From assembly GCF_000383235.1 (NCBI RefSeq), contig NZ_KB910950.1:1-55269 (forward strand): a DNA stretch of 55,269 nucleotides, given 5' to 3'. This document shows, piece after piece, positions 1-55,269 of this stretch (position 1 is its first letter; the number at the start of each line of letters is the position of its first letter). The stretch is from Bacillus sp. 123MFChir2. GTDB lineage: Bacteria; Bacillota; Bacilli; Bacillales; Bacillaceae_G. Position numbers and translations under genes: made by a program. The notes under the pieces are model-generated. The model did no database searches and had not been told where the DNA came from. It was given only the letters and a program-made list of their open reading frames with translations.

Positions 1-74
1 TCAGTTGAAGGGCTGTTTTTCTTATTTTTTATTGTTTCGTACAATTTTTTTATACATAGTTACAATAAAGGTCA

Positions 75-114
75 TCAGAGGTTGGGAAACCCAAAGGGTT
101 TCCCAACACTCTGA
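75..114. terminator. Long hairpin, first of a tandem pair
   Basis: Two arms of about 18 bases (TCAGAGgTTGGGAAACCC and its near-complement) flank a three-base AAA loop. There is no T-run directly after it on the + strand. It probably belongs to the 3' end of a gene upstream of the window. Confidence 0.5.
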
Positions 115-116
115 GA

Positions 117-155
117 AAGAAGACCGGTTACAGACTGTAACCGGTCTTCTTTCGT
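117..155. terminator. Rho-independent terminator, second of a tandem pair
   Basis: Perfect inverted repeat with arms AAGAAGACCGGTTACAG and its complement and almost no loop, followed by a short T-rich tract. It most likely ends a transcript entering from the left edge of the window. Confidence 0.65.
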
Positions 156-206
156 TCTAAGCATGAATACGTATGGGTTATTCATTCCCTATATTTAAAA
201 TTTGTA

Positions 207-235
207 TTGAAAATTATTAACGATAGCAGTATTCT
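207..235 (+). promoter_or_regulatory. Candidate sigma-A promoter of the arsR-type gene
   Basis: A -35 box TTGAAA (207-212) and a -10 box TATTCT (230-235) are separated by 17 bases. The -10 lies inside the left arm of the 225-274 palindrome, so a protein bound there would block RNA polymerase. Assigned by eye only. Confidence 0.45.
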
Positions 236-274
236 ATACATATTCAAACATTTGAAGATGTGTAGAATACTGCT
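225..274. promoter_or_regulatory. 50-bp palindromic operator candidate
   Basis: The outer arms AGCAGTATTCTATACA and TGTGTAGAATACTGCT are complementary with one wobble or mismatch. Inside them is a second perfect repeat, TTCAAA-CA-TTTGAA. It lies 40 bp upstream of the ArsR-family start codon and overlaps the candidate -10 box, the usual position for an ArsR/SmtB autorepressor site. Confidence 0.6.
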
Positions 275-314
275 AAATTCTTTAAAATGATAAGTAAGTA
301 ACGGAGGCGTTTGA

Positions 315-671
315 ATGGGAAATGAAATGCAACAGTTTAAGGCTGATTTTTTTAAAGCTTTATCACATCCTTTACGGATTCGTATTCTTGAATTACTGTC
401 AGAGGGTGAAAAAAGTGTGAATGAACTCCAAAGCATTCTTAATAAGGAAGGTTCTGCTGTTTCACAACAACTAAGTGTATTACGTGCAAAAAACATTGTT
501 GTTGGTACGAAAGATGGGAAACGAGTTTTATATTCTCTTCGAGATCCGATGATTATGAATTTACTTGAAGTTGCACGTGCCATTTTTAACAACCATCTAA
601 TTGATACGATTTCAATGTTAGAAGAAGATGATAAAACAATAGTTAAGGAGGGGGTTGAGTATCGAAGTTAA
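315..671 (+). CDS. ArsR-family winged-helix transcriptional regulator
   Basis: A 118-residue DNA-binding protein of the ArsR/SmtB fold. The motif FFKALSHPLRIRILELLSEG (about residues 12-31) and the recognition helix AVSQQLSVL are typical of the family, followed by a wing around GTKDGKRVLYSL. The ATG is preceded by GGAGG. The protein has no cysteine at all, so the classic arsenic/cadmium sensing sites on helix 3 or helix 5 are absent; it may sense another signal or use His/Asp ligands. It is followed at 106 bp by a SulP permease on the same strand and preceded by a long palindrome. The likely role is autoregulated control of that permease, which is inferred from position. Confidence 0.88.
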   Translation: MGNEMQQFKADFFKALSHPLRIRILELLSEGEKSVNELQSILNKEGSAVSQQLSVLRAKNIVVGTKDGKRVLYSLRDPMIMNLLEVARAIFNNHLIDTISMLEEDDKTIVKEGVEYRS

Positions 672-777
672 GAAAGAAGTTATTATTCAACAATGTATTT
701 ACAATTCAAATTTATTAAGAGGTAGTTAATTTTTCGGAAAAAGTAAGATTTATTAAAACAGAAAAGAAGGGTTTATA

Positions 778-2541
778 ATGAAAGGGTTATTTACAGGAAG
801 ATTTGAAGGATACTCATTGGGGCACTTTCAAAAGGATCTTCTTTCAGGAACGATTGTCGGAGTTGTTGCAATTCCACTTGCTATGTCTTTTGCTATAGCT
901 TCTGGAGTTAAACCCGAGTATGGAATTTATACTACATGTATTGCTGGAATTCTTACTGCGCTATTTGGTGGTTCAAAATATCAAATAGGAGGGCCGACAG
1001 GTGCTTTTGTTCCGATTCTTTTAAGTATTGTAATTACCTATGGATATGAAAATTTATTACTGGCGGGTTTATTAGCTGGAATTCTTTTATGTTTAATGGG
1101 GATTTTTAAATTGGGATCTTTAATTAAGTTTATCCCCCGTCCTGTAACAATTGGTTTTACATCAGGTATTGCTGTTACTATTTTCACGGGACAAATTGCT
1201 GGCTTTTTAGGTTTAACCGGTATAAAAAAGCATGAGGCATTTATAGCGAATCTGAACGAAATCTTTATTCATATTGATACCATTAATTTTTATAGCATTA
1301 TAACAGCTTTCATTTGCCTTGTTGTTATACTTGTAACACCAAAAATCTTTCCCAAAGTACCTGGTTCATTAGTAGCTATTGTAATTTCAACTTTAATTGC
1401 GACGGTATTTTTCTCAGACCATGTACCGACTATCGGTACAGCATATGGTACGATACCTAATACACTTCCGCGTTTCCATGTACCAGAAATTACGTTCGAG
1501 CGCATCGAACAGCTGATGGGTCCGGCATTTGTAATTGCGATGCTCGGTGGTATTGAATCTCTTCTATCCGCTGTCGTGGCAGATGGTATGACAAATAGTA
1601 AACACAACAGTAACAAAGAACTTATTGGTCAAGGAATTGCTAATATTGTGACACCATTATTTGGAGGTATTCCAGCAACTGGAGCAATTGCTCGAACAGC
1701 AACTAATATTAAGAGCGGAGCTACTTCGCCGATATCAGGTGTTATTCATGGAATCTTTGTTTTATTAATACTTATATTATTAGCTCCATATGCTTCGCAT
1801 ATTCCACTTGCAAGTATGGCTCCCATTTTAATGGTAGTAGCTTGGAACATGAGTGAACAAAAACATTTTGCTCATATTCTTAAAATGAAGAGTGGAGATT
1901 CGCTTGTATTAGTTGTAACATTTTTGTTAACTGTATTTACAAGTTTAACAACAGCTGTAGAAATCGGTCTTATTTTAGCTATTATTTTATTTACAAAACG
2001 TATGAGCAACATGCTAGTTATATCTAAAGTACTTCCGGATCATTCGAAAAAGAATGAAAAATTGTTACCACATGTGGTAAATAAAGCTCATGATTGTCCA
2101 CAAATTAGTATTTATACAATAGAAGGTCCATTATTCTTTGGAGCCGCTCAAACATTTGAACAAAATATATTAGCAACCATTCATTATAAACCTAAGGTTT
2201 TAATATTACGAATGGGAAAAGTTCCTTTTATTGATACGACAGGAGAGTCTTACTTTAGAAGTATTGTTCATTCTTTTAAACAACAAGATGGAATACTTCT
2301 AGTCTCAGGAATTCAATCTGAACTAAAAACAACTTTAGTTAGAAATGGACTATATGATGAGATTGAGGAACAGAACTTCTTTGAGCATACAGGAGATGCA
2401 ATTAACTACGCTTTAGAACATTTAGATACGAAAAAGTGTATAGGCTGTAAACATTTTGCGTTTCGTGAATGTAGCCAACTTTCTCATCAACCTCAGAAAG
2501 TGAATACAGTAAAAGATAAAGTAAATGCATTAGATTTTTAA
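778..2541 (+). CDS. SulP-family anion permease with STAS domain
   Basis: A 587-residue inner-membrane transporter. The N-terminus carries the SulP signature (DLLSGTIVGVVAIPLAMSFA followed by SGVKPEYGIY), then about 11-12 hydrophobic segments to near residue 420. A cytoplasmic STAS domain (about 440-540) contains the FIDTTG-type loop. Family members move sulfate, bicarbonate or other anions, and the substrate cannot be read from sequence. An unusual feature is the extreme C-terminus, CIGCKHFAFREC, a C-x2-C-x8-C cluster that could bind a metal or be redox active. It lies downstream of the ArsR-family gene with no terminator between, so the two are probably co-transcribed. A strong terminator follows. 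Confidence 0.9.
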   Translation: MKGLFTGRFEGYSLGHFQKDLLSGTIVGVVAIPLAMSFAIASGVKPEYGIYTTCIAGILTALFGGSKYQIGGPTGAFVPILLSIVITYGYENLLLAGLLAGILLCLMGIFKLGSLIKFIPRPVTIGFTSGIAVTIFTGQIAGFLGLTGIKKHEAFIANLNEIFIHIDTINFYSIITAFICLVVILVTPKIFPKVPGSLVAIVISTLIATVFFSDHVPTIGTAYGTIPNTLPRFHVPEITFERIEQLMGPAFVIAMLGGIESLLSAVVADGMTNSKHNSNKELIGQGIANIVTPLFGGIPATGAIARTATNIKSGATSPISGVIHGIFVLLILILLAPYASHIPLASMAPILMVVAWNMSEQKHFAHILKMKSGDSLVLVVTFLLTVFTSLTTAVEIGLILAIILFTKRMSNMLVISKVLPDHSKKNEKLLPHVVNKAHDCPQISIYTIEGPLFFGAAQTFEQNILATIHYKPKVLILRMGKVPFIDTTGESYFRSIVHSFKQQDGILLVSGIQSELKTTLVRNGLYDEIEEQNFFEHTGDAINYALEHLDTKKCIGCKHFAFRECSQLSHQPQKVNTVKDKVNALDF

Positions 2542-2564
2542 AGAAGTAATGAATAAAAATTGTG

Positions 2565-2605
2565 AACAAGGTTGCTTATAATTATTTATAGCAACCTTGT
2601 TTTTG
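2565..2605 (+). terminator. Rho-independent terminator after the SulP gene
   Basis: Arms AACAAGGTTGCTATA and the complementary TATAGCAACCTTGTT surround a short AT loop, followed by TTTGTTT. Confidence 0.85.
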
Positions 2606-2899
2606 TTTGCATATCAGATTTTAACCGATAAAAGGTCAATTGATGAGAGCATGTTTCTAATTTAAAAAATGATTTCTCTCGAACTATTCAAACAGTAGTT
2701 TTTTAGATTTTGCAAATTGTATTCCTGCATATTGCAAGCTTGACAGAGGGAATTTTCAAAAATTTCATTTATTCATATTCCAATCCTAAAAAATACGCAT
2801 TTTGTTATGCGGAGTCTACCTCTACAATCCAAATCATAATTTTCCACTTAGATAAAAACATTTTAAATATCTCCTTTCATCGTTTTTGGGTATTTAAAA

Positions 2900-3040
2900 T
2901 TACAGATGGTTATAAAACGATATTTGACGATCTTTTACTTCGTCCACGATTTGTTGAACACGTTGTTTATGTTCAAGTTCATCTTCAGATAGACGGTTTT
3001 TTTGAATCGTTATCGTTAAAAAGAATACGTGAAATGTCAT
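2900..3040 (-). CDS. yrzI: YrzI family small protein
   Basis: A 46-residue protein, hydrophobic N-terminus (MTFHVFFLTITIQ) followed by a charged helix and the ending VKDRQISFYNHL. This arrangement is characteristic of the YrzI small proteins of Bacillus. The ATG at 3040 has a good ribosome binding site (GAAGGGAG) about 10 bases upstream, which favours this start over longer in-frame readings. The same frame stays open back through two hairpins that each contain an SD and an ATG (3157 and 3115), so N-terminally extended forms of 85 and 71 residues are formally possible. It is the last gene of a minus-strand transcript starting near 3315. Molecular function is unknown to me; the equivalent B. 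subtilis locus is, as I recall it, an mRNA encoding several very short peptides. Confidence 0.8.
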   Translation of the reverse strand: MTFHVFFLTITIQKNRLSEDELEHKQRVQQIVDEVKDRQISFYNHL

Positions 3041-3100
3041 ATTATTTTTAACTCCCTTCAAATGTGTAAAATTGTAAGAATATGAAAATCGCACAAAAAA

Positions 3101-3129
3101 GCCACAGAGAGACATAGTGCTCCTGCGGC
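3101..3129 (-). other. SD/ATG-bearing hairpin 2 in the yrzI leader
   Basis: On the minus strand the hairpin GCCGCAGGAG...CTCTGTGGC is followed by six T residues, so it has terminator form. The left arm contains a Shine-Dalgarno sequence (CAGGAG) and the loop contains ATG (3115), in frame with yrzI and encoding MSLCGFF. Confidence 0.7.
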
Positions 3130-3142
3130 AAGACATGAAAAA

Positions 3143-3172
3143 GCCACAGGAAGGCATCCGACCTCCTGTGGC
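3143..3172 (-). other. SD/ATG-bearing hairpin 1 in the yrzI leader
   Basis: On the minus strand, GCCACAGGAGG and CCTTCCTGTGGC form a strong stem followed by TTTTT. As in the neighbouring hairpin, the left arm holds the SD (AGGAGG) and the loop holds ATG (3157), giving MPSCGFF. The two hairpins are clearly related in sequence and look like a tandem duplication. Confidence 0.7.
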
Positions 3173-3203
3173 AGAATAATTTAAATCATAGTAAACGCGA
3201 TTT

Positions 3204-3278
3204 TCAATTCCCCATATGGATGGTCGAATATTTATTTGATTGTGAAACAAGTGCTACATATACAGTTACTTTCATCAT
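3204..3278 (-). CDS. 24-residue leader peptide upstream of yrzI
   Basis: A very short ORF beginning MMKVTVYVALV and ending STIHMGN, preceded by a near-perfect Shine-Dalgarno (AAAGGAGGT) at suitable spacing. It sits roughly 40 bp downstream of a strong consensus-like promoter and ahead of the two SD-bearing hairpins and yrzI. The strength of the RBS argues that it is translated. No homologue is recognised and no function can be proposed beyond a leader or small-peptide role. Confidence 0.55.
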   Translation of the reverse strand: MMKVTVYVALVSQSNKYSTIHMGN

Positions 3279-3318
3279 ATCATTCGACCTCCTTTGGAAA
3301 TTTTTTCTTATGTAAGTA

Positions 3319-3347
3319 AGTATATACAGTTGGGTTCCGTTTGTAAA
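3319..3347 (-). promoter_or_regulatory. Sigma-A promoter of the yrzI transcript
   Basis: On the minus strand, TTTACA (3347-3342) and TATACT (3324-3319) are spaced 17 bases apart, close to the sigma-A consensus. The start point would be around 3312, just upstream of the 24-residue ORF. Confidence 0.6.
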
Positions 3348-3455
3348 CCCTGAAATTTAAAAATAGGATAAATTTTTTGAATTTTGGTGAAAATAAACAA
3401 TGTTTAAAAGAGATTTCATAATGAACGACGAATAATTAGTTTGGAGAGGAATAAA

Positions 3456-3482
3456 ATGAATTTGCTTATTTTCGGAGGATGA
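3456..3482 (+). other. 8-codon leader ORF (MNLLIFGG)
   Basis: GGAGAGGAATAAA is followed by ATG and a stop after eight codons. The segment GAGGAATAAAATGAATTT recurs almost exactly at 4680-4698. It may be a leader peptide or a relic of a gene start; the evidence is weak. Confidence 0.25.
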
Positions 3483-3543
3483 ACTCTAGTTAATAAGAGT
3501 AACAGCAATTTTCAAAAAGTTGGATGGGGGTACAATTATTGTT

Positions 3544-4470
3544 ATGGCTTTTCAAACTGATTATCTTATAAAAACAGCAATTAGCACAGTACTATTTCCG
3601 TTTACAGCGGGAAATCTGTACATAAGAAAAAAGAATGAAACGAAAGAACCTGGAAGTATCGTGAAAGTCGATGGTCGCAGCGTTCATTCTATTGTTTCTG
3701 GTGAAGAAAATGGAAATCCTACTGTTATTTTAGATGCAGGTTTAAGTGGTAATTGTTTAGCCTGGTGTCTTGTCCAGCCTGAATTATCAAAGTTTACAAG
3801 AGTAGTTTCTTTTGACCGGGCTGGATATGGTTGGAGTGATACGAGAAGTGGTTTATCGACTAGTCAAGAAGTAGTGAATGATTTGAAAATGGCTTTAGAC
3901 AAAATGGGGATTTCTCCTCCTTATATTTTAGTGGGACATTCATTTGCAGGACTAAATATGCGCTTATTTGCAAGTCGATATCCTAATGAAGTAGCAGGAA
4001 TTGTATTAGTTGATGCGGTACATGAAAATCGATACTTGAAAGAGGAAATGCATACAGATAGGTCGCAGCAATACGTAAAAAGCTTAAAGCAGATGAGATT
4101 AGGATATATCACCTCTACCATTGGTTTGCCGCGCCTATTAAAAATACCGGTAGGAGGAAGAAGTCTTCCGGCGCAAGTTCAAAATCATGTAAAACACGTG
4201 GGATATACTCCTGGTGCATATGAAGCGGTTTATAAAGAAATGTTGTACAGTGAAGAATCAGCAAAACAAGTAAAACGAGCAGAAAATTTACGTGAAAACT
4301 TGCCGGTAGTTGTCATAAGTTCTAATAATTCAGATCCTATATGGAAAGAGCAGCAGCAACTTTTATGTCAACTAACGAACTGTATGAAGCATATTCAAAC
4401 AGAGAATGGTCATTCGATTCAATTAGAGAATCCAAAGGTCGTGATAAACGCTATAAAGGAATTATTATAG
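3544..4470 (+). CDS. Alpha/beta hydrolase
   Basis: A 308-residue hydrolase from the ATG at 3544 (GGGGGT upstream); a TTG eight codons earlier also keeps the frame open. A hydrophobic N-terminal stretch (about residues 8-25) may be a membrane anchor. The fold is marked by GNPTVILDAGLSG, the nucleophile elbow VGHSFAG (serine near residue 138) and the C-terminal catalytic histidine in ENGHSIQLENP. The substrate is unknown; such proteins include esterases, lipases and C-C hydrolases. It stands alone between intergenic regions, with a repeat element just downstream. Confidence 0.85.
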   Translation: MAFQTDYLIKTAISTVLFPFTAGNLYIRKKNETKEPGSIVKVDGRSVHSIVSGEENGNPTVILDAGLSGNCLAWCLVQPELSKFTRVVSFDRAGYGWSDTRSGLSTSQEVVNDLKMALDKMGISPPYILVGHSFAGLNMRLFASRYPNEVAGIVLVDAVHENRYLKEEMHTDRSQQYVKSLKQMRLGYITSTIGLPRLLKIPVGGRSLPAQVQNHVKHVGYTPGAYEAVYKEMLYSEESAKQVKRAENLRENLPVVVISSNNSDPIWKEQQQLLCQLTNCMKHIQTENGHSIQLENPKVVINAIKELL

Positions 4471-4497
4471 TATGAATAGAAAAGCTAAGACGGTTGT

Positions 4498-4668
4498 CTA
4501 TATATAAATACAAATTGAAAAAATGACATAAAAACCAATTTTTTAGGGGAGGAGACGAGAGCAACTGGCCATGCATAGAGGCGGTCAGTTCCTTTTCCTG
4601 CCACGTGCAAAGTTTAAAACAAAGATAGACAGCAAGTAGCAGCCATGTTTTGTTCTGCATAGCAGCGA
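4498..4668 (+). repeat. Interspersed intergenic repeat, copy A
   Basis: About 170 bp matching the reverse complement of 19881-20048 along its whole length. Conserved blocks include GACATAAAAACC, GGGGAGGA, GAGAGCA, CTGGCC.TGCATA, GGTCAG and CCTTTTCC. CTGGCC and GGTCAG can pair as a short stem, so an RNA structure is plausible. No ORF is shared. Its size and intergenic location fit the bcr class of B. cereus-group repeats; which member is not certain. Confidence 0.65.
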
Positions 4669-4689
4669 TGTATATGTCGAGGAATAAAA

Positions 4690-4737
4690 ATGAATTTATT
4701 TAGCATAGAGTGTGTAAGATGCTCGATGTTTCTATGA
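4690..4737 (+). other. 15-codon leader ORF ending in a terminator stem
   Basis: MNLFSIECVRCSMFL, preceded by GAGG at good spacing. Its last codons form the left arm of the hairpin at 4721-4756. This is the geometry of a transcription attenuator for the gene starting at 4863, though a chance overlap cannot be excluded. Confidence 0.3.
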
Positions 4738-4764
4738 AAAAGGAGAAACATTGAGCTTTTTTTT
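4721..4764 (+). terminator. Rho-independent terminator or attenuator
   Basis: Arms GCTCGATGTTTCT and AGAAACATTGAGC, loop of 10, then eight T residues. It lies 100 bp before the start of the 694-residue membrane protein gene. Confidence 0.75.
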
Positions 4765-4862
4765 CATAGATTTCGCAACTAAAATTACAAATGGGGAAAT
4801 ATACAAATTCTAAGCGGAAAATATGTATAAAAAGAATACACTTATAGAAGGAGGGATGGGGA

Positions 4863-6947
4863 ATGAGGGACTGGAAAGATGATATTGTTAGAATACTTGG
4901 AGTATGGTCTTTACTTGGTGCTTATATCGTTTTAATGATGACGATGCGTTACTCGTGGGCGACGGTTTATCAAAGTTTAGCCGTACTAGGGGTACCTCTT
5001 CTTGCGCTTGGGGGCTATTTTGTAATAAGAAAAGTAATGTTTGCAAATGTGTTATTTATAAGAGGTATGGGTGTAACGATCTATCTGGCTTATGGATGGT
5101 CATGTTGGATGTTTCGAAACATTTACGGTATAGAAAATGAAGAGTTATGGCTTTCAATTAGTTGGTTACTCCCGGTGTTATATTTGTATATAACTGATAA
5201 AAAAGCGGAGTGGTATGTGCTGAGCGGCGGAGCAATGTTTTTCTTTTTATTAAATATCGATGAAATAACATGGTTTGCTTTCACGGACAAGTGGCAATCT
5301 ACTATGATAACTGTTGCTTCAGTTATATGGTACCGATTCGGAAGGGGAATGGCAGGATGTTTTGTATTTTATACAACTAGTTTATTAGGATTGTGGACAG
5401 TGTACCTTGAACGATTATACGATGGAGGAGAACCGAATTATTTGATAAAAGTAGTGTGTGCAATTTTCATGACAGTTGTATACATTACGGTATTCAAAAA
5501 AGTAAAAGAAAAAAATTTGTATAAAATAACAACTGGTGCAATCTTAACAGCATGGTCATTGTATGCATTGGTAGACATTACAAATCTATTTGTAAATTTA
5601 ACTATGAATATTTCTTATATATTGATGGGACTTGTTGGTTTGTTTGTTGTTATTTCACAGCAATATCTCTCTTGGCGAGAAAAAAAGAATCAAACGAACA
5701 TAAACCATCGGAGAATAGGAGAGTACGTGCTATATGTTTTCGTAAGCTCAATAGGTAGTATTCTATTTCTTGCGAGTCTTTACTTCATTTTATGGGAAAC
5801 AGTAAGAGAAAGCAGCATAATCATGATTGTAAGCGCTACGCTAAGTGTACTTGGAATTTTGGGATATAAAAAAATAACAGCAAAATTTTTGCGGATATTT
5901 TTATTTGTTTTCGCTATCATGTCGGGGATTACAACGCTTGTAACAGATCACCATTACATATGGGGATTGTTGTATGCTAGTTGTATATTTGGGTATTGGT
6001 TATTCGCAAAGCATAAGGCAGAACAACATAGTTTATGGTGGCTATTGGAAGGAATTATAGTAAGTGAATGTATGAGAGATGCGGAATATACAACAAGTAT
6101 GAGTTATCTCGTATTCATTCATATCGGATTTTTCATTTTTGCGATTGTACGGAAAAACAAATTTTTATTCAGACATAGTATTGGATTTGGAATGGTATAT
6201 GCATTTTTCTATTTGTTAGGGAAATACGAAGGAGTTGATTATTGGTTTATTGTAAGCGCACATGGTGGATATATATTACTTCTTGTATTAGGCGTGTTGT
6301 ATGTAAGAGATATTGTAATGAAGCGGATTGGCATTGTAATCTATTTATTTACGAATTTTATTATGTATGAGACAAATTATATTGGAAACTACGGATTGAG
6401 CGGGATGTTGTTTGTGGCAGGGATTGTATTGTTATTAACAAATAAGCAGCAAAAACAAGAGAACATAATAAAATATAACGGAACATATAAGAAAAAACAT
6501 ATATGGTTAGTAGGTATATTTTCTGTGTTTATATTACTAGGTACTGTTACACAACAAGAAATGAATTATTATAACAGTAATATTGTATTGCTAGAATTGG
6601 AAAATCCGGTTACAGAATTAGGGGATATGAAAAAAGTATGGTTTTCTTTCAAAATAGAAGCGGAAGCAAATGAAATGATGTTGAAACGTGAAATAAAAAA
6701 TGAAACAAAAACACCTGTGTATATAAAATTGAAAAAAGAACAAGAAAAGAATTATCATATAGATCAAATAAAGCTCGGTGACTACCCGAAAGAAAAAGGA
6801 ATTTGGATTAAAGGATTTATGAATTATGGATATGTTACGATTGGAAGTACACATGGAGTTCCTGTTCACCTTGTGAAAGGGGGAGGGATGTATGCAAAAG
6901 TCCAAATTGCGAAGAACGGAAATAGTAGAGTAATCGGAATTCAATAA
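4863..6947 (+). CDS. Large multi-pass membrane protein, GDYXXLXY-like C-terminus
   Basis: A 694-residue protein with roughly 18-20 hydrophobic segments filling residues 12-560, followed by an extracytoplasmic domain of about 130 residues. That domain (LENPVTELGDMKKVWFSFKI, then VYIKLKK and KGFMNYGYVTIG) resembles the GDYXXLXY proteins, which are often encoded beside or fused to DUF2157/DUF4401 membrane proteins. This assignment is by pattern only. The ATG follows AAGGAGGGATGGGG. It is monocistronic, with a possible attenuator upstream and a terminator downstream. Function unknown. Confidence 0.75.
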   Translation: MRDWKDDIVRILGVWSLLGAYIVLMMTMRYSWATVYQSLAVLGVPLLALGGYFVIRKVMFANVLFIRGMGVTIYLAYGWSCWMFRNIYGIENEELWLSISWLLPVLYLYITDKKAEWYVLSGGAMFFFLLNIDEITWFAFTDKWQSTMITVASVIWYRFGRGMAGCFVFYTTSLLGLWTVYLERLYDGGEPNYLIKVVCAIFMTVVYITVFKKVKEKNLYKITTGAILTAWSLYALVDITNLFVNLTMNISYILMGLVGLFVVISQQYLSWREKKNQTNINHRRIGEYVLYVFVSSIGSILFLASLYFILWETVRESSIIMIVSATLSVLGILGYKKITAKFLRIFLFVFAIMSGITTLVTDHHYIWGLLYASCIFGYWLFAKHKAEQHSLWWLLEGIIVSECMRDAEYTTSMSYLVFIHIGFFIFAIVRKNKFLFRHSIGFGMVYAFFYLLGKYEGVDYWFIVSAHGGYILLLVLGVLYVRDIVMKRIGIVIYLFTNFIMYETNYIGNYGLSGMLFVAGIVLLLTNKQQKQENIIKYNGTYKKKHIWLVGIFSVFILLGTVTQQEMNYYNSNIVLLELENPVTELGDMKKVWFSFKIEAEANEMMLKREIKNETKTPVYIKLKKEQEKNYHIDQIKLGDYPKEKGIWIKGFMNYGYVTIGSTHGVPVHLVKGGGMYAKVQIAKNGNSRVIGIQ

Positions 6948-6980
6948 GATAAAAGGATAAGAAGTAATTGAATACGTCAA

Positions 6981-7015
6981 AAAAATCGATTCCTAAATAG
7001 GGAATCGATTTTTTA
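6981..7015 (+). terminator. Rho-independent terminator
   Basis: AAAATCGATTCC and GGAATCGATTTT pair around a seven-base loop and are followed by TT. Confidence 0.85.
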
Positions 7016-7066
7016 TTTGATCTCTCATATATAGTTAAATTGTTTAGATAATTGCATTAATTTTTA

Positions 7067-7096
7067 TTGAACTAAGAAAGATGTATATGTTAAAAT
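7067..7096 (+). promoter_or_regulatory. Candidate sigma-A promoter of the first helD
   Basis: TTGAAC (7067-7072), 18-base spacer, TAAAAT (7091-7096). Assigned by eye. Confidence 0.4.
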
Positions 7097-7217
7097 AAAA
7101 AAATGATCATTAGAAAATATTTTATTTTATTCAATAATTACCCAATTTAATTTTATCAAAAACACCTATGTTTGTCAAACTTTTGGTCAAATTTTTTTGT
7201 CGATAAGGAGTGACAAT

Positions 7218-9566
7218 ATGGAGCAGTATGAACAAGAGTGGAAGAGGGAACAAAAACGAATAGAGGAAGTTGTACAGAAAATTAAAGTACACATAAATAG
7301 TCTTCAACAATATGTAAGTAGCGGAAAGAAAGAAGTAGTTCAAATTCGAAAAAACTTTTGGAACGATGTAACGACTAACTTCGATAATGCTGAAGAGGCC
7401 GTTGAAACAGCGGCAAGTATAAAGCAACAAGCAGAGTTGTTAGCTGAAAGAGAACGCAGTCACTATCATGCAGATAAGCAGCTTACAATGTTAAAACGAC
7501 TGGAGCAATCCCCGTATTTTGGGAGAATTGATTTTTTAGAAGATGGTGAAAGAAGTTCAGATCAAATTTACCTTGGCATTCATTCGTTTTTTGATGAGAG
7601 TACAGAACAATTTCTTGTTTATGATTGGAGGGCGCCAATATCCAGTTTGTATTATGATTCTTCGTTAGGATTAGCCATGTATAAGGCGCAAAATGAAATG
7701 ATTACAGGAGAAGTAACTTTAAAGAGACAATTTATCATTCGTAACGGTCATATGGATAGCATGTTTGATTCTGGAGTAACAATTGGTGATGCATTATTGC
7801 AAGAAGTGTTAGGAAAGAATGCAAATACACAAATGAAAAGTATCGTTTCTACGATTCAGAAAGAACAAAATCTAATTATTCGTAATGAAACGAGTCATCT
7901 ACTCATTGTACAAGGAGCAGCAGGGAGTGGAAAAACATCGGCTGCATTGCAGCGTGTGGCTTATTTATTATATCGATATCGAGATACATTACATGCAGAT
8001 CAAATCATTCTTTTTTCTCCTAATCCAATGTTTAATAGTTATATTTCGACTGTTCTTCCTGAATTAGGAGAAGAGAATATGAGACAAACCACATTTCAAG
8101 AGTATATAGAGGAGCAAATCGAAAAAACGTTTCATGTAGAAGATCCGTTTACGCAAATGGAATATGTACTTTCAGAGAAAGAAGACGCAGAATATTTAAT
8201 ACGTATGCAAGGTATTCAATATAAAGCAAGTGCACATTTTGTTAAAGTTGTAGACAGTTATGTGGCATATTTGAAACAAGCTGGAATGATTTTTAAAGAC
8301 GTGAAATTTCGCAGGAAAGTTTTAATATCGAAAGAAGAAATTCTAGAGAAATTTTATTCTTTTCCTGAATCTATGCGGATTCCGAATCGAATAAAATTAA
8401 TTTCTGAGTGGTTACTGAAAGAATTAAAGAAAAGAGAGCAGTTAGAGCGAAAAGAACTTTGGGTTGAAGAGGAAATACAGCTATTTGATAAAGAAACGTA
8501 TGCAAAAATCCATAAAAAACTGCAACAAGAGAGACAAAATGCCACGAATACATTTGATGATTTTGAACGTGAACAACAAATGTTAGCCACAATGGTTGTG
8601 AAAAAACATTTTAAACCACTTCGTAAACGTGTGAAACAGTTTCAATTTATTAATATGACCGCTATTTATTTACAGTTATTTACTGATCCGTTATTTGTAA
8701 AACAATTCACAGATCATAACAACTTACCGTCATGTTGGAAAAAAATATGTGAAGAAACAGTTAGTCGTATACGGGATTATTATATGACTTATGAGGATGC
8801 GACGCCTTATTTATATTTAAAAGATCAGTTGAAAGACTTACAACGAAACACATCTGTAATGCATATATTTATTGATGAAGCACAAGATTATTCTGTTTTT
8901 CAATTCACCTTTTTGAAGCGATTATTTCCACATAGTAAAATGACGGTACTTGGTGATTTTAATCAAACGATACATGTACATGCGGCTGAAAATGGATTTT
9001 CGCAATTATATGCGTTGTATGGAGAGGGAAAAAGCAAGAGAATTGCACTTACACGTAGTTATCGTTCAACGAAACAAATTATTGAATTCACAAGGCAACT
9101 GATTTCAGGCGGAAACTGTATTGAACCCTTTGAACGCGAGGGGAGAAAACCTGTTATAACAGCAGTAGAATCAGATGAGGAATTACATCGAAAAATTGTA
9201 AATCGGATTAAATATTTGCAAAAAAATAATCACAAAACGATAGCGATTATTTGTAAAACTGCTGAGGAAAGTAAATTGGTATATGACTTACTACAGCAAC
9301 ATGTACAAATTCATCTCATTCAAAAAGAAACAGCTTCGTTTGATTCGGGAGTACTTATTATACCTTCATATTTAGCGAAAGGTGTAGAGTTTGACGCTGT
9401 TATTATTTATAATGCTTCAAATCAACAATATAGAAAAGAAAGTGAACGTAAGCTTTTCTATACTGCTTGCACACGTGCTATGCACGAGTTATATATTTAT
9501 TATAAAAAAGAACTAAGCCCTTTTTTATCAACACTCAATGTAAATACTTATACCCAGGATAAATAA
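7218..9566 (+). CDS. helD: HelD-type RNA polymerase recycling ATPase (first paralogue)
   Basis: A 782-residue superfamily-1 (UvrD-like) ATPase of the HelD family, which binds core RNA polymerase and releases it from nucleic acid. The N-terminal coiled-coil arm (about 1-90) precedes YFGRIDF, the family signature block. VYDWRAPISS follows, then Walker A QGAAGSGKTSAALQR (near residue 232) and Walker B FIDEAQDYS (near 551). Late helicase motifs are LTRSYRST, AKGVEFDAV and YTACTRAMHEL. The ATG at 7218 is chosen because AAGGAG lies ideally upstream; a TTG seven codons earlier has no RBS. Length is close to B. subtilis HelD (about 774 aa). It is monocistronic. A shorter paralogue lies at 42889. Confidence 0.9.
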   Translation: MEQYEQEWKREQKRIEEVVQKIKVHINSLQQYVSSGKKEVVQIRKNFWNDVTTNFDNAEEAVETAASIKQQAELLAERERSHYHADKQLTMLKRLEQSPYFGRIDFLEDGERSSDQIYLGIHSFFDESTEQFLVYDWRAPISSLYYDSSLGLAMYKAQNEMITGEVTLKRQFIIRNGHMDSMFDSGVTIGDALLQEVLGKNANTQMKSIVSTIQKEQNLIIRNETSHLLIVQGAAGSGKTSAALQRVAYLLYRYRDTLHADQIILFSPNPMFNSYISTVLPELGEENMRQTTFQEYIEEQIEKTFHVEDPFTQMEYVLSEKEDAEYLIRMQGIQYKASAHFVKVVDSYVAYLKQAGMIFKDVKFRRKVLISKEEILEKFYSFPESMRIPNRIKLISEWLLKELKKREQLERKELWVEEEIQLFDKETYAKIHKKLQQERQNATNTFDDFEREQQMLATMVVKKHFKPLRKRVKQFQFINMTAIYLQLFTDPLFVKQFTDHNNLPSCWKKICEETVSRIRDYYMTYEDATPYLYLKDQLKDLQRNTSVMHIFIDEAQDYSVFQFTFLKRLFPHSKMTVLGDFNQTIHVHAAENGFSQLYALYGEGKSKRIALTRSYRSTKQIIEFTRQLISGGNCIEPFEREGRKPVITAVESDEELHRKIVNRIKYLQKNNHKTIAIICKTAEESKLVYDLLQQHVQIHLIQKETASFDSGVLIIPSYLAKGVEFDAVIIYNASNQQYRKESERKLFYTACTRAMHELYIYYKKELSPFLSTLNVNTYTQDK

Positions 9567-9608
9567 ACGAAACAGAGGTCATGCTTCATAGCGTGACCTC
9601 TGTTTCGT
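9567..9608 (+). terminator. Rho-independent terminator after helD
   Basis: ACGAAACAGAGGTCA.GC and its complement GCGTGACCTCTGTTTCGT form a long stem. Confidence 0.8.
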
Positions 9609-9699
9609 TTGCATTTTTATATTGTATTCATTGGATTAAATTTCCGTACATCACACATAATAATTACGTATGAAATTCCAATGATATAGGATGGTTAAA

Positions 9700-9825
9700 A
9701 TGTGGAAAACAATTGTTGCCTATCTTCCGGAATGGAAAGTATTTGGACAAGCTTTTATTGTATTGTTCGTCCCATATGTGATTTCAAAATTTTTTAGTTG
9801 GATCCATACATTAGAGGGAAAGTAG
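9700..9825 (+). CDS. Small hydrophobic protein upstream of the germinant receptor operon
   Basis: A 41-residue ORF (MWKTIVAYLPEW ... TLEGK) with one probable transmembrane helix at residues 14-32. AGGATGG lies eight bases upstream of the ATG; another in-frame ATG is three codons earlier. It is 175 bp upstream of the GerA-type operon on the same strand. Small membrane proteins are known next to some germinant receptor operons, but no homology is recognised here. Confidence 0.45.
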   Translation: MWKTIVAYLPEWKVFGQAFIVLFVPYVISKFFSWIHTLEGK

Positions 9826-10000
9826 CGGAATGAATGATTTACTGTATCCATTTTGAAGTCAGTCACAATAGGCTAGCTTTATCAACAACCTCTCAGTCTG
9901 ATAAACATGTACCGTAGTAGGATACCAAAGCCGGTGATTGCTAGTGAAGTTTCGTATTAGGCGGATATAATAAGCTTTTTTAAGAGAAAGAGTGATATGA

Positions 10001-11575
10001 ATGAGAGAGCGGGAGTCAAAAAATCAACAAATGAAAAAGACAGCGAATATAAATGAAAATAAGCAAGGGATTATGTCCATTCAAACCACATCTGAAAACT
10101 TCACAGGCGACTTTACGGTAGATCTGGAACTTGTAAAGAAAGAAATTAGTGAAAACTCAGATGTACACTTTCGGGAGTTTAACATTGGACGTACAGGTAT
10201 TCGGGCAGCAATCATTTTTGTGGAGGGTTTGTCAGATAAAGAGCTCATCGACACACATATTATGAAATCATTAATGATTGATTTTTATAAAGAATATAAA
10301 CATGACTCATCTTATAAGAAAGGTACGGTTTCAAAAGAGTTTATTAAAGAGCAAGTCCTTTCTATTAGTGAAATAAAAGAAGTTCATGAGATAAAAGGTT
10401 TAATGTCAAAGGTACTAACAGGCTCAACCGCACTTTTGATTGATGGCTCATCATATGTGTTGATTCTCAGTACAACGAAAGGGAGAACCCGGAACGTAGA
10501 AGAACCTATATCAGAAGTATCAGTAAGGGGTCCGCGGATCGGTTTCACAGAAATTTTAAGCGATAATACTGCTCTTTTACGACGTCATGGTGAAAATACA
10601 GGATTATCATTAGTGAAATTCCAAGTAGGAAAACGGGCAAAAAAAGAACTTGTCGTCGCTTATATGAAAGAGATTGCTGATTCGGAGTTAGTAGAAGAGG
10701 TGAAGAGGAGAATTCAAAAAATTGACATTGATAATGTACCAGAATCAGGTTATGTAGAGCAGCTCATCGAAGATAATTATCTTAGCCCTTTTGCGCAGGT
10801 GCAGAGTACGGAGCGTCCTGATCGGGTCATTGCAGCATTGATGGAAGGGCGGGTTGCAATTTTATTAGACGGAACACCTTTTGCATTAATTGCTCCTGTT
10901 ACATTTAGTATGATGATGCAATCGCCAGAAGATTATTATGAACGTTGGATTCCAGGAACTCTCATCCGCTTATTACGTTTTGGAGCAGCTATCGTTTCTC
11001 TTTTTACACCCGCCTTGTATATTTCCTTTATCTCGTTTCACCCTGGATTGATTCCGACCAAGTTAGCTATTTCTATTTTAGGAGGACGAGAAGGTGTTCC
11101 ATTTCCTGCATTTATAGAAGCACTTCTTATGGAAATAGCTATCGAAATTTTACGAGAAGCTGGACTGCGGTTGCCAAAACCAATTGGCTCGGCAATGGGG
11201 ATCGTTGGCGGTCTGATCATTGGACAAGCTGCGGTGGAAGCGGGGATTGTTAGTCCTATGATGGTTATCGTAGTAGCTGCAACGGCCATTTCTTCCTTTG
11301 CTCTCTCACCTTATAGTACAGCGATTCCACTTCGTATCCTGCGGTTTGTGGGCATGTTTTGCGCTGCGTTGTTTGGATTGTACGGCCTCATTTTGTTTTT
11401 TCTCTTCTTATGTAGTCATTTAGTGAAGCTGAAGAGTTTTGGTGTGCCCTATGTTAGTCCAGCTGTTCCTTATCGATCAAGTGATTGGAAAGACTTTATC
11501 ATTCGTGTTCCATTTCAAATGATGAAACGTCGCCCAAAGATGCTGCATCCGAAAGATCCAATACGAAAAGGATAG
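10001..11575 (+). CDS. Spore germination receptor A subunit (GerA family)
   Basis: A 524-residue GerA/SpoVAF-family protein, the A subunit of a nutrient germinant receptor in the spore inner membrane. The N-terminal soluble region contains [20 protein letters not shown] and the pair [17 protein letters not shown]. The membrane region begins after [20 protein letters not shown] (about residues 285-304), with about five helices to residue 480. RBS strength at this start is modest (AGAAAGAGTG), and MKKT at residue 11 is an alternative. It is the first gene of an A-B-C operon, 27 bp from the B gene. Which receptor this is (gerR, gerL, gerI etc.) cannot be decided from sequence alone. Confidence 0.93.
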
Positions 11576-11602
11576 CTTACTTTGAAAAGGAAGTGACTAG
11601 CG

Positions 11603-12706
11603 ATGATTACCAATCCTAAAGATCGAATTGAGACTTCGCAAGCGGCTGTTATTATGATCAATTATGTACTTGCGGCAGGTATTCTCACCTTGCCTAGAAC
11701 AGCTGCCGAAAAAGTGGAGACACCAGATGTTTGGATAACTGTTATTTTAGGCGGGTTGATTGCGATGGTTACGGGAGTAATCATGGTCAAATTAAGCCAA
11801 CAATTTCCCGATAAAACGTTTTATCAGTATAGCCAAGACATTGTAGGAAAATGGATAGGCGGGTTACTTAGTCTATTTATTATCATTTACTTTTTTACGC
11901 TTTCTTCATTTGAAGTAAGAATATTGGAGGAAGTAACAAGTTTCTTTTTACTGGAAGGAACCCCTGGCTGGGCTATTATCATGACGTTTATGTGGGTGGG
12001 ACTCTATTTGATGATGGGTGGCATCAATCCGATGGCGCGTATGTTTGGGATTATATTTCCGATTACAATCTTTATTTTTTTGTTAACCGCCTTTATGAGT
12101 ATCGGAATATTTGAGATAGATAATCTCCGTCCAGTGTTAGGGTTAGGTGTTATGCCAGTACTAAAAGGGATCAAAACAACAACTCTCGCTTATTCAGGTG
12201 CGGAAATCATGTTGCTCCTGTTGGTGTTTATGGAGCAGCCAAACAAAGGTGTAAAGGTTGTACTAGTTGGAATTACTATTCCTTTGATCTTTTATGTAAT
12301 TACTGTTGTGATGGTAATTGGAGCTTTTTCTATTGATGGAGTAGTAACGAGAACATGGCCAACCTTTGATCTTATGAGAAGTTTTGAAATTCCTGGTTTA
12401 ATATTTGAAAGGTTTGAATCTTTATTACTTGTAATATGGATTATGCAAATCTTTTCAACTTATACAATTTGTTACTATGCGGCTGCACTTGGCTTGGCTC
12501 AACTTTTTAAAAAGAACATTCACTCATTTTTGTATGCATTACTGCCAATCGTTTATATAATTGCTTTAATTCCTAAAAATACGAATGATCTATTCAAATT
12601 TGGGGATATGATTGGGAATGCTGCTTTGTGTTTATTTGGTGTATTGCCAATTTTTCTTCTGATGATTGTGAGGTGGAGGAAACGAAAATATGAAACAAAA
12701 TCATAA
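11603..12706 (+). CDS. Spore germination receptor B subunit (GerAB-type permease)
   Basis: A 367-residue APC-superfamily membrane protein with about 10 helices. The start (QAAVIMINYVLAAGILTLPR) is the typical GerAB N-terminus, with the unwound first-helix region AAGILTLPR expected to contact germinant. B subunits determine germinant specificity. AAGGAAGTG precedes the ATG. The 3' end overlaps the C-subunit gene by 17 bp, consistent with translational coupling. Confidence 0.93.
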   Translation: MITNPKDRIETSQAAVIMINYVLAAGILTLPRTAAEKVETPDVWITVILGGLIAMVTGVIMVKLSQQFPDKTFYQYSQDIVGKWIGGLLSLFIIIYFFTLSSFEVRILEEVTSFFLLEGTPGWAIIMTFMWVGLYLMMGGINPMARMFGIIFPITIFIFLLTAFMSIGIFEIDNLRPVLGLGVMPVLKGIKTTTLAYSGAEIMLLLLVFMEQPNKGVKVVLVGITIPLIFYVITVVMVIGAFSIDGVVTRTWPTFDLMRSFEIPGLIFERFESLLLVIWIMQIFSTYTICYYAAALGLAQLFKKNIHSFLYALLPIVYIIALIPKNTNDLFKFGDMIGNAALCLFGVLPIFLLMIVRWRKRKYETKS

Positions 12707-13895
12707 AAATATACGATTCCTCCTTATTTTATCGTCGGTACTTTTACTTTTTTCTCTTACAGGATGCTGGAGCAGTCATGAAATTGAAGAGCTTGGTTTT
12801 GAAGTCGGTCTAGCATTCGATAAAGGAAAGGAGTCGGCTGCTGAAAAAGGACTAGAAGAAGAAGGCGGGGGATATGCAAAAAAGAACCTGATTACCTCCA
12901 CTTATCAATTCGTTAAACCGCAAGCATCAGGTGGAGGTGGGAAGGGCGGGGCATCGCAAGGGAAAGCTTATACGAATGTTTCCGAAACCGGAGATTCTCT
13001 GCATCAAATGATTCGTGAAGTTTCATTGAGAAGAGATCGTCCTGTAATTTTCCATCATACGAAGGTGATCGTTATTAGTGCAAATCTGGCGCGTACGTAT
13101 AGCTTGAAAAAAATACTGGATATTTATCTTCGTGATAATGAAATTCGACCAAGTTGCCTCATGTTAATTAGCAAAGGCCGAGCTAGTAAGGCGCTAGAAA
13201 TGAAGGAAACAGGAGAAATTCCAGCGCTTCGCCTTTATGGAATTGCAGATAATCAATATAGAACGTCAAGAATCTTGCCTCCTGTTCCTCTTGCTAAATT
13301 GCCAGGAAAAATGCAATCAGAATCCAGTTTTCTTTTGCAAAATGTTATTTCATCAAAAGGAGAAGTAAAGTTTTCGGGGGCTGCTATTATAAAAGGAAAG
13401 ACAAAAAAATTGCATGGTTTTTTGTCTGAAAAGGAATTGGAAGGTTTAACATGGATAACAGGGAAAGGGAAAGGTGGTTTAGTAAAAGGGATTGATAAAG
13501 AGACAGGCCAACCGATTATGTATGAAGTAGCGTCTATGAAAAGTACAATCACCCCACATGTTAAAGGAAACAAAATTTCTTTTGATGTAAAAATCGAATC
13601 AGAGGGGCGAATATCTGAAAATTGGGCTACTTCGGGAAATCTTTTTAATAATAAATTTCTAAAAAGAGCAGAAAAAGCTGCTATACAAGAAGTGAATCAA
13701 CTAGTAGAGCACACATTAAAAAAGATACAAAAAGAATATGAGGTTGACGTTGCTGGGTTTGGAAACAGATTAAGAATTAAGAATCCAAAAGTATGGGAAA
13801 AAGTCAAAAAAGATTGGGATAAAACATTTAGTAAAGTTCCAATTAAATATAGCGTAAAAATAAACATTAAAGATTATGGAGCAAAAGGATCTTAA
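12690..13895 (+). CDS. Spore germination receptor C lipoprotein (Ger(x)C family)
   Basis: A 401-residue lipoprotein. The signal peptide ends in the lipobox LTGC (Cys about residue 25), followed by WSSHEIEELGFEVGLAFDKG, the usual Ger(x)C start. C-terminal region GNRLRIKNPKVWEKVKKDW is the conserved domain 3. A Gly/Lys-rich insert with GGGG and GGG runs (about residues 55-90) sits within domain 1. RBS GTGGAGG lies inside the upstream gene. The lipoprotein is held on the outer face of the spore inner membrane and needs diacylglyceryl transfer for function in many spores. Confidence 0.92.
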   Translation: MKQNHKNIRFLLILSSVLLLFSLTGCWSSHEIEELGFEVGLAFDKGKESAAEKGLEEEGGGYAKKNLITSTYQFVKPQASGGGGKGGASQGKAYTNVSETGDSLHQMIREVSLRRDRPVIFHHTKVIVISANLARTYSLKKILDIYLRDNEIRPSCLMLISKGRASKALEMKETGEIPALRLYGIADNQYRTSRILPPVPLAKLPGKMQSESSFLLQNVISSKGEVKFSGAAIIKGKTKKLHGFLSEKELEGLTWITGKGKGGLVKGIDKETGQPIMYEVASMKSTITPHVKGNKISFDVKIESEGRISENWATSGNLFNNKFLKRAEKAAIQEVNQLVEHTLKKIQKEYEVDVAGFGNRLRIKNPKVWEKVKKDWDKTFSKVPIKYSVKINIKDYGAKGS

Positions 13896-13903
13896 TGAAT
13901 ACT

Positions 13904-13936
13904 CCCCCACTTACCAAAGCTGGAAGTGGGGGTTTC
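13904..13936. repeat. Hairpin resembling an IS200/IS605 end, also possible terminator
   Basis: CCCCCACTT and AAGTGGGGG flank TACCAAAGCTGG, followed by TTTCTAAC. Hairpins of this form are common at the ends of IS200/IS605-type elements in bacilli. There is no transposase gene nearby, so this may be a solo end or relic. It lies 9 bp after the germination operon and could serve as its terminator. Confidence 0.45.
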
Positions 13937-14060
13937 TAACGTTTCGACCTGGATGATTAACGTCAGTGGAGTTAACACACTAGCGAGCTGTTTCGCTCGT
14001 CTCTTCTAAAAGGACATGCCGTTTTTTTACTTGTATATAGAAAAGAGCAGAAAAATGTAA

Positions 14061-15254
14061 CTAATTTTTGATTAAAGCATCTTCGTTAGAAAAAATGCCA
14101 CTATTTTTAATGTTGTTAACTACTTGTTTTAATTTTTCTTCATTTTGAACAAGAGCAATGCGAACAAAACCTTCTCCATGCGGACCAAATGCATGACCTG
14201 GTGTAACAACGACATTGGCACGATCAATTAATGCATATGCGAACTCTAAAGAAGTATAGCCTTTTGGAATTTCAGCCCATATGAACATACTTCCAGGTGG
14301 CTTTTCAACATGCCAGCCAGCTTCTGTTAGCCCATTAATAAGTGTATCTCTTCGTTTTTGATAAATTATCCGATTTGCTGCACAATATGTAGCACCCTTT
14401 TTTAAAGCAACGGTTGCTGCTTTTTGAATGGGAAGAAAGACGCCGTAGTCTGTGTTTGATTTAAATTGCTTAAGCGCTCCGACAATTTCTTCATTTCCAA
14501 TTATGTAACCAATACGGCTGCCGGCTAAACTATAACTTTTAGATAAAGAGTTAATTTCTACGCCAACGTCTTTTGCTCCAGGAACGGATAGAAAACTAAT
14601 AGGTTTTTGATCGTCATAATAAAATTCAGAATAAGCAAAGTCGTGCACGACAATAATGTTGTGTTTTTTTGCAAAGGCAATCACATCAGTAAAAAATGAC
14701 TTCGTAGCCATTGCTGGTACAGGATTACCAGGGAAGTTTAAAATAATCATTTTTGCTTTTTGAGCAATTTCTATTGGAATCGTATGTAAATCAGGAAGAA
14801 AATGATTTTCTTTTTTTAACGGCATAAAATATGGAGTTGCTCCTGCCATTGCAAGTCCTGTTGCATACGCAGTGTATCCTGGATCTGGAACAAGAATTAT
14901 ATCGTCTGAATCAGCAAAAACCATCGGTAAATGAACAAGTCCGTCTTGCGATCCCATTAATAATAAGACCTCATTGTCAGCATTTAAAGTTACATGGTGA
15001 TTTATCTCATAATATTCTGTTACGGCTTCGTGAAATTCTTGTGTACCTGTTAATGTATAACCATAATTATTCTTTTCGTTTGCTGCCTTTACAAGTGTAT
15101 TTATGACGATATCAGCAGGGGGCATATCCGGGTTTCCAATACTTAAATCAATTATTTCATGACCTTCTGCTACTTTCTTTTTTTTATATGTTGCTAGTTC
15201 ACTAAAAATTGATGATTGAAATGCTTCCATGCGATTCGCTAGCCTATAATTCAT
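14061..15254 (-). CDS. PLP-dependent class I/II aminotransferase
   Basis: A 397-residue fold-type I aminotransferase. IIDLSIGNPDMPPADIV at the N-terminus and the PLP-lysine motif NSLSKSYSLAGSRIGY (lysine near residue 236) are clear. ILNFPGNPVPAMA and the Arg in GFVRIALVQNEEKL complete the active site. The overall pattern is that of aminotransferases annotated as LL-diaminopimelate or aspartate/alanine aminotransferases; the substrate is not settled by sequence. TTAGGAGGCG precedes the ATG. It is monocistronic, convergent with the germination operon, and has a bcr1-like repeat upstream. Confidence 0.88.
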   Translation of the reverse strand: MNYRLANRMEAFQSSIFSELATYKKKKVAEGHEIIDLSIGNPDMPPADIVINTLVKAANEKNNYGYTLTGTQEFHEAVTEYYEINHHVTLNADNEVLLLMGSQDGLVHLPMVFADSDDIILVPDPGYTAYATGLAMAGATPYFMPLKKENHFLPDLHTIPIEIAQKAKMIILNFPGNPVPAMATKSFFTDVIAFAKKHNIIVVHDFAYSEFYYDDQKPISFLSVPGAKDVGVEINSLSKSYSLAGSRIGYIIGNEEIVGALKQFKSNTDYGVFLPIQKAATVALKKGATYCAANRIIYQKRRDTLINGLTEAGWHVEKPPGSMFIWAEIPKGYTSLEFAYALIDRANVVVTPGHAFGPHGEGFVRIALVQNEEKLKQVVNNIKNSGIFSNEDALIKN

Positions 15255-15379
15255 GAATAACGCCTCCTAATATACAATGGTTGTTATTAAAACTTATCTT
15301 GGTATTCTTATTATTTTATTCTTCTGAAAACACACACAAATATATTTTACCATTTTTAGTGGGGATATAAAAATAGTGA

Positions 15380-15535
15380 TGATAAAGTGAAACTTTAATC
15401 AGTGGGGGTTTTCTTCATCCCCCACTGATTATTAGTTGAACCAATCGGGCTTTTACGGGCAGTTTATCTCCCCTCTACCTTCTTTGCTTTTGCTGAATTT
15501 TGAGGTGGGAGTATTACTGCCCGTTAATGCTTGGT
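15380..15535. repeat. bcr1-like interspersed repeat (full copy)
   Basis: About 155 bp in the gap between the aminotransferase and pduL. It begins ATAAAGTGAAACTTTAATCAG. A perfect stem AATCAGTGGGGG...CCCCCACTGATT (15397-15430) follows, then CGGGCTTTTACGGGCAGT and the end GTATTACTGCCCGTTAATGC. Length and terminal sequences fit the bcr1 element of the B. cereus group as I know it. A shortened relative lies at 39661. Apart from this the 15255-15676 gap contains only promoter-like AT-rich DNA. Confidence 0.75.
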
Positions 15536-15676
15536 AAAATTTCCTTTACCGTATATTTTTTAATAAAAACAATACTTATACAAAAACTCAATTTGTTAGG
15601 GGATCTGCTATTTTATAGCTAATTTTTTAAAAGCAGGAAATAATAAAAGTGTATATCGACAAAAGGAGAAATAGAA

Positions 15677-16249
15677 ATGAAGCAAATTCCTATAGGTGTA
15701 TCAAATCGTCATATTCATGTGACAAAGGAAGATTTAGAAATGCTTTTTGGAAATGGCTATGAGTTAACGGTAGCGAAAGAGCTTTCCCAGCCAGGAGAAT
15801 TCGCAGCTGAAGAAACAGTTACGATCAAAACAGAGAAAGCTGAAATTGTGAAAGTACGAATTCTCGGACCTGTTCGCAAATTTACACAAGTAGAGATTTC
15901 AAAAACTGATGCTCGTAATCTCGGTATAAACGCTCCGCTTCGCTCATCGGGAAACATTGATGGGACACCTGGTATTACCTTAATTGGTCCAAATGGTGAA
16001 ATTCAAATTGATAAAGGGGTAATTGTTGCTGAGCGGCACATTCATATGACGCCACAAGATGCAATGCAGTTTCAAGTGAGTGATGGACAATATGTAAGTG
16101 TTAAAATTAAAGGTGATAGAGGATTAACTTTTCATCAAGTGTTAATCCGAGTGAAGGATACGTATGCTTTAGACATGCACATCGACACTGATGAAGCAAA
16201 CAGCGGAAATATAAAAACTGGAGATTTCGGTGAACTGATTTTATCATAA
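15677..16249 (+). CDS. pduL: Phosphate propanoyltransferase (PduL-type phosphotransacylase)
   Basis: A 190-residue PduL-family enzyme, exchanging CoA thioesters with acyl phosphates. The two halves of the duplicated beta-barrel each begin with a zinc-binding His pair: VSNRHIHVT (residues 8-16) and VAERHIHMT. It has no N-terminal encapsulation extension and no microcompartment shell gene is nearby. It is therefore probably a soluble enzyme in acetate or propionate metabolism. AAAGGAGAAATAG precedes the ATG. Stands alone, ending in a shared bidirectional terminator. Confidence 0.92.
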   Translation: MKQIPIGVSNRHIHVTKEDLEMLFGNGYELTVAKELSQPGEFAAEETVTIKTEKAEIVKVRILGPVRKFTQVEISKTDARNLGINAPLRSSGNIDGTPGITLIGPNGEIQIDKGVIVAERHIHMTPQDAMQFQVSDGQYVSVKIKGDRGLTFHQVLIRVKDTYALDMHIDTDEANSGNIKTGDFGELILS

Positions 16250-16253
16250 AGAA

Positions 16254-16277
16254 AGCCATCTCAAAAATGAGATGGCT
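16254..16277. terminator. Bidirectional terminator between pduL and the MFS gene
   Basis: AGCCATCTCA/TGAGATGGCT stem with AAAA loop. It sits between two convergent genes, immediately beside the stop codon of the minus-strand gene. Confidence 0.7.
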
Positions 16278-16278
16278 C

Positions 16279-17472
16279 CTACATATTCGGTGTTTGAGAA
16301 GTATTTTTGCTTAGTTGTTTTTGCTGTAATATTGAAATGAGAATAATAAATAAAGAAAGAACACCAAAGATAAGCACCATATATTGCAATCCAATTGTAT
16401 CTAAGAAAAAGCCAGTTCCGAGTAAGACAATTTGGAACATGACACGGTCAAACATATTACGGAATGAGAATATACGTCCGTGGTAGCTTTTATCAATTTT
16501 CGTTTGGAAAATGGTTGACATAACGGGAAAGAAGCAACCAACACTAAATCCAAACATACCGAAAGATACAAGCGTCATCCATTTTATATCACTGAAAAAG
16601 AGTGATAAGTGAGAAAAAGCAATACAAAATGAAAAGATATATAGTAATTTATATGAAGAAACATGCTCTGATAAACGTTTTATGACAAACGCACCAAGCA
16701 TGAAAGATAAACCTTCAATTGTATAAATAAATCCTTTAATTGTTGTATCATGCTGCATTTCACTAATATTTATAACCATTAAATTGAAACCGCCAATAAA
16801 TAAAAGTGGAATAATACTTAAAATTAAAGCACGAAACGCAATTGGAATTTCTTTTAAAATCCGAAATACTTCCATGAAACTTGTATTTTGACGTTTCTTT
16901 TCAATTGTTTTTGTATCTTCAAAGTTTAATAAAAAAGTAGCAAAGAATAATAGTGCATATGCAGCCATTGAAAAAGCATACATATAGTTCAAACTCATTA
17001 CAACGAGTAGGAGACCGCCTAGTGAAGTACCGACAATACGAGCGATTGTTGCGATATTCATATGAATTCCATTCATTTGTAATAATTCATGCTCCTGAAC
17101 AATAAGTGGGATAACAGATTGTAATGCAGGGAAATAAAAAGCTGCAGAAATTTGAATGGCGATCATAAATAAAATCATAAATGAAATACTTTTGTACTCA
17201 ATAGCGAAAAACATAAAAATAACACTTAATACACGGCCTAACCCTGCATATAAAAGAACTTTTTTCTTAGAATATTGGTCAATAAATCTTCCGGCCATGG
17301 GCCCAACAAGGACACCAGCTAATAAACCAATAAACATAATAATGGATTTCATAAAGTCTGATGGTACATACTTTTGCATGAACTCCAAATTACCTAGAAT
17401 TCCTAGCCATAACCCTACTCCGGCAATAAATTCACCGGTGAGAACGACCCATACATTTTTATTACGCCACAT
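16279..17472 (-). CDS. MFS transporter
   Basis: A 397-residue major facilitator protein with about 12 helices. The loop between helices 2 and 3 is VGPMAGRFIDQYSKKKVLLY, the usual MFS signature region. The closest pattern is that of drug-efflux or macrolide-type MFS proteins. A GAGAGG RBS precedes the ATG. It is divergent from a TetR-family gene at 17740, so regulation by that repressor is likely. Substrate unknown. Confidence 0.85.
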   Translation of the reverse strand: MWRNKNVWVVLTGEFIAGVGLWLGILGNLEFMQKYVPSDFMKSIIMFIGLLAGVLVGPMAGRFIDQYSKKKVLLYAGLGRVLSVIFMFFAIEYKSISFMILFMIAIQISAAFYFPALQSVIPLIVQEHELLQMNGIHMNIATIARIVGTSLGGLLLVVMSLNYMYAFSMAAYALLFFATFLLNFEDTKTIEKKRQNTSFMEVFRILKEIPIAFRALILSIIPLLFIGGFNLMVINISEMQHDTTIKGFIYTIEGLSFMLGAFVIKRLSEHVSSYKLLYIFSFCIAFSHLSLFFSDIKWMTLVSFGMFGFSVGCFFPVMSTIFQTKIDKSYHGRIFSFRNMFDRVMFQIVLLGTGFFLDTIGLQYMVLIFGVLSLFIILISILQQKQLSKNTSQTPNM

Positions 17473-17688
17473 AGGAAAACCTCTCAGTCTTTAATTGTAG
17501 TGAAAATCGTATATAAAACCTCCTTTTTTCATTACATCGTATAACTTTATATTTTGAGTCAGAGTATATACTAAGGGTTTAAAAGAAGAATTTCAAATGT
17601 TTTGACTTAGAAGCTAATTTCGTTGTATATATACCTTTTTTCTCAGAAGAAAATAAATTGTTATTTCATCTATTGAGTGTGGAAAAAA

Positions 17689-17730
17689 TCTCCTTCTTAT
17701 TTACTTACCGGTAAGTAAATAAGAAGGAGA
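17689..17730. promoter_or_regulatory. Perfect 42-bp palindrome, TetR operator candidate
   Basis: TCTCCTTCTTATTTACTTACC is followed directly by its exact complement. The core TTACTTACCGGTAAGTAA is a classic TetR-family operator form. The right arm ends in AAGAAGGAGA, which is the ribosome binding site of the TetR gene, so the stem would also hide the SD in RNA. Confidence 0.75.
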
Positions 17731-17739
17731 GTGTACCTC

Positions 17740-18465
17740 ATGTCAACAAAATACGAACAAATATTAGAAAGAGCTTATATACTATTTGCCGAAAATGGAT
17801 TTGAAAAAACCAGTTTATCTATAATTGCAAAAGAAGTGAGGGTGACTAAACCTGCTATTTATTATTACTTTTCTTCAAAGGAAGAATTAATTAAAGAATT
17901 GTTTAAAGTAATTGTAAAAGAAATTAATTTCTCTAGATTTTTTTCAATGCACAAATATAACAAAGAAAATTTTGAAACGCAGCTTATTCATGACGGCATT
18001 CTTATGATACAAGTCCAAGAAAAAGACGTTTATTACTCCAAGATATTAAATGAATATGTTGTGTTGAGCATGCGCGAAGAAAAGTACGAAAACTGGTTAC
18101 AGGAAGTATTGCAAGAATATTCAGAAGGATTTATCGGAATTTTACACTTTGGAGTTGAATTGGGAGTCCTAAAAAATGAAAATATTGAAGCGAAGGCACA
18201 ATTACTCACTTTAGTTGTCGAAGGGCTAGATAAATATATGGGAAGTCCAATTAATCTCCACGCAGAAAAAATTTGGAGGAGATCGTTCTTTCTATTAATT
18301 TTGGGGATTTTCTTATATATAATTGGCTGGAATGCTGATATATTACACTATTATGCATTTTATATGTTTCTATCTTCTTTTTATATTGTCGTATCAAACC
18401 GTACTCTTCTCTATTCTTTCATCGGAATTTTAACTACAGCTCAAAATGCTGCGAAAAAGGACTGA
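17740..18465 (+). CDS. TetR-family regulator with hydrophobic C-terminal tail
   Basis: A 241-residue protein from the ATG at 17740, which AAGGAGA precedes; a GTG three codons earlier lies too close to the RBS. The N-terminal HTH is canonical: AYILFAENGFEKTSLSIIAK, then VTKPAIYYYFSSKEELIKEL. The ligand domain runs to about residue 180. The last 60 residues are unusual: they contain two or three strongly hydrophobic stretches (FFLLILGIFLYIIGW, YYAFYMFLSSFYIVVS). TetR proteins are normally about 190-210 residues and soluble, so this may be a membrane-tethered variant or a fusion/frameshift product. It is divergent from the MFS gene it probably controls. Confidence 0.85.
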   Translation: MSTKYEQILERAYILFAENGFEKTSLSIIAKEVRVTKPAIYYYFSSKEELIKELFKVIVKEINFSRFFSMHKYNKENFETQLIHDGILMIQVQEKDVYYSKILNEYVVLSMREEKYENWLQEVLQEYSEGFIGILHFGVELGVLKNENIEAKAQLLTLVVEGLDKYMGSPINLHAEKIWRRSFFLLILGIFLYIIGWNADILHYYAFYMFLSSFYIVVSNRTLLYSFIGILTTAQNAAKKD

Positions 18466-18604
18466 ATTAACACAATATATGATAAAAGCTTCTCAAGAAA
18501 TACAAGAATGGTTTCATATCACAATCGAAAATAATGAAGTGCAGTCTTTCCATACAGAGATGACATTGTTTGTTGCTAGAAAATCATCCACTTTAAAATG
18601 TTAA
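18446..18604 (+). other. 52-codon ORF or gene fragment after the TetR gene
   Basis: The ORF overlaps the 3' end of the TetR gene in another frame and reads MLRKRTELTQ ... KASQEIQEWFHI ... SFHTEMTLFVARK. Composition looks protein-like, but there is no RBS and no recognised family. It could be the remains of a gene displaced by whatever created the TetR tail. Confidence 0.25.
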
Positions 18605-18676
18605 TTCATACTTGTGAGATTCATAGTATTCGATATACTAGATAGAGTGGAATATATAAAGCAGGGAGCAATAACA

Positions 18677-18862
18677 ATGATTCGTGTACGTATTGAAGGA
18701 ACAGAAACGGAAGTAATGCAATTTTTAAAAGAGATGCCAGAGGTACCTGGATATGAAAGAACATATTCACGTGAGCCGCGAAAAGGAAATAATCCAAAGT
18801 ATACAAATAGTAAGAGTGTTTTAGCATATCTCACATATAAGCAAAAAGAAGAACGAAAATAA
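18677..18862 (+). CDS. DUF3970 family small protein
   Basis: A 61-residue cytosolic protein. MIRVRIEGTETEVMQFLKEM, then PGYERTYSREPRKG and SVLAYLTYKQK, matches the DUF3970 family as I know it from B. cereus. The start at 18677 has GGGAG upstream; an in-frame ATG at 18614 lacks one. Function unknown. Flanked by a short terminator-like hairpin. Confidence 0.8.
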   Translation: MIRVRIEGTETEVMQFLKEMPEVPGYERTYSREPRKGNNPKYTNSKSVLAYLTYKQKEERK

Positions 18863-18892
18863 CCAAACCTATTTAGGATTGGTTATTTAATT
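18862..18892 (+). terminator. Terminator-like hairpin after DUF3970
   Basis: AACCAAACCT and AGGATTGGTT form an imperfect stem, followed by ATTTAATTTT. Confidence 0.5.
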
Positions 18893-18928
18893 TTGTATGA
18901 GTCAGTGGGAGTGACCTTGTTGGATAAA

Positions 18929-19699
18929 TTAAATAATATGTAGATAATCTAAGACGTTTTTTCCAATTAATAAAAGCGTAACTACAATAAACAGTATTCT
19001 CACATACGAGACACCTTTTTTAATTGCAAAGTTTGAACCTACAAAAGCTCCAAAAATCATAGCAATCCCCATCGGAATACCATATGAAAAATTCACGACA
19101 TCTAAGTATAAAAACATGATGAGAGCGGCTATATTACTACCAAAATTAAGAACTTTTGCATTGCCGGCTGACTGAATAAAATCAAATCCAATTATTAAAA
19201 AAGAAAATAACAAAAACGAACCAGTACCTGCTCCAAAGAATCCATCATAAAATCCAATCATAAATACTGTGACCACAAAGACCGCTCCTCTTTTCCAATT
19301 CATCCCTTCATATTTAGAATCTTTACCCCAATCCTTTTTTAAAATGGTATAGATAGCAACTATTATTAATAATACGAGCATTAACGGTTGTAATACTTGC
19401 GAGGAAATATGTTTTACCACATATGCCCCAAAAAAAGAACCCAAAACAGACAAAGGGAACAATTTAGATACAAGGCGAAAATTTACTTTTCCTGATTTAA
19501 TAAACGATATCGTACTTGTTAAAGCTCCCATTGAACTTGCTAATTTATTCGTAGCAATTGCAGTTGAAGCTGGTAATCCTGTAAACAGTAAGGCTGGAAT
19601 AGAAATTAACCCGCCTCCTCCAACCACCGAATCGATGAATGCAGCTAAAAAACCAAAGAGTACTAAAAAAACTAGTGTGTATAAGTTTATATCTTCCAT
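18929..19699 (-). CDS. TauE/SafE family sulfite/organosulfonate exporter-like membrane protein
   Basis: A 256-residue permease with about eight helices. The repeated TauE/SafE signature appears as FIDSVVGGGGLISIPALLF (residues 21-39) and again as FYDGFFGAGTGSFLLF. Family members move sulfite, sulfoacetate or related anions, and the true substrate here is unknown. AGGGGTAG precedes the ATG. A 30-bp inverted repeat lies 49 bp upstream of the start and probably controls it. Confidence 0.88.
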   Translation of the reverse strand: MEDINLYTLVFLVLFGFLAAFIDSVVGGGGLISIPALLFTGLPASTAIATNKLASSMGALTSTISFIKSGKVNFRLVSKLFPLSVLGSFFGAYVVKHISSQVLQPLMLVLLIIVAIYTILKKDWGKDSKYEGMNWKRGAVFVVTVFMIGFYDGFFGAGTGSFLLFSFLIIGFDFIQSAGNAKVLNFGSNIAALIMFLYLDVVNFSYGIPMGIAMIFGAFVGSNFAIKKGVSYVRILFIVVTLLLIGKNVLDYLHII

Positions 19700-19747
19700 A
19701 ATAACTACCCCTATAATATAAATTTGTTTTTAGTGAAAGACTCCGAC

Positions 19748-19777
19748 ATTTAGTCACTATTTAAGTAGTGACTAAAT
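19748..19777. promoter_or_regulatory. Inverted-repeat operator candidate of the TauE gene
   Basis: Perfect 12-base arms ATTTAGTCACTA and TAGTGACTAAAT with a six-base spacer. It lies just upstream of the TauE/SafE start codon in an otherwise AT-rich gap. The regulator is not encoded adjacent in any obvious way. Confidence 0.6.
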
Positions 19778-19880
19778 ATATATTAGCAAAATTACATGTG
19801 TTTGTGAATGAGAAATTTGAAAATAACTACTAATAGGGGAAGTTGATAAATTTAATTATTTAAACCCATCTCATATAAGT

Positions 19881-20048
19881 CGCTGGCAGGGAGAAAACAA
19901 GTGCTCTGAACTTGCTTTCTCCTTTTGTTTTTAACCTCGAATGCGGAAGGAAAAGGCCCTGACCTCTCCTATGCACGGCCAGATGCTCTCATCCTCCCCA
20001 AAAAACAAAGGGGTTTTTATGTCGTTTTTTTTATTTGCATTTATATAG
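19881..20048 (-). repeat. Interspersed intergenic repeat, copy B
   Basis: Inverted relative of the element at 4498-4668. On the minus strand it runs CTATATAAATGCAAATAAAA, GACATAAAAACC, GGGGAGGATGAGAGCA, CTGGCCGTGCATA, GGTCAG and CCTTTTCC. The divergence between copies leaves the CTGGCC/GGTCAG pairing intact. It occupies most of the TauE-TrmB gap. Confidence 0.65.
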
Positions 20049-20164
20049 ATGTTAGCAATTGATAACAAAATAGAACCCATTTACTAAACCGTTGTTTAAC
20101 GATACTATTAGTCTTAGTAGTTTAAAATTTATCGTTATTTAAACCTATATATAGGAAGGTCATT

Positions 20165-20944
20165 ATGGAAAAAATTTTACAAAAAGTTCAGTCGTTAGGT
20201 TTTAATCAATACGAAGCTAAAGCGTATGTGGCCCTAGTATATTTAGGGACATCAAGTGCTTATCAAGTAAGTAAACAATCTGGTGTGCCTCGCGCTCGGA
20301 TTTATGAAGTGTTAGAAGGATTAGAAAAAATGGGTGTAGTGATGAAAGAAGAAGTGAATGAAGCCGCACAATATTCTCCTTTGCCTGTTGATGTATTTTT
20401 AGAATCAATTAAACAAAAATGGGAAGATACGTATACATCTGTACAACAAGAATTAAAAGAAGTTGAGAGTCAAAGACCAAAAGCTGATCCGCGTGTTACA
20501 ACGATAAAGGGAGAAGAAACAATCCTTTCATTTTGTCGCATTCTTCTTCGCCGAGCTAAAAGTAGAATTATCATATCTATGTGGAATACGATGTATGAAA
20601 AGCTTGAAGAAGACTTGCGAAAGATGCAAAAAACTTGCAGTCTAAAAGGAATTGTCTTTCAAGTTGAAGATCCATTACCAAATTTAGTGATTCATCGTAA
20701 AACCGATTACGTAGATAACATCGGAGAAAAAAAGTGGTTTATTATTTCTATTGATGGCAAAGAAATGATTTATGGTCACCCTGTAGAACAAAATGGAAAT
20801 ACCTTTTTCACAGATGACCCTGTGCATGTGTCTCTATTAGAGAATTACATATGGCATGATGTATTAGTGAATCGATTAATGCAAGAAAGTAAGGATAATT
20901 TACAACCTTGGATTTCTGTAGAAAGAGAGAAGTTTTTTGAGTAA
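20165..20944 (+). CDS. TrmB family transcriptional regulator
   Basis: A 259-residue protein. The N-terminal winged helix (LGFNQYEAKAYVALVYLG, then AYQVSKQSGVPRARIYEVLE) is the TrmB signature. The C-terminal part (about 110-250, with TIKGEETILSF and RAKSRIIISMW) matches the TrmB sugar-sensing/PLD-like domain. In characterised members the ligand is a sugar. No sugar operon adjoins it, so the target is unknown. GGAAGGTC precedes the ATG. Confidence 0.88.
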   Translation: MEKILQKVQSLGFNQYEAKAYVALVYLGTSSAYQVSKQSGVPRARIYEVLEGLEKMGVVMKEEVNEAAQYSPLPVDVFLESIKQKWEDTYTSVQQELKEVESQRPKADPRVTTIKGEETILSFCRILLRRAKSRIIISMWNTMYEKLEEDLRKMQKTCSLKGIVFQVEDPLPNLVIHRKTDYVDNIGEKKWFIISIDGKEMIYGHPVEQNGNTFFTDDPVHVSLLENYIWHDVLVNRLMQESKDNLQPWISVEREKFFE

Positions 20945-21084
20945 TCAAACTTTATTATTCTTCATGATAAAAAATAATTATTCTATATGAACGTTTTAGC
21001 GTATTTTTCCATAAAAATGTAGCATAACTAAACGTAAGTAATTACACATTTGATATGTTAACAATTTTAAGGGGGAAATAGCGC

Positions 21085-21333
21085 ATGGCATTATTATGGT
21101 CATTAATTATTGGAGGCATTTTAGGCTGGTTTGCTAGCTTAATCATTGGAAGAGATGTTCCTGGTGGGGTAATTGGAAATATTATTGCAGGTATTATTGG
21201 ATCTTGGATCGGCACATCACTTCTTGGTAAATTCGGTCCTGTGATTGGTGGTTTTTCGATAGTCCCAGCTTTAATCGGTTCCATTATTCTTATTTTTATT
21301 GTTAGCTTTTTGCTTCGGATGATGAAAAAGTAA
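21085..21333 (+). CDS. GlsB/YeaQ/YmgE family stress-response membrane protein
   Basis: An 82-residue very hydrophobic protein with three helices. The Gly-rich pattern WSLIIGGILGWFASLIIGRD and GGVIGNIIAGIIGSWIG is typical of the transglycosylase-associated (YeaQ/YmgE) family. Members are induced by general stress in several bacteria; biochemical function is unclear. A strong AAGGGGGAAA RBS is present. No sigma-B promoter could be identified by eye. Confidence 0.9.
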   Translation: MALLWSLIIGGILGWFASLIIGRDVPGGVIGNIIAGIIGSWIGTSLLGKFGPVIGGFSIVPALIGSIILIFIVSFLLRMMKK

Positions 21334-21339
21334 AGTAGG

Positions 21340-21372
21340 AGGACTGTTTACTTATGTAAGCAGTCCTTTTTC
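21340..21372 (+). terminator. Rho-independent terminator
   Basis: AGGACTG...CAGTCCT stem followed by TTTTTCG. Confidence 0.75.
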
Positions 21373-21435
21373 GTTAATTTTGTGTTATATTTGTAAATCT
21401 GTTATGCTAAGGACATAATATTTGGAGGTGTCAAC

Positions 21436-21831
21436 ATGAAAGAATTTACAGTTAATTTCCATCAAGAAGATAATGCAAAAGCAACGACTGTTTATAAATT
21501 AAATGAAGATGATTTTAACAAAGCAACAGAAGGCGGTACGCGTCATCTGTTTGATTTAGATACTAATGTAGGTTTTTTTGTCTTCTTTGATGCGGAAGAT
21601 GCTGAAGGTAATGAGCAATATTTAATGCTTCAATATGAAGGGGATCATGAAGAACCAAGCGCGTGCTACGGTTTTGATTTAAAACTATTTTATCAATTTG
21701 TAGCCCTTTATTTAAATGATCTTGAATTCCAAGGTGAAACGGATGAAGAAGAGGAAGAACATGGTCCAATTCATCATTTAGCACATTTACTTTATCACAT
21801 CGTAGAAGATGGTAAAGAGATTGAAGCTTAA
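21436..21831 (+). CDS. Acidic cytosolic protein of unknown function
   Basis: A 131-residue very acidic protein without signal peptide or membrane segment, with a TDEEEEEHG run near residue 102 and a His-rich patch after it (GPIHHLAHLL). It resembles proteins annotated only as 'cytosolic protein' in the B. cereus group. TTGGAGGTG precedes the ATG. Flanked by terminators on both sides, so monocistronic. Confidence 0.75.
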   Translation: MKEFTVNFHQEDNAKATTVYKLNEDDFNKATEGGTRHLFDLDTNVGFFVFFDAEDAEGNEQYLMLQYEGDHEEPSACYGFDLKLFYQFVALYLNDLEFQGETDEEEEEHGPIHHLAHLLYHIVEDGKEIEA

Positions 21832-21840
21832 TTACATAAG

Positions 21841-21872
21841 AAAGGCTGCTCCTTATGCGGACAGCCTTTTTG
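21841..21872. terminator. Terminator between convergent genes
   Basis: AAAGGCTG...CAGCCTTTTT stem. It serves the acidic protein gene and overlaps the end of the minus-strand MFS gene. Confidence 0.75.
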
Positions 21873-23064
21873 TTTTGTCTTGTTTAAGAATATAAGTGAT
21901 AAAGAGGTATTGGCAAGCGCCGCCAATTATGAGAAAAACGGCACACATATTAAATAAGAAACTCCCGCTAAAGTGTTGTAATAATAATGCTCCAGCTGCT
22001 GGACCAAGCATTCGTGAAATATCCCAGTGTGTACCGTATATAGAGAAATAAATCCCTCGCATATGTTCTGGTGCTAATGCAGAAACAAAACGTAATAGAT
22101 GATTTAAAGCTATACTTTCTCCAATTGTTAAAATTAATAGTGTGAAAAATAATAACCATAATGTATTGGAGTAGCCGTAACCAATCGCAGCGATCGTATA
22201 GCAAACATAAGAAATAACAATAATTTTTTGCATTGAAAATTTCTCTGTCCATTTTACGACTCCGACTTGTAAAATAATCTCCATAATGCCTTTGCAAGTC
22301 GCCATAAATGTAAAAACAAACATAAAATTAGTGAATAATTCTTTTTCGGCATATAGTCGATAGTTTGTTTCTATTTGTGCATAGAAAAAACTAATAGGCA
22401 GCATAAAAATCATAAGTCCAAACACGCTATAATGTTGTGTGAGAAAATGCTTCCATTTTATAGAGGTGTTTTTTTGTTCGTTATGTTGAAGGATTGGAGC
22501 TGTTTCTGACAGCTGCGTCCATACAATAAACGAATAAAAAAATAAAGCAGCGGCCTCTAGGATAAAAAGTATGGTTGGATCATCTTTATAAAAGAAATAT
22601 CCAAGCGCTGGGCCAGCGATTGCTCCAACAGCTCCAACTGTTTGAATGAGAGCAAATACTTCGGCTTGTTTTTCTTTCTCTGTTACATCTGCAATTTGTG
22701 CTCGTTGTGCAGGAATATAAAGAGAACGCCCTAGACCATTCATAATGTAGAAAAAAGCGAATAGTATAACAGATTTGGTGAAAATAAAACCAGTCATAGC
22801 GCATGCTTGTAAGAGTAGTCCAGTTAGAATAATTATTTTTCTCCCATACCGATCTGTAATGCTACCACCAAAAAGTGTAAAGAGAATTTCACTAAGTGGT
22901 TGTAGTCCAAAAAGTAACATAGTAAACAAGGCGTTTCCATTTAAAGCTTTGTTTACATATATGATGAAAATAAGTGCGAGCATTGCCCCGGTTATACTTG
23001 TTAACAGTTCTCCAAATAACCGGATCCATATCGGTTTACTATAACGTTTTGCGAATGTCATCAT
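21853..23064 (-). CDS. MFS transporter divergent from an SgrR-type regulator
   Basis: A 403-residue, 12-helix major facilitator protein. The signature loop FGGSITDRYGRKIIIL follows helix 2. It begins with two adjacent ATGs after AAAGGAGAG. It lies 100 bp from, and divergent to, an SgrR-family regulator gene. Regulators of that family control sugar or sugar-phosphate efflux transporters in enteric bacteria, so a role in sugar or metabolite export is a reasonable inference. Confidence 0.85.
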   Translation of the reverse strand: MMTFAKRYSKPIWIRLFGELLTSITGAMLALIFIIYVNKALNGNALFTMLLFGLQPLSEILFTLFGGSITDRYGRKIIILTGLLLQACAMTGFIFTKSVILFAFFYIMNGLGRSLYIPAQRAQIADVTEKEKQAEVFALIQTVGAVGAIAGPALGYFFYKDDPTILFILEAAALFFYSFIVWTQLSETAPILQHNEQKNTSIKWKHFLTQHYSVFGLMIFMLPISFFYAQIETNYRLYAEKELFTNFMFVFTFMATCKGIMEIILQVGVVKWTEKFSMQKIIVISYVCYTIAAIGYGYSNTLWLLFFTLLILTIGESIALNHLLRFVSALAPEHMRGIYFSIYGTHWDISRMLGPAAGALLLQHFSGSFLFNMCAVFLIIGGACQYLFITYILKQDKTKRLSA

Positions 23065-23164
23065 TTCATTCTCTCCTTTCTATATGGAAATTTTATGATG
23101 GAAAGGAAAGAGGAAAAAGAGTAGAATGAAGCAAAGAAATTTTTCATCTTTTAGGGGGATAGGC

Positions 23165-24940
23165 ATGATAATTTTGGATCATTACATACAGCTCTGGTTT
23201 CAGTATGCAAAAGGGAGAAATCTTGGAGACAGCATAGAAATATCAATGCAAGACATTTCAAAATCATTATATTGTACAGATCGAAATAGTAAATTCACAA
23301 TAAAAAAACTGGAAGAAATGAAATGGATTTGCTGGTTGCCAGGACGGGGAAGAGGAAATCGATCTAAAATCTCTTTTTTACAAGATCCAGCAACGCTTAT
23401 TTTTGAAAAAGGAAAGGCCCTAGTGAAACAAGGCGAAATTAAAAGTGGAAAAGCTTTTATTCACACATATGCAGAGTATTTTCCCTATGTATTAGAACAA
23501 TTCAAAACATGGGTTGACACACTTTTTGGATACCACATTGAACAGTCATCTCAAGGAAGAATCGATGTTTTACGTCTAAACATGCGCATGCAGCCAATTA
23601 CATGTTTAGATCCTATGTATGTAACGCTTCGCTCTGAGTGTCACATTGTTAAGCACGTTTGTGATACGCTTGTTCATTATAATGAACAGACAAATGAAGT
23701 CGAACCTCGCCTCGCTTTTTATTGGGAATACAATCATACGCATAAAATTTGGACATTTTATCTCCGTAAGGGCGTTCATTTTCATAATCAAAAAGTGCTT
23801 ACTACACATGATGTCAAGTATACTTTCAATCGTTTTTTAAGTACAAAAAACAATCCCTATCGCTGGATGCTACAAGATATTAAAAGAATACATATCGTCA
23901 ATGAATATACAATTGAAATTCAATTACAAAGAGAAAATGAATTATTTTTATACATTTTAGGAGGGGAACATTGTTCTATCGTATCCGAATCATATAATAC
24001 AGAGACTAATCAATACTTATTAAATGGAACAGGTCCATTCAAACTTGTTAAAAATGATGATGAACTCCTTGTTTTAGAAGTAAATCCTTTATATTTTCGC
24101 GAGCGCCCATTTCTTGATCGTATTGAGCTTTGGTACTCACAAGATTTAAGTAGTTATAGCGGTTATGAAGTATTATCTGGTTCTATACAACATGATAGAA
24201 AGAGCGCCCAAAAAGAAACGTCTCAATTAGAAGCGAATGTAACATATATAACACTCAATACTAAAAAACGAGGTCCTATGCAACATGTAGCTTTTCGACA
24301 AGTATTAAAACAAATTATCAACGGTATGCAAATAATAAACGATTTAAAAGGTGAACGCGGAGAAGCAGCGACGAATCTGTTATTAGGAAAAACAATTGAA
24401 ATAAAGAACGGAAATTCAATTAAAGATTTATTAGGGATTAGTGGGTATAGAGGGGAAACATTATATTTATATACCTTTCAAGAGCAAGATCACGCTGAGG
24501 ATTCACATTGGATTCAAAAAGAATGTGCTAAGTATGGAATTAAGATAGAACTATCTTTTTTAGATGCACATGAACTTCTTACACCTCGGATAATACAAGA
24601 AGCTGATTTGATTCATGATAGTGCTACAATAAGCGAGCACACGGAATTAAGTTATCTATATTTACTACTAACGAAAAATAGTTTTCTTCATCAGCATAGT
24701 TCTTTCAATTTAAATGAGAAGTTGAAACGTGTATTTAAGGAACAAAACCGGAGTATGCGTTTGCAATTGTTAGGGGAAACAGAACAGGAGCTGTTAGAAG
24801 ATATTCATATCATTCCTTTGTATCGAAATTATATGACGATACATGCGCAAGAGACAATACAAAATGTAGCAATTAACTCTCAGGGATGGATTAATTTTTA
24901 TCATATATGGTTTAAACAACAACATAACGTAACAATGTAG
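23165..24940 (+). CDS. SgrR family transcriptional regulator (HTH plus solute-binding domain)
   Basis: A 591-residue fusion. The N-terminal SgrR-type winged helix (about 1-110, DHYIQLWFQYA onwards and SKSLYCTDRNSKFTIKKL) precedes a complete family-5 solute-binding domain (about 130-590, with LAFYWEYNHTHKIWTFYLRK and VHFHNQKVLTTHDVKYTFNR). There is no signal peptide, so the binding domain is an intracellular sensor. The ATG at 23165 is preferred because GGGGGATAGGC precedes it; an ATG 13 codons earlier lacks a good RBS. The likely target is the divergent MFS gene. Confidence 0.88.
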   Translation: MIILDHYIQLWFQYAKGRNLGDSIEISMQDISKSLYCTDRNSKFTIKKLEEMKWICWLPGRGRGNRSKISFLQDPATLIFEKGKALVKQGEIKSGKAFIHTYAEYFPYVLEQFKTWVDTLFGYHIEQSSQGRIDVLRLNMRMQPITCLDPMYVTLRSECHIVKHVCDTLVHYNEQTNEVEPRLAFYWEYNHTHKIWTFYLRKGVHFHNQKVLTTHDVKYTFNRFLSTKNNPYRWMLQDIKRIHIVNEYTIEIQLQRENELFLYILGGEHCSIVSESYNTETNQYLLNGTGPFKLVKNDDELLVLEVNPLYFRERPFLDRIELWYSQDLSSYSGYEVLSGSIQHDRKSAQKETSQLEANVTYITLNTKKRGPMQHVAFRQVLKQIINGMQIINDLKGERGEAATNLLLGKTIEIKNGNSIKDLLGISGYRGETLYLYTFQEQDHAEDSHWIQKECAKYGIKIELSFLDAHELLTPRIIQEADLIHDSATISEHTELSYLYLLLTKNSFLHQHSSFNLNEKLKRVFKEQNRSMRLQLLGETEQELLEDIHIIPLYRNYMTIHAQETIQNVAINSQGWINFYHIWFKQQHNVTM

Positions 24941-24953
24941 TAGAACAAAGTGC

Positions 24954-24999
24954 AACCCATCATTTCTTCGACCGTTTTACGATGAAATGATGGGTTTAT
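24954..24999 (+). terminator. Rho-independent terminator
   Basis: AACCCATCATTTC and GAAATGATGGGTT stem with a 17-base loop. Confidence 0.75.
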
Positions 25000-25085
25000 T
25001 ACTTATAGAACAGATAAAGTGATACTTAGCATAGCAACCATTTCATTCTATTTTTCATACAAATGGAAAAATGCATCTTTACAGC

Positions 25086-25103
25086 GTAACAATGTTATGT
25101 TAC
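25086..25103. promoter_or_regulatory. Inverted repeat upstream of yhbD
   Basis: GTAACA-ATGTTA-TGTTAC, 30 bp before the TTG start of the YhbD-type gene. Possible operator, since that gene encodes an HTH protein. Confidence 0.4.
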
Positions 25104-25132
25104 ATTGAATAAAAAGAAGGGAGAGCAAAATT

Positions 25133-25756
25133 TTGAGTCAGGACTTAATTTCGAAAAAAGATTTGTTAGATCTAGCCGGAATCTCCTATGGTCAGCTATA
25201 TAGATGGAAAAGAAAAAACTTAATACCAGAAGATTGGTTTGTGAGAAAATCAACGTTTACAGGGCAAGAGACGTTTTTCCCAAAAGAAAAGATTTTAGAT
25301 AGAATCGAAAAAATTCAGACGATGAAAGAAAATTTGTCCCTTGATGATTTGGCAAATATGTTCTCACCAAATGTGAATGAGATTAGTTTAACAAAGGAAG
25401 GAATTATACAACGGGGGATTGCCTCAGAGTCAGTGGTCAATTTTTTTATAGAAGAAAATCAGGAAATGACTGAATTTCGTTTTGTAAAAATCCTTTTTAT
25501 TTATATTTTAGAAAAAGCACTTCAATCTGGAGAGATTAGCCTCGAAGAAGGAAAAATGCTGCTACATGTTTTAAATGAACATTATGAAACGATGAAGAAT
25601 AAACATGGTGAGCTCATTTTTATTCGAAAATTAGGTATTTCAACATGCCTCTTACTTTCGAGTGCAGAGGATTTATACTTCGATCAAGGCACGAAAATCG
25701 CGATACGTTTACCTTTAATGATTTGTACAGAAGAATTAAAAACAAAGTTATTATGA
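25133..25756 (+). CDS. yhbD: YhbD family protein (DUF4004)
   Basis: A 207-residue protein with a MerR-like helix-turn-helix at the N-terminus (SKKDLLDLAGISYGQLYRWK, then FPKEKILDRIEKIQ). The remainder is mostly helical. Start is TTG, supported by AAGGGAGAG upstream. It is the first gene of a three-gene cluster with two bactofilin-like proteins, 13 bp apart from the next, as in B. subtilis yhbD-yhbE-yhbF. Possibly a regulator of that cluster; this is an inference. Confidence 0.85.
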   Translation: MSQDLISKKDLLDLAGISYGQLYRWKRKNLIPEDWFVRKSTFTGQETFFPKEKILDRIEKIQTMKENLSLDDLANMFSPNVNEISLTKEGIIQRGIASESVVNFFIEENQEMTEFRFVKILFIYILEKALQSGEISLEEGKMLLHVLNEHYETMKNKHGELIFIRKLGISTCLLLSSAEDLYFDQGTKIAIRLPLMICTEELKTKLL

Positions 25757-25769
25757 AGGAGGGATAGTA

Positions 25770-26480
25770 GTGAAAACCGGTGATTTATTAATTAATGGAT
25801 ATGGAACGTCAAACGGAGGACAGTTTCGCAATGTGCAATTAAACGGAAAAGGGACTGTAAATGGGGATGTAGAATGTGTGGATTTTGAGTGTAATGGTTC
25901 TGGTCATGTAAATGGAGATATAAAAGCTGAGACAGTAAAAATAAGTGGTTCCGGAAAGATAACTGGAAAAGTAGACACCATGCATATGAGTATTGAAGGT
26001 AGCGGTAGTATACAACAAGATGCAACTGTAAAGAAAATGAAGATTTCTGGTAAAGGAACGGTCGGAGGAAATGTATTCGGTGAGGACATGGATATTCGCG
26101 GTAAAGCAGTCATTGATGGGAATTGTGAGGTAGATACTTTCAAATCAGAAGGACAATTTATTGTGGGCGGCTTATTAAGTGCAGATAATATGTATATTGA
26201 TATTCACGGAGAATGCAAAGCAAAAGAAATAGGTGGTCAAACGATTAACATAAAATATAGGAAATCCCCTTTAAGTTGGCTCTTTAAAACAATATTTACT
26301 CCTCGATTAGAAACAGAATTAATAGAAGGGGACAATATTAATGTTGAATATACAAACACGAACATAATTCGAGGAAACAATGTTACGATTGGTCCAAATT
26401 GTGAAATTAATCTTGTTGAATATACTGGGATTTGTGAAATTGATAAAAGTGCTAACGTAAAAGAAAGTCGAAAAATTTAA
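25770..26480 (+). CDS. yhbE: Bactofilin-like polymer-forming protein (YhbE type)
   Basis: A 236-residue protein built from short beta-helix repeats (GKGTVNGDVECVDFECNGSG, HVNGDIKAETVKISGSGKI, and so on), the pattern of bactofilins, which self-assemble into filaments. GTG start after GGAGGG. A conserved end block, IRGNNVTIGPNCEINLVEY, is shared with the next gene. In B. subtilis the counterparts are linked, as I recall, to flagellar assembly. It is the middle gene of the cluster. Confidence 0.87.
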   Translation: MKTGDLLINGYGTSNGGQFRNVQLNGKGTVNGDVECVDFECNGSGHVNGDIKAETVKISGSGKITGKVDTMHMSIEGSGSIQQDATVKKMKISGKGTVGGNVFGEDMDIRGKAVIDGNCEVDTFKSEGQFIVGGLLSADNMYIDIHGECKAKEIGGQTINIKYRKSPLSWLFKTIFTPRLETELIEGDNINVEYTNTNIIRGNNVTIGPNCEINLVEYTGICEIDKSANVKESRKI

Positions 26481-26506
26481 TTTTTAAATAGAAAGGGGAA
26501 GACGGA

Positions 26507-27214
26507 ATGAAAGAACAGTATAACCTTAGCCTAAACGGTTCTGGTAATTCATCAGGCGGTATCTACAACAATGTCAAAATTCGCGGAGAAGGAACAATTT
26601 TGGATGACATTGATTGTGATGTGTTTAAGACGTATGGGGCGAGTGAAGTGCAAGGTAATATAAAAGCACAAACCGTAACTGTGTTTGGAGAAACAAAGAT
26701 TCGTGATGATTTGCATTCAGAAAATGTAAAAGTTAACGGCAGCATTGAACTTGGTGGTACGGCAGAAGTGAAGCATACAAAAGTACGAGGGATGTTTGAC
26801 ATTGGTGGCAGTTTTACTGGTGAAGAGGTCGATATAACAGGTGGAATAAATGTGAAAGGAAATCTAGAAGCGGAGAATTTTACAGTAAATGGCGGCTTTA
26901 CGATCGGTGGTATGCTGAACGCTGGAAATATTAATATTATTTTAAGATATGAACACAGTAATGTAGAAGAAATAGGAGGAGAGAAAATTACAATTCAAAA
27001 AAAAATATCATTCTTTCCTTTTTTGAAACACAGTGGATATCTTCATGCGAATATAATTGAAGGCGATGAGATCTATCTTGAATATACAAAAGCTGATATC
27101 GTTCGAGGAAACAATGTTGCGATTGGTCCAAATTGTGAAATTGGAGTAGTAGAATATCATGAAACATACAAAAACAAGAATCAATCATTTGTGAAAGAAT
27201 ATAAACAAGTATAG
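26507..27214 (+). CDS. yhbF: Bactofilin-like polymer-forming protein (YhbF type)
   Basis: A 235-residue paralogue of the preceding protein, arisen by tandem duplication. The same repeat register (GEGTILDDIDCDVFKTYGAS, then QGNIKAQTVTVFGETKI) and the same end block (VRGNNVAIGPNCEIGVVEY) are seen. AAAGGGGAAG precedes the ATG. The two paralogues probably form mixed or parallel filaments. Ends the operon; a terminator lies at 27299. Confidence 0.87.
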   Translation: MKEQYNLSLNGSGNSSGGIYNNVKIRGEGTILDDIDCDVFKTYGASEVQGNIKAQTVTVFGETKIRDDLHSENVKVNGSIELGGTAEVKHTKVRGMFDIGGSFTGEEVDITGGINVKGNLEAENFTVNGGFTIGGMLNAGNINIILRYEHSNVEEIGGEKITIQKKISFFPFLKHSGYLHANIIEGDEIYLEYTKADIVRGNNVAIGPNCEIGVVEYHETYKNKNQSFVKEYKQV

Positions 27215-27298
27215 ATGAATACTGAAATTCACAATATAAGAGCCACTTTATCCCGTGTCTTACTTCAAGATTTAGAGGAAAGTTTTTAGAAATTGATG

Positions 27299-27334
27299 AA
27301 AAGCACTCCCTTCATGAAGAGAGTGCTTTTATTG
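27299..27334 (+). terminator. Rho-independent terminator after the bactofilin cluster
   Basis: AAAGCACTC...GAGTGCTTTT with a loop containing TTCATGAAGA. Confidence 0.75.
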
Positions 27335-27355
27335 TTTTAGAAACCTAAATTGAAA

Positions 27356-27676
27356 TTATTCTTCAATAATCTCGTATTCTTCATCTGCCAATAATAAAAT
27401 TTGTAACTTCTTACCTTTGTTATGTACTTCAATTACATCATATGTTCCTAAATTTTTCACTTTATTTGCTGAAGCATTTACCATTCCCTCAACAGAGTCG
27501 ATTAAAATATCTTCTTCAACGTAGGATTCAGGTAAAGACATATCTTCAGTTTCTAATACACATGCATATAAATTTTGTAAATCAGTAGCTGATGGATTTA
27601 ATTCCTCAACATCAATTAAATTTTTTACTGCATTTACATGCTCTTCTTTTGGTTGATATACTTTAATTTTTGCCAT
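27356..27676 (-). CDS. Small acidic protein of unknown function
   Basis: A 106-residue acidic protein (MAKIKVYQPKEEHVNAVKNL ... LLLADEEYEIIEE) with no membrane segment or known motif. AAAGGAG lies upstream of the ATG, so expression is likely. It stands alone; no family is recognised. Confidence 0.7.
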   Translation of the reverse strand: MAKIKVYQPKEEHVNAVKNLIDVEELNPSATDLQNLYACVLETEDMSLPESYVEEDILIDSVEGMVNASANKVKNLGTYDVIEVHNKGKKLQILLLADEEYEIIEE

Positions 27677-27970
27677 ATTCTATTCTCCTTTATTTCTTAA
27701 TCTAAGAGGCTATATATTATTATAACGTTTTTTATGAAAAACATGAAACAGTAACATGTCAGTAAATGAAAAAATGCTATAATTTAATAAGTTTTTATCG
27801 ATTTTTCTAGTTATACTTGAGAAAAAAGTCATTGTTACTTCTTCAGGTGAATACAATATAGTAGAAATATGATGTATAAAATTTTTTCACTTTCTTAATC
27901 TTTATATTACATATATAATTTAAAAGAGACGAATCGGACTATTTATAAAAGAATTGAGGTTTAACAAACA
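27677..27970. other. AT-rich gap before the DegV gene
   Basis: About 294 bp between divergent genes. Only AT-rich, promoter-like DNA is visible; no hairpin, ORF or repeat. Confidence 0.5.
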
Positions 27971-28828
27971 ATGACAATAAAAATTATTACAGATAGTGCG
28001 GCGGACTTACCGAAGGACTTGCTCCAAAATTATGATATAGAAGTTATTCCTCTTCGTGTATATGATGAACAAGAAACGGAATTCGTTGATGGTGTAACAC
28101 TAGATCCTATTGATTTACTACGAAATATGAGAGAAGGAAAAGTATATAAAACATCATTACCTTCTTTAGAAAAAATTCAAGAAGTATTTACTACATATGC
28201 AAAACAGGATATCACCTGTATTTATTTAGCTTTTTCTTCTGAGCTCTCCGGCACATATCAATCCTCTGTACTTGTAAAAGAGGAAGTAAAAGAAGCCTAC
28301 CCTAATTCTTCTTTAGAAATTATTGATACAAAATGTATATCAACTGGCCTAGGATTAGTCGTAATAGAGGCTGCGAAAATGGCACAAGACGGAGCAACAA
28401 AAGAAGAAATTTTAAACCGTATTGCATTTTTGACTGAGCATATGGAACATGTATTCACTGTTGCAGATTTACAATATTTAGTTCGTGGTGGACGGCTAAG
28501 TAAAGTGGCAGGATTTATAGGTGGTTTATTAAATATTAAGCCTATTTTAAATGTAGAAGATGGAAAGCTTATTCCACTGGAAAAAATACGCGGGCGGAAG
28601 AAAGTATTTCAACGTATAGTTGAGATTATGGAAACAAGGGGTAAGGACTTTAAAAATCAAACAATTGGAATTTCACACGGTGATGATTTAGAAAGTGTCG
28701 ACATATTAAAAGAAATGATTACTGAGAAATTTGGATGCAAAGCATTTGTAGTAAATTCAATTGGTGCAGCTATTGGAGCTCATGCTGGTCCGGGAACATT
28801 AGCTATTTGTTTCTTAAATGAAGTATAA
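27971..28828 (+). CDS. DegV family fatty-acid-binding protein
   Basis: A 285-residue two-domain DegV protein. It begins with the family signature KIITDSAADLPKDLL and has the middle block DLQYLVRGGRLSKVAGFIG. Members bind fatty acids and in Firmicutes act with fatty acid kinase (FakB role). GAATTGAGG precedes the ATG. Monocistronic, with a terminator after the stop. Confidence 0.92.
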   Translation: MTIKIITDSAADLPKDLLQNYDIEVIPLRVYDEQETEFVDGVTLDPIDLLRNMREGKVYKTSLPSLEKIQEVFTTYAKQDITCIYLAFSSELSGTYQSSVLVKEEVKEAYPNSSLEIIDTKCISTGLGLVVIEAAKMAQDGATKEEILNRIAFLTEHMEHVFTVADLQYLVRGGRLSKVAGFIGGLLNIKPILNVEDGKLIPLEKIRGRKKVFQRIVEIMETRGKDFKNQTIGISHGDDLESVDILKEMITEKFGCKAFVVNSIGAAIGAHAGPGTLAICFLNEV

Positions 28829-28871
28829 AAAGAAACAGTCTCTTTAAAATAAGGGACTGTTTCTTTTTTAT
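28827..28871 (+). terminator. Rho-independent terminator after degV
   Basis: AAAGAAACAGTC and GACTGTTTCTTT stem followed by a T-run. Confidence 0.85.
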
Positions 28872-29046
28872 TCATATCAATTACTAAAATTTTAGAAGTA
28901 ATAGTGTGAAAACATAAAAGTATTTTATAAATATACCACACCAAAACAAATATTTTTTAAGACAAAATAACGATTTTATTATATAATTTTAATACAATAA
29001 ATATTGAAATTTGGACATTTAAATTTTGTTTTAAGGATGGTATTTC

Positions 29047-29277
29047 ATGAAAAACATAGACTTTATTCTTGAAAGTGATGAGGGATTAAAGCCATCAGAA
29101 CGACTTGTTTTATTGCTATTAGAAAAACATAGAATATTATATACAAATGATTTACTTGTTTTATCGAATTTATCGTATAAAACATTAGTAGATTCTTTAA
29201 CAACACTTGTTATGAAATCGTATATAACAAAGAAAACTGGAAAAGGCCGCAAGCAAAATAGATATAGTTTAATATAA
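29047..29277 (+). CDS. Small winged-helix DNA-binding protein
   Basis: A 76-residue single-domain winged helix. KPSERLVLLLLEKHRILYTN, then LVLSNLSYKTLVDSLTTLVM and a basic wing (KKTGKGRKQNRYSL), follow the MarR/replication-initiator-type fold. AAGGATGG precedes the ATG. It converges on a tyrosine recombinase gene and may belong to the same locus. Function not known. Confidence 0.65.
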   Translation: MKNIDFILESDEGLKPSERLVLLLLEKHRILYTNDLLVLSNLSYKTLVDSLTTLVMKSYITKKTGKGRKQNRYSLI

Positions 29278-29336
29278 TTAAATTATCGTCAACAGAAAAG
29301 AGGGAGAGCTGTAAATATGCTCTTTCTCTTTTATAA

Positions 29337-30497
29337 TTAAAATTCATCATCACTAATTAAATTTCCGGCATCATGGTCTTTCATTAATCGCTGCTTCAAA
29401 TAATTTTCTTTTGTTGTTCGATCATCTTTATGCCCAACAGCTGCGGCGATGATATGCGGTGGTAATTGTTTATAGTCATATAAATATTGAACATAAAAAT
29501 GCCGAAAGAAATGGGGAGTTATTTTTTCATCCTTTGTAAAAGATAAATTAGTTTCTTTTATAATCTTTGTAATATATTGAGACAGATAATTTTCTTTATA
29601 CGCTGTATGATTTTTTGTTTGAAAAATTGTACCGCCATGCTTAATTCCTAATTCAATTGGCAAGCGTCGTCTTCTTCGAAAAGCAATGATTCTCTCAAAC
29701 ACAGCTTTATTAATGGGTACAATTCGTTCAGAATCTCCTTTTGTATTTACATAAAGATAATAACGATCGCGTAATACATCATATTCTAAATCTTCCCACC
29801 TTGCATGCGCAATTTCGGCAACACGTAATCCGGTTGTTGCCAATATCGAAAGCAAGGCATAATTGATAGGATTATTTTTATAATAGGAAAGCAATTCTTT
29901 TACTTCTTCATAAGATAGCTCTCTTCTTGGTTTATGTTTTTTTGTTATTGTTGTACTTAATATCTCAATGTACAAAGGCTCTTTAATATATTCAATTTCA
30001 TATAACCACTTTAAAAAAGAACGTGTAATGCGTAACTTTCTACTTATTGTTGCTGGTTTATAAGTTTCTTTTGATTGATAGGAAATCGCTTCTTCAGCAA
30101 GCCACTTTTGATAATTACGAATATGTCGTTTTCGTAAATTCATCCAAACTTTACCTTCTATAAAATGTTCCACATCCATTTGTAAAAATTCCATATGCTC
30201 TTTAATAAAAAAATAAAATTGTGATAAATCTCTAGAATAGAGAAGACGAGATGTATCTTTGACTCGTTTTTCCTTATCAAAATGCGTTTGTCGATTTAAG
30301 TAATAATACAAAATTTCTTCGTCAGAAAAACCTTCATATGAATATGTATATTGACGTTCATTTTGTTCTTTTCGATCTTCAGCTGACTTTAAAAAGTCTT
30401 CGTTCCAAATCGCGATTGTATTTGCAAATTTTTCTTTGTTATTTTTATTGTGTAATAACGAATGTTGATTTTGAAGTGGTAATAAATTAAATTTCAT
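29337..30497 (-). CDS. Tyrosine recombinase/integrase
   Basis: A 386-residue site-specific recombinase. An N-terminal SAM-like core-binding domain (about 50-170) precedes the catalytic domain. The active-site set is complete: Arg in TTGLRVAEIAHARWEDL, HxxR as HFFRH, and the Tyr nucleophile in DDRTTKENYLKQ. It is longer than XerC/XerD/XerS. No phage genes, tRNA or flanking direct repeats were seen. It is therefore not an obvious phage integrase but a stand-alone recombinase, divergent from a DNA-binding protein gene. Confidence 0.9.
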   Translation of the reverse strand: MKFNLLPLQNQHSLLHNKNNKEKFANTIAIWNEDFLKSAEDRKEQNERQYTYSYEGFSDEEILYYYLNRQTHFDKEKRVKDTSRLLYSRDLSQFYFFIKEHMEFLQMDVEHFIEGKVWMNLRKRHIRNYQKWLAEEAISYQSKETYKPATISRKLRITRSFLKWLYEIEYIKEPLYIEILSTTITKKHKPRRELSYEEVKELLSYYKNNPINYALLSILATTGLRVAEIAHARWEDLEYDVLRDRYYLYVNTKGDSERIVPINKAVFERIIAFRRRRRLPIELGIKHGGTIFQTKNHTAYKENYLSQYITKIIKETNLSFTKDEKITPHFFRHFYVQYLYDYKQLPPHIIAAAVGHKDDRTTKENYLKQRLMKDHDAGNLISDDEF

Positions 30498-30605
30498 TTT
30501 ATATCATATCCTTATTTATTTCGCTTATTTCATGAATGAAAGAAAATAAACTATAACTATATTTTATTTTAAATTTTATGTATGTAAAATTCAATAGTTA
30601 TTAGT

Positions 30606-30636
30606 AACCATAGAAAATCACACATTTTCTATGGTT
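30606..30636. promoter_or_regulatory. Inverted repeat in the recombinase/HTH control region
   Basis: Thirteen-base perfect arms with a five-base centre (CACAC). Not followed by a T-run, so more likely a binding site than a terminator. Confidence 0.5.
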
Positions 30637-30789
30637 AAGAATTCATATATAAATTTTTTTTAGTGAGTCGATTTAAAATAATATGTAATTTAATTTAAAA
30701 ATAAAAAGAAATCAAATGTGTTATATAATATAATTATAGTTTTGTATTTTTATATGATATAATAAGTTTATGTTTTATTATAATTATCT

Positions 30790-30818
30790 TTTACATTCTA
30801 TGTTTATATAAATTATAT
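30790..30818 (+). promoter_or_regulatory. Candidate sigma-A promoter of the HTH gene
   Basis: TTTACA (30790-30795), 17 bases, TTATAT (30813-30818), about 30 bp before the start codon. Assigned by eye. Confidence 0.45.
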
Positions 30819-30846
30819 TTAGCTTTGATTAGAAAGGATTTCATTT

Positions 30847-31830
30847 ATGTACGATCATACATACGAACAATATATGGATACAAATGAGGTAAAAGAATAT
30901 TTACGTATTTCAAATTTCACATTTAAGAAATTAATGAAAGAAAATAAATTGACGCCAATTAATAAAGACACGTGGCGATTAGATGGAAGTTTTTTGTTTC
31001 AAAAAACTCAGGTTACTGCATTACAATCTCAATTACATATAGAAGGTATGACATTAAACCAAGCAAGTAAACAGTTTCATATTAGTATGTATCAATTATG
31101 GAAATGGATTGAAGAGGGAGAGTTATCGTATACAATTCAAATGCATAGAAACAAGGAAACAAAGTTTGTTCAAGAGGGCGATGTAAAGAATTTGGCTGAA
31201 AAATTAGATGATGCCAATAGTCTTTATACATATTCTCGTAAATATAATGTTGTTTTATTTCAAAAATTTATACAAGGGAATACAATTGCCCGCATAACCT
31301 CTATTCCAAAAAGAGGAGACATTATCGTAACAGATGAATTTGGAAATGAGATGACATTACAGCAGTCAAAGGAAAGCGGCTTTTTAGCAGCATATCAATT
31401 ATCAGACAAACCGAGAAGTCATCATCAAAAATTCGTGAAGTTTCGTTTTTTGAAAACACACAATTTACGAAGTGATGTTTTTCAGCGAATTGATTTTTTA
31501 TTGCAATATGTCTCACCACGAAACCTTCGAATTTCTGAAGAACACAATTTCTGGATTATTGAAATTCGCCAATCGCTCATTCAAGTTCCTATGCAAATTC
31601 AACAAGAGTGGATTGACTCTCTTATGCCCTATATAATAGAAGGGAAATTAGTAAAACGGCCAAATAATAACATTTACATTGATAGCAATAGTGTTACGAA
31701 AAGCGTTGTACTATCTTCATCAGAGTATCAATCTATCTCAAACATTGTAACTGAAGAAAAGATGTCAATTGAAGAATTTATTACTTCTGCAATTCGTGAA
31801 AAATTAGAGCGCCATACAATGAAATACTAA
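30847..31830 (+). CDS. DNA-binding protein with two HTH/excisionase-like motifs
   Basis: A 327-residue protein. Two helix-turn-helix units lie in the first 110 residues: MDTNEVKEYLRISNFTFKKL and LNQASKQFHISMYQLWKWI, both of excisionase/MerR-type pattern. The middle (about 130-250) is unfamiliar. The C-terminus SSSEYQSISNIVTEEKMSIE, then FITSAIREKL, looks like a ribbon-helix-helix-type module. It is divergent from the tyrosine recombinase and probably acts with it, as directionality factor or regulator; this is inferred from position. AGAAAGGAT precedes the ATG. Confidence 0.7.
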   Translation: MYDHTYEQYMDTNEVKEYLRISNFTFKKLMKENKLTPINKDTWRLDGSFLFQKTQVTALQSQLHIEGMTLNQASKQFHISMYQLWKWIEEGELSYTIQMHRNKETKFVQEGDVKNLAEKLDDANSLYTYSRKYNVVLFQKFIQGNTIARITSIPKRGDIIVTDEFGNEMTLQQSKESGFLAAYQLSDKPRSHHQKFVKFRFLKTHNLRSDVFQRIDFLLQYVSPRNLRISEEHNFWIIEIRQSLIQVPMQIQQEWIDSLMPYIIEGKLVKRPNNNIYIDSNSVTKSVVLSSSEYQSISNIVTEEKMSIEEFITSAIREKLERHTMKY

Positions 31831-31862
31831 AAGACTTATCATGTTATTGATAAGTCTTTTAG
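31829..31862 (+). terminator. Rho-independent terminator
   Basis: AAAAGACTTATCA and TGATAAGTCTTTT stem. Confidence 0.8.
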
Positions 31863-32168
31863 TATACAAAAATATCCAAAATGTCTAAAAAAGACCTTTC
31901 AGATTCTTTTCTAAGAGGATACAATCTATAAAGTGATATAATAAGGTTTGATTTATATACAGATCCGAAAAGAGACTTATAGAAGCCTTAAATTGATTTG
32001 GTTATATTTTGAAGTGAAATTAATTTACATTTAGTTTACATAATAATTTTATGATCTGACTAATTAAGTAGAATAGATAGCATTTCTTTATACATCTTTA
32101 TAAAGAAAATGTTATGTGATTATCCTGCTAATACATTTAATATGAATGATATATATGGAGGGATAACA
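31863..32168. other. Gap upstream of the broken PfpI gene
   Basis: About 306 bp of AT-rich DNA without an ORF. An imperfect inverted repeat CATTTCTTTATA...TATAAAGAAAATG (32081-32113) may be the operator of the former gene. Confidence 0.4.
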
Positions 32169-32391
32169 ATGAATATTCAACTTGTGTTGTTTGATGGATT
32201 TGACGAGCTAGATTCGATAGGGCCCTATTAAGTATTAAAACGTGCAAATGAATTTGGAGCAAATTTCGATGTGAAAATGTTTAGCTTTATGGATTATTGA
32301 ACGTTTTGTAGGTTCTGAAGTAGCGTATTCCGTTGAAAGAAGACTGGAATATGAGAAAAGTGATACGGTATGGCGAAGAACATCATTTTAA
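32169..32391 (+). pseudogene. DJ-1/PfpI family gene, stop codon plus deletion
   Basis: GGAGGG and an ATG start a frame reading MNIQLVLFDGFDELDSIGPY, the typical DJ-1/PfpI N-terminus. It is then interrupted by TAA where the family has Glu (GPYEVL), and continues VLKRANEFGANFDVKMFS. A second frame then gives WIIERFVGSEVAYSVERRL and EYEKSDTVWRRTSF, which is the family's C-terminal end. Most of the middle, including the catalytic Cys region, is missing. The gene is clearly dead. Confidence 0.75.
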
Positions 32392-32422
32392 TTTACAGAA
32401 GAAAGAAGTGAATTTTTAAGGG

Positions 32423-32459
32423 AAATCAGTACTTTATAATGAAGTGCTGATTTTTTATT
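32423..32459 (+). terminator. Rho-independent terminator of the broken gene
   Basis: AAATCAGTACTT and AAGTGCTGATTT stem followed by TTT. Confidence 0.75.
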
Positions 32460-32531
32460 TATACCGCTATTCGTTCGCTACAAGAAAACGAAAAATATAG
32501 CTTTCTATACGTAAAAATAAATGATATAATT

Positions 32532-32563
32532 CCAATTAAAGTGTAATATTACACTTTAATTGG
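32532..32563. promoter_or_regulatory. Perfect 32-bp palindrome before the FAD oxidoreductase
   Basis: CCAATTAAAGTGTAAT is followed directly by its exact complement. The core GTGTAATATTACAC is of TetR/MarR operator type. It abuts the GGAGGGGGAGG ribosome binding site of the next gene. No adjacent gene encodes an obvious TetR/MarR regulator. Confidence 0.65.
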
Positions 32564-32577
32564 AGGGGGAGGATAAA

Positions 32578-34014
32578 TTGAAAAGCAGTAAAATAATAAT
32601 TTCTGTAGTAATATACACGAGCTTACTAACGGTCTCTATACATACATATATAAAACAGCAAGCTCGGCCTGTTATAGCAGATGCTGGACGGTTACTTCCG
32701 ACAAAAGTTAAACGAATTGAAAGTGTTGAAGATGAAAAGAAATTACAACAATTTGTTCAGGACGCAAGTGCTTCAAATGAAAAGCTCTCTATTGCGGGGA
32801 TGCAGCATACGCAAGGTGGCCATACATATTATCCAAGTGGCACTGTCTTGGATATGAAAAATTACAATAAAATAGTGGAGTTCAATCCAGAGCAACAAAG
32901 AATAAGAGTGCAAAGCGGCGCAACATGGAATGATATTCAAAAGGTGATTAATCCATATGGTCTTGCGATTCAAGTGATGCAATCGCAAAATATCTTTACG
33001 ATAGGTGGTTCTATAAGTGCAAATGTACATGGACGAGATATACGGCATGATGCACTTATAGATACAGTTGATTCATTTCGGTTATTAATGGCAAACGGTA
33101 ATATTAAAAATGTCAGTAGAAATGAAAATGCAGAGTTATTCTCTCTAGTAATAGGTGGATATGGTTTATTCGGGGTTATTTTAGATGTAACATTAAAATT
33201 AACGGAAGATGAACTATATCAAATACGAACCAAGACGTTAGACTACCGTGAATATACTTCCTATTTTAAGAAACATGTAGAAGGTGATGAAGGGGTGCGT
33301 ATGCATTTAGCACGTATCTCTGTTGCACCAGATTCATTTTTACGTGAGATGTACGTGACGAATTACGTTCTCGCTACGGATCAAGAACAGCGAGAGCGAT
33401 ATAGTACATTAAAAGAAGAGACAAATGTTGCCCTGCCAAAGTTTTTTCTTGGATTATCTAGATATAGTGACTGGGGAAAAACAATGTTTTGGGATACCCA
33501 AAAGAAATATTTTGAACATACGGATGGCTCCTATGAAACTCGTAATAATGTTATGAGATCAGATAGTGCATTCATGGAATATGAAAATCCGAATCGTACT
33601 GAAATTTTACAAGAGTACTTTATTCCAGTTGATAACTTTTCTACCTATATAGATGACTTAAGAGACGTATTAGAACGTGAAGAACTAAATCTTCTTAATA
33701 TTACAATTCGATATGTGACAAAAAACGAAAGTGCAGTTTTATCATATGCGAAAGAGGATATGTTTGCTCTTGTTCTTCTTATTAATCAAGGGCGTTCTGA
33801 AGAAGAAATAGATAAAACAAAAAAAGTAATTCAGAAGATGATAAACGTTACTTTACAACATGATGGCAGCTACTATTTGCCATATTATCAATATCCGGAA
33901 AAACAGCAGTTACAAAAAGCTTATTCACGTTCAAATGAGTTTTTTCAAAAAAAGAGGGAATATGATCCGCAAGAACGGTTTGTTAATTTATTTTACAAGG
34001 AGTATGGTCAATGA
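32578..34014 (+). CDS. Membrane-anchored FAD-binding oxidoreductase
   Basis: A 478-residue flavoprotein of the FAD_binding_4 (GlcD/aldonolactone oxidase-like) group. A signal-anchor helix (about residues 5-22, IIISVVIYTSLLTVS) would hold it on the outer face of the membrane. The FAD-binding domain shows SIAGMQHTQGGHTYYPSG and GGSISANVHGRDIRH. TTG at 32578 is taken as start since GGAGGGGGAGG is ideally spaced; an earlier TTG lies in the RBS. It overlaps the next gene by four bases (ATGA), so the pair is translationally coupled. Confidence 0.85.
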   Translation: MKSSKIIISVVIYTSLLTVSIHTYIKQQARPVIADAGRLLPTKVKRIESVEDEKKLQQFVQDASASNEKLSIAGMQHTQGGHTYYPSGTVLDMKNYNKIVEFNPEQQRIRVQSGATWNDIQKVINPYGLAIQVMQSQNIFTIGGSISANVHGRDIRHDALIDTVDSFRLLMANGNIKNVSRNENAELFSLVIGGYGLFGVILDVTLKLTEDELYQIRTKTLDYREYTSYFKKHVEGDEGVRMHLARISVAPDSFLREMYVTNYVLATDQEQRERYSTLKEETNVALPKFFLGLSRYSDWGKTMFWDTQKKYFEHTDGSYETRNNVMRSDSAFMEYENPNRTEILQEYFIPVDNFSTYIDDLRDVLEREELNLLNITIRYVTKNESAVLSYAKEDMFALVLLINQGRSEEEIDKTKKVIQKMINVTLQHDGSYYLPYYQYPEKQQLQKAYSRSNEFFQKKREYDPQERFVNLFYKEYGQ

Positions 34015-34562
34015 CATATACAAGATTTGTAGTTTCACAAAGTCTCATTATGATGGCAGGAAGTATGGTATTTCCTTTTTATGTATTATTGCTAAGAAAC
34101 GTAGGAAATAGCTTTTCACAATTTGGATGGGCATATGGTTTATTTGCATTAACAGCAGCACTTGCCTATCCTTTAATCGGTAAGGTTTCTGATCGGTTTG
34201 GTGATAAAAAACTGTTAATTGTATATTCTTGGTCAATGGCTGTGTTAATGTTATGTTTCCCAATCGCGACAGAAGTTTGGCATGTATATATTTTGCAAAT
34301 TATGATGGGATTGTTAGGGGCTATGCAGAAAAACGCAGAAAAAACATCTCTTGCACGAAAAGTAGAACGTCAAGAGGCTGGGTATGAAATTGGAAAATAT
34401 CATGTTTGGACATCTTTAGGAGCAGCGATAGCCATTATTTTAACTGGGTATTTAGTAGATTTTTTAACGATTGGAACGATTTTTTATGTCGCTTCTATTC
34501 TTTATATGATAAGTGGTTTTGTACTTTGCCGAACAAACAACAAAACCGCATATAACCGATAA
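34011..34562 (+). CDS. Half-size MFS transporter
   Basis: A 183-residue protein with about six helices. The MFS loop YPLIGKVSDRFGDKKLLIVY is present, and the ORF ends after the equivalent of the first half of a 12-helix MFS protein. It starts inside the stop of the upstream flavoprotein gene. It could be a true half-transporter acting as a dimer or a truncated gene; the neat terminator overlapping its last codons and the coupling suggest a settled arrangement. Confidence 0.75.
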   Translation: MTYTRFVVSQSLIMMAGSMVFPFYVLLLRNVGNSFSQFGWAYGLFALTAALAYPLIGKVSDRFGDKKLLIVYSWSMAVLMLCFPIATEVWHVYILQIMMGLLGAMQKNAEKTSLARKVERQEAGYEIGKYHVWTSLGAAIAIILTGYLVDFLTIGTIFYVASILYMISGFVLCRTNNKTAYNR

Positions 34563-34588
34563 CATTTGTTTTCGGTTATATGCGGTTT
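34543..34588 (+). terminator. Hairpin overlapping the end of the half-MFS gene
   Basis: AAACCGCATATAACCGA and its exact complement, loop of 12 bases. The left arm is the last codons of the gene. It probably also ends the convergent minus-strand gene. Confidence 0.8.
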
Positions 34589-34596
34589 GCAGAGGT

Positions 34597-35358
34597 TTAA
34601 TTTACATTTAAGTGCTGTAAAAACAGCGTAGCTGATACGTATCGTTTTGCTAATCTTTGTACATACGCAGTATGAACTGATAGCGTTGCAATAACAATTG
34701 CATTTCGAATAGCTTCGCGCTGTTCCTTGTTTATATGCTCAATTTTAGCTGCTAACTCATCCGCATTTTCTTTTATTGTTTGTTCAATAGTAAAAATCGT
34801 ATTCGTTGTATTGAATTGAATGTAACCTCGTTGATTTAATTTTTCAAATAAAGAAGAGTAAAAAACATATAATTGTATAGGGTTAATTAAATCATCAGTG
34901 CGATCTGCAGGGTCATTCACGATAAGCTTTAACAACTTTCGGATAGAGTCAAAATCGAGCGTTGTTTTTAAATCTTCTACAATAAATAATAAGGCCGCTT
35001 GTTCAATTGAATATTTTTTTCCTTTTTGCGGAGAACCAATCATTTCTTTTATATCACGTTTCACCCAATTTTGGAGTGCTGTAATAGAAAAGTTAGTATG
35101 TTCAATTTGATTCCCTAGAGCTACAATTTCGTTTAATGAGAATCCAATATCCGTTTCTTCAATTTTAATCAGTTTTTCAAAAATAGGTGCTAATGCAGTT
35201 GTAATAATGGCTGTAAAACTTTGACCGCTTTCAATATCTTCTTTATGTGACTTTGCCCAGGCTTCTTGTAAAATTACAAGAGGCTTTTTTGTATTCCATC
35301 CTCTAAGAGAAAGAAGGAGCATCCCCATTTCGCTACGTGTGAGATGAAATGTTTCCAT
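34597..35358 (-). CDS. DUF1836 domain protein, probable regulator
   Basis: A 253-residue helical protein. The segment about residues 78-160 (FSITALQNWVKRDIKEMIGS, then GKKYSIEQAALLFIVEDLK) matches DUF1836, which has a helix-turn-helix-like N-terminal part. AGGTGAAAAG precedes the ATG. Two copies of an AGTTC-(4)-GAACT site lie between it and the divergent Tim44-like gene. A DNA-binding autoregulator controlling both directions is a reasonable inference. Confidence 0.72.
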   Translation of the reverse strand: METFHLTRSEMGMLLLSLRGWNTKKPLVILQEAWAKSHKEDIESGQSFTAIITTALAPIFEKLIKIEETDIGFSLNEIVALGNQIEHTNFSITALQNWVKRDIKEMIGSPQKGKKYSIEQAALLFIVEDLKTTLDFDSIRKLLKLIVNDPADRTDDLINPIQLYVFYSSLFEKLNQRGYIQFNTTNTIFTIEQTIKENADELAAKIEHINKEQREAIRNAIVIATLSVHTAYVQRLAKRYVSATLFLQHLNVN

Positions 35359-35380
35359 CTTTTCACCTCCAATAATATAA

Positions 35381-35396
35381 AGGTTCTTATGAACTT
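35381..35396. promoter_or_regulatory. Operator candidate 1 (DUF1836 locus)
   Basis: AGGTTC-TTAT-GAACTT, an inverted repeat 23 bp upstream of the DUF1836 start codon. Confidence 0.55.
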
Positions 35397-35499
35397 ATAT
35401 TATGCATTGTTCTATATAAAGTCAATTCTATTTTCATGATTGCTCTTGTAGTTAATTAAGTTAATAATTTTAATAAATAACTCTTGATTATTTCTATAA

Positions 35500-35528
35500 A
35501 AGTTCATATAATAAGTTCATAAGAACTT
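35500..35528. promoter_or_regulatory. Operator candidate 2 with extra half site (DUF1836 locus)
   Basis: AAGTTC-ATAA-GAACTT at 35513-35528, the same site as at 35381 in the opposite sense, with another AAGTTCAT half site at 35500-35507. It lies 94 bp upstream of the Tim44-like gene. Confidence 0.55.
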
Positions 35529-35621
35529 TTTAATTAACTTTTAAAAACATCTATCTTTTTCATAAATTAAGAGAAGGATAGATATTATATACATTTATAG
35601 AAGAAGGGGAATGAATAGTAA

Positions 35622-36074
35622 ATGTTTAAAAAAATAGTTACAATATTGACAGCATTTATGTTTGTCTTTGCTGCTAGTAGTTTCGTTTCAGTAGATAGTG
35701 CTTACGCAAAAAGCTACAAATCTGGTAAAAAATCATATAGTCCAAGTTCAAGTCAAACACAAAAATCAAAAGTAGATTTGAATAAAAAAGATTCTAATGT
35801 AAATGCAAATAAAACAACAGATTCAAAAACAAAAGCAACAAATACGGCACCAAAAAGTAATAAAGGAAGCTTTATGAAAGGTCTTTTACTTGGTGGTCTT
35901 GGTGGTTTATTAATGGGAAGCTTATTTGCTAACATGGGAGCTCTTGGCTCTGTATTAGCATTTATGGTCAATATGTTAGTAATGGCTGGAATTGTAATGT
36001 TAGCAGTTCGCGCATTTAAATATTTTAAAAACCAACGTAAGAAACAGGTGGAAGAAGCAGCATGGAAACGATGA
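35622..36074 (+). CDS. Secreted/membrane Tim44-like small protein
   Basis: A 150-residue protein. Signal peptide (about 1-29, ending DSAYAKS) is followed by a Ser/Lys/Thr-rich linker of about 55 residues. A Gly-rich membrane region (GLLLGGLGGLLMGSLFANMG) and a second helix ending RAFKYFKNQRKKQ come next. The Gly-rich hairpin plus basic stop resembles the N-terminal part of bacterial Tim44-domain proteins; the catalytic-like domain itself is absent. GAAGGGG precedes the ATG. It overlaps the YxcD-type gene by 13 bp. Confidence 0.75.
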   Translation: MFKKIVTILTAFMFVFAASSFVSVDSAYAKSYKSGKKSYSPSSSQTQKSKVDLNKKDSNVNANKTTDSKTKATNTAPKSNKGSFMKGLLLGGLGGLLMGSLFANMGALGSVLAFMVNMLVMAGIVMLAVRAFKYFKNQRKKQVEEAAWKR

Positions 36075-36370
36075 AAATATCTGAACAAGAGCTGATTAAC
36101 GCACTTTGTGTATATATTGCACAAAAACGTCAAGTTGCTCCGGAACAAGTATCGGTGGAACTGATGTACGATGACGATTATGGTTTCTCAGCTGAAGTAG
36201 AAGTAAACGGTCGTAAGCAAATTTTAATTCAAGCAAATTTAATTGAGGCACTTCGCTTATGGCTTGATATGGAATATAACATTAATCCATTTGCTGTAAG
36301 ATTACAGCTTGAATTACATGATGAAGAAGGTATTATCGCTTTGGCGAATTTAAATAGATCATATGAGTAA
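36062..36370 (+). CDS. YxcD family protein (DUF2653)
   Basis: A 102-residue cytosolic protein. METMKISEQELINALCVYIA and EQVSVELMYDDDYGFSAEVE follow the DUF2653/YxcD pattern. AGGTGG within the upstream gene supports the 36062 start; the ATG at 36071 (ATGA overlap) is another possibility. Translationally coupled to the Tim44-like protein, suggesting joint function. Function unknown. Confidence 0.82.
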   Translation: METMKISEQELINALCVYIAQKRQVAPEQVSVELMYDDDYGFSAEVEVNGRKQILIQANLIEALRLWLDMEYNINPFAVRLQLELHDEEGIIALANLNRSYE

Positions 36371-36373
36371 TTG

Positions 36374-36418
36374 AAAAACAGCTGTTGAGATGTAACAATC
36401 TCAGTAGCTGTTTTTATG
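36374..36418 (+). terminator. Rho-independent terminator
   Basis: AAAAACAGCT...AGCTGTTTTT, with inner GAGA...TCTC pairing. Confidence 0.8.
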
Positions 36419-36447
36419 TTTGTAAAAGAGTATACAGGTTGCATTGA

Positions 36448-37302
36448 TTAAGGATGTTTTGATAAGGAACTCTTAAAAGTATGCGGTGTTTCATTTCTAT
36501 CTATAGACTGAATAAAATGATCTACTATTTTATTAAAACTGTCCGCTTCTTCTAAAAATGGACAATGGCAACTATCTTCAAAAATAATAAGTTGAGAATT
36601 TTGGAGGTGCTTGTGTAAATGTTCGCCTGCTGCAACAGGAATGAGCTTTTCTTCTCTGCCAAAACAAAGTAAAGTAGGAATCGTAATTTGAGTTAGGAAG
36701 TCCCGATAATCTACAACAGACTGATCAAACAAAATAGCACTTGCGATAGATTCTGGGATCGTTGTTACTTCTTTTAATATCCACTCAAAATCATCTTTTG
36801 AAAGAGGATGTTTGAACATTAATGATATAAATTCTTTTAGAAAATCAACTCGATTCATTTGCAATTCTCGCATAATATGAATAAGGGCCGGAAGATCAAA
36901 AGCCCCAATTGGAAAATCACCCCATTTAAAATCAGAGGCTAGTTCATCTACGATAACAGAGGCTATCACATTGCTTTCTCCAAATTGTTTTAAATATTCC
37001 CAAACAACAAATGCTCCCATAGACCAGCCAACTAAAATAACGTTCTCAAGGGATAATTTTTCGATAAATGCCTGTAGATCGCGAGCATAGTTTGCAATGG
37101 TATGCCCGGATTGAACGCGTGAAGAACGGCCATGACTTCGTAAATCTAGTGAAATCACGCGATAATTTTCACTAAAGTACGGCAGTTGTTTATGAAAAAA
37201 ACGACTGCTCATCCAAACTCCATGTATAAATATAATTGGGGTTCCTTTTCCTTGCTCTTCATAATAAATATTCACATCATTATCAAGTTTTAAATAAGGC
37301 AT
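36448..37302 (-). CDS. Alpha/beta hydrolase
   Basis: A 284-residue hydrolase of the haloperoxidase/epoxide hydrolase-like group. PIIFIHGVWMSSRFF (oxyanion region), SLDLRSHGRSS, nucleophile elbow VGWSMGAFV, and EEKLIPVAAGEHL and DSCHCPFLEEAD (catalytic Asp region and His) are visible. The ATG at 37302 is chosen since AAAAGGAGA lies upstream; a TTG seven codons earlier overlaps the RBS. Substrate unknown. Monocistronic. Confidence 0.85.
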   Translation of the reverse strand: MPYLKLDNDVNIYYEEQGKGTPIIFIHGVWMSSRFFHKQLPYFSENYRVISLDLRSHGRSSRVQSGHTIANYARDLQAFIEKLSLENVILVGWSMGAFVVWEYLKQFGESNVIASVIVDELASDFKWGDFPIGAFDLPALIHIMRELQMNRVDFLKEFISLMFKHPLSKDDFEWILKEVTTIPESIASAILFDQSVVDYRDFLTQITIPTLLCFGREEKLIPVAAGEHLHKHLQNSQLIIFEDSCHCPFLEEADSFNKIVDHFIQSIDRNETPHTFKSSLSKHP

Positions 37303-37564
37303 GTACGTAAGTCTCCTTTTCAAAAAATAAGTTAATATATTCGAAAATATGTTTTATTTCAGCTGTGTATTCAAAGTTTCTTATATAAATCTAAAAATCC
37401 TCTTTTATGTTGGGGTATTTGAATGGGGAAAATTTACACAATAGTACAGAAATCTCTATTTTTTGCGTAAAATCAAAAGAAACTTTGATTATTTCTAAAA
37501 AAATTCGCCTAAAATATTGTCATATCTTGCCCTTTAAGATATCCTTTTGTAGAGAGGTGAAATC

Positions 37565-38497
37565 ATGGAAAAAGTACTTATTTTCGGGCATAAAAACCCA
37601 GATACAGATGCAATTTGTTCTGCAATTGCATATGCAGAGTTAAAGAAAGAATTAGGAATGGATGCTGAGCCTGTTCGTTTAGGTGAAATCAGCGGAGAAA
37701 CACAATTTGCTTTAGACTATTTCAAAGTAGAAGGACCACGTTGTGTTGAGACAGTAGCAAACGAAGTGGATAATGTTATTTTAGTTGATCATAACGAACG
37801 TCAACAAAGTGCGAATGATATCGAGTCTGTTCGTGTATTAGAAGTAATCGATCACCATCGTATTGCTAACTTTGAAACGAGCGATCCTTTATACTACCGT
37901 TGTGAGCCTGTTGGTTGTACAGCTACAATTTTAAATAAAATGTACAAAGAAAACGGCGTTGCAGTTCGTAAAGAAGTTGCAGGATTAATGTTATCTGCAA
38001 TCATTTCTGATTCTTTACTATTTAAATCTCCAACTTGCACAGATCAAGACGTAGCAGCAGCTCGTGAACTAGCAGAAATCGCTGGTGTAGATGCGGAAAG
38101 CTACGGCTTAGAAATGTTAAAAGCTGGTGCAGACCTAAGCGGTAAAACAATGGAACAATTAATTTCTCTTGATGCAAAAGAGTTCCAAATGGGCACTGCA
38201 AAAGTTGAAATTGCACAAGTAAACGCTGTTGATACAAATGACGTTCTTGTACACCAAGCAGAATTAGAAAAAGTAATTTCTGCAGTAGTTGAAGAAAAAG
38301 GTTTAGACCTATTCTTATTCGTTGTAACAGATATTTTAACAAACGACTCTGTTGGCCTTGCAATTGGTAAAGCAGCACAAGTTGTTGAGAAAGCATACAA
38401 GGTAACTTTAGAAAACAACACAGCTACTTTAAAAGGTGTTGTTTCACGTAAAAAACAAATCGTTCCTGTATTAACAGAAACATTCCAAGCTCTATAA
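37565..38497 (+). CDS. ppaC: Manganese-dependent inorganic pyrophosphatase
   Basis: A 310-residue family II pyrophosphatase hydrolysing PPi to phosphate in the cytosol. DHH-family motifs are intact: [17 protein letters not shown] (residues 8-24), [19 protein letters not shown], and the C-terminal substrate motif SRKKQIVP. Length matches the family. AGAGAGGTG precedes the ATG. Monocistronic with its own terminator. Confidence 0.96.
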
Positions 38498-38518
38498 GAG
38501 TAACTTTGGATCTAAAAA

Positions 38519-38553
38519 AACAAGCAGATATACAGTCTGCTTGTTCTTTTTTG
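38519..38553 (+). terminator. Rho-independent terminator after ppaC
   Basis: AACAAGCAGA...TCTGCTTGTT stem followed by CTTTTTTG. Confidence 0.85.
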
Positions 38554-38721
38554 TTTTTAGGAAGGATAAAATCCCGGATATGAAAGTCTATTTTTACCAT
38601 ATTTCATAAAGAAAAATAGAAATTGAGTAGAAAGAAAAGTGAAAGCTGATATTTCTATCTATGTAAGAAAACTGTTATGATTTTATTACAGAGTATAGAG
38701 AAAAGAGGTAAGAACGTAATA

Positions 38722-39174
38722 ATGAAAAGACTATGCATAATTCCATGTGGGAAAAAGAAGATTTGGGATAAGTGCCCTGATATGGGGCCGACAGAAGCGA
38801 GAGAAGTATACATTAGTCCATTCGGAAAAGCGTGCCAAATGTATGCCTCTCAATTTTTTACACACTGGGTTATTTTATCCGCAAAGCATGGATTTTTACT
38901 GCCAACCGATATAGTGAAAGAAAATTATGATCTTGCATTTAATTCGAAAAGTAGTGAGATTATTAGTATAGAACAACTAAAAAAACAGATGATGGATAAA
39001 GACTTACTAGACTTTGATGAGATTGTTCTGCTTGCAGGTAAGAAGCATAAAGAAGTAGTGACAAAGTTATATCCAGAAGAAATCATTTCTTACCCATTAG
39101 AAGGCTGTAAAGGAATTGGATATATGTTGCAGAGGCTGAAGAAGGCAGTTGAAAATCATAATGAGATTCAGTAA
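38722..39174 (+). CDS. DUF6884 family protein
   Basis: A 150-residue protein. CIIPCGKKKIWDKCPD, EVYISPFGKACQMYAS and VILSAKHGFLLPTDIVKENY are the conserved blocks of DUF6884 proteins. The ATG at 38722 is preferred (GAGGTAAG upstream, and conserved MKRLCIIPCG start); an ATG 15 codons earlier lacks an RBS. The Cys and SAKHG motifs suggest an enzyme, and members are often found near phage or DNA-modification genes, but none adjoin it here. Function unknown. Confidence 0.75.
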   Translation: MKRLCIIPCGKKKIWDKCPDMGPTEAREVYISPFGKACQMYASQFFTHWVILSAKHGFLLPTDIVKENYDLAFNSKSSEIISIEQLKKQMMDKDLLDFDEIVLLAGKKHKEVVTKLYPEEIISYPLEGCKGIGYMLQRLKKAVENHNEIQ

Positions 39175-39218
39175 ATGTAAAAAAGTTTGATTTACGGGGA
39201 AGGTTAATAAGTAGTTAT

Positions 39219-39246
39219 TAAAAGGGGCATTTGGGAACCCCTTTAT
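39219..39246 (+). terminator. Short terminator-like hairpin
   Basis: AAGGGG...CCCCTT with ten-base loop, followed by TATTC. Also close to the end of the convergent minus-strand gene. Confidence 0.45.
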
Positions 39247-39269
39247 TCTAAAGAGAATTTTTATTTAGA

Positions 39270-39641
39270 TCATTCTAAATGTTGGTAATAGTTTATCACT
39301 TGCTCCATAAGATTTCTGATCTCTTTCACTGGTGGTTTTTTATCGTATATATCAATATGTGAAGAGTAATAATTTAAATTTCTAACAAGTCCTTTTCCGA
39401 TTTTTTCTTTTAGGAAAGGAAATACTTGCCCAGTGTAGTCTTCAAGAGATTTACAATAATATTTTTCATCTAAATAAATACTATATTTACATGTTAGCTC
39501 TACTAGTGGGTTACCTTCAGAATCATATACATCTTTAGAGTCAAAAATGTCTATTAGTGCAAATCTATCATTAAGATAAACTTTTTTCTTTTTTTCAGGC
39601 TTATTAGAAAGAATAAAAGCGATACCTATTGCGTTAATCAA
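39270..39641 (-). CDS. Small protein of unknown function with hydrophobic N-terminus
   Basis: A 123-residue protein with a short hydrophobic N-terminus (INAIGIAFILS) followed by a basic patch (KPEKKKK), then a charged soluble part. TTG start is supported by AGGAGG nine bases upstream. No family is recognised. A truncated bcr1-like repeat lies just upstream. Confidence 0.6.
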   Translation of the reverse strand: MINAIGIAFILSNKPEKKKKVYLNDRFALIDIFDSKDVYDSEGNPLVELTCKYSIYLDEKYYCKSLEDYTGQVFPFLKEKIGKGLVRNLNYYSSHIDIYDKKPPVKEIRNLMEQVINYYQHLE

Positions 39642-39660
39642 TATGATGCCTCCTATAAAA

Positions 39661-39760
39661 TATAAAGTGAAACTTTAACCAGCCTTCAACAAACGGACTT
39701 TTACGGGCAGTACTTCACCCAACTAATTTCTTTGCCTATAAATGCGGTATAAAGAAAGAT
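39661..39760. repeat. Shortened bcr1-like repeat
   Basis: TATAAAGTGAAACTTTAACC, AG, then after a gap CGGACTTTTACGGGCAGT and a divergent tail. It matches the start and middle of the 15380 element but lacks its G-run hairpin, so it is a decayed or internally deleted copy. Confidence 0.6.
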
Positions 39761-39917
39761 ACTAATAAAATATATCGATATATGCTAAATGTAAAGGGGT
39801 AAGGTGGATTTAGAGAAGAATCTGTTAATTTAGTTGGAGAAGTATAGAGTACAATGACTTTTAACAAATGATATAATGCTAATAGATGAAAGACTAAGAA
39901 AAGCAGGTGAATCTTTT

Positions 39918-42035
39918 TTGTTTACAAAAGCACAAGAACTTTTAGCTTCCTATTTTGGCTATTCGTCATTTCGTAGAGGGCAAGATGACACAATTAAAAA
40001 TATATTGGATGGAAAAGATACCGTTTGTATTATGCCAACAGGCGGCGGGAAATCTTTATGTTATCAAATTCCAGCATTAGTGTTAGAGGGAACAACATTA
40101 GTTATTTCTCCACTTATTTCTCTAATGAAAGATCAAGTTGATACCTTAACCCAAAATGGTATTCCGGCAACATATATTAACGGTTCTATTTCAATTACAG
40201 AAGCAAATCAGCGCATTCAGTTAGCGAAACAAGGCCATTATAAATTGTTATATATTGCGCCGGAGCGCCTTGATTCGATTGACTTTATCGATCAGCTCAT
40301 TGATATGAAAATCCCGTTAATTGCAATTGATGAGGCACACTGTATTTCACAATGGGGACATGATTTTCGTCCAAGCTATTTACATATTCATCGAGTTCTT
40401 GATTATCTTCCGGTTCAGCCAATTGTACTTGCATTAACAGCAACAGCAACGCCGCAAGTACGACAAGATATTTGTAATGCTTTAGAAATTGCAGAACAAA
40501 ATACCATTATGACAACTTTTGAACGAGAAAATTTATCGTTTTCTGTTGTGAAGGGGCAGGATCGTGATGCCTTTTTATCAGAGTATATTCGTCAAAACAA
40601 AAAAGAAGCGGGAATTATTTATGCAGCGACGCGTAAAGTTGTTGATGCGCTGTATGAAAAATTAAATAAAGAAGACGTTTCTGTCGCACGTTATCATGCT
40701 GGTATGAATGATAATGATCGAAATGAACAACAAGAACGGTTTTTACGAGACGAAGTAAATGTAATGATTGCGACGTCTGCGTTTGGTATGGGAATTGACA
40801 AATCGAACATTCGGTACGTGATTCATTATCAACTTCCAAAAAACATGGAAAGTTATTATCAAGAAGCAGGACGTGCTGGACGTGATGGATTAGATAGTGA
40901 ATGTATCTTGCTATATTCACCGCAAGATGTGCAAGTACAACGTTATTTAATTGATCAATCAACAGGAGCGTCTCGATTTTCTAATGAATTAGAGAAACTG
41001 CAACATATGACAGATTATTGCCATACAGAGAATTGCTTGCAATCATTCGTTTTACAATATTTTGGTGAAGAGCCGAAGCAAGATTGTGGCCGCTGCGGCA
41101 ATTGTACAGACAACCGGAACAGTGTTGATGTTACAAAAGAAGCGCAAATGGTACTGTCATGCATGATTCGAACAAATCAACGTTTCGGTAAGCAAATGAT
41201 TGCGCAAGTATTAACAGGATCAAAAAATAAAAAGGTAATGGAATTTAATTTTCATACATTACCAACGTACGGACTGCTATCAAATCAAAGTGTAAAAGAA
41301 GTGAGTGAGTTCATTGAGTTTTTAATCTCAGAAGAACTGATTGCAGTTGAACATGGTACGTATCCGACATTAAAGGTAACGGCAAAAGGAAAAGATGTTT
41401 TACTTGGGAACCAACCTATTTTCCAAAAAGAAAGAGTAGAAACAAAACAAATAGTGAAAGATCATCCACTATTCGAAGAGTTACGTCATGTACGTAAAGA
41501 AATTGCTCAAGGAGAAGGAGTACCGCCATTTGTTATTTTCTCCGATCAAACATTGCAAGATATGTGTGCAAAACTACCAAAAACATCAGAGGAAATGTTA
41601 GGAGTAAAAGGAATCGGGGAACATAAGCTTAATAAGTATGGAAATATATTTTTACAAGTTATCACAAATTTCATTGAACAGCATCCTGATATAGATGTAA
41701 TGATTACAACGGAAGTGATAACTGAACGTAAGCAGTCAAAAAAGGCAATGAAAAATTCTCATCATGCAACATATGAAATGTATGAACAAGGGAAAGAACT
41801 TTCTCATATTGCTGAACTACGTGAGTTGTCTTTGCAAACTGTAGAAAGTCATTTAATTCGTTGTTTTGAAGAAGGAATGGAAGTAGATTGGCCAAGTTTT
41901 GTTCCGAAAGAATATGAATCTATGATTGCAACTGCAATTAAGAACGCTGATGGTGGATTGAAGGCTATAAAAGAACAACTTCCTGATTATATAAGTTATT
42001 TTATGATTCGCGCTTATTTACAAATGAAGAAATAG
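39918..42035 (+). CDS. recQ: RecQ family ATP-dependent DNA helicase
   Basis: A 705-residue RecQ, 3'-5' helicase for recombination and replication-fork repair. Domains in order: superfamily-2 helicase with Walker A MPTGGGKSLCYQ (about 40-51) and DEAH box AIDEAHCISQWGHDF (about 134-148); zinc-binding/RQC region with CGRCGNC; HRDC domain with LPKTSEEMLGVKGIGEHKL (about 555-573); and a C-terminal helix-turn-helix (SHIAELRELSLQTVESHL). TTG at 39918 is chosen because AGGTGA lies eight bases before it. An ATG 14 codons earlier has no visible RBS. Confidence 0.95.
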   Translation: MFTKAQELLASYFGYSSFRRGQDDTIKNILDGKDTVCIMPTGGGKSLCYQIPALVLEGTTLVISPLISLMKDQVDTLTQNGIPATYINGSISITEANQRIQLAKQGHYKLLYIAPERLDSIDFIDQLIDMKIPLIAIDEAHCISQWGHDFRPSYLHIHRVLDYLPVQPIVLALTATATPQVRQDICNALEIAEQNTIMTTFERENLSFSVVKGQDRDAFLSEYIRQNKKEAGIIYAATRKVVDALYEKLNKEDVSVARYHAGMNDNDRNEQQERFLRDEVNVMIATSAFGMGIDKSNIRYVIHYQLPKNMESYYQEAGRAGRDGLDSECILLYSPQDVQVQRYLIDQSTGASRFSNELEKLQHMTDYCHTENCLQSFVLQYFGEEPKQDCGRCGNCTDNRNSVDVTKEAQMVLSCMIRTNQRFGKQMIAQVLTGSKNKKVMEFNFHTLPTYGLLSNQSVKEVSEFIEFLISEELIAVEHGTYPTLKVTAKGKDVLLGNQPIFQKERVETKQIVKDHPLFEELRHVRKEIAQGEGVPPFVIFSDQTLQDMCAKLPKTSEEMLGVKGIGEHKLNKYGNIFLQVITNFIEQHPDIDVMITTEVITERKQSKKAMKNSHHATYEMYEQGKELSHIAELRELSLQTVESHLIRCFEEGMEVDWPSFVPKEYESMIATAIKNADGGLKAIKEQLPDYISYFMIRAYLQMKK

Positions 42036-42198
42036 TAGTGTGATAGAAAGGGGGAATAACATGTATGAACCCGTTTTTCTTTACAAGTAATGACTGATTT
42101 ATATAAAGTAGAATCAATATTTGTTTTATATCTATTCTAATGTATCTAGATTTCTCATATATTTAAGGATTGAGGGGAATTTGAAAGGGGAGTAAGGT

Positions 42199-42657
42199 AT
42201 GAATAAACTAGTATTTAAACAATTTAAGATGACAAGAGGTTATTTTATTAAAAACGTAGAATCACTTTCGAAGGAAATAGTAAGTGTGCAGCCAAACGGT
42301 TTTAATAACACGATTCAATGGCATATCGGCCATGTATTAACGGTCGCTGAACAGTTTATGCTTGGCTTTCCACATAAAACGACCCAACTTCCTGCAAATT
42401 ATATCGAATTATTTGGAAACGGTACAAAGCCGGCTGATTGGAAAGATGATGTACCTACCGTAGATACACTTATTATAGAGTTGAAAGATCAGTTAGTTCG
42501 TCTTCAACAAATTCCTGCTGAACGGTTAAATGAAACGCTGGAAAAACCATTTATGGGACTTGAAACTTTTGGAGAATTAGCAGGTCTTACGTTAATGCAT
42601 GAAGCAAATCACTTAGGACAAATTCAAGCAATGAAGCGTATTATTGAACATGCATGA
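42199..42657 (+). CDS. DinB family metal-dependent protein
   Basis: A 152-residue four-helix-bundle protein of the DinB/YfiT superfamily. Metal ligands appear as WHIGHVLTVAEQF (His near residue 34) and MHEANHLGQIQAMK (two His near 134-138). Members act as thiol-dependent enzymes or unknown metal proteins. AGGGGAG precedes the ATG. Monocistronic. Confidence 0.88.
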   Translation: MNKLVFKQFKMTRGYFIKNVESLSKEIVSVQPNGFNNTIQWHIGHVLTVAEQFMLGFPHKTTQLPANYIELFGNGTKPADWKDDVPTVDTLIIELKDQLVRLQQIPAERLNETLEKPFMGLETFGELAGLTLMHEANHLGQIQAMKRIIEHA

Positions 42658-42694
42658 GTAAAGAATTAGTACGAAAAATAATTTAGTGAATTTC

Positions 42695-42732
42695 AAAAGG
42701 AGCTATCTCTCTGAGAATAGCTCCTTTTGATT
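42695..42732 (+). terminator. Rho-independent terminator
   Basis: CAAAAGGAGCTAT...ATAGCTCCTTTTG stem, loop CTCTCTGAGA. Confidence 0.85.
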
Positions 42733-42888
42733 ATGGGCTTTAGTCTGTTGGGCCTGAAGAAGGTGAAACATAACCTCGGTTATGTGAATTTTTTGATAAA
42801 CCTTTTATAAATACTTGACTTATAGCTTCCATTTTTAATACAATTAATCTTCGACTGAAAATTCCAACGAATGGGAGGGAATTCCAAA

Positions 42889-44997
42889 ATGAATGACATT
42901 TATGAACTAGAGTTAGGGAAATTAAATCACACGCTTTCACAAATTAATCGTCAATTGAAGAAACTAGAGAGTATTCCAGTTTACCATGGAGAAAATTTTA
43001 CAGAACAAGTGCTTGAAACGATGCGAGAATCTAATCGTCAAAGATTTCGTATTGCCAGTGAAGAACCTTATTTTGGACGATTAGACTTTCAAGAAGAAGG
43101 GCATGCAGAGCCAGCACCAGTTTATATTGGTAAAGTAGGTGCTTCTGACGAAGAAACGCAGCAACCAATCGTTGTTGATTGGCGGGCGCCTGTTGCCAGT
43201 ATGTTTTATTCATTTACAGGAGGAGAAGATGCAGCTTTTTATGATTCTCCAGAAGGAATCGTTGAAGGAATTGTTCACTTAAAACGCAATATTTCTGTTA
43301 GGAAACAAACACTCGAACGTGTTGTGGATACATATGTAAGAGGAAGTGAGGATCTCTCACTAGCAGATGATTTTCTTCTCTATCGTTTAGGAGAAAATAA
43401 GGATAACAAATTAAAAGATATTGTTTCAACAATTCAAGCAGAACAAAATGATATTATCCGTGCTGAAAAAAATGTTCCTCTTATTATTCAAGGTGTTGCA
43501 GGTAGTGGGAAAACAACGATTGCTCTGCATCGTCTTGCTTTTTTAATTTATCAATATCAAGAGCAAATTAAGGCTGAGAAAATGATTGTTTTTGCACCAA
43601 ATAGTATATTTCTCGATTATATTTCCAGCGTGTTACCAGAGCTTGGTGTTGGCGACATTTATCAAACTACGTTTCAAGATTGGGCATTACATACTTTAGA
43701 AAATAGTGCGCTTGTAAAAAATACCGATAAACAATTACAACAAGCATTTTCCATTCATAAAAATAAAGATGATATCATGGCTGGTAAATTAAAAGGATCA
43801 ATCACGTTTCAACTATATATCAAGCAAAGTCTACCCAACTACGAGAAAAGTATAGTGCCAACGAATAATTTTGAACCTTGGGATGGTTCGGTATTGCATG
43901 GACAAATCATTCAGCAATGGTTTGAAGCAGAATATAAACATTATCCAGTTGGAAAGCGAAGAGAGCGAATTGTTGCTCGCATGAAGCGTTGGATTGAGAT
44001 GGAACTCAAAATGATTTCAGATACAAATAAAAAGAAACAACTTAAGAAACAAGGAACCCAAAGACTGAATAGTTATTTAAAATGTTGGCCGAAGATGACT
44101 GCATTATCCTTTTACAGTATGCTAATGAAACAAGATGATATTGTAAGTGTGTTGCCAGCTGAACTCGTACAAGAAACAGCGAAAAACTGCCGAAAAAAAG
44201 AAGTGGCACTAGAAGATTTAGCACCGCTTATTTATATTCATCACTATTTAGAAGGCATAAAGATTGGACAGAAATTTCATCATGTTGTAATTGATGAGGC
44301 GCAAGACTTCTCACCATTTCAACTTTCCGTTTTAAAAGAAATAACGCTAGGTAATTCTTTTACTATTTTAGGTGATTTATCACAAGCGATTCATGAGTAT
44401 CAAGGTATCGATGATTGGAAACAGTTTCAAGATGTATTTGATCACAACGCACAGTACTTTGAATTAACGAGAAGTTATCGCTCAACAAAAGAAATTATTT
44501 ATTTTGCAAATGAAGTGATTCAAACAGCAAATATTCCAGTAGGTCTTGCTAATCCTGTGTTTCGCAGTGGTGAAAATGTAAAAGTCGTCTCAACAAAAGA
44601 TCAATTGCAATCTATTCTATCTACTGTAAAGACTATGCAAGAACAAAATGTAAAAACGATTGCGATTATCGGACGTACAGAGGAAGAATGCCGTGAAATA
44701 TATGGGAAACTCACAGAAGCTGGTATTTCTACAAATATAATAGAAGCGAATCAAAGTAAATATGAAGGCGGTATTTCAGTCGTTCCTGTTTATTTAGCGA
44801 AAGGATTAGAATTTGACGCAGTACTGCTTATGGATGTAGATGAAACTCATTATAAACAAACAAAGCAAGATGCAAAATTGTTATATGTCGGGTGTACTCG
44901 CTCGCTACATGACTTATGGATTTTTTATTCGGGGACATGTTCACCTTTAATTCAACAAATTCCAAAAGAGTTGTACGAAGAAAGGATCGATGTTTAA
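42889..44997 (+). CDS. HelD-type ATPase (second paralogue)
   Basis: A 702-residue HelD-family UvrD-like ATPase, shorter than the 782-residue paralogue at 7218. N-terminal coiled coil (about 1-55), YFGRLDFQEEG, VVDWRAPVASMFY, Walker A QGVAGSGKTTIALHR (about residue 204), Walker B VIDEAQDFSPFQ (about 467), LTRSYRSTKE, LAKGLEFDAV and VGCTRSLHDL are present. ATG at 42889 follows GGGAGGG. Expected to bind RNA polymerase, but the function of the second copy is not known. Confidence 0.9.
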   Translation: MNDIYELELGKLNHTLSQINRQLKKLESIPVYHGENFTEQVLETMRESNRQRFRIASEEPYFGRLDFQEEGHAEPAPVYIGKVGASDEETQQPIVVDWRAPVASMFYSFTGGEDAAFYDSPEGIVEGIVHLKRNISVRKQTLERVVDTYVRGSEDLSLADDFLLYRLGENKDNKLKDIVSTIQAEQNDIIRAEKNVPLIIQGVAGSGKTTIALHRLAFLIYQYQEQIKAEKMIVFAPNSIFLDYISSVLPELGVGDIYQTTFQDWALHTLENSALVKNTDKQLQQAFSIHKNKDDIMAGKLKGSITFQLYIKQSLPNYEKSIVPTNNFEPWDGSVLHGQIIQQWFEAEYKHYPVGKRRERIVARMKRWIEMELKMISDTNKKKQLKKQGTQRLNSYLKCWPKMTALSFYSMLMKQDDIVSVLPAELVQETAKNCRKKEVALEDLAPLIYIHHYLEGIKIGQKFHHVVIDEAQDFSPFQLSVLKEITLGNSFTILGDLSQAIHEYQGIDDWKQFQDVFDHNAQYFELTRSYRSTKEIIYFANEVIQTANIPVGLANPVFRSGENVKVVSTKDQLQSILSTVKTMQEQNVKTIAIIGRTEEECREIYGKLTEAGISTNIIEANQSKYEGGISVVPVYLAKGLEFDAVLLMDVDETHYKQTKQDAKLLYVGCTRSLHDLWIFYSGTCSPLIQQIPKELYEERIDV

Positions 44998-45101
44998 TTA
45001 AGAAGGAAATGAAATTACAAGCTATGGCTCTGAAAGTACGCTATGTTTCATGTTACTTTTAGCGTTATAGCTATTTTTATAAATTGTTCTAAAAAGCATG
45101 T

Positions 45102-45422
45102 TTACTCAGCAGGTCGTGGTCCTGCATCCATTCCTGAGTTTTCTACTGTTAAAACAGGACGAACTGTCATGTCTGGATTTATATATACTTGACATGATAA
45201 GCGTAAGTGATCTTCTACACCTTTTTCCGCAAATGCAATTTTTTCAACCTTACCAGGCTCACAAAAATCACCATCTAATATTTCCAATCGGCAAGTTGTA
45301 CATTTAGCTTTACCGCCGCAGTGATGAAGAATATTTACACCATTGTCTTCTAGCGCCAATACTAATTTTGTTCCTGTTTCTACTTCAAAAGTACCTCTTC
45401 CAAGAACGGTTATTTTTGGCAT
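45102..45422 (-). CDS. 2Fe-2S ferredoxin
   Basis: A 106-residue plant/adrenodoxin-type ferredoxin. Cluster ligands are visible in HHCGGKAKCTTCRLEI (three Cys of C-x5-C-x2-C) and RLSCQVY. It resembles ferredoxins encoded singly in bacilli. GGAGAGTA precedes the ATG. No partner reductase gene is adjacent. Confidence 0.93.
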   Translation of the reverse strand: MPKITVLGRGTFEVETGTKLVLALEDNGVNILHHCGGKAKCTTCRLEILDGDFCEPGKVEKIAFAEKGVEDHLRLSCQVYINPDMTVRPVLTVENSGMDAGPRPAE

Positions 45423-45528
45423 TTTATACTCTCCTTCTATAAAATATGAATAACATAATTATCACCTTACCCTGTAAAAGGTAAACGTAAGAGCAATAAA
45501 ATTTATTATAAATAATTTCAAAACTTCC

Positions 45529-45555
45529 GTAACTTTTTTCTTTGTTGGATCGTTT
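45529..45555 (+). promoter_or_regulatory. ECF-type promoter of the sigma factor gene
   Basis: GTAAC (45529-45533) followed by a T-run, 17 bases, then CGTTT (45551-45555). This matches the AAC...CGT format of Bacillus ECF promoters. It lies 34 bp upstream of the sigma factor start, so autoregulation is likely. Confidence 0.5.
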
Positions 45556-45588
45556 ATTAAATAAGCGCGCTTAAAAGGAGTGATCACT

Positions 45589-46284
45589 TTGAATACGAAA
45601 AGAAAGTCGATGTTACAACCTAATTTAGAAATTCAACAATCTAATAGATCAATCATTATTAAACACTATGCAGAACTAAAGCGTTATTGTACGTTTTTAA
45701 CGAAAAACAAATGGGATGGAGAAGATCTCGCACAAGAAACAATATGTAAAGTGTTAAAAAAATATACGGATATGGAATGGAAGCAAAGTATTTGTTTAAC
45801 GTTGCTGTACAAAGTAGCTCGCAATCAATGGCTGGATCAAATGCGAACAAAAGCATATGAAACAGAAAGCGATAAAGAAGCTTCTTATGAACCGCATGAA
45901 AATGTTGCTGAATTATATGATTTAATCGAAACGATACTATCTTGTTTAAATGAAATGCAAACGGTCATTTTCTTATTAAAGGATGTGTTTGAATATAGCT
46001 TAGCTGATATTGCAGCTATTACTTCTATGTCAGAAGGAGCGGTAAAAGCTTCCTTGTTTCGAACACGTAACAAACTGAAAACGATAAAAGAAGAGGAACG
46101 TTTTGTAATTTCAAAAGACATGGAAGAAGATATGGAAATACTCGTAAAAGCGATTCGGAAACAAAGGCCAGAGTTATTAATAGAACTCATGCCAACACTG
46201 AAATTTTCAAAAATCTCACAACAACAACCATTCCTTTTATTACACAAAAAATCTTTTTACAACTGTTTCTCATGTGCTGCTTAA
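45589..46284 (+). CDS. ECF-type RNA polymerase sigma factor
   Basis: A 231-residue sigma-70 family factor with regions 2 and 4. Region 2: WDGEDLAQETICKVLKKY; region 4: LNEMQTVIFLLKDVFEYSLA, then SEGAVKASLFRTRNKLKT. A C-terminal extension of about 55 residues ends YNCFSCAA, with two Cys. TTG at 45589 is taken as start, with AAAGGAGTGATCAC before it; a GTG three codons earlier lies in the RBS. No anti-sigma gene follows; instead clpP2 starts 24 bp downstream. The signal it answers is unknown. Confidence 0.87.
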   Translation: MNTKRKSMLQPNLEIQQSNRSIIIKHYAELKRYCTFLTKNKWDGEDLAQETICKVLKKYTDMEWKQSICLTLLYKVARNQWLDQMRTKAYETESDKEASYEPHENVAELYDLIETILSCLNEMQTVIFLLKDVFEYSLADIAAITSMSEGAVKASLFRTRNKLKTIKEEERFVISKDMEEDMEILVKAIRKQRPELLIELMPTLKFSKISQQQPFLLLHKKSFYNCFSCAA

Positions 46285-46308
46285 ACAAAAAATGATGGAG
46301 GGATTTTT

Positions 46309-46884
46309 ATGAATGCGATTCCTTATGTGATAGAACAAACGAAACTTGGAGAACGTTCATATGATATTTATTCTCGGTTATTAAAGGATAGAATTATTAT
46401 GATTGGGCAAGAAATTAATGATCAAGTTGCCAGTAGTGTTGTAGCGCAGTTATTATTCTTAACGGCAGAAAATGCAGAGAAGGACATATCTATTTATATT
46501 AACAGTCCTGGCGGTTCAACTTCTGCAGGTTTTGCTATTTTAGATACGATGAATTATATTAAGCCAGATGTGCAAACCATATGTATCGGTCTAGCAGCTT
46601 CGTTTGGAGCATTATTGTTACTATCGGGAGCAGAAGGGAAGCGATTTGCTTTGCCAAATAGTGAAATTATGATTCATCAGCCACTCGGCGGAACGCAAGG
46701 GCAAGCAACTGAAATTGAGATTTCAGCAAGACGGATTTTGAAATTAAAAGAACATATCAATCAAATTATTGCCGATAAAACAGGACAGCCAGTTGAGAAA
46801 GTAGCAAAAGATACAGAACGGGATTACTTTATGAGTGCAGAAGAGGCAAAAACATACGGTATTGTAGATGGGATTATCGGTTAA
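46309..46884 (+). CDS. clpP: ATP-dependent Clp protease proteolytic subunit, second copy
   Basis: A 191-residue ClpP. Ser in [11 protein letters not shown], His in MIHQPLGG and the Asp region [13 protein letters not shown] give the catalytic triad. FINSPGG-type block [11 protein letters not shown] is present. Length is normal. Position beside a sigma factor identifies it as the lineage's extra ClpP rather than the core copy. AATGATGGAGGG precedes the ATG. It forms an operon with the sigma factor. Confidence 0.93.
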
Positions 46885-46889
46885 AGCTG

Positions 46890-46932
46890 AAGAGGGGTTA
46901 TTGAAAGGTATTGTTCAATAACCTCTTTTTGA
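46890..46932 (+). terminator. Rho-independent terminator after clpP
   Basis: AAGAGGGGTTATTGAA and TTCAATAACCTCTTT stem with AGGTATTG loop, then TT. Confidence 0.85.
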
Positions 46933-47032
46933 ATAATAAACAATTGAATTTTCTCAATTCATGGAATAAAATGAAAATATTATATATTTTTCCTTATTAA
47001 TATATAAAATACATATTGTTTAAGGGGTTACT

Positions 47033-48085
47033 ATGCAAAGAAAAAGATTAAGAAATTTAGATATTCATATTGGAAAATTAAAACCAGGAACATTTAATGC
47101 AATTACAGATGTAGAAGGTGTTATCGTCGGTCACAAAACAATTTTAGATAAAGATGTTTGTTCTGGACTTTCCGTCATTCTCCCTAACAACGGGAATCTA
47201 GCTGGATCACATTTTCCAGCAGGTTTTTTCTCTTTTAATGGAACGGGTGAATTCACAGGAAGTCATTGGATTGATGAAACAGGTACTCTTGTAACTCCGA
47301 TTGTTTTTACTGGTAGTCATTTGCTTGGATTAGCACATCATTTTCTGTCACGTGCTACAAGAAGAATCGAAAATTTAGAGCCTTTCTCAAATGGGATAGT
47401 TGCAGAGACGTGGGATGGATGGTTAAGTGATTTAGAAAAAACATCCATGACATATGAGGATTTAGAAGAAGCGATTTCTCATGCCAAATCTGGCGTGGTC
47501 GAAGAAGGAAATGTCGGCGGCGGTACAGGAATGATTTGTTTTGAATTTAAAGGTGGCATTGGCACTTCTTCTCGCGTTATTGAATGTGAATCAGGGACTT
47601 ATACAGTCGGGGCTCTTGTACAAACCAATTTTGGTAGAAGAGAAGATTTTGTTCTTAATCATAAACCCGTTGGCAGTATCTTAAATGAAACGGAAATTCC
47701 ATTACCATGGAGCACTCCGGAAAATGCAGGCTCTCTTCTCGTTACAGTAGCAACAGATGCGCCGTTATTACCTTCACAATGTGAAAGAATATCAAAAAGA
47801 GCATCGCTAGCAATGGCTAAATTAGGTGGTATTGGAGAAGAAGGTAGTGGGGATTTCTTCCTAACTTTTTCAACGGGGAATTGCTATTCTTACGATAATG
47901 AAACTCCTTATCCTCTCGATATGTTTCCATCAGAACAGTTAGATTTTATTTTTGAGGCGGCGATTGAATCTGTTCAAGAAGCAATTGTTAATTCTATGTG
48001 TATGGCAGAAACGATAACAGGACAAAAAGAGAGACAAGTACATGCATTGCCGTTAGACAAGTTAGTAGAAATCTTAAAATCTTAA
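47033..48085 (+). CDS. P1 family (DmpA-like) aminopeptidase
   Basis: A 350-residue N-terminal nucleophile hydrolase of the DmpA/BapA group. NAITDVEGVIVGHKTI at the N-terminus and EEGNVGGGTGMICFEFKGGI in the middle are family blocks. Autocleavage to alpha and beta chains normally occurs at a Gly-Ser/Thr; the probable site is near SLLVTVATDAPLLPSQCERI. It removes N-terminal D- or L-amino acids or beta-peptides. AAGGGGTTACT precedes the ATG. Confidence 0.9.
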   Translation: MQRKRLRNLDIHIGKLKPGTFNAITDVEGVIVGHKTILDKDVCSGLSVILPNNGNLAGSHFPAGFFSFNGTGEFTGSHWIDETGTLVTPIVFTGSHLLGLAHHFLSRATRRIENLEPFSNGIVAETWDGWLSDLEKTSMTYEDLEEAISHAKSGVVEEGNVGGGTGMICFEFKGGIGTSSRVIECESGTYTVGALVQTNFGRREDFVLNHKPVGSILNETEIPLPWSTPENAGSLLVTVATDAPLLPSQCERISKRASLAMAKLGGIGEEGSGDFFLTFSTGNCYSYDNETPYPLDMFPSEQLDFIFEAAIESVQEAIVNSMCMAETITGQKERQVHALPLDKLVEILKS

Positions 48086-48120
48086 ACTAGGTAATGTATT
48101 GTCATCGACAGGGGGCCTTT

Positions 48121-48483
48121 ATGTTTTATAGAAGGAAGTTTTATATTGTAAAAAGCGAGTTTGTTGAAATTTTTAACACTCATTTTAATGAAACGAACTT
48201 ACCTAATCAATTAAAATGCGGTTCACGGCTAATAGGGCGATGGATGAAAGATAATGGTGATGGCACCGCCGAAGTTTTTGCTATATGGGAATATGATAGT
48301 TATGAGGATTATGTAGAAATTGAATCCAAAATTAGAAGTGATCAGGCTCATCTTAAACGGATTCATGACTGGTACGAAAAACACGGTGGAAGAGAGCGTG
48401 TGTTAAAGGAATATATATTGGAGATGAGAAACGAAGCTTTAGAATCAACTGTAACGGGAACCAAATCACATATGAATGAGTAA
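48121..48483 (+). CDS. NIPSNAP family protein
   Basis: A 120-residue ferredoxin-like-fold protein. MFYRRKFYIVKSEFVEIFNT and GDGTAEVFAIWEYDSYEDYV are typical NIPSNAP features. The ATG at 48121 (GGGGGCCTTT upstream) is preferred over one nine codons earlier. Function unknown. Confidence 0.78.
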   Translation: MFYRRKFYIVKSEFVEIFNTHFNETNLPNQLKCGSRLIGRWMKDNGDGTAEVFAIWEYDSYEDYVEIESKIRSDQAHLKRIHDWYEKHGGRERVLKEYILEMRNEALESTVTGTKSHMNE

Positions 48484-48571
48484 TTTTAAGTATTCTTTTT
48501 TTTATGAAAAAGGCACGATTGTTCAAACTTGATCCAGTTTTGTTAGGAGTATACAAATAGGGGGAGTATAT

Positions 48572-49042
48572 ATGTTTTCTCACGATCAAAATTGCTTTAT
48601 TTGTAACAAACACGAAGGAAGTATATCTGTGCCAGGCGGTGTCATTTACGAAGATGACTTTGTCTATGTTGGACATGTGTATTGGGAGGGAGAGGAAACA
48701 TATTTAGGTTATTTGATGATCGATACGAAAAGACATACACCAGGATTGGCGGAATTAAATGAAAAAGAAGCGCAAACATTCGGGCTCATTGTTAGTAGAG
48801 TAAGCCGTGCTTTAAAAGAATGCGAGGGTGCGGAACATATTTATGCATTTGTATCTGGAAATGGCGTACCACATATGCATATGCATCTTATTCCGCGCTA
48901 TCCGAACACTCCAAAAGAATATTGGTCTCCAACAAAAATTGCAACATGGCCAGGGGCGCCTCTAGGAAGAGAAAAAGAAATTGAACAATTATGTGAAAGG
49001 ATTAAAATGTATTTGGTGAATGTATATGAATATAATGGATAA
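48572..49042 (+). CDS. HIT family protein
   Basis: A 156-residue histidine-triad nucleotide hydrolase or transferase. CFICNKHE near the start may bind zinc, and the triad is PHMHMHLIPRYP (H-x-H-x-H). AGGGGGAGT precedes the ATG. Its last 23 bp overlap the PP2C-like gene, so the two are probably coupled. Confidence 0.9.
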   Translation: MFSHDQNCFICNKHEGSISVPGGVIYEDDFVYVGHVYWEGEETYLGYLMIDTKRHTPGLAELNEKEAQTFGLIVSRVSRALKECEGAEHIYAFVSGNGVPHMHMHLIPRYPNTPKEYWSPTKIATWPGAPLGREKEIEQLCERIKMYLVNVYEYNG

Positions 49043-49859
49043 ACCTCAGCAGTTTACATGGATAGGGAATGAAGAGATGTGTATCGATGAAGTAAATATT
49101 GATCAATGCGGTGATGTAATAATTGGGAGATATGGCGGGAACAAAATCGCTGGTGCTAAAAAGAACGAAGACGGAGCATTAGTGTGGGCGTATAACGATT
49201 GGGAACTTGCTATGATTTTAGATGCACACTATAGCGCGGAAAGTACAGCATTATTAGTAAAAACGATGCAAAATGAGTTTTCTAATCTAAAAGTCTTGTT
49301 AAATGAGCCGATAGAAACGGTATTTAACTCTGTAGAAAAACATATATTATCTATTTTTCAATCTGAATCATTTCAACAATCTTGCCGGCGTATAAAAGGA
49401 GAAACAGCTTGTTTAATTTGTGTACGAAAAGAAAATTATCTCTGGTGGTTATCCATTGGAGATTGTCTCGTATATCTTCTGCATGATGAATTACATAAAT
49501 TAGGTCAGTATACTTTGAATCAACGAAACTTCTATGAATGGATTGGCTTTATCAATACATTTTCATTACCAGTTCCTTGTTATTCATCTGGAGTTCGAGA
49601 ATTGCGTACTGGACATAACCGTATTGTAATGGTGACGGATGGTGTATTAGAATGCGGTGAACAATATTACGAAAAACCATGCAACTTATATACTGATCTC
49701 TATGCAAATAGAGAGACTATACAACTAACGGATTGTATTGAAAAAGTATTACAGCATGTACATCAGCAGCAAGGAAGAGATAGTGCGACGATTATAAGCT
49801 GGGATTATATCAATTCTTTACCATCTACTTATCCTAGTGATCAAATATTTCAAAAGTAA
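49020..49859 (+). CDS. PP2C-like protein phosphatase
   Basis: A 279-residue protein with a PPM/PP2C-type fold. NEDGALVWAYNDWELAMILD, LWWLSIGDCLVYLLHD and RIVMVTDGVLECGEQY carry the expected metal-binding Asp residues. The usual DGMGGH motif is replaced by LDAHYSAEST, so activity could be altered. Start is uncertain: ATGs at 49020, 49026 and 49035 all lie within the HIT gene's end without a clear RBS. Overlap suggests translational coupling. Confidence 0.72.
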   Translation: MYMNIMDKPQQFTWIGNEEMCIDEVNIDQCGDVIIGRYGGNKIAGAKKNEDGALVWAYNDWELAMILDAHYSAESTALLVKTMQNEFSNLKVLLNEPIETVFNSVEKHILSIFQSESFQQSCRRIKGETACLICVRKENYLWWLSIGDCLVYLLHDELHKLGQYTLNQRNFYEWIGFINTFSLPVPCYSSGVRELRTGHNRIVMVTDGVLECGEQYYEKPCNLYTDLYANRETIQLTDCIEKVLQHVHQQQGRDSATIISWDYINSLPSTYPSDQIFQK

Positions 49860-49889
49860 AGTTTAATTCTTGTAAAGAAGGAGGATAAC

Positions 49890-50456
49890 ATGGATTTAGA
49901 AATTGTTTTTGAAGAATTTCCGATGTTGGAATCTACGAATTTAGTATTAAAGAAAATTGAAGATGTTCATTTGCAGGACCTATATGCAATCTATAGTAAC
50001 GATAAAGTATTTGAATACTGTGGAATAATACCGAAGCATAATATAAAGACGGTAAGTAAAATGATTCAACACTTTGAGAGAGACTATGACAAGCAGAGTA
50101 GAATTAAATGGGGAATTTTTCAAAAGAATAAAAGTGATACATTAGTTGGAATTGTTGAAACATTAGATTTTAATCGCAAGGTAAATATGGCCACAATCGG
50201 ATACTTTTTAGCAGAAGAATACTGGGGGAGAGGGATTGCGTCTGAGGCGGTTCAAACAGTTGTAAAATTTTTATTTGAGGATGTCCATATAAATCGAATA
50301 CAAGCTGAAGTAATGCCAGTAAATGATATATCAAAGAAGGTACTTTTAAAGAACGGGTTCATAAAAGAAGGATTATTAAGACAAGCTACATTATGGTCTG
50401 GGAAGGGGATTGTTGATTTAGAAATATATAGTGTTTTACATGAGGATTATAAATAA
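49890..50456 (+). CDS. GNAT family N-acetyltransferase (RimJ/RimL-like)
   Basis: A 188-residue GNAT. LESTNLVLKKIEDVHLQDLY at the N-terminus, the acetyl-CoA binding block YWGRGIASEAVQTVVKFLF, and NDISKKVLLKNGFIKEGLL are typical of ribosomal-protein-type acetyltransferases. AAGAAGGAGGATAA precedes the ATG. It lies 30 bp after the PP2C-like gene and may be co-transcribed. Substrate unknown. Confidence 0.9.
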   Translation: MDLEIVFEEFPMLESTNLVLKKIEDVHLQDLYAIYSNDKVFEYCGIIPKHNIKTVSKMIQHFERDYDKQSRIKWGIFQKNKSDTLVGIVETLDFNRKVNMATIGYFLAEEYWGRGIASEAVQTVVKFLFEDVHINRIQAEVMPVNDISKKVLLKNGFIKEGLLRQATLWSGKGIVDLEIYSVLHEDYK

Positions 50457-50536
50457 TGTGGACATACTTATAATCCTTCAATTAAACAATGAATGACCTT
50501 TTTCGTAAAGTTAACTATATAAATTCATTATGAAGA

Positions 50537-50576
50537 GGCAAATTAGCATTTCTCCTATATGGAATGCTAATTTGCC
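50537..50576. terminator. Strong hairpin between convergent genes
   Basis: GGCAAATTAGCATT and AATGCTAATTTGCC, perfect 14-base arms with a 12-base loop. No T-run on either strand, so it may be a weak terminator or a repeat relic. Confidence 0.5.
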
Positions 50577-50634
50577 CCTAGTTGTAAGAACGCTAGTACT
50601 ACCTCCACTAATTAAATCTGGACGTATTCGGCGA

Positions 50635-53593
<2,959 letters not shown>

Positions 53594-53642
53594 AAAAGGA
53601 CAATACATATTAGTTATATAAAACATGTATTGTCCTTTTTTA
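53594..53642. terminator. Bidirectional hairpin terminator
   Basis: AAAAGGACAATACAT and ATGTATTGTCCTTTT perfect arms, with A-run on one side and T-run on the other. Confidence 0.8.
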
Positions 53643-53793
53643 TTAGGATTTTTTCAATTTAAGTCTTGATAATGTACGATTTTTTACTTTTGGTGACGTG
53701 ACCCCTTCATAGCGATAAGAAACAGTCATTATTTATTCAAAGCGTTCGTAATAAAATGATACAAGAACATTCATGTTAACGGGAGGAAGAGGA

Positions 53794-54219
53794 ATGCACT
53801 ACAACGATCGGAAAAAGAAATGGAACGACTTTTCCAAAACAATGCCGCATTCTCTTTTAGATGTGAAAAACAAGTTAAAGAAAAAATGTGAAAACAAACA
53901 ACTTCCCGTTAAAACATGGAAGTTAACAGAAGAAGAAACAATGATAATTCATAAAATAAAAGAACAAACAAGACGACACAACAAAAATAATGTGACGCGA
54001 ACGCACGTTTATTATCGTTTTTACCGCCGATACCCAGAAATACAATGGGCATTACTTGGGCATATGGTATCGCGTAATGGAGGTTGGAATATGACTGATT
54101 TAAAAGGGGAGTTATATACAAGACTATTGTCAGAAAAAGATCAACTCACCTTTTTTTCTTTTCTAGAACGAGGGAACTGGTTATTAAAAATAGGCAAGAG
54201 AAGAATAATCCATTTTTAA
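53794..54219 (+). CDS. DUF2515 family protein, apparently truncated
   Basis: A 141-residue protein. RTHVYYRFYRRYPEIQWALL and GHMVSRNGGWNMTDLKGELY are the N-terminal DUF2515 (YppC-like) blocks. Family members are about 300 or more residues; here the frame leaves the expected sequence after FFSFLERGNWL and stops 12 codons later. It is therefore probably a truncated gene. ATG at 53794 follows GGGAGGAAGAGG. A terminator and a TnpB relic follow. Confidence 0.65.
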   Translation: MHYNDRKKKWNDFSKTMPHSLLDVKNKLKKKCENKQLPVKTWKLTEEETMIIHKIKEQTRRHNKNNVTRTHVYYRFYRRYPEIQWALLGHMVSRNGGWNMTDLKGELYTRLLSEKDQLTFFSFLERGNWLLKIGKRRIIHF

Positions 54220-54242
54220 AAAGTAACATTTGTTTCGAATTG

Positions 54243-54270
54243 AGAGCTGTTTATACAGCTCTTTTTTATA
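54243..54270 (+). terminator. Rho-independent terminator
   Basis: AGAGCTGT-TTAT-ACAGCTCT followed by TTTTT. Confidence 0.85.
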
Positions 54271-54284
54271 AAAACTAAATTTAA

Positions 54285-54428
54285 GCAAAACAAAGACAAC
54301 TTACATTAGACAAGAATACGTATCTTTTTCTAAAGGAAATGCCTTCTCAGCTGTTGCAAGAAGTTTTTGCACGTTTGAAAAAAGCATTTGATTATTTTTT
54401 TCGTAAAGAAGCAAAGTATCCAAAATAG
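54285..54428 (+). pseudogene. TnpB (IS605 OrfB) transposon-nuclease relic
   Basis: An open stretch of 47 codons without a start reads RQLTLDKNTYLFLKEMPSQL, then LQEVFARLKKAFDYFFRKEA and KYPK. FLKExPSQxLQ...AFxxFFR...YPxF is the N-terminal block of IS605-family TnpB proteins. It ends at a TAG. No start, RuvC-like catalytic domain or element ends can be found; this is a fragment only. It lies 65 bp after the truncated DUF2515 gene, so an insertion may have caused that truncation. Confidence 0.6.
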
Positions 54429-54797
54429 AAAAGATGAGTTGAACCCTTATAAAGGGGTACAGCTGAGATAACGTGTAAAAACAGGTCATAGACTTACTTT
54501 TATTTCCAACAATAACCTGTTGGGTACTGACAACCAAACACGGATTTTATACGTTAAAGATATACAGGATTTCATGCAGGCTACGAGAACCGTTTAAATT
54601 ACTAAATGCTGTTGTGACAGGTATGTATGAAATTCCGCATACAGCGGAGGAACGAAAGGCTGGAAGACTCTTGGTATGAAGGGTTTTCTGGGAGTTGGTT
54701 ACTGCTGATAATGATACTTTACATGAATATCCTATTCATCCAATTTTGTACAAAATCGTCCTTACTGATGGTACAATTAAAGTCATGGAGGGGTATT
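54429..54797. other. Decayed gene remnants
   Basis: About 370 bp with no intact gene. One open frame (about 54551-54679, +) reads REPFKLLNAVVTGMYEIPHT, then AEERKAGRLLV, and looks protein-like. No family could be assigned. The rest is featureless. Confidence 0.3.
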
Positions 54798-55118
54798 ATG
54801 GGTTATATTAAATTTTATGGAATACTGTTTCTTATATTTGGCACTGGAATATTTGTAATTATCAAGTCTGATTTACAAAAAATCAAGGAAAAAAACCTGT
54901 CATTCGTAATGATCTGTTTAGGGATAAATATACTCGCAATTCCAACGGCTTTTTTTATAGGTGGAATGGCAACAGCTCCCCCAGACAGTACTGAACTTGA
55001 TTTTTGGAAAGGATTCTTCTGTATTCAGGGAATACCGCTTCTCATGCTACTTCTAGCCTTAGTTTGGTGGTTTATCGTTGGAATAAGGAAAAAGTCCACA
55101 TGTAAGATTTTAAAATGA
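54798..55118 (+). CDS. Small membrane protein of unknown function
   Basis: A 106-residue protein with about three helices (residues 4-21, 33-55 and 75-97) and a basic C-terminus (RKKSTCKILK). ATG at 54798 follows GGAGGGGT, a strong RBS; the longer upstream reading has none. No family recognised. A perfect palindromic terminator follows. Confidence 0.65.
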   Translation: MGYIKFYGILFLIFGTGIFVIIKSDLQKIKEKNLSFVMICLGINILAIPTAFFIGGMATAPPDSTELDFWKGFFCIQGIPLLMLLLALVWWFIVGIRKKSTCKILK

Positions 55119-55141
55119 CTTCCGCTAACGAAAATTGTGTA

Positions 55142-55177
55142 AATAAGCTGTCCATATGGACAGCTTATTGTATTTTG
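55142..55177 (+). terminator. Rho-independent terminator
   Basis: AATAAGCTGTCCAT and its exact complement, followed by GTATTTTG. Confidence 0.8.
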
Positions 55178-55269
55178 TAATTAGCGTGGTTTTTTCCGAA
55201 ATGCTGACGGTACCTCTCCTTATTTTTGGGTGTGAGGGCTAGTTCCTTTTGTACCATAAAAACATTTTC

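What the first reader, a model, noticed from the sequence alone, without database searches (positions are those of the whole stretch)
3101..3172. Tandem terminator-shaped hairpins that each carry a complete SD and ATG, in frame with yrzI
On the minus strand two related stem-loops (GCCACAGGAGG... and GCCGCAGGAG...) are each followed by a T-run. In both, the left arm is a Shine-Dalgarno sequence and the loop is an ATG, followed by codons for SCGFF or LCGFF. Both frames run on into YrzI without a stop. This looks like an array in which transcription ending, translation initiation and small-peptide production are interlocked, and the duplication suggests selection for the module.
Basis: partly seen in the sequence, partly recalled or inferred. 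Interest (0 to 1): 0.72.

Follow-up and report, generated by a model that had tools for sequence, protein, structure and literature searches.

The report
Ribosome-sensing switch before yrzI
The two odd hairpins are most likely the off-switch of a widely conserved RNA sensor that lets a bacterium make the small YrzI peptides only when its ribosomes stall, and the start-codon look of the first hairpin comes from its copying the real start site upstream.

Summary
The hairpins are real (T1 3172-3143, T2 3129-3101, minus strand). The embedded starts are not conserved: SD-like plus spaced ATG in T1 of 9 of 87 leaders, T2 of 1 of 72, both only in the window. xCGFF is the terminator's 3' arm plus T-run read in frame.

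Upstream lies a 24-codon leader ORF (3278-3204). Its SD region (segment 1) pairs with segment 2 near the ORF's end; segment 2 pairs alternatively with T1's 5' side (segment 3). T1 looks like an SD-ATG because it mimics the real one. Own partners pair better than foreign ones (0 of 10000 permutations). T1's freed 3' arm can capture T2's 5' arm.

Best reading: a ribosome-mediated transcription attenuator with a relay through tandem terminators. A covariance model matches 195 of 397 genomes; hits read precede YrzI-like genes and, in some genomes, ABC transporter, acetyltransferase or RsgA-like genes. Published B. subtilis data fit: yrzI reports translation inhibition and moves with bmrCD, a proven attenuator. 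No Rfam family above threshold. The mechanism is inferred.

The parts
3319..3347 (-). Promoter-like sequence TTTACA-17-TATACT of the leader; start expected near 3312
   Evidence: 10 of 12 consensus matches, but 7 promoter-like sites found against 6.6 expected in that region; a promoter+SD pattern of this kind stands in 139 of 154 loci tried
3282..3289 (-). Segment 1: GGTCGAAT, overlaps the Shine-Dalgarno sequence of the leader ORF
   Evidence: Pairs with segment 2, -16.9 kcal/mol, z -3.8
3204..3278 (-). Leader ORF (ORF1), 24 codons, MMKVTVYVALVSQSNKYSTIHMGN
   Evidence: frame open at least 22 codons in 87 of 87 leaders against 6 and 18 in the other two frames (the script accepted only ORFs of at least 12 codons, so part of this is by construction); peptide itself poorly conserved
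3222..3229 (-). Segment 2: ATTCGACC near the end of ORF1, the shared partner of segments 1 and 3
3156..3163 (-).
   Evidence: Pairs with segment 2, -17.3 kcal/mol with flanking pairs, z -4.9, 0 of 200 shuffles
3143..3172 (-). Terminator hairpin T1 (segments 3:4), T-run 3142-3138
   Evidence: helix 3:4 covaries in 54 aligned leaders
3101..3129 (-). Terminator hairpin T2 (segments 5:6), T-run 3100-3095
   Evidence: its 5' arm can pair with the 3' arm of T1, -16.9 kcal/mol
2900..3040 (-). yrzI, 46 aa
   Evidence: TIGR02413 1.7e-23, PF09501 2.2e-22
2805..2861 (-). 18-aa ORF MFLSKWKIMIWIVEVDSA, counterpart of the small ORF that follows YrzI in relatives (..VEKDST / ..MEKDQV)
   Evidence: similar ORF found by pattern in 36 of 47 loci long enough to test, the window included
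2796..2811 (-). Terminator-like hairpin at the end of the unit

Best explanation
The region is the leader of the yrzI operon and works as a ribosome-mediated transcription attenuator. Without a ribosome, the SD of a short leader ORF (1) pairs with a segment near the ORF's end (2), terminators T1 (3:4) and T2 (5:6) form, and transcription stops before yrzI. A ribosome that translates freely runs to the ORF1 stop, covers segment 2, and termination again follows. A ribosome that is slowed or stalled early in ORF1 covers segment 1 and leaves segment 2 free. Segment 2 then captures the 5' side of T1 (3) as it leaves RNA polymerase. The freed 3' arm of T1 (4) captures the 5' arm of T2 (5), so both terminators fail and yrzI is transcribed. 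The hairpin looks like an SD-ATG because segment 3 mimics segment 1. Shown here: the conserved parts, their exclusive pairings and covariation. Inferred: the order of events, the kinetic control and the inducing signal.
For: Of 154 loci (153 fetched for a YrzI-family match, some covering the same array, plus the window), 139 carry the promoter+SD pattern; 92 are non-redundant and 87 have ORF1 plus an accepted hairpin. 1:2: median z -2.3, p<0.05 in 54 of 87. 2:3 with T1: median z -2.6, p<0.05 in 60 of 87; with T2 only 10 of 72. Own beats foreign partner, 0 of 10000 permutations, also in sets thinned to 56 and 43. Segments 1 and 2 change together (GGTCGAA/TTCGACC, GGCTGAA/TTCAGCC, GGTTGAA/TTCAACC). 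2:3 covariation score 0.114 against 0.050, 0 of 500 shuffles. Folding: no ribosome, 1:2 and terminator together in 82 of 87; ribosome on the start, before segment 4 exists, 2:3 in 81 of 87 against 33% with segment 2 shuffled. Relay 4:5: own better than foreign, 0 of 10000, 66 leaders. A leader with quite different sequence (L306, before an RsgA-like gene) keeps the logic: 1:2 p 0.01, 2:3 CTACATGACC/GGTCATGTAG, 0 of 500. Literature: a yrzI fusion is listed as reporter for inhibition of protein synthesis (PMC7604286 table); yrzI and bmrCD mRNAs rise on tRNA-maturase depletion (PMC10100781) and in a whiA mutant (PMC10714963); discrete 234-nt RNA yrzI-yrhG (PMC3574147 table) against a predicted 224 (T1) or 265 nt (T2) in B. 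inaquosorum; 301-nt 5'UTR of yrzI in B. licheniformis (PMC3871023 table) against a predicted 286-287 in L113/L114, presumed close relatives; bmrB attenuator shown by experiment (PMC4191407).
Against: At full length the terminator is more stable: with the start region blocked, 2:3 survives in only 7 of 87 and 3:4 forms in 81, so control would have to be kinetic. The same holds for the relay in the window: T2 wins once its 3' arm exists (-18.6 against -17.6 kcal/mol). 1:2 is not significant in 33 of 87 (several are B. subtilis-type leaders), and six leaders do not form 2:3. With segment 2 shuffled, 1:2 still forms in 47% of foldings. The number of pairs changed on both sides is not above shuffles for 2:3 (4 against 3.4, 220 of 500) and only weakly for 1:2 (3 against 1.7, 48 of 500); the +1 slide of 2:3 scores nearly as high (0.111). 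In six leaders (B. licheniformis-type) T2, not T1, is the partner. Foreign T1/T2 arms also pair well (mean -12.1 against own -14.4), and matching arms could come from duplication. Relatedness of the sequences inflates the tests. No expression data were analysed; cereus-group relatives could not be compared.
Confidence: 0.78

Rival explanations
1. One reading: ribosomes start at the ATGs inside T1 and T2 and make N-terminally extended YrzI or small xCGFF peptides; start and stop of transcription and translation share one module.
For: Both ATGs have an SD-like sequence, share the yrzI frame, and the frame is open.
Against: Not conserved: SD+ATG in T1 9 of 87, T2 1 of 72; of these ten sites, in frame and open only in the window (two) and L233, with L207 undetermined. 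In a folded hairpin the SD is paired. YrzI has its own SD and the family model starts at the yrzI ATG.
Confidence: 0.06
2. Plain tandem terminators between two small genes (ORF1 and yrzI), with constitutive leaky read-through; segment pairings only tune ORF1 translation.
For: Terminator folds are strong; a discrete short RNA is known; 1:2 would hide the SD of ORF1.
Against: The pairing of segment 2 with T1 but mostly not T2, beyond shuffles and foreign partners, is unexplained; yrzI responds to translation inhibition.
Confidence: 0.12
3. The leader is mainly a trans-acting small RNA or peptide gene; the 234-nt RNA acts elsewhere and yrzI is a by-product.
For: The yrzI-yrhG RNA is listed among Hfq-associated RNAs of B. 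subtilis (PMC3574147 table) and was called sRNA (PMC4634765 passage).
Against: The leader layout is found in cis before different genes with terminator/antiterminator logic; ORF1 peptide not conserved while its frame is.
Confidence: 0.04

Closest known systems
bmrB leader of bmrCD in B. subtilis (ribosome-mediated transcription attenuation, PMC4191407: abstract and passages seen)
   Same: Short leader ORF, terminator, alternative antiterminator, response to ribosome-targeting drugs; here also an SD:ORF-end helix, p<0.05 in 4 of 6 leaders upstream of BmrC-like genes, two of the four nearly identical, and small ORFs between leader and exporter gene.
   Different: In the paper the terminator lies inside the bmrB ORF; in yrzI leaders ORF1 usually ends before T1 (median 28 nt), two terminators are usual (69 of 87 have two, 3 have three), and the arms allow a relay. 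The yrzI attenuator itself is untested.
trp-type attenuators (recalled)
   Same: Segments 1:2, 2:3, 3:4 with mutually exclusive pairing and a leader peptide.
   Different: Segment 1 is the SD of the leader ORF, so the no-ribosome state also closes the leader's own start; no run of one codon was noticed by eye in the ORF1 peptides.
yrzI-S1025 operon and Rae1 (passages in PMC11780869 and PMC10632193; Leroy 2017 not held)
   Same: Same YrzI family and a following small ORF with an E-K-D end in most relatives where it was found.
   Different: The passages seen concern mRNA cleavage and decay; the window ORF reads VEVD, not VEKD, and cleavage was not tested.

Membership tests
Ribosome-mediated transcription attenuator | Translated short leader ORF upstream of a terminator | tested here: met
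   ORF with SD in 87 of 87 analysed leaders, frame kept; translation itself not shown
Ribosome-mediated transcription attenuator | Intrinsic terminator before the structural gene | tested here: met
   Hairpin plus T-run accepted in 87 of 92 non-redundant leaders; 3:4 covaries
Ribosome-mediated transcription attenuator | Antiterminator that excludes the terminator and includes part of the ORF region | tested here: met
   2:3 with T1 in 60 of 87 at p<0.05, with any hairpin 66 of 87; own versus foreign 0 of 10000; prediction only
Ribosome-mediated transcription attenuator | Read-through depends on leader translation | not testable with these tools
   Needs reporter mutants
Ribosome-mediated transcription attenuator | Induction by stalled translation | not tested
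   Literature only, for B. subtilis yrzI
YrzI family (TIGR02413) | Score above curated cut-off | tested here: met
   82.5 against 47.05 bits
Rfam families (T-box, riboswitches, other leaders) | Match to a covariance model | tested here: not met
   No match for window 2300-3800 at E up to 1; for 8 relatives one match at E up to 0.1, below its gathering score, to a plastid 3'UTR family
Rae1 substrate (S1025-like ORF) | Cleavage in the ORF | not testable with these tools
   Only ORF similarity by pattern, 36 of 47

The most novel reading that the evidence does not exclude
This leader is one large, undescribed class of ribosome-stall sensors in Bacillales that uses a terminator arm mimicking the leader's own SD and a domino of tandem terminators (2:3 frees 4, 4:5 disarms 5:6). 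It would define a regulon of YrzI peptides, Rae1-target peptides, ABC exporters, an acetyltransferase and an RsgA-like ribosome GTPase that is switched on whenever translation slows.
Probability: 0.4. Interest if true: 0.72.

Novelty: new variant of a known kind. Interest (0 to 1): 0.6.

Why it matters
It gives a concrete, testable mechanism for an old observation, that yrzI reports inhibition of protein synthesis. It ties yrzI to bmrCD, which appears beside it in rae1, whiA and tRNA-maturase data. It also suggests that tandem terminators can be disarmed in series by one ribosome-controlled decision. The class is common (195 of 397 genomes), has no Rfam 15 family among the sequences tested, and in some genomes precedes ABC transporter, acetyltransferase or RsgA-like genes.

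Tried and rejected
Rfam leader or riboswitch: none above threshold. YrzI on plasmids or phages: no match at E 1e-3. Exact 18-base T1 pattern in viral contigs: none. Neighbour hydrolase as a query in genome contigs: no relative; a pyrophosphatase-like query reached Bacillales but nothing close to the window. Conserved leader peptide: rejected, only the frame and the segment-2 codons are kept. A TTAC-N2..5-GTAA palindrome after the -10 is in 39 of 87, not pursued. Thermodynamic, non-kinetic switching: not supported. I first took leader-model hit L306 for chance; a check showed the same pairing logic before an RsgA-like gene. L307 still looks like chance (weak score, no leader ORF seen).

Rows dropped: 15 of 154 loci had no promoter+SD pattern; 47 of 139 were redundant; L153, L179-L182 had no accepted hairpin; alignments A1 and A2 used 54 of 87, chosen by TTCG[AG]CC in segment 2 and T1 as partner, so A1 understates variation; A3 used 44 of those 54, chosen by hand for alignability; the relay test used 66 of the 72 leaders with two or more hairpins. 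Relatives were picked because they match the YrzI family.

Novelty searches. No listed title, start of abstract or read passage described a yrzI attenuator. Hutter 2004 and Leroy 2017 were not read, and neither was a later Rae1-bmrCD paper that I recall.

Full report
What is there. On the minus strand the window holds a compact unit: a promoter-like sequence (3347-3319), a 24-codon ORF1 with a strong SD (3278-3204), hairpin T1 (3172-3143) and hairpin T2 (3129-3101), each followed by a T-run, then yrzI (3040-2900), an 18-aa ORF (2861-2805) and a last terminator-like hairpin (2811-2796). YrzI is a clear member of TIGR02413 and PF09501. T1 and T2 fold better than shuffles (z -3.9 and -3.2).

Relatives. 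No genome is held for the window and no close relative turned up in the genome collection. YrzI-family searches reached other Bacillales: 6 of 8 genomes reached through named loci (E up to 0.01), 5 of 19 in one family (0.01), 44 of 44 in the genus of B. inaquosorum (0.001) and 143 of 397 in the order (1e-5; 45 above the curated cut-off). Together with the window, 154 oriented loci were examined, some covering the same array; 139 carry a promoter followed by an SD. After removing redundancy 92 remained, and 87 of these had ORF1 and at least one accepted hairpin. Fifteen have one hairpin by the script's criteria, 69 two and 3 three.

An SD-like 5' side followed by a properly spaced ATG occurs in T1 of 9 of 87 leaders and T2 of 1 of 72. 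Only the window has both. For GTG or TTG it is 20 of 87 and 12 of 72. The yrzI frame runs open back to T1 in 16 of the 80 leaders in which the yrzI start was located. The xCGFF peptides come from the terminator's 3' arm and T-run (TGYGGN+TTT in 52 of 87 T1). So the embedded starts are not a conserved feature.

The switch. The SD region of ORF1 (segment 1, GGTCGAAT at 3289-3282) is complementary to segment 2 (ATTCGACC at 3229-3222), which lies near the end of ORF1: in the window -16.9 kcal/mol, z -3.8. The 5' side and loop of T1 (segment 3, GGTCGGAT at 3163-3156) is complementary to the same segment 2: -17.3 kcal/mol, z -4.9. Segment 3 therefore resembles segment 1: 15 of 17 bases agree between 3171-3155 and 3297-3281 (88%). 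This is why T1 looks like an SD and a start codon. T2's SD and ATG have no such explanation and no counterpart in relatives.

Conservation of the pairings. Across 87 leaders 1:2 has median z -2.3 and p<0.05 in 54; 2:3 with T1 has median z -2.6 and p<0.05 in 60, while T2 reaches this in 10 of 72. Each set of own partners beats foreign partners (0 of 10000 permutations for both helices; the same in sets thinned to 56 and 43 leaders). Segments 1 and 2 change together between groups. In 54 aligned leaders 3:4 covaries strongly (33 cells changed on both sides, 0 of 500 shuffles), 2:3 clearly by cells (24, 0 of 500) though not by number of changed pairs (220 of 500), and 1:2 modestly (14 cells, 1 of 500; changed pairs 48 of 500; these 54 were chosen for a conserved segment 2). 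Relatedness inflates such tests. The slid controls in the same calls score lower, but for 2:3 the +1 slide comes close (0.111 against 0.114).

Logic. Folding with parts blocked gives the expected states: no ribosome, 1:2 together with the terminator in 82 of 87; ribosome on the ORF1 start, before segment 4 exists, 2:3 in 81 of 87; ribosome at the ORF1 stop, terminator in 85 of 87. With segment 2 shuffled in place, 1:2 forms in 47% and 2:3 in 33% of foldings. At full length the terminator wins in 81 of 87 even with the start blocked, so the switch would have to be kinetic, as is usual for attenuators (recalled). ORF1 keeps its frame (at least 22 codons in 87 of 87, ORFs of 12 or more being required; other frames 6 and 18) but not its peptide, as expected if the act of translation is what counts.

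Two terminators. A 2:3 helix alone would leave T2 intact. The 3' arm of T1 can pair with the 5' arm of T2 (window -16.9 kcal/mol). Own arms pair better than foreign (mean -14.4 against -12.1; 0 of 10000; 66 leaders, also in 37 thinned). With T1's 5' side removed, this pairing forms before T2's 3' arm exists in 65 of 66. I read this as a relay that disarms both terminators in series. Duplication of T1 into T2 could produce the same similarity, and once T2 is complete its hairpin is the more stable in the window, so this step is the least certain.

Distribution. A covariance model of 1:2 plus 3:4 (R1) matches 195 of 397 genomes at E<=1e-3. Twenty hits were then read: 17 from genomes without a listed YrzI match, and all 17 are followed, by eye, by YrzI-like small ORFs, often with a VEKD-type small ORF; and 3 second hits, all before an ABC ATPase gene. 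In 15 further genomes chosen for having more than one hit, 20 loci were read: six precede YrzI-like ORFs, six the same ABC ATPase, five a protein starting MEVLNT (an acetyltransferase domain in the one scanned, L297), one a multidrug-type ABC exporter (L303), one (L306) an RsgA-like GTPase (TIGR00157 above cut-off), and one (L307) looks like chance. One of the six YrzI loci (L304) has the order leader, YrzI, small ORF, ABC exporter. L306 keeps the pairing logic with different letters: 1:2 p 0.01, 2:3 0 of 500 shuffles. Leaders upstream of BmrC-like genes also show SD:ORF-end pairing, p<0.05 in 4 of 6. The name BmrC is by recall and resemblance.

Literature. yrzI is listed as a luciferase reporter for inhibition of protein synthesis (PMC7604286 table, passage). 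yrzI and bmrCD mRNAs rise on RNase P or Z depletion (PMC10100781, passages) and in a whiA mutant (PMC10714963, table). S1024-S1026, yrzI, bmrC, bmrD and bglC are the Rae1 target candidates named in PMC10632193 (passage). A 234-nt RNA between yrzI and yrhG is listed among Hfq-associated RNAs (PMC3574147, table); I predict 224 nt to T1 and 265 nt to T2 in B. inaquosorum. B. licheniformis has a 301-nt 5'UTR before yrzI (PMC3871023, table). bmrCD is a ribosome-mediated attenuator shown by experiment (PMC4191407, abstract and passages). None of these passages describes an attenuator for yrzI.

Verdict. Best reading: a ribosome-mediated attenuator, related in layout to bmrB, with an SD-mimicking terminator arm and a probable relay through tandem terminators.

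Noticed in passing
window 2861-2805 (-): An 18-aa ORF MFLSKWKIMIWIVEVDSA follows yrzI; relatives have similar ORFs, many ending VEKDST or MEKDQV (found in 36 of 47), resembling the Rae1 target S1025 of B. subtilis (identity of S1025 recalled).
   Followed up: partly
L304 and L309 (genome G414): Leader, YrzI, small ORF and a multidrug-type ABC exporter gene stand in one row, joining the yrzI and bmrCD layouts.
   Followed up: partly
L306 (genome G286): A leader ORF with SD, segment 2 and terminator of quite different sequence but the same 1:2 and 2:3 logic precedes an RsgA-like ribosome GTPase gene.
   Followed up: partly
L279-L281, L293, L295, L296, L298, L299, L305: A leader of the same layout precedes an ABC ATPase gene (drrA-like by best NCBIfam score for L280, below cut-off).
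   Followed up: partly
L294, L297, L300-L302: Weaker matches of the leader model precede a protein starting MEVLNT; L297 has a GNAT acetyltransferase domain.
   Followed up: partly
Just downstream of the -10 in leaders, e.g. L081: A palindrome TTAC-N2..5-GTAA is present in 39 of 87 leaders, a possible operator or 5' hairpin; its role was not examined.
   Followed up: no
L085 and L094 loci: YrzI-family matches stand in tandem arrays: five in Ectobacillus antri (G003) and four in a relative (G011) at E up to 0.01.
   Followed up: no
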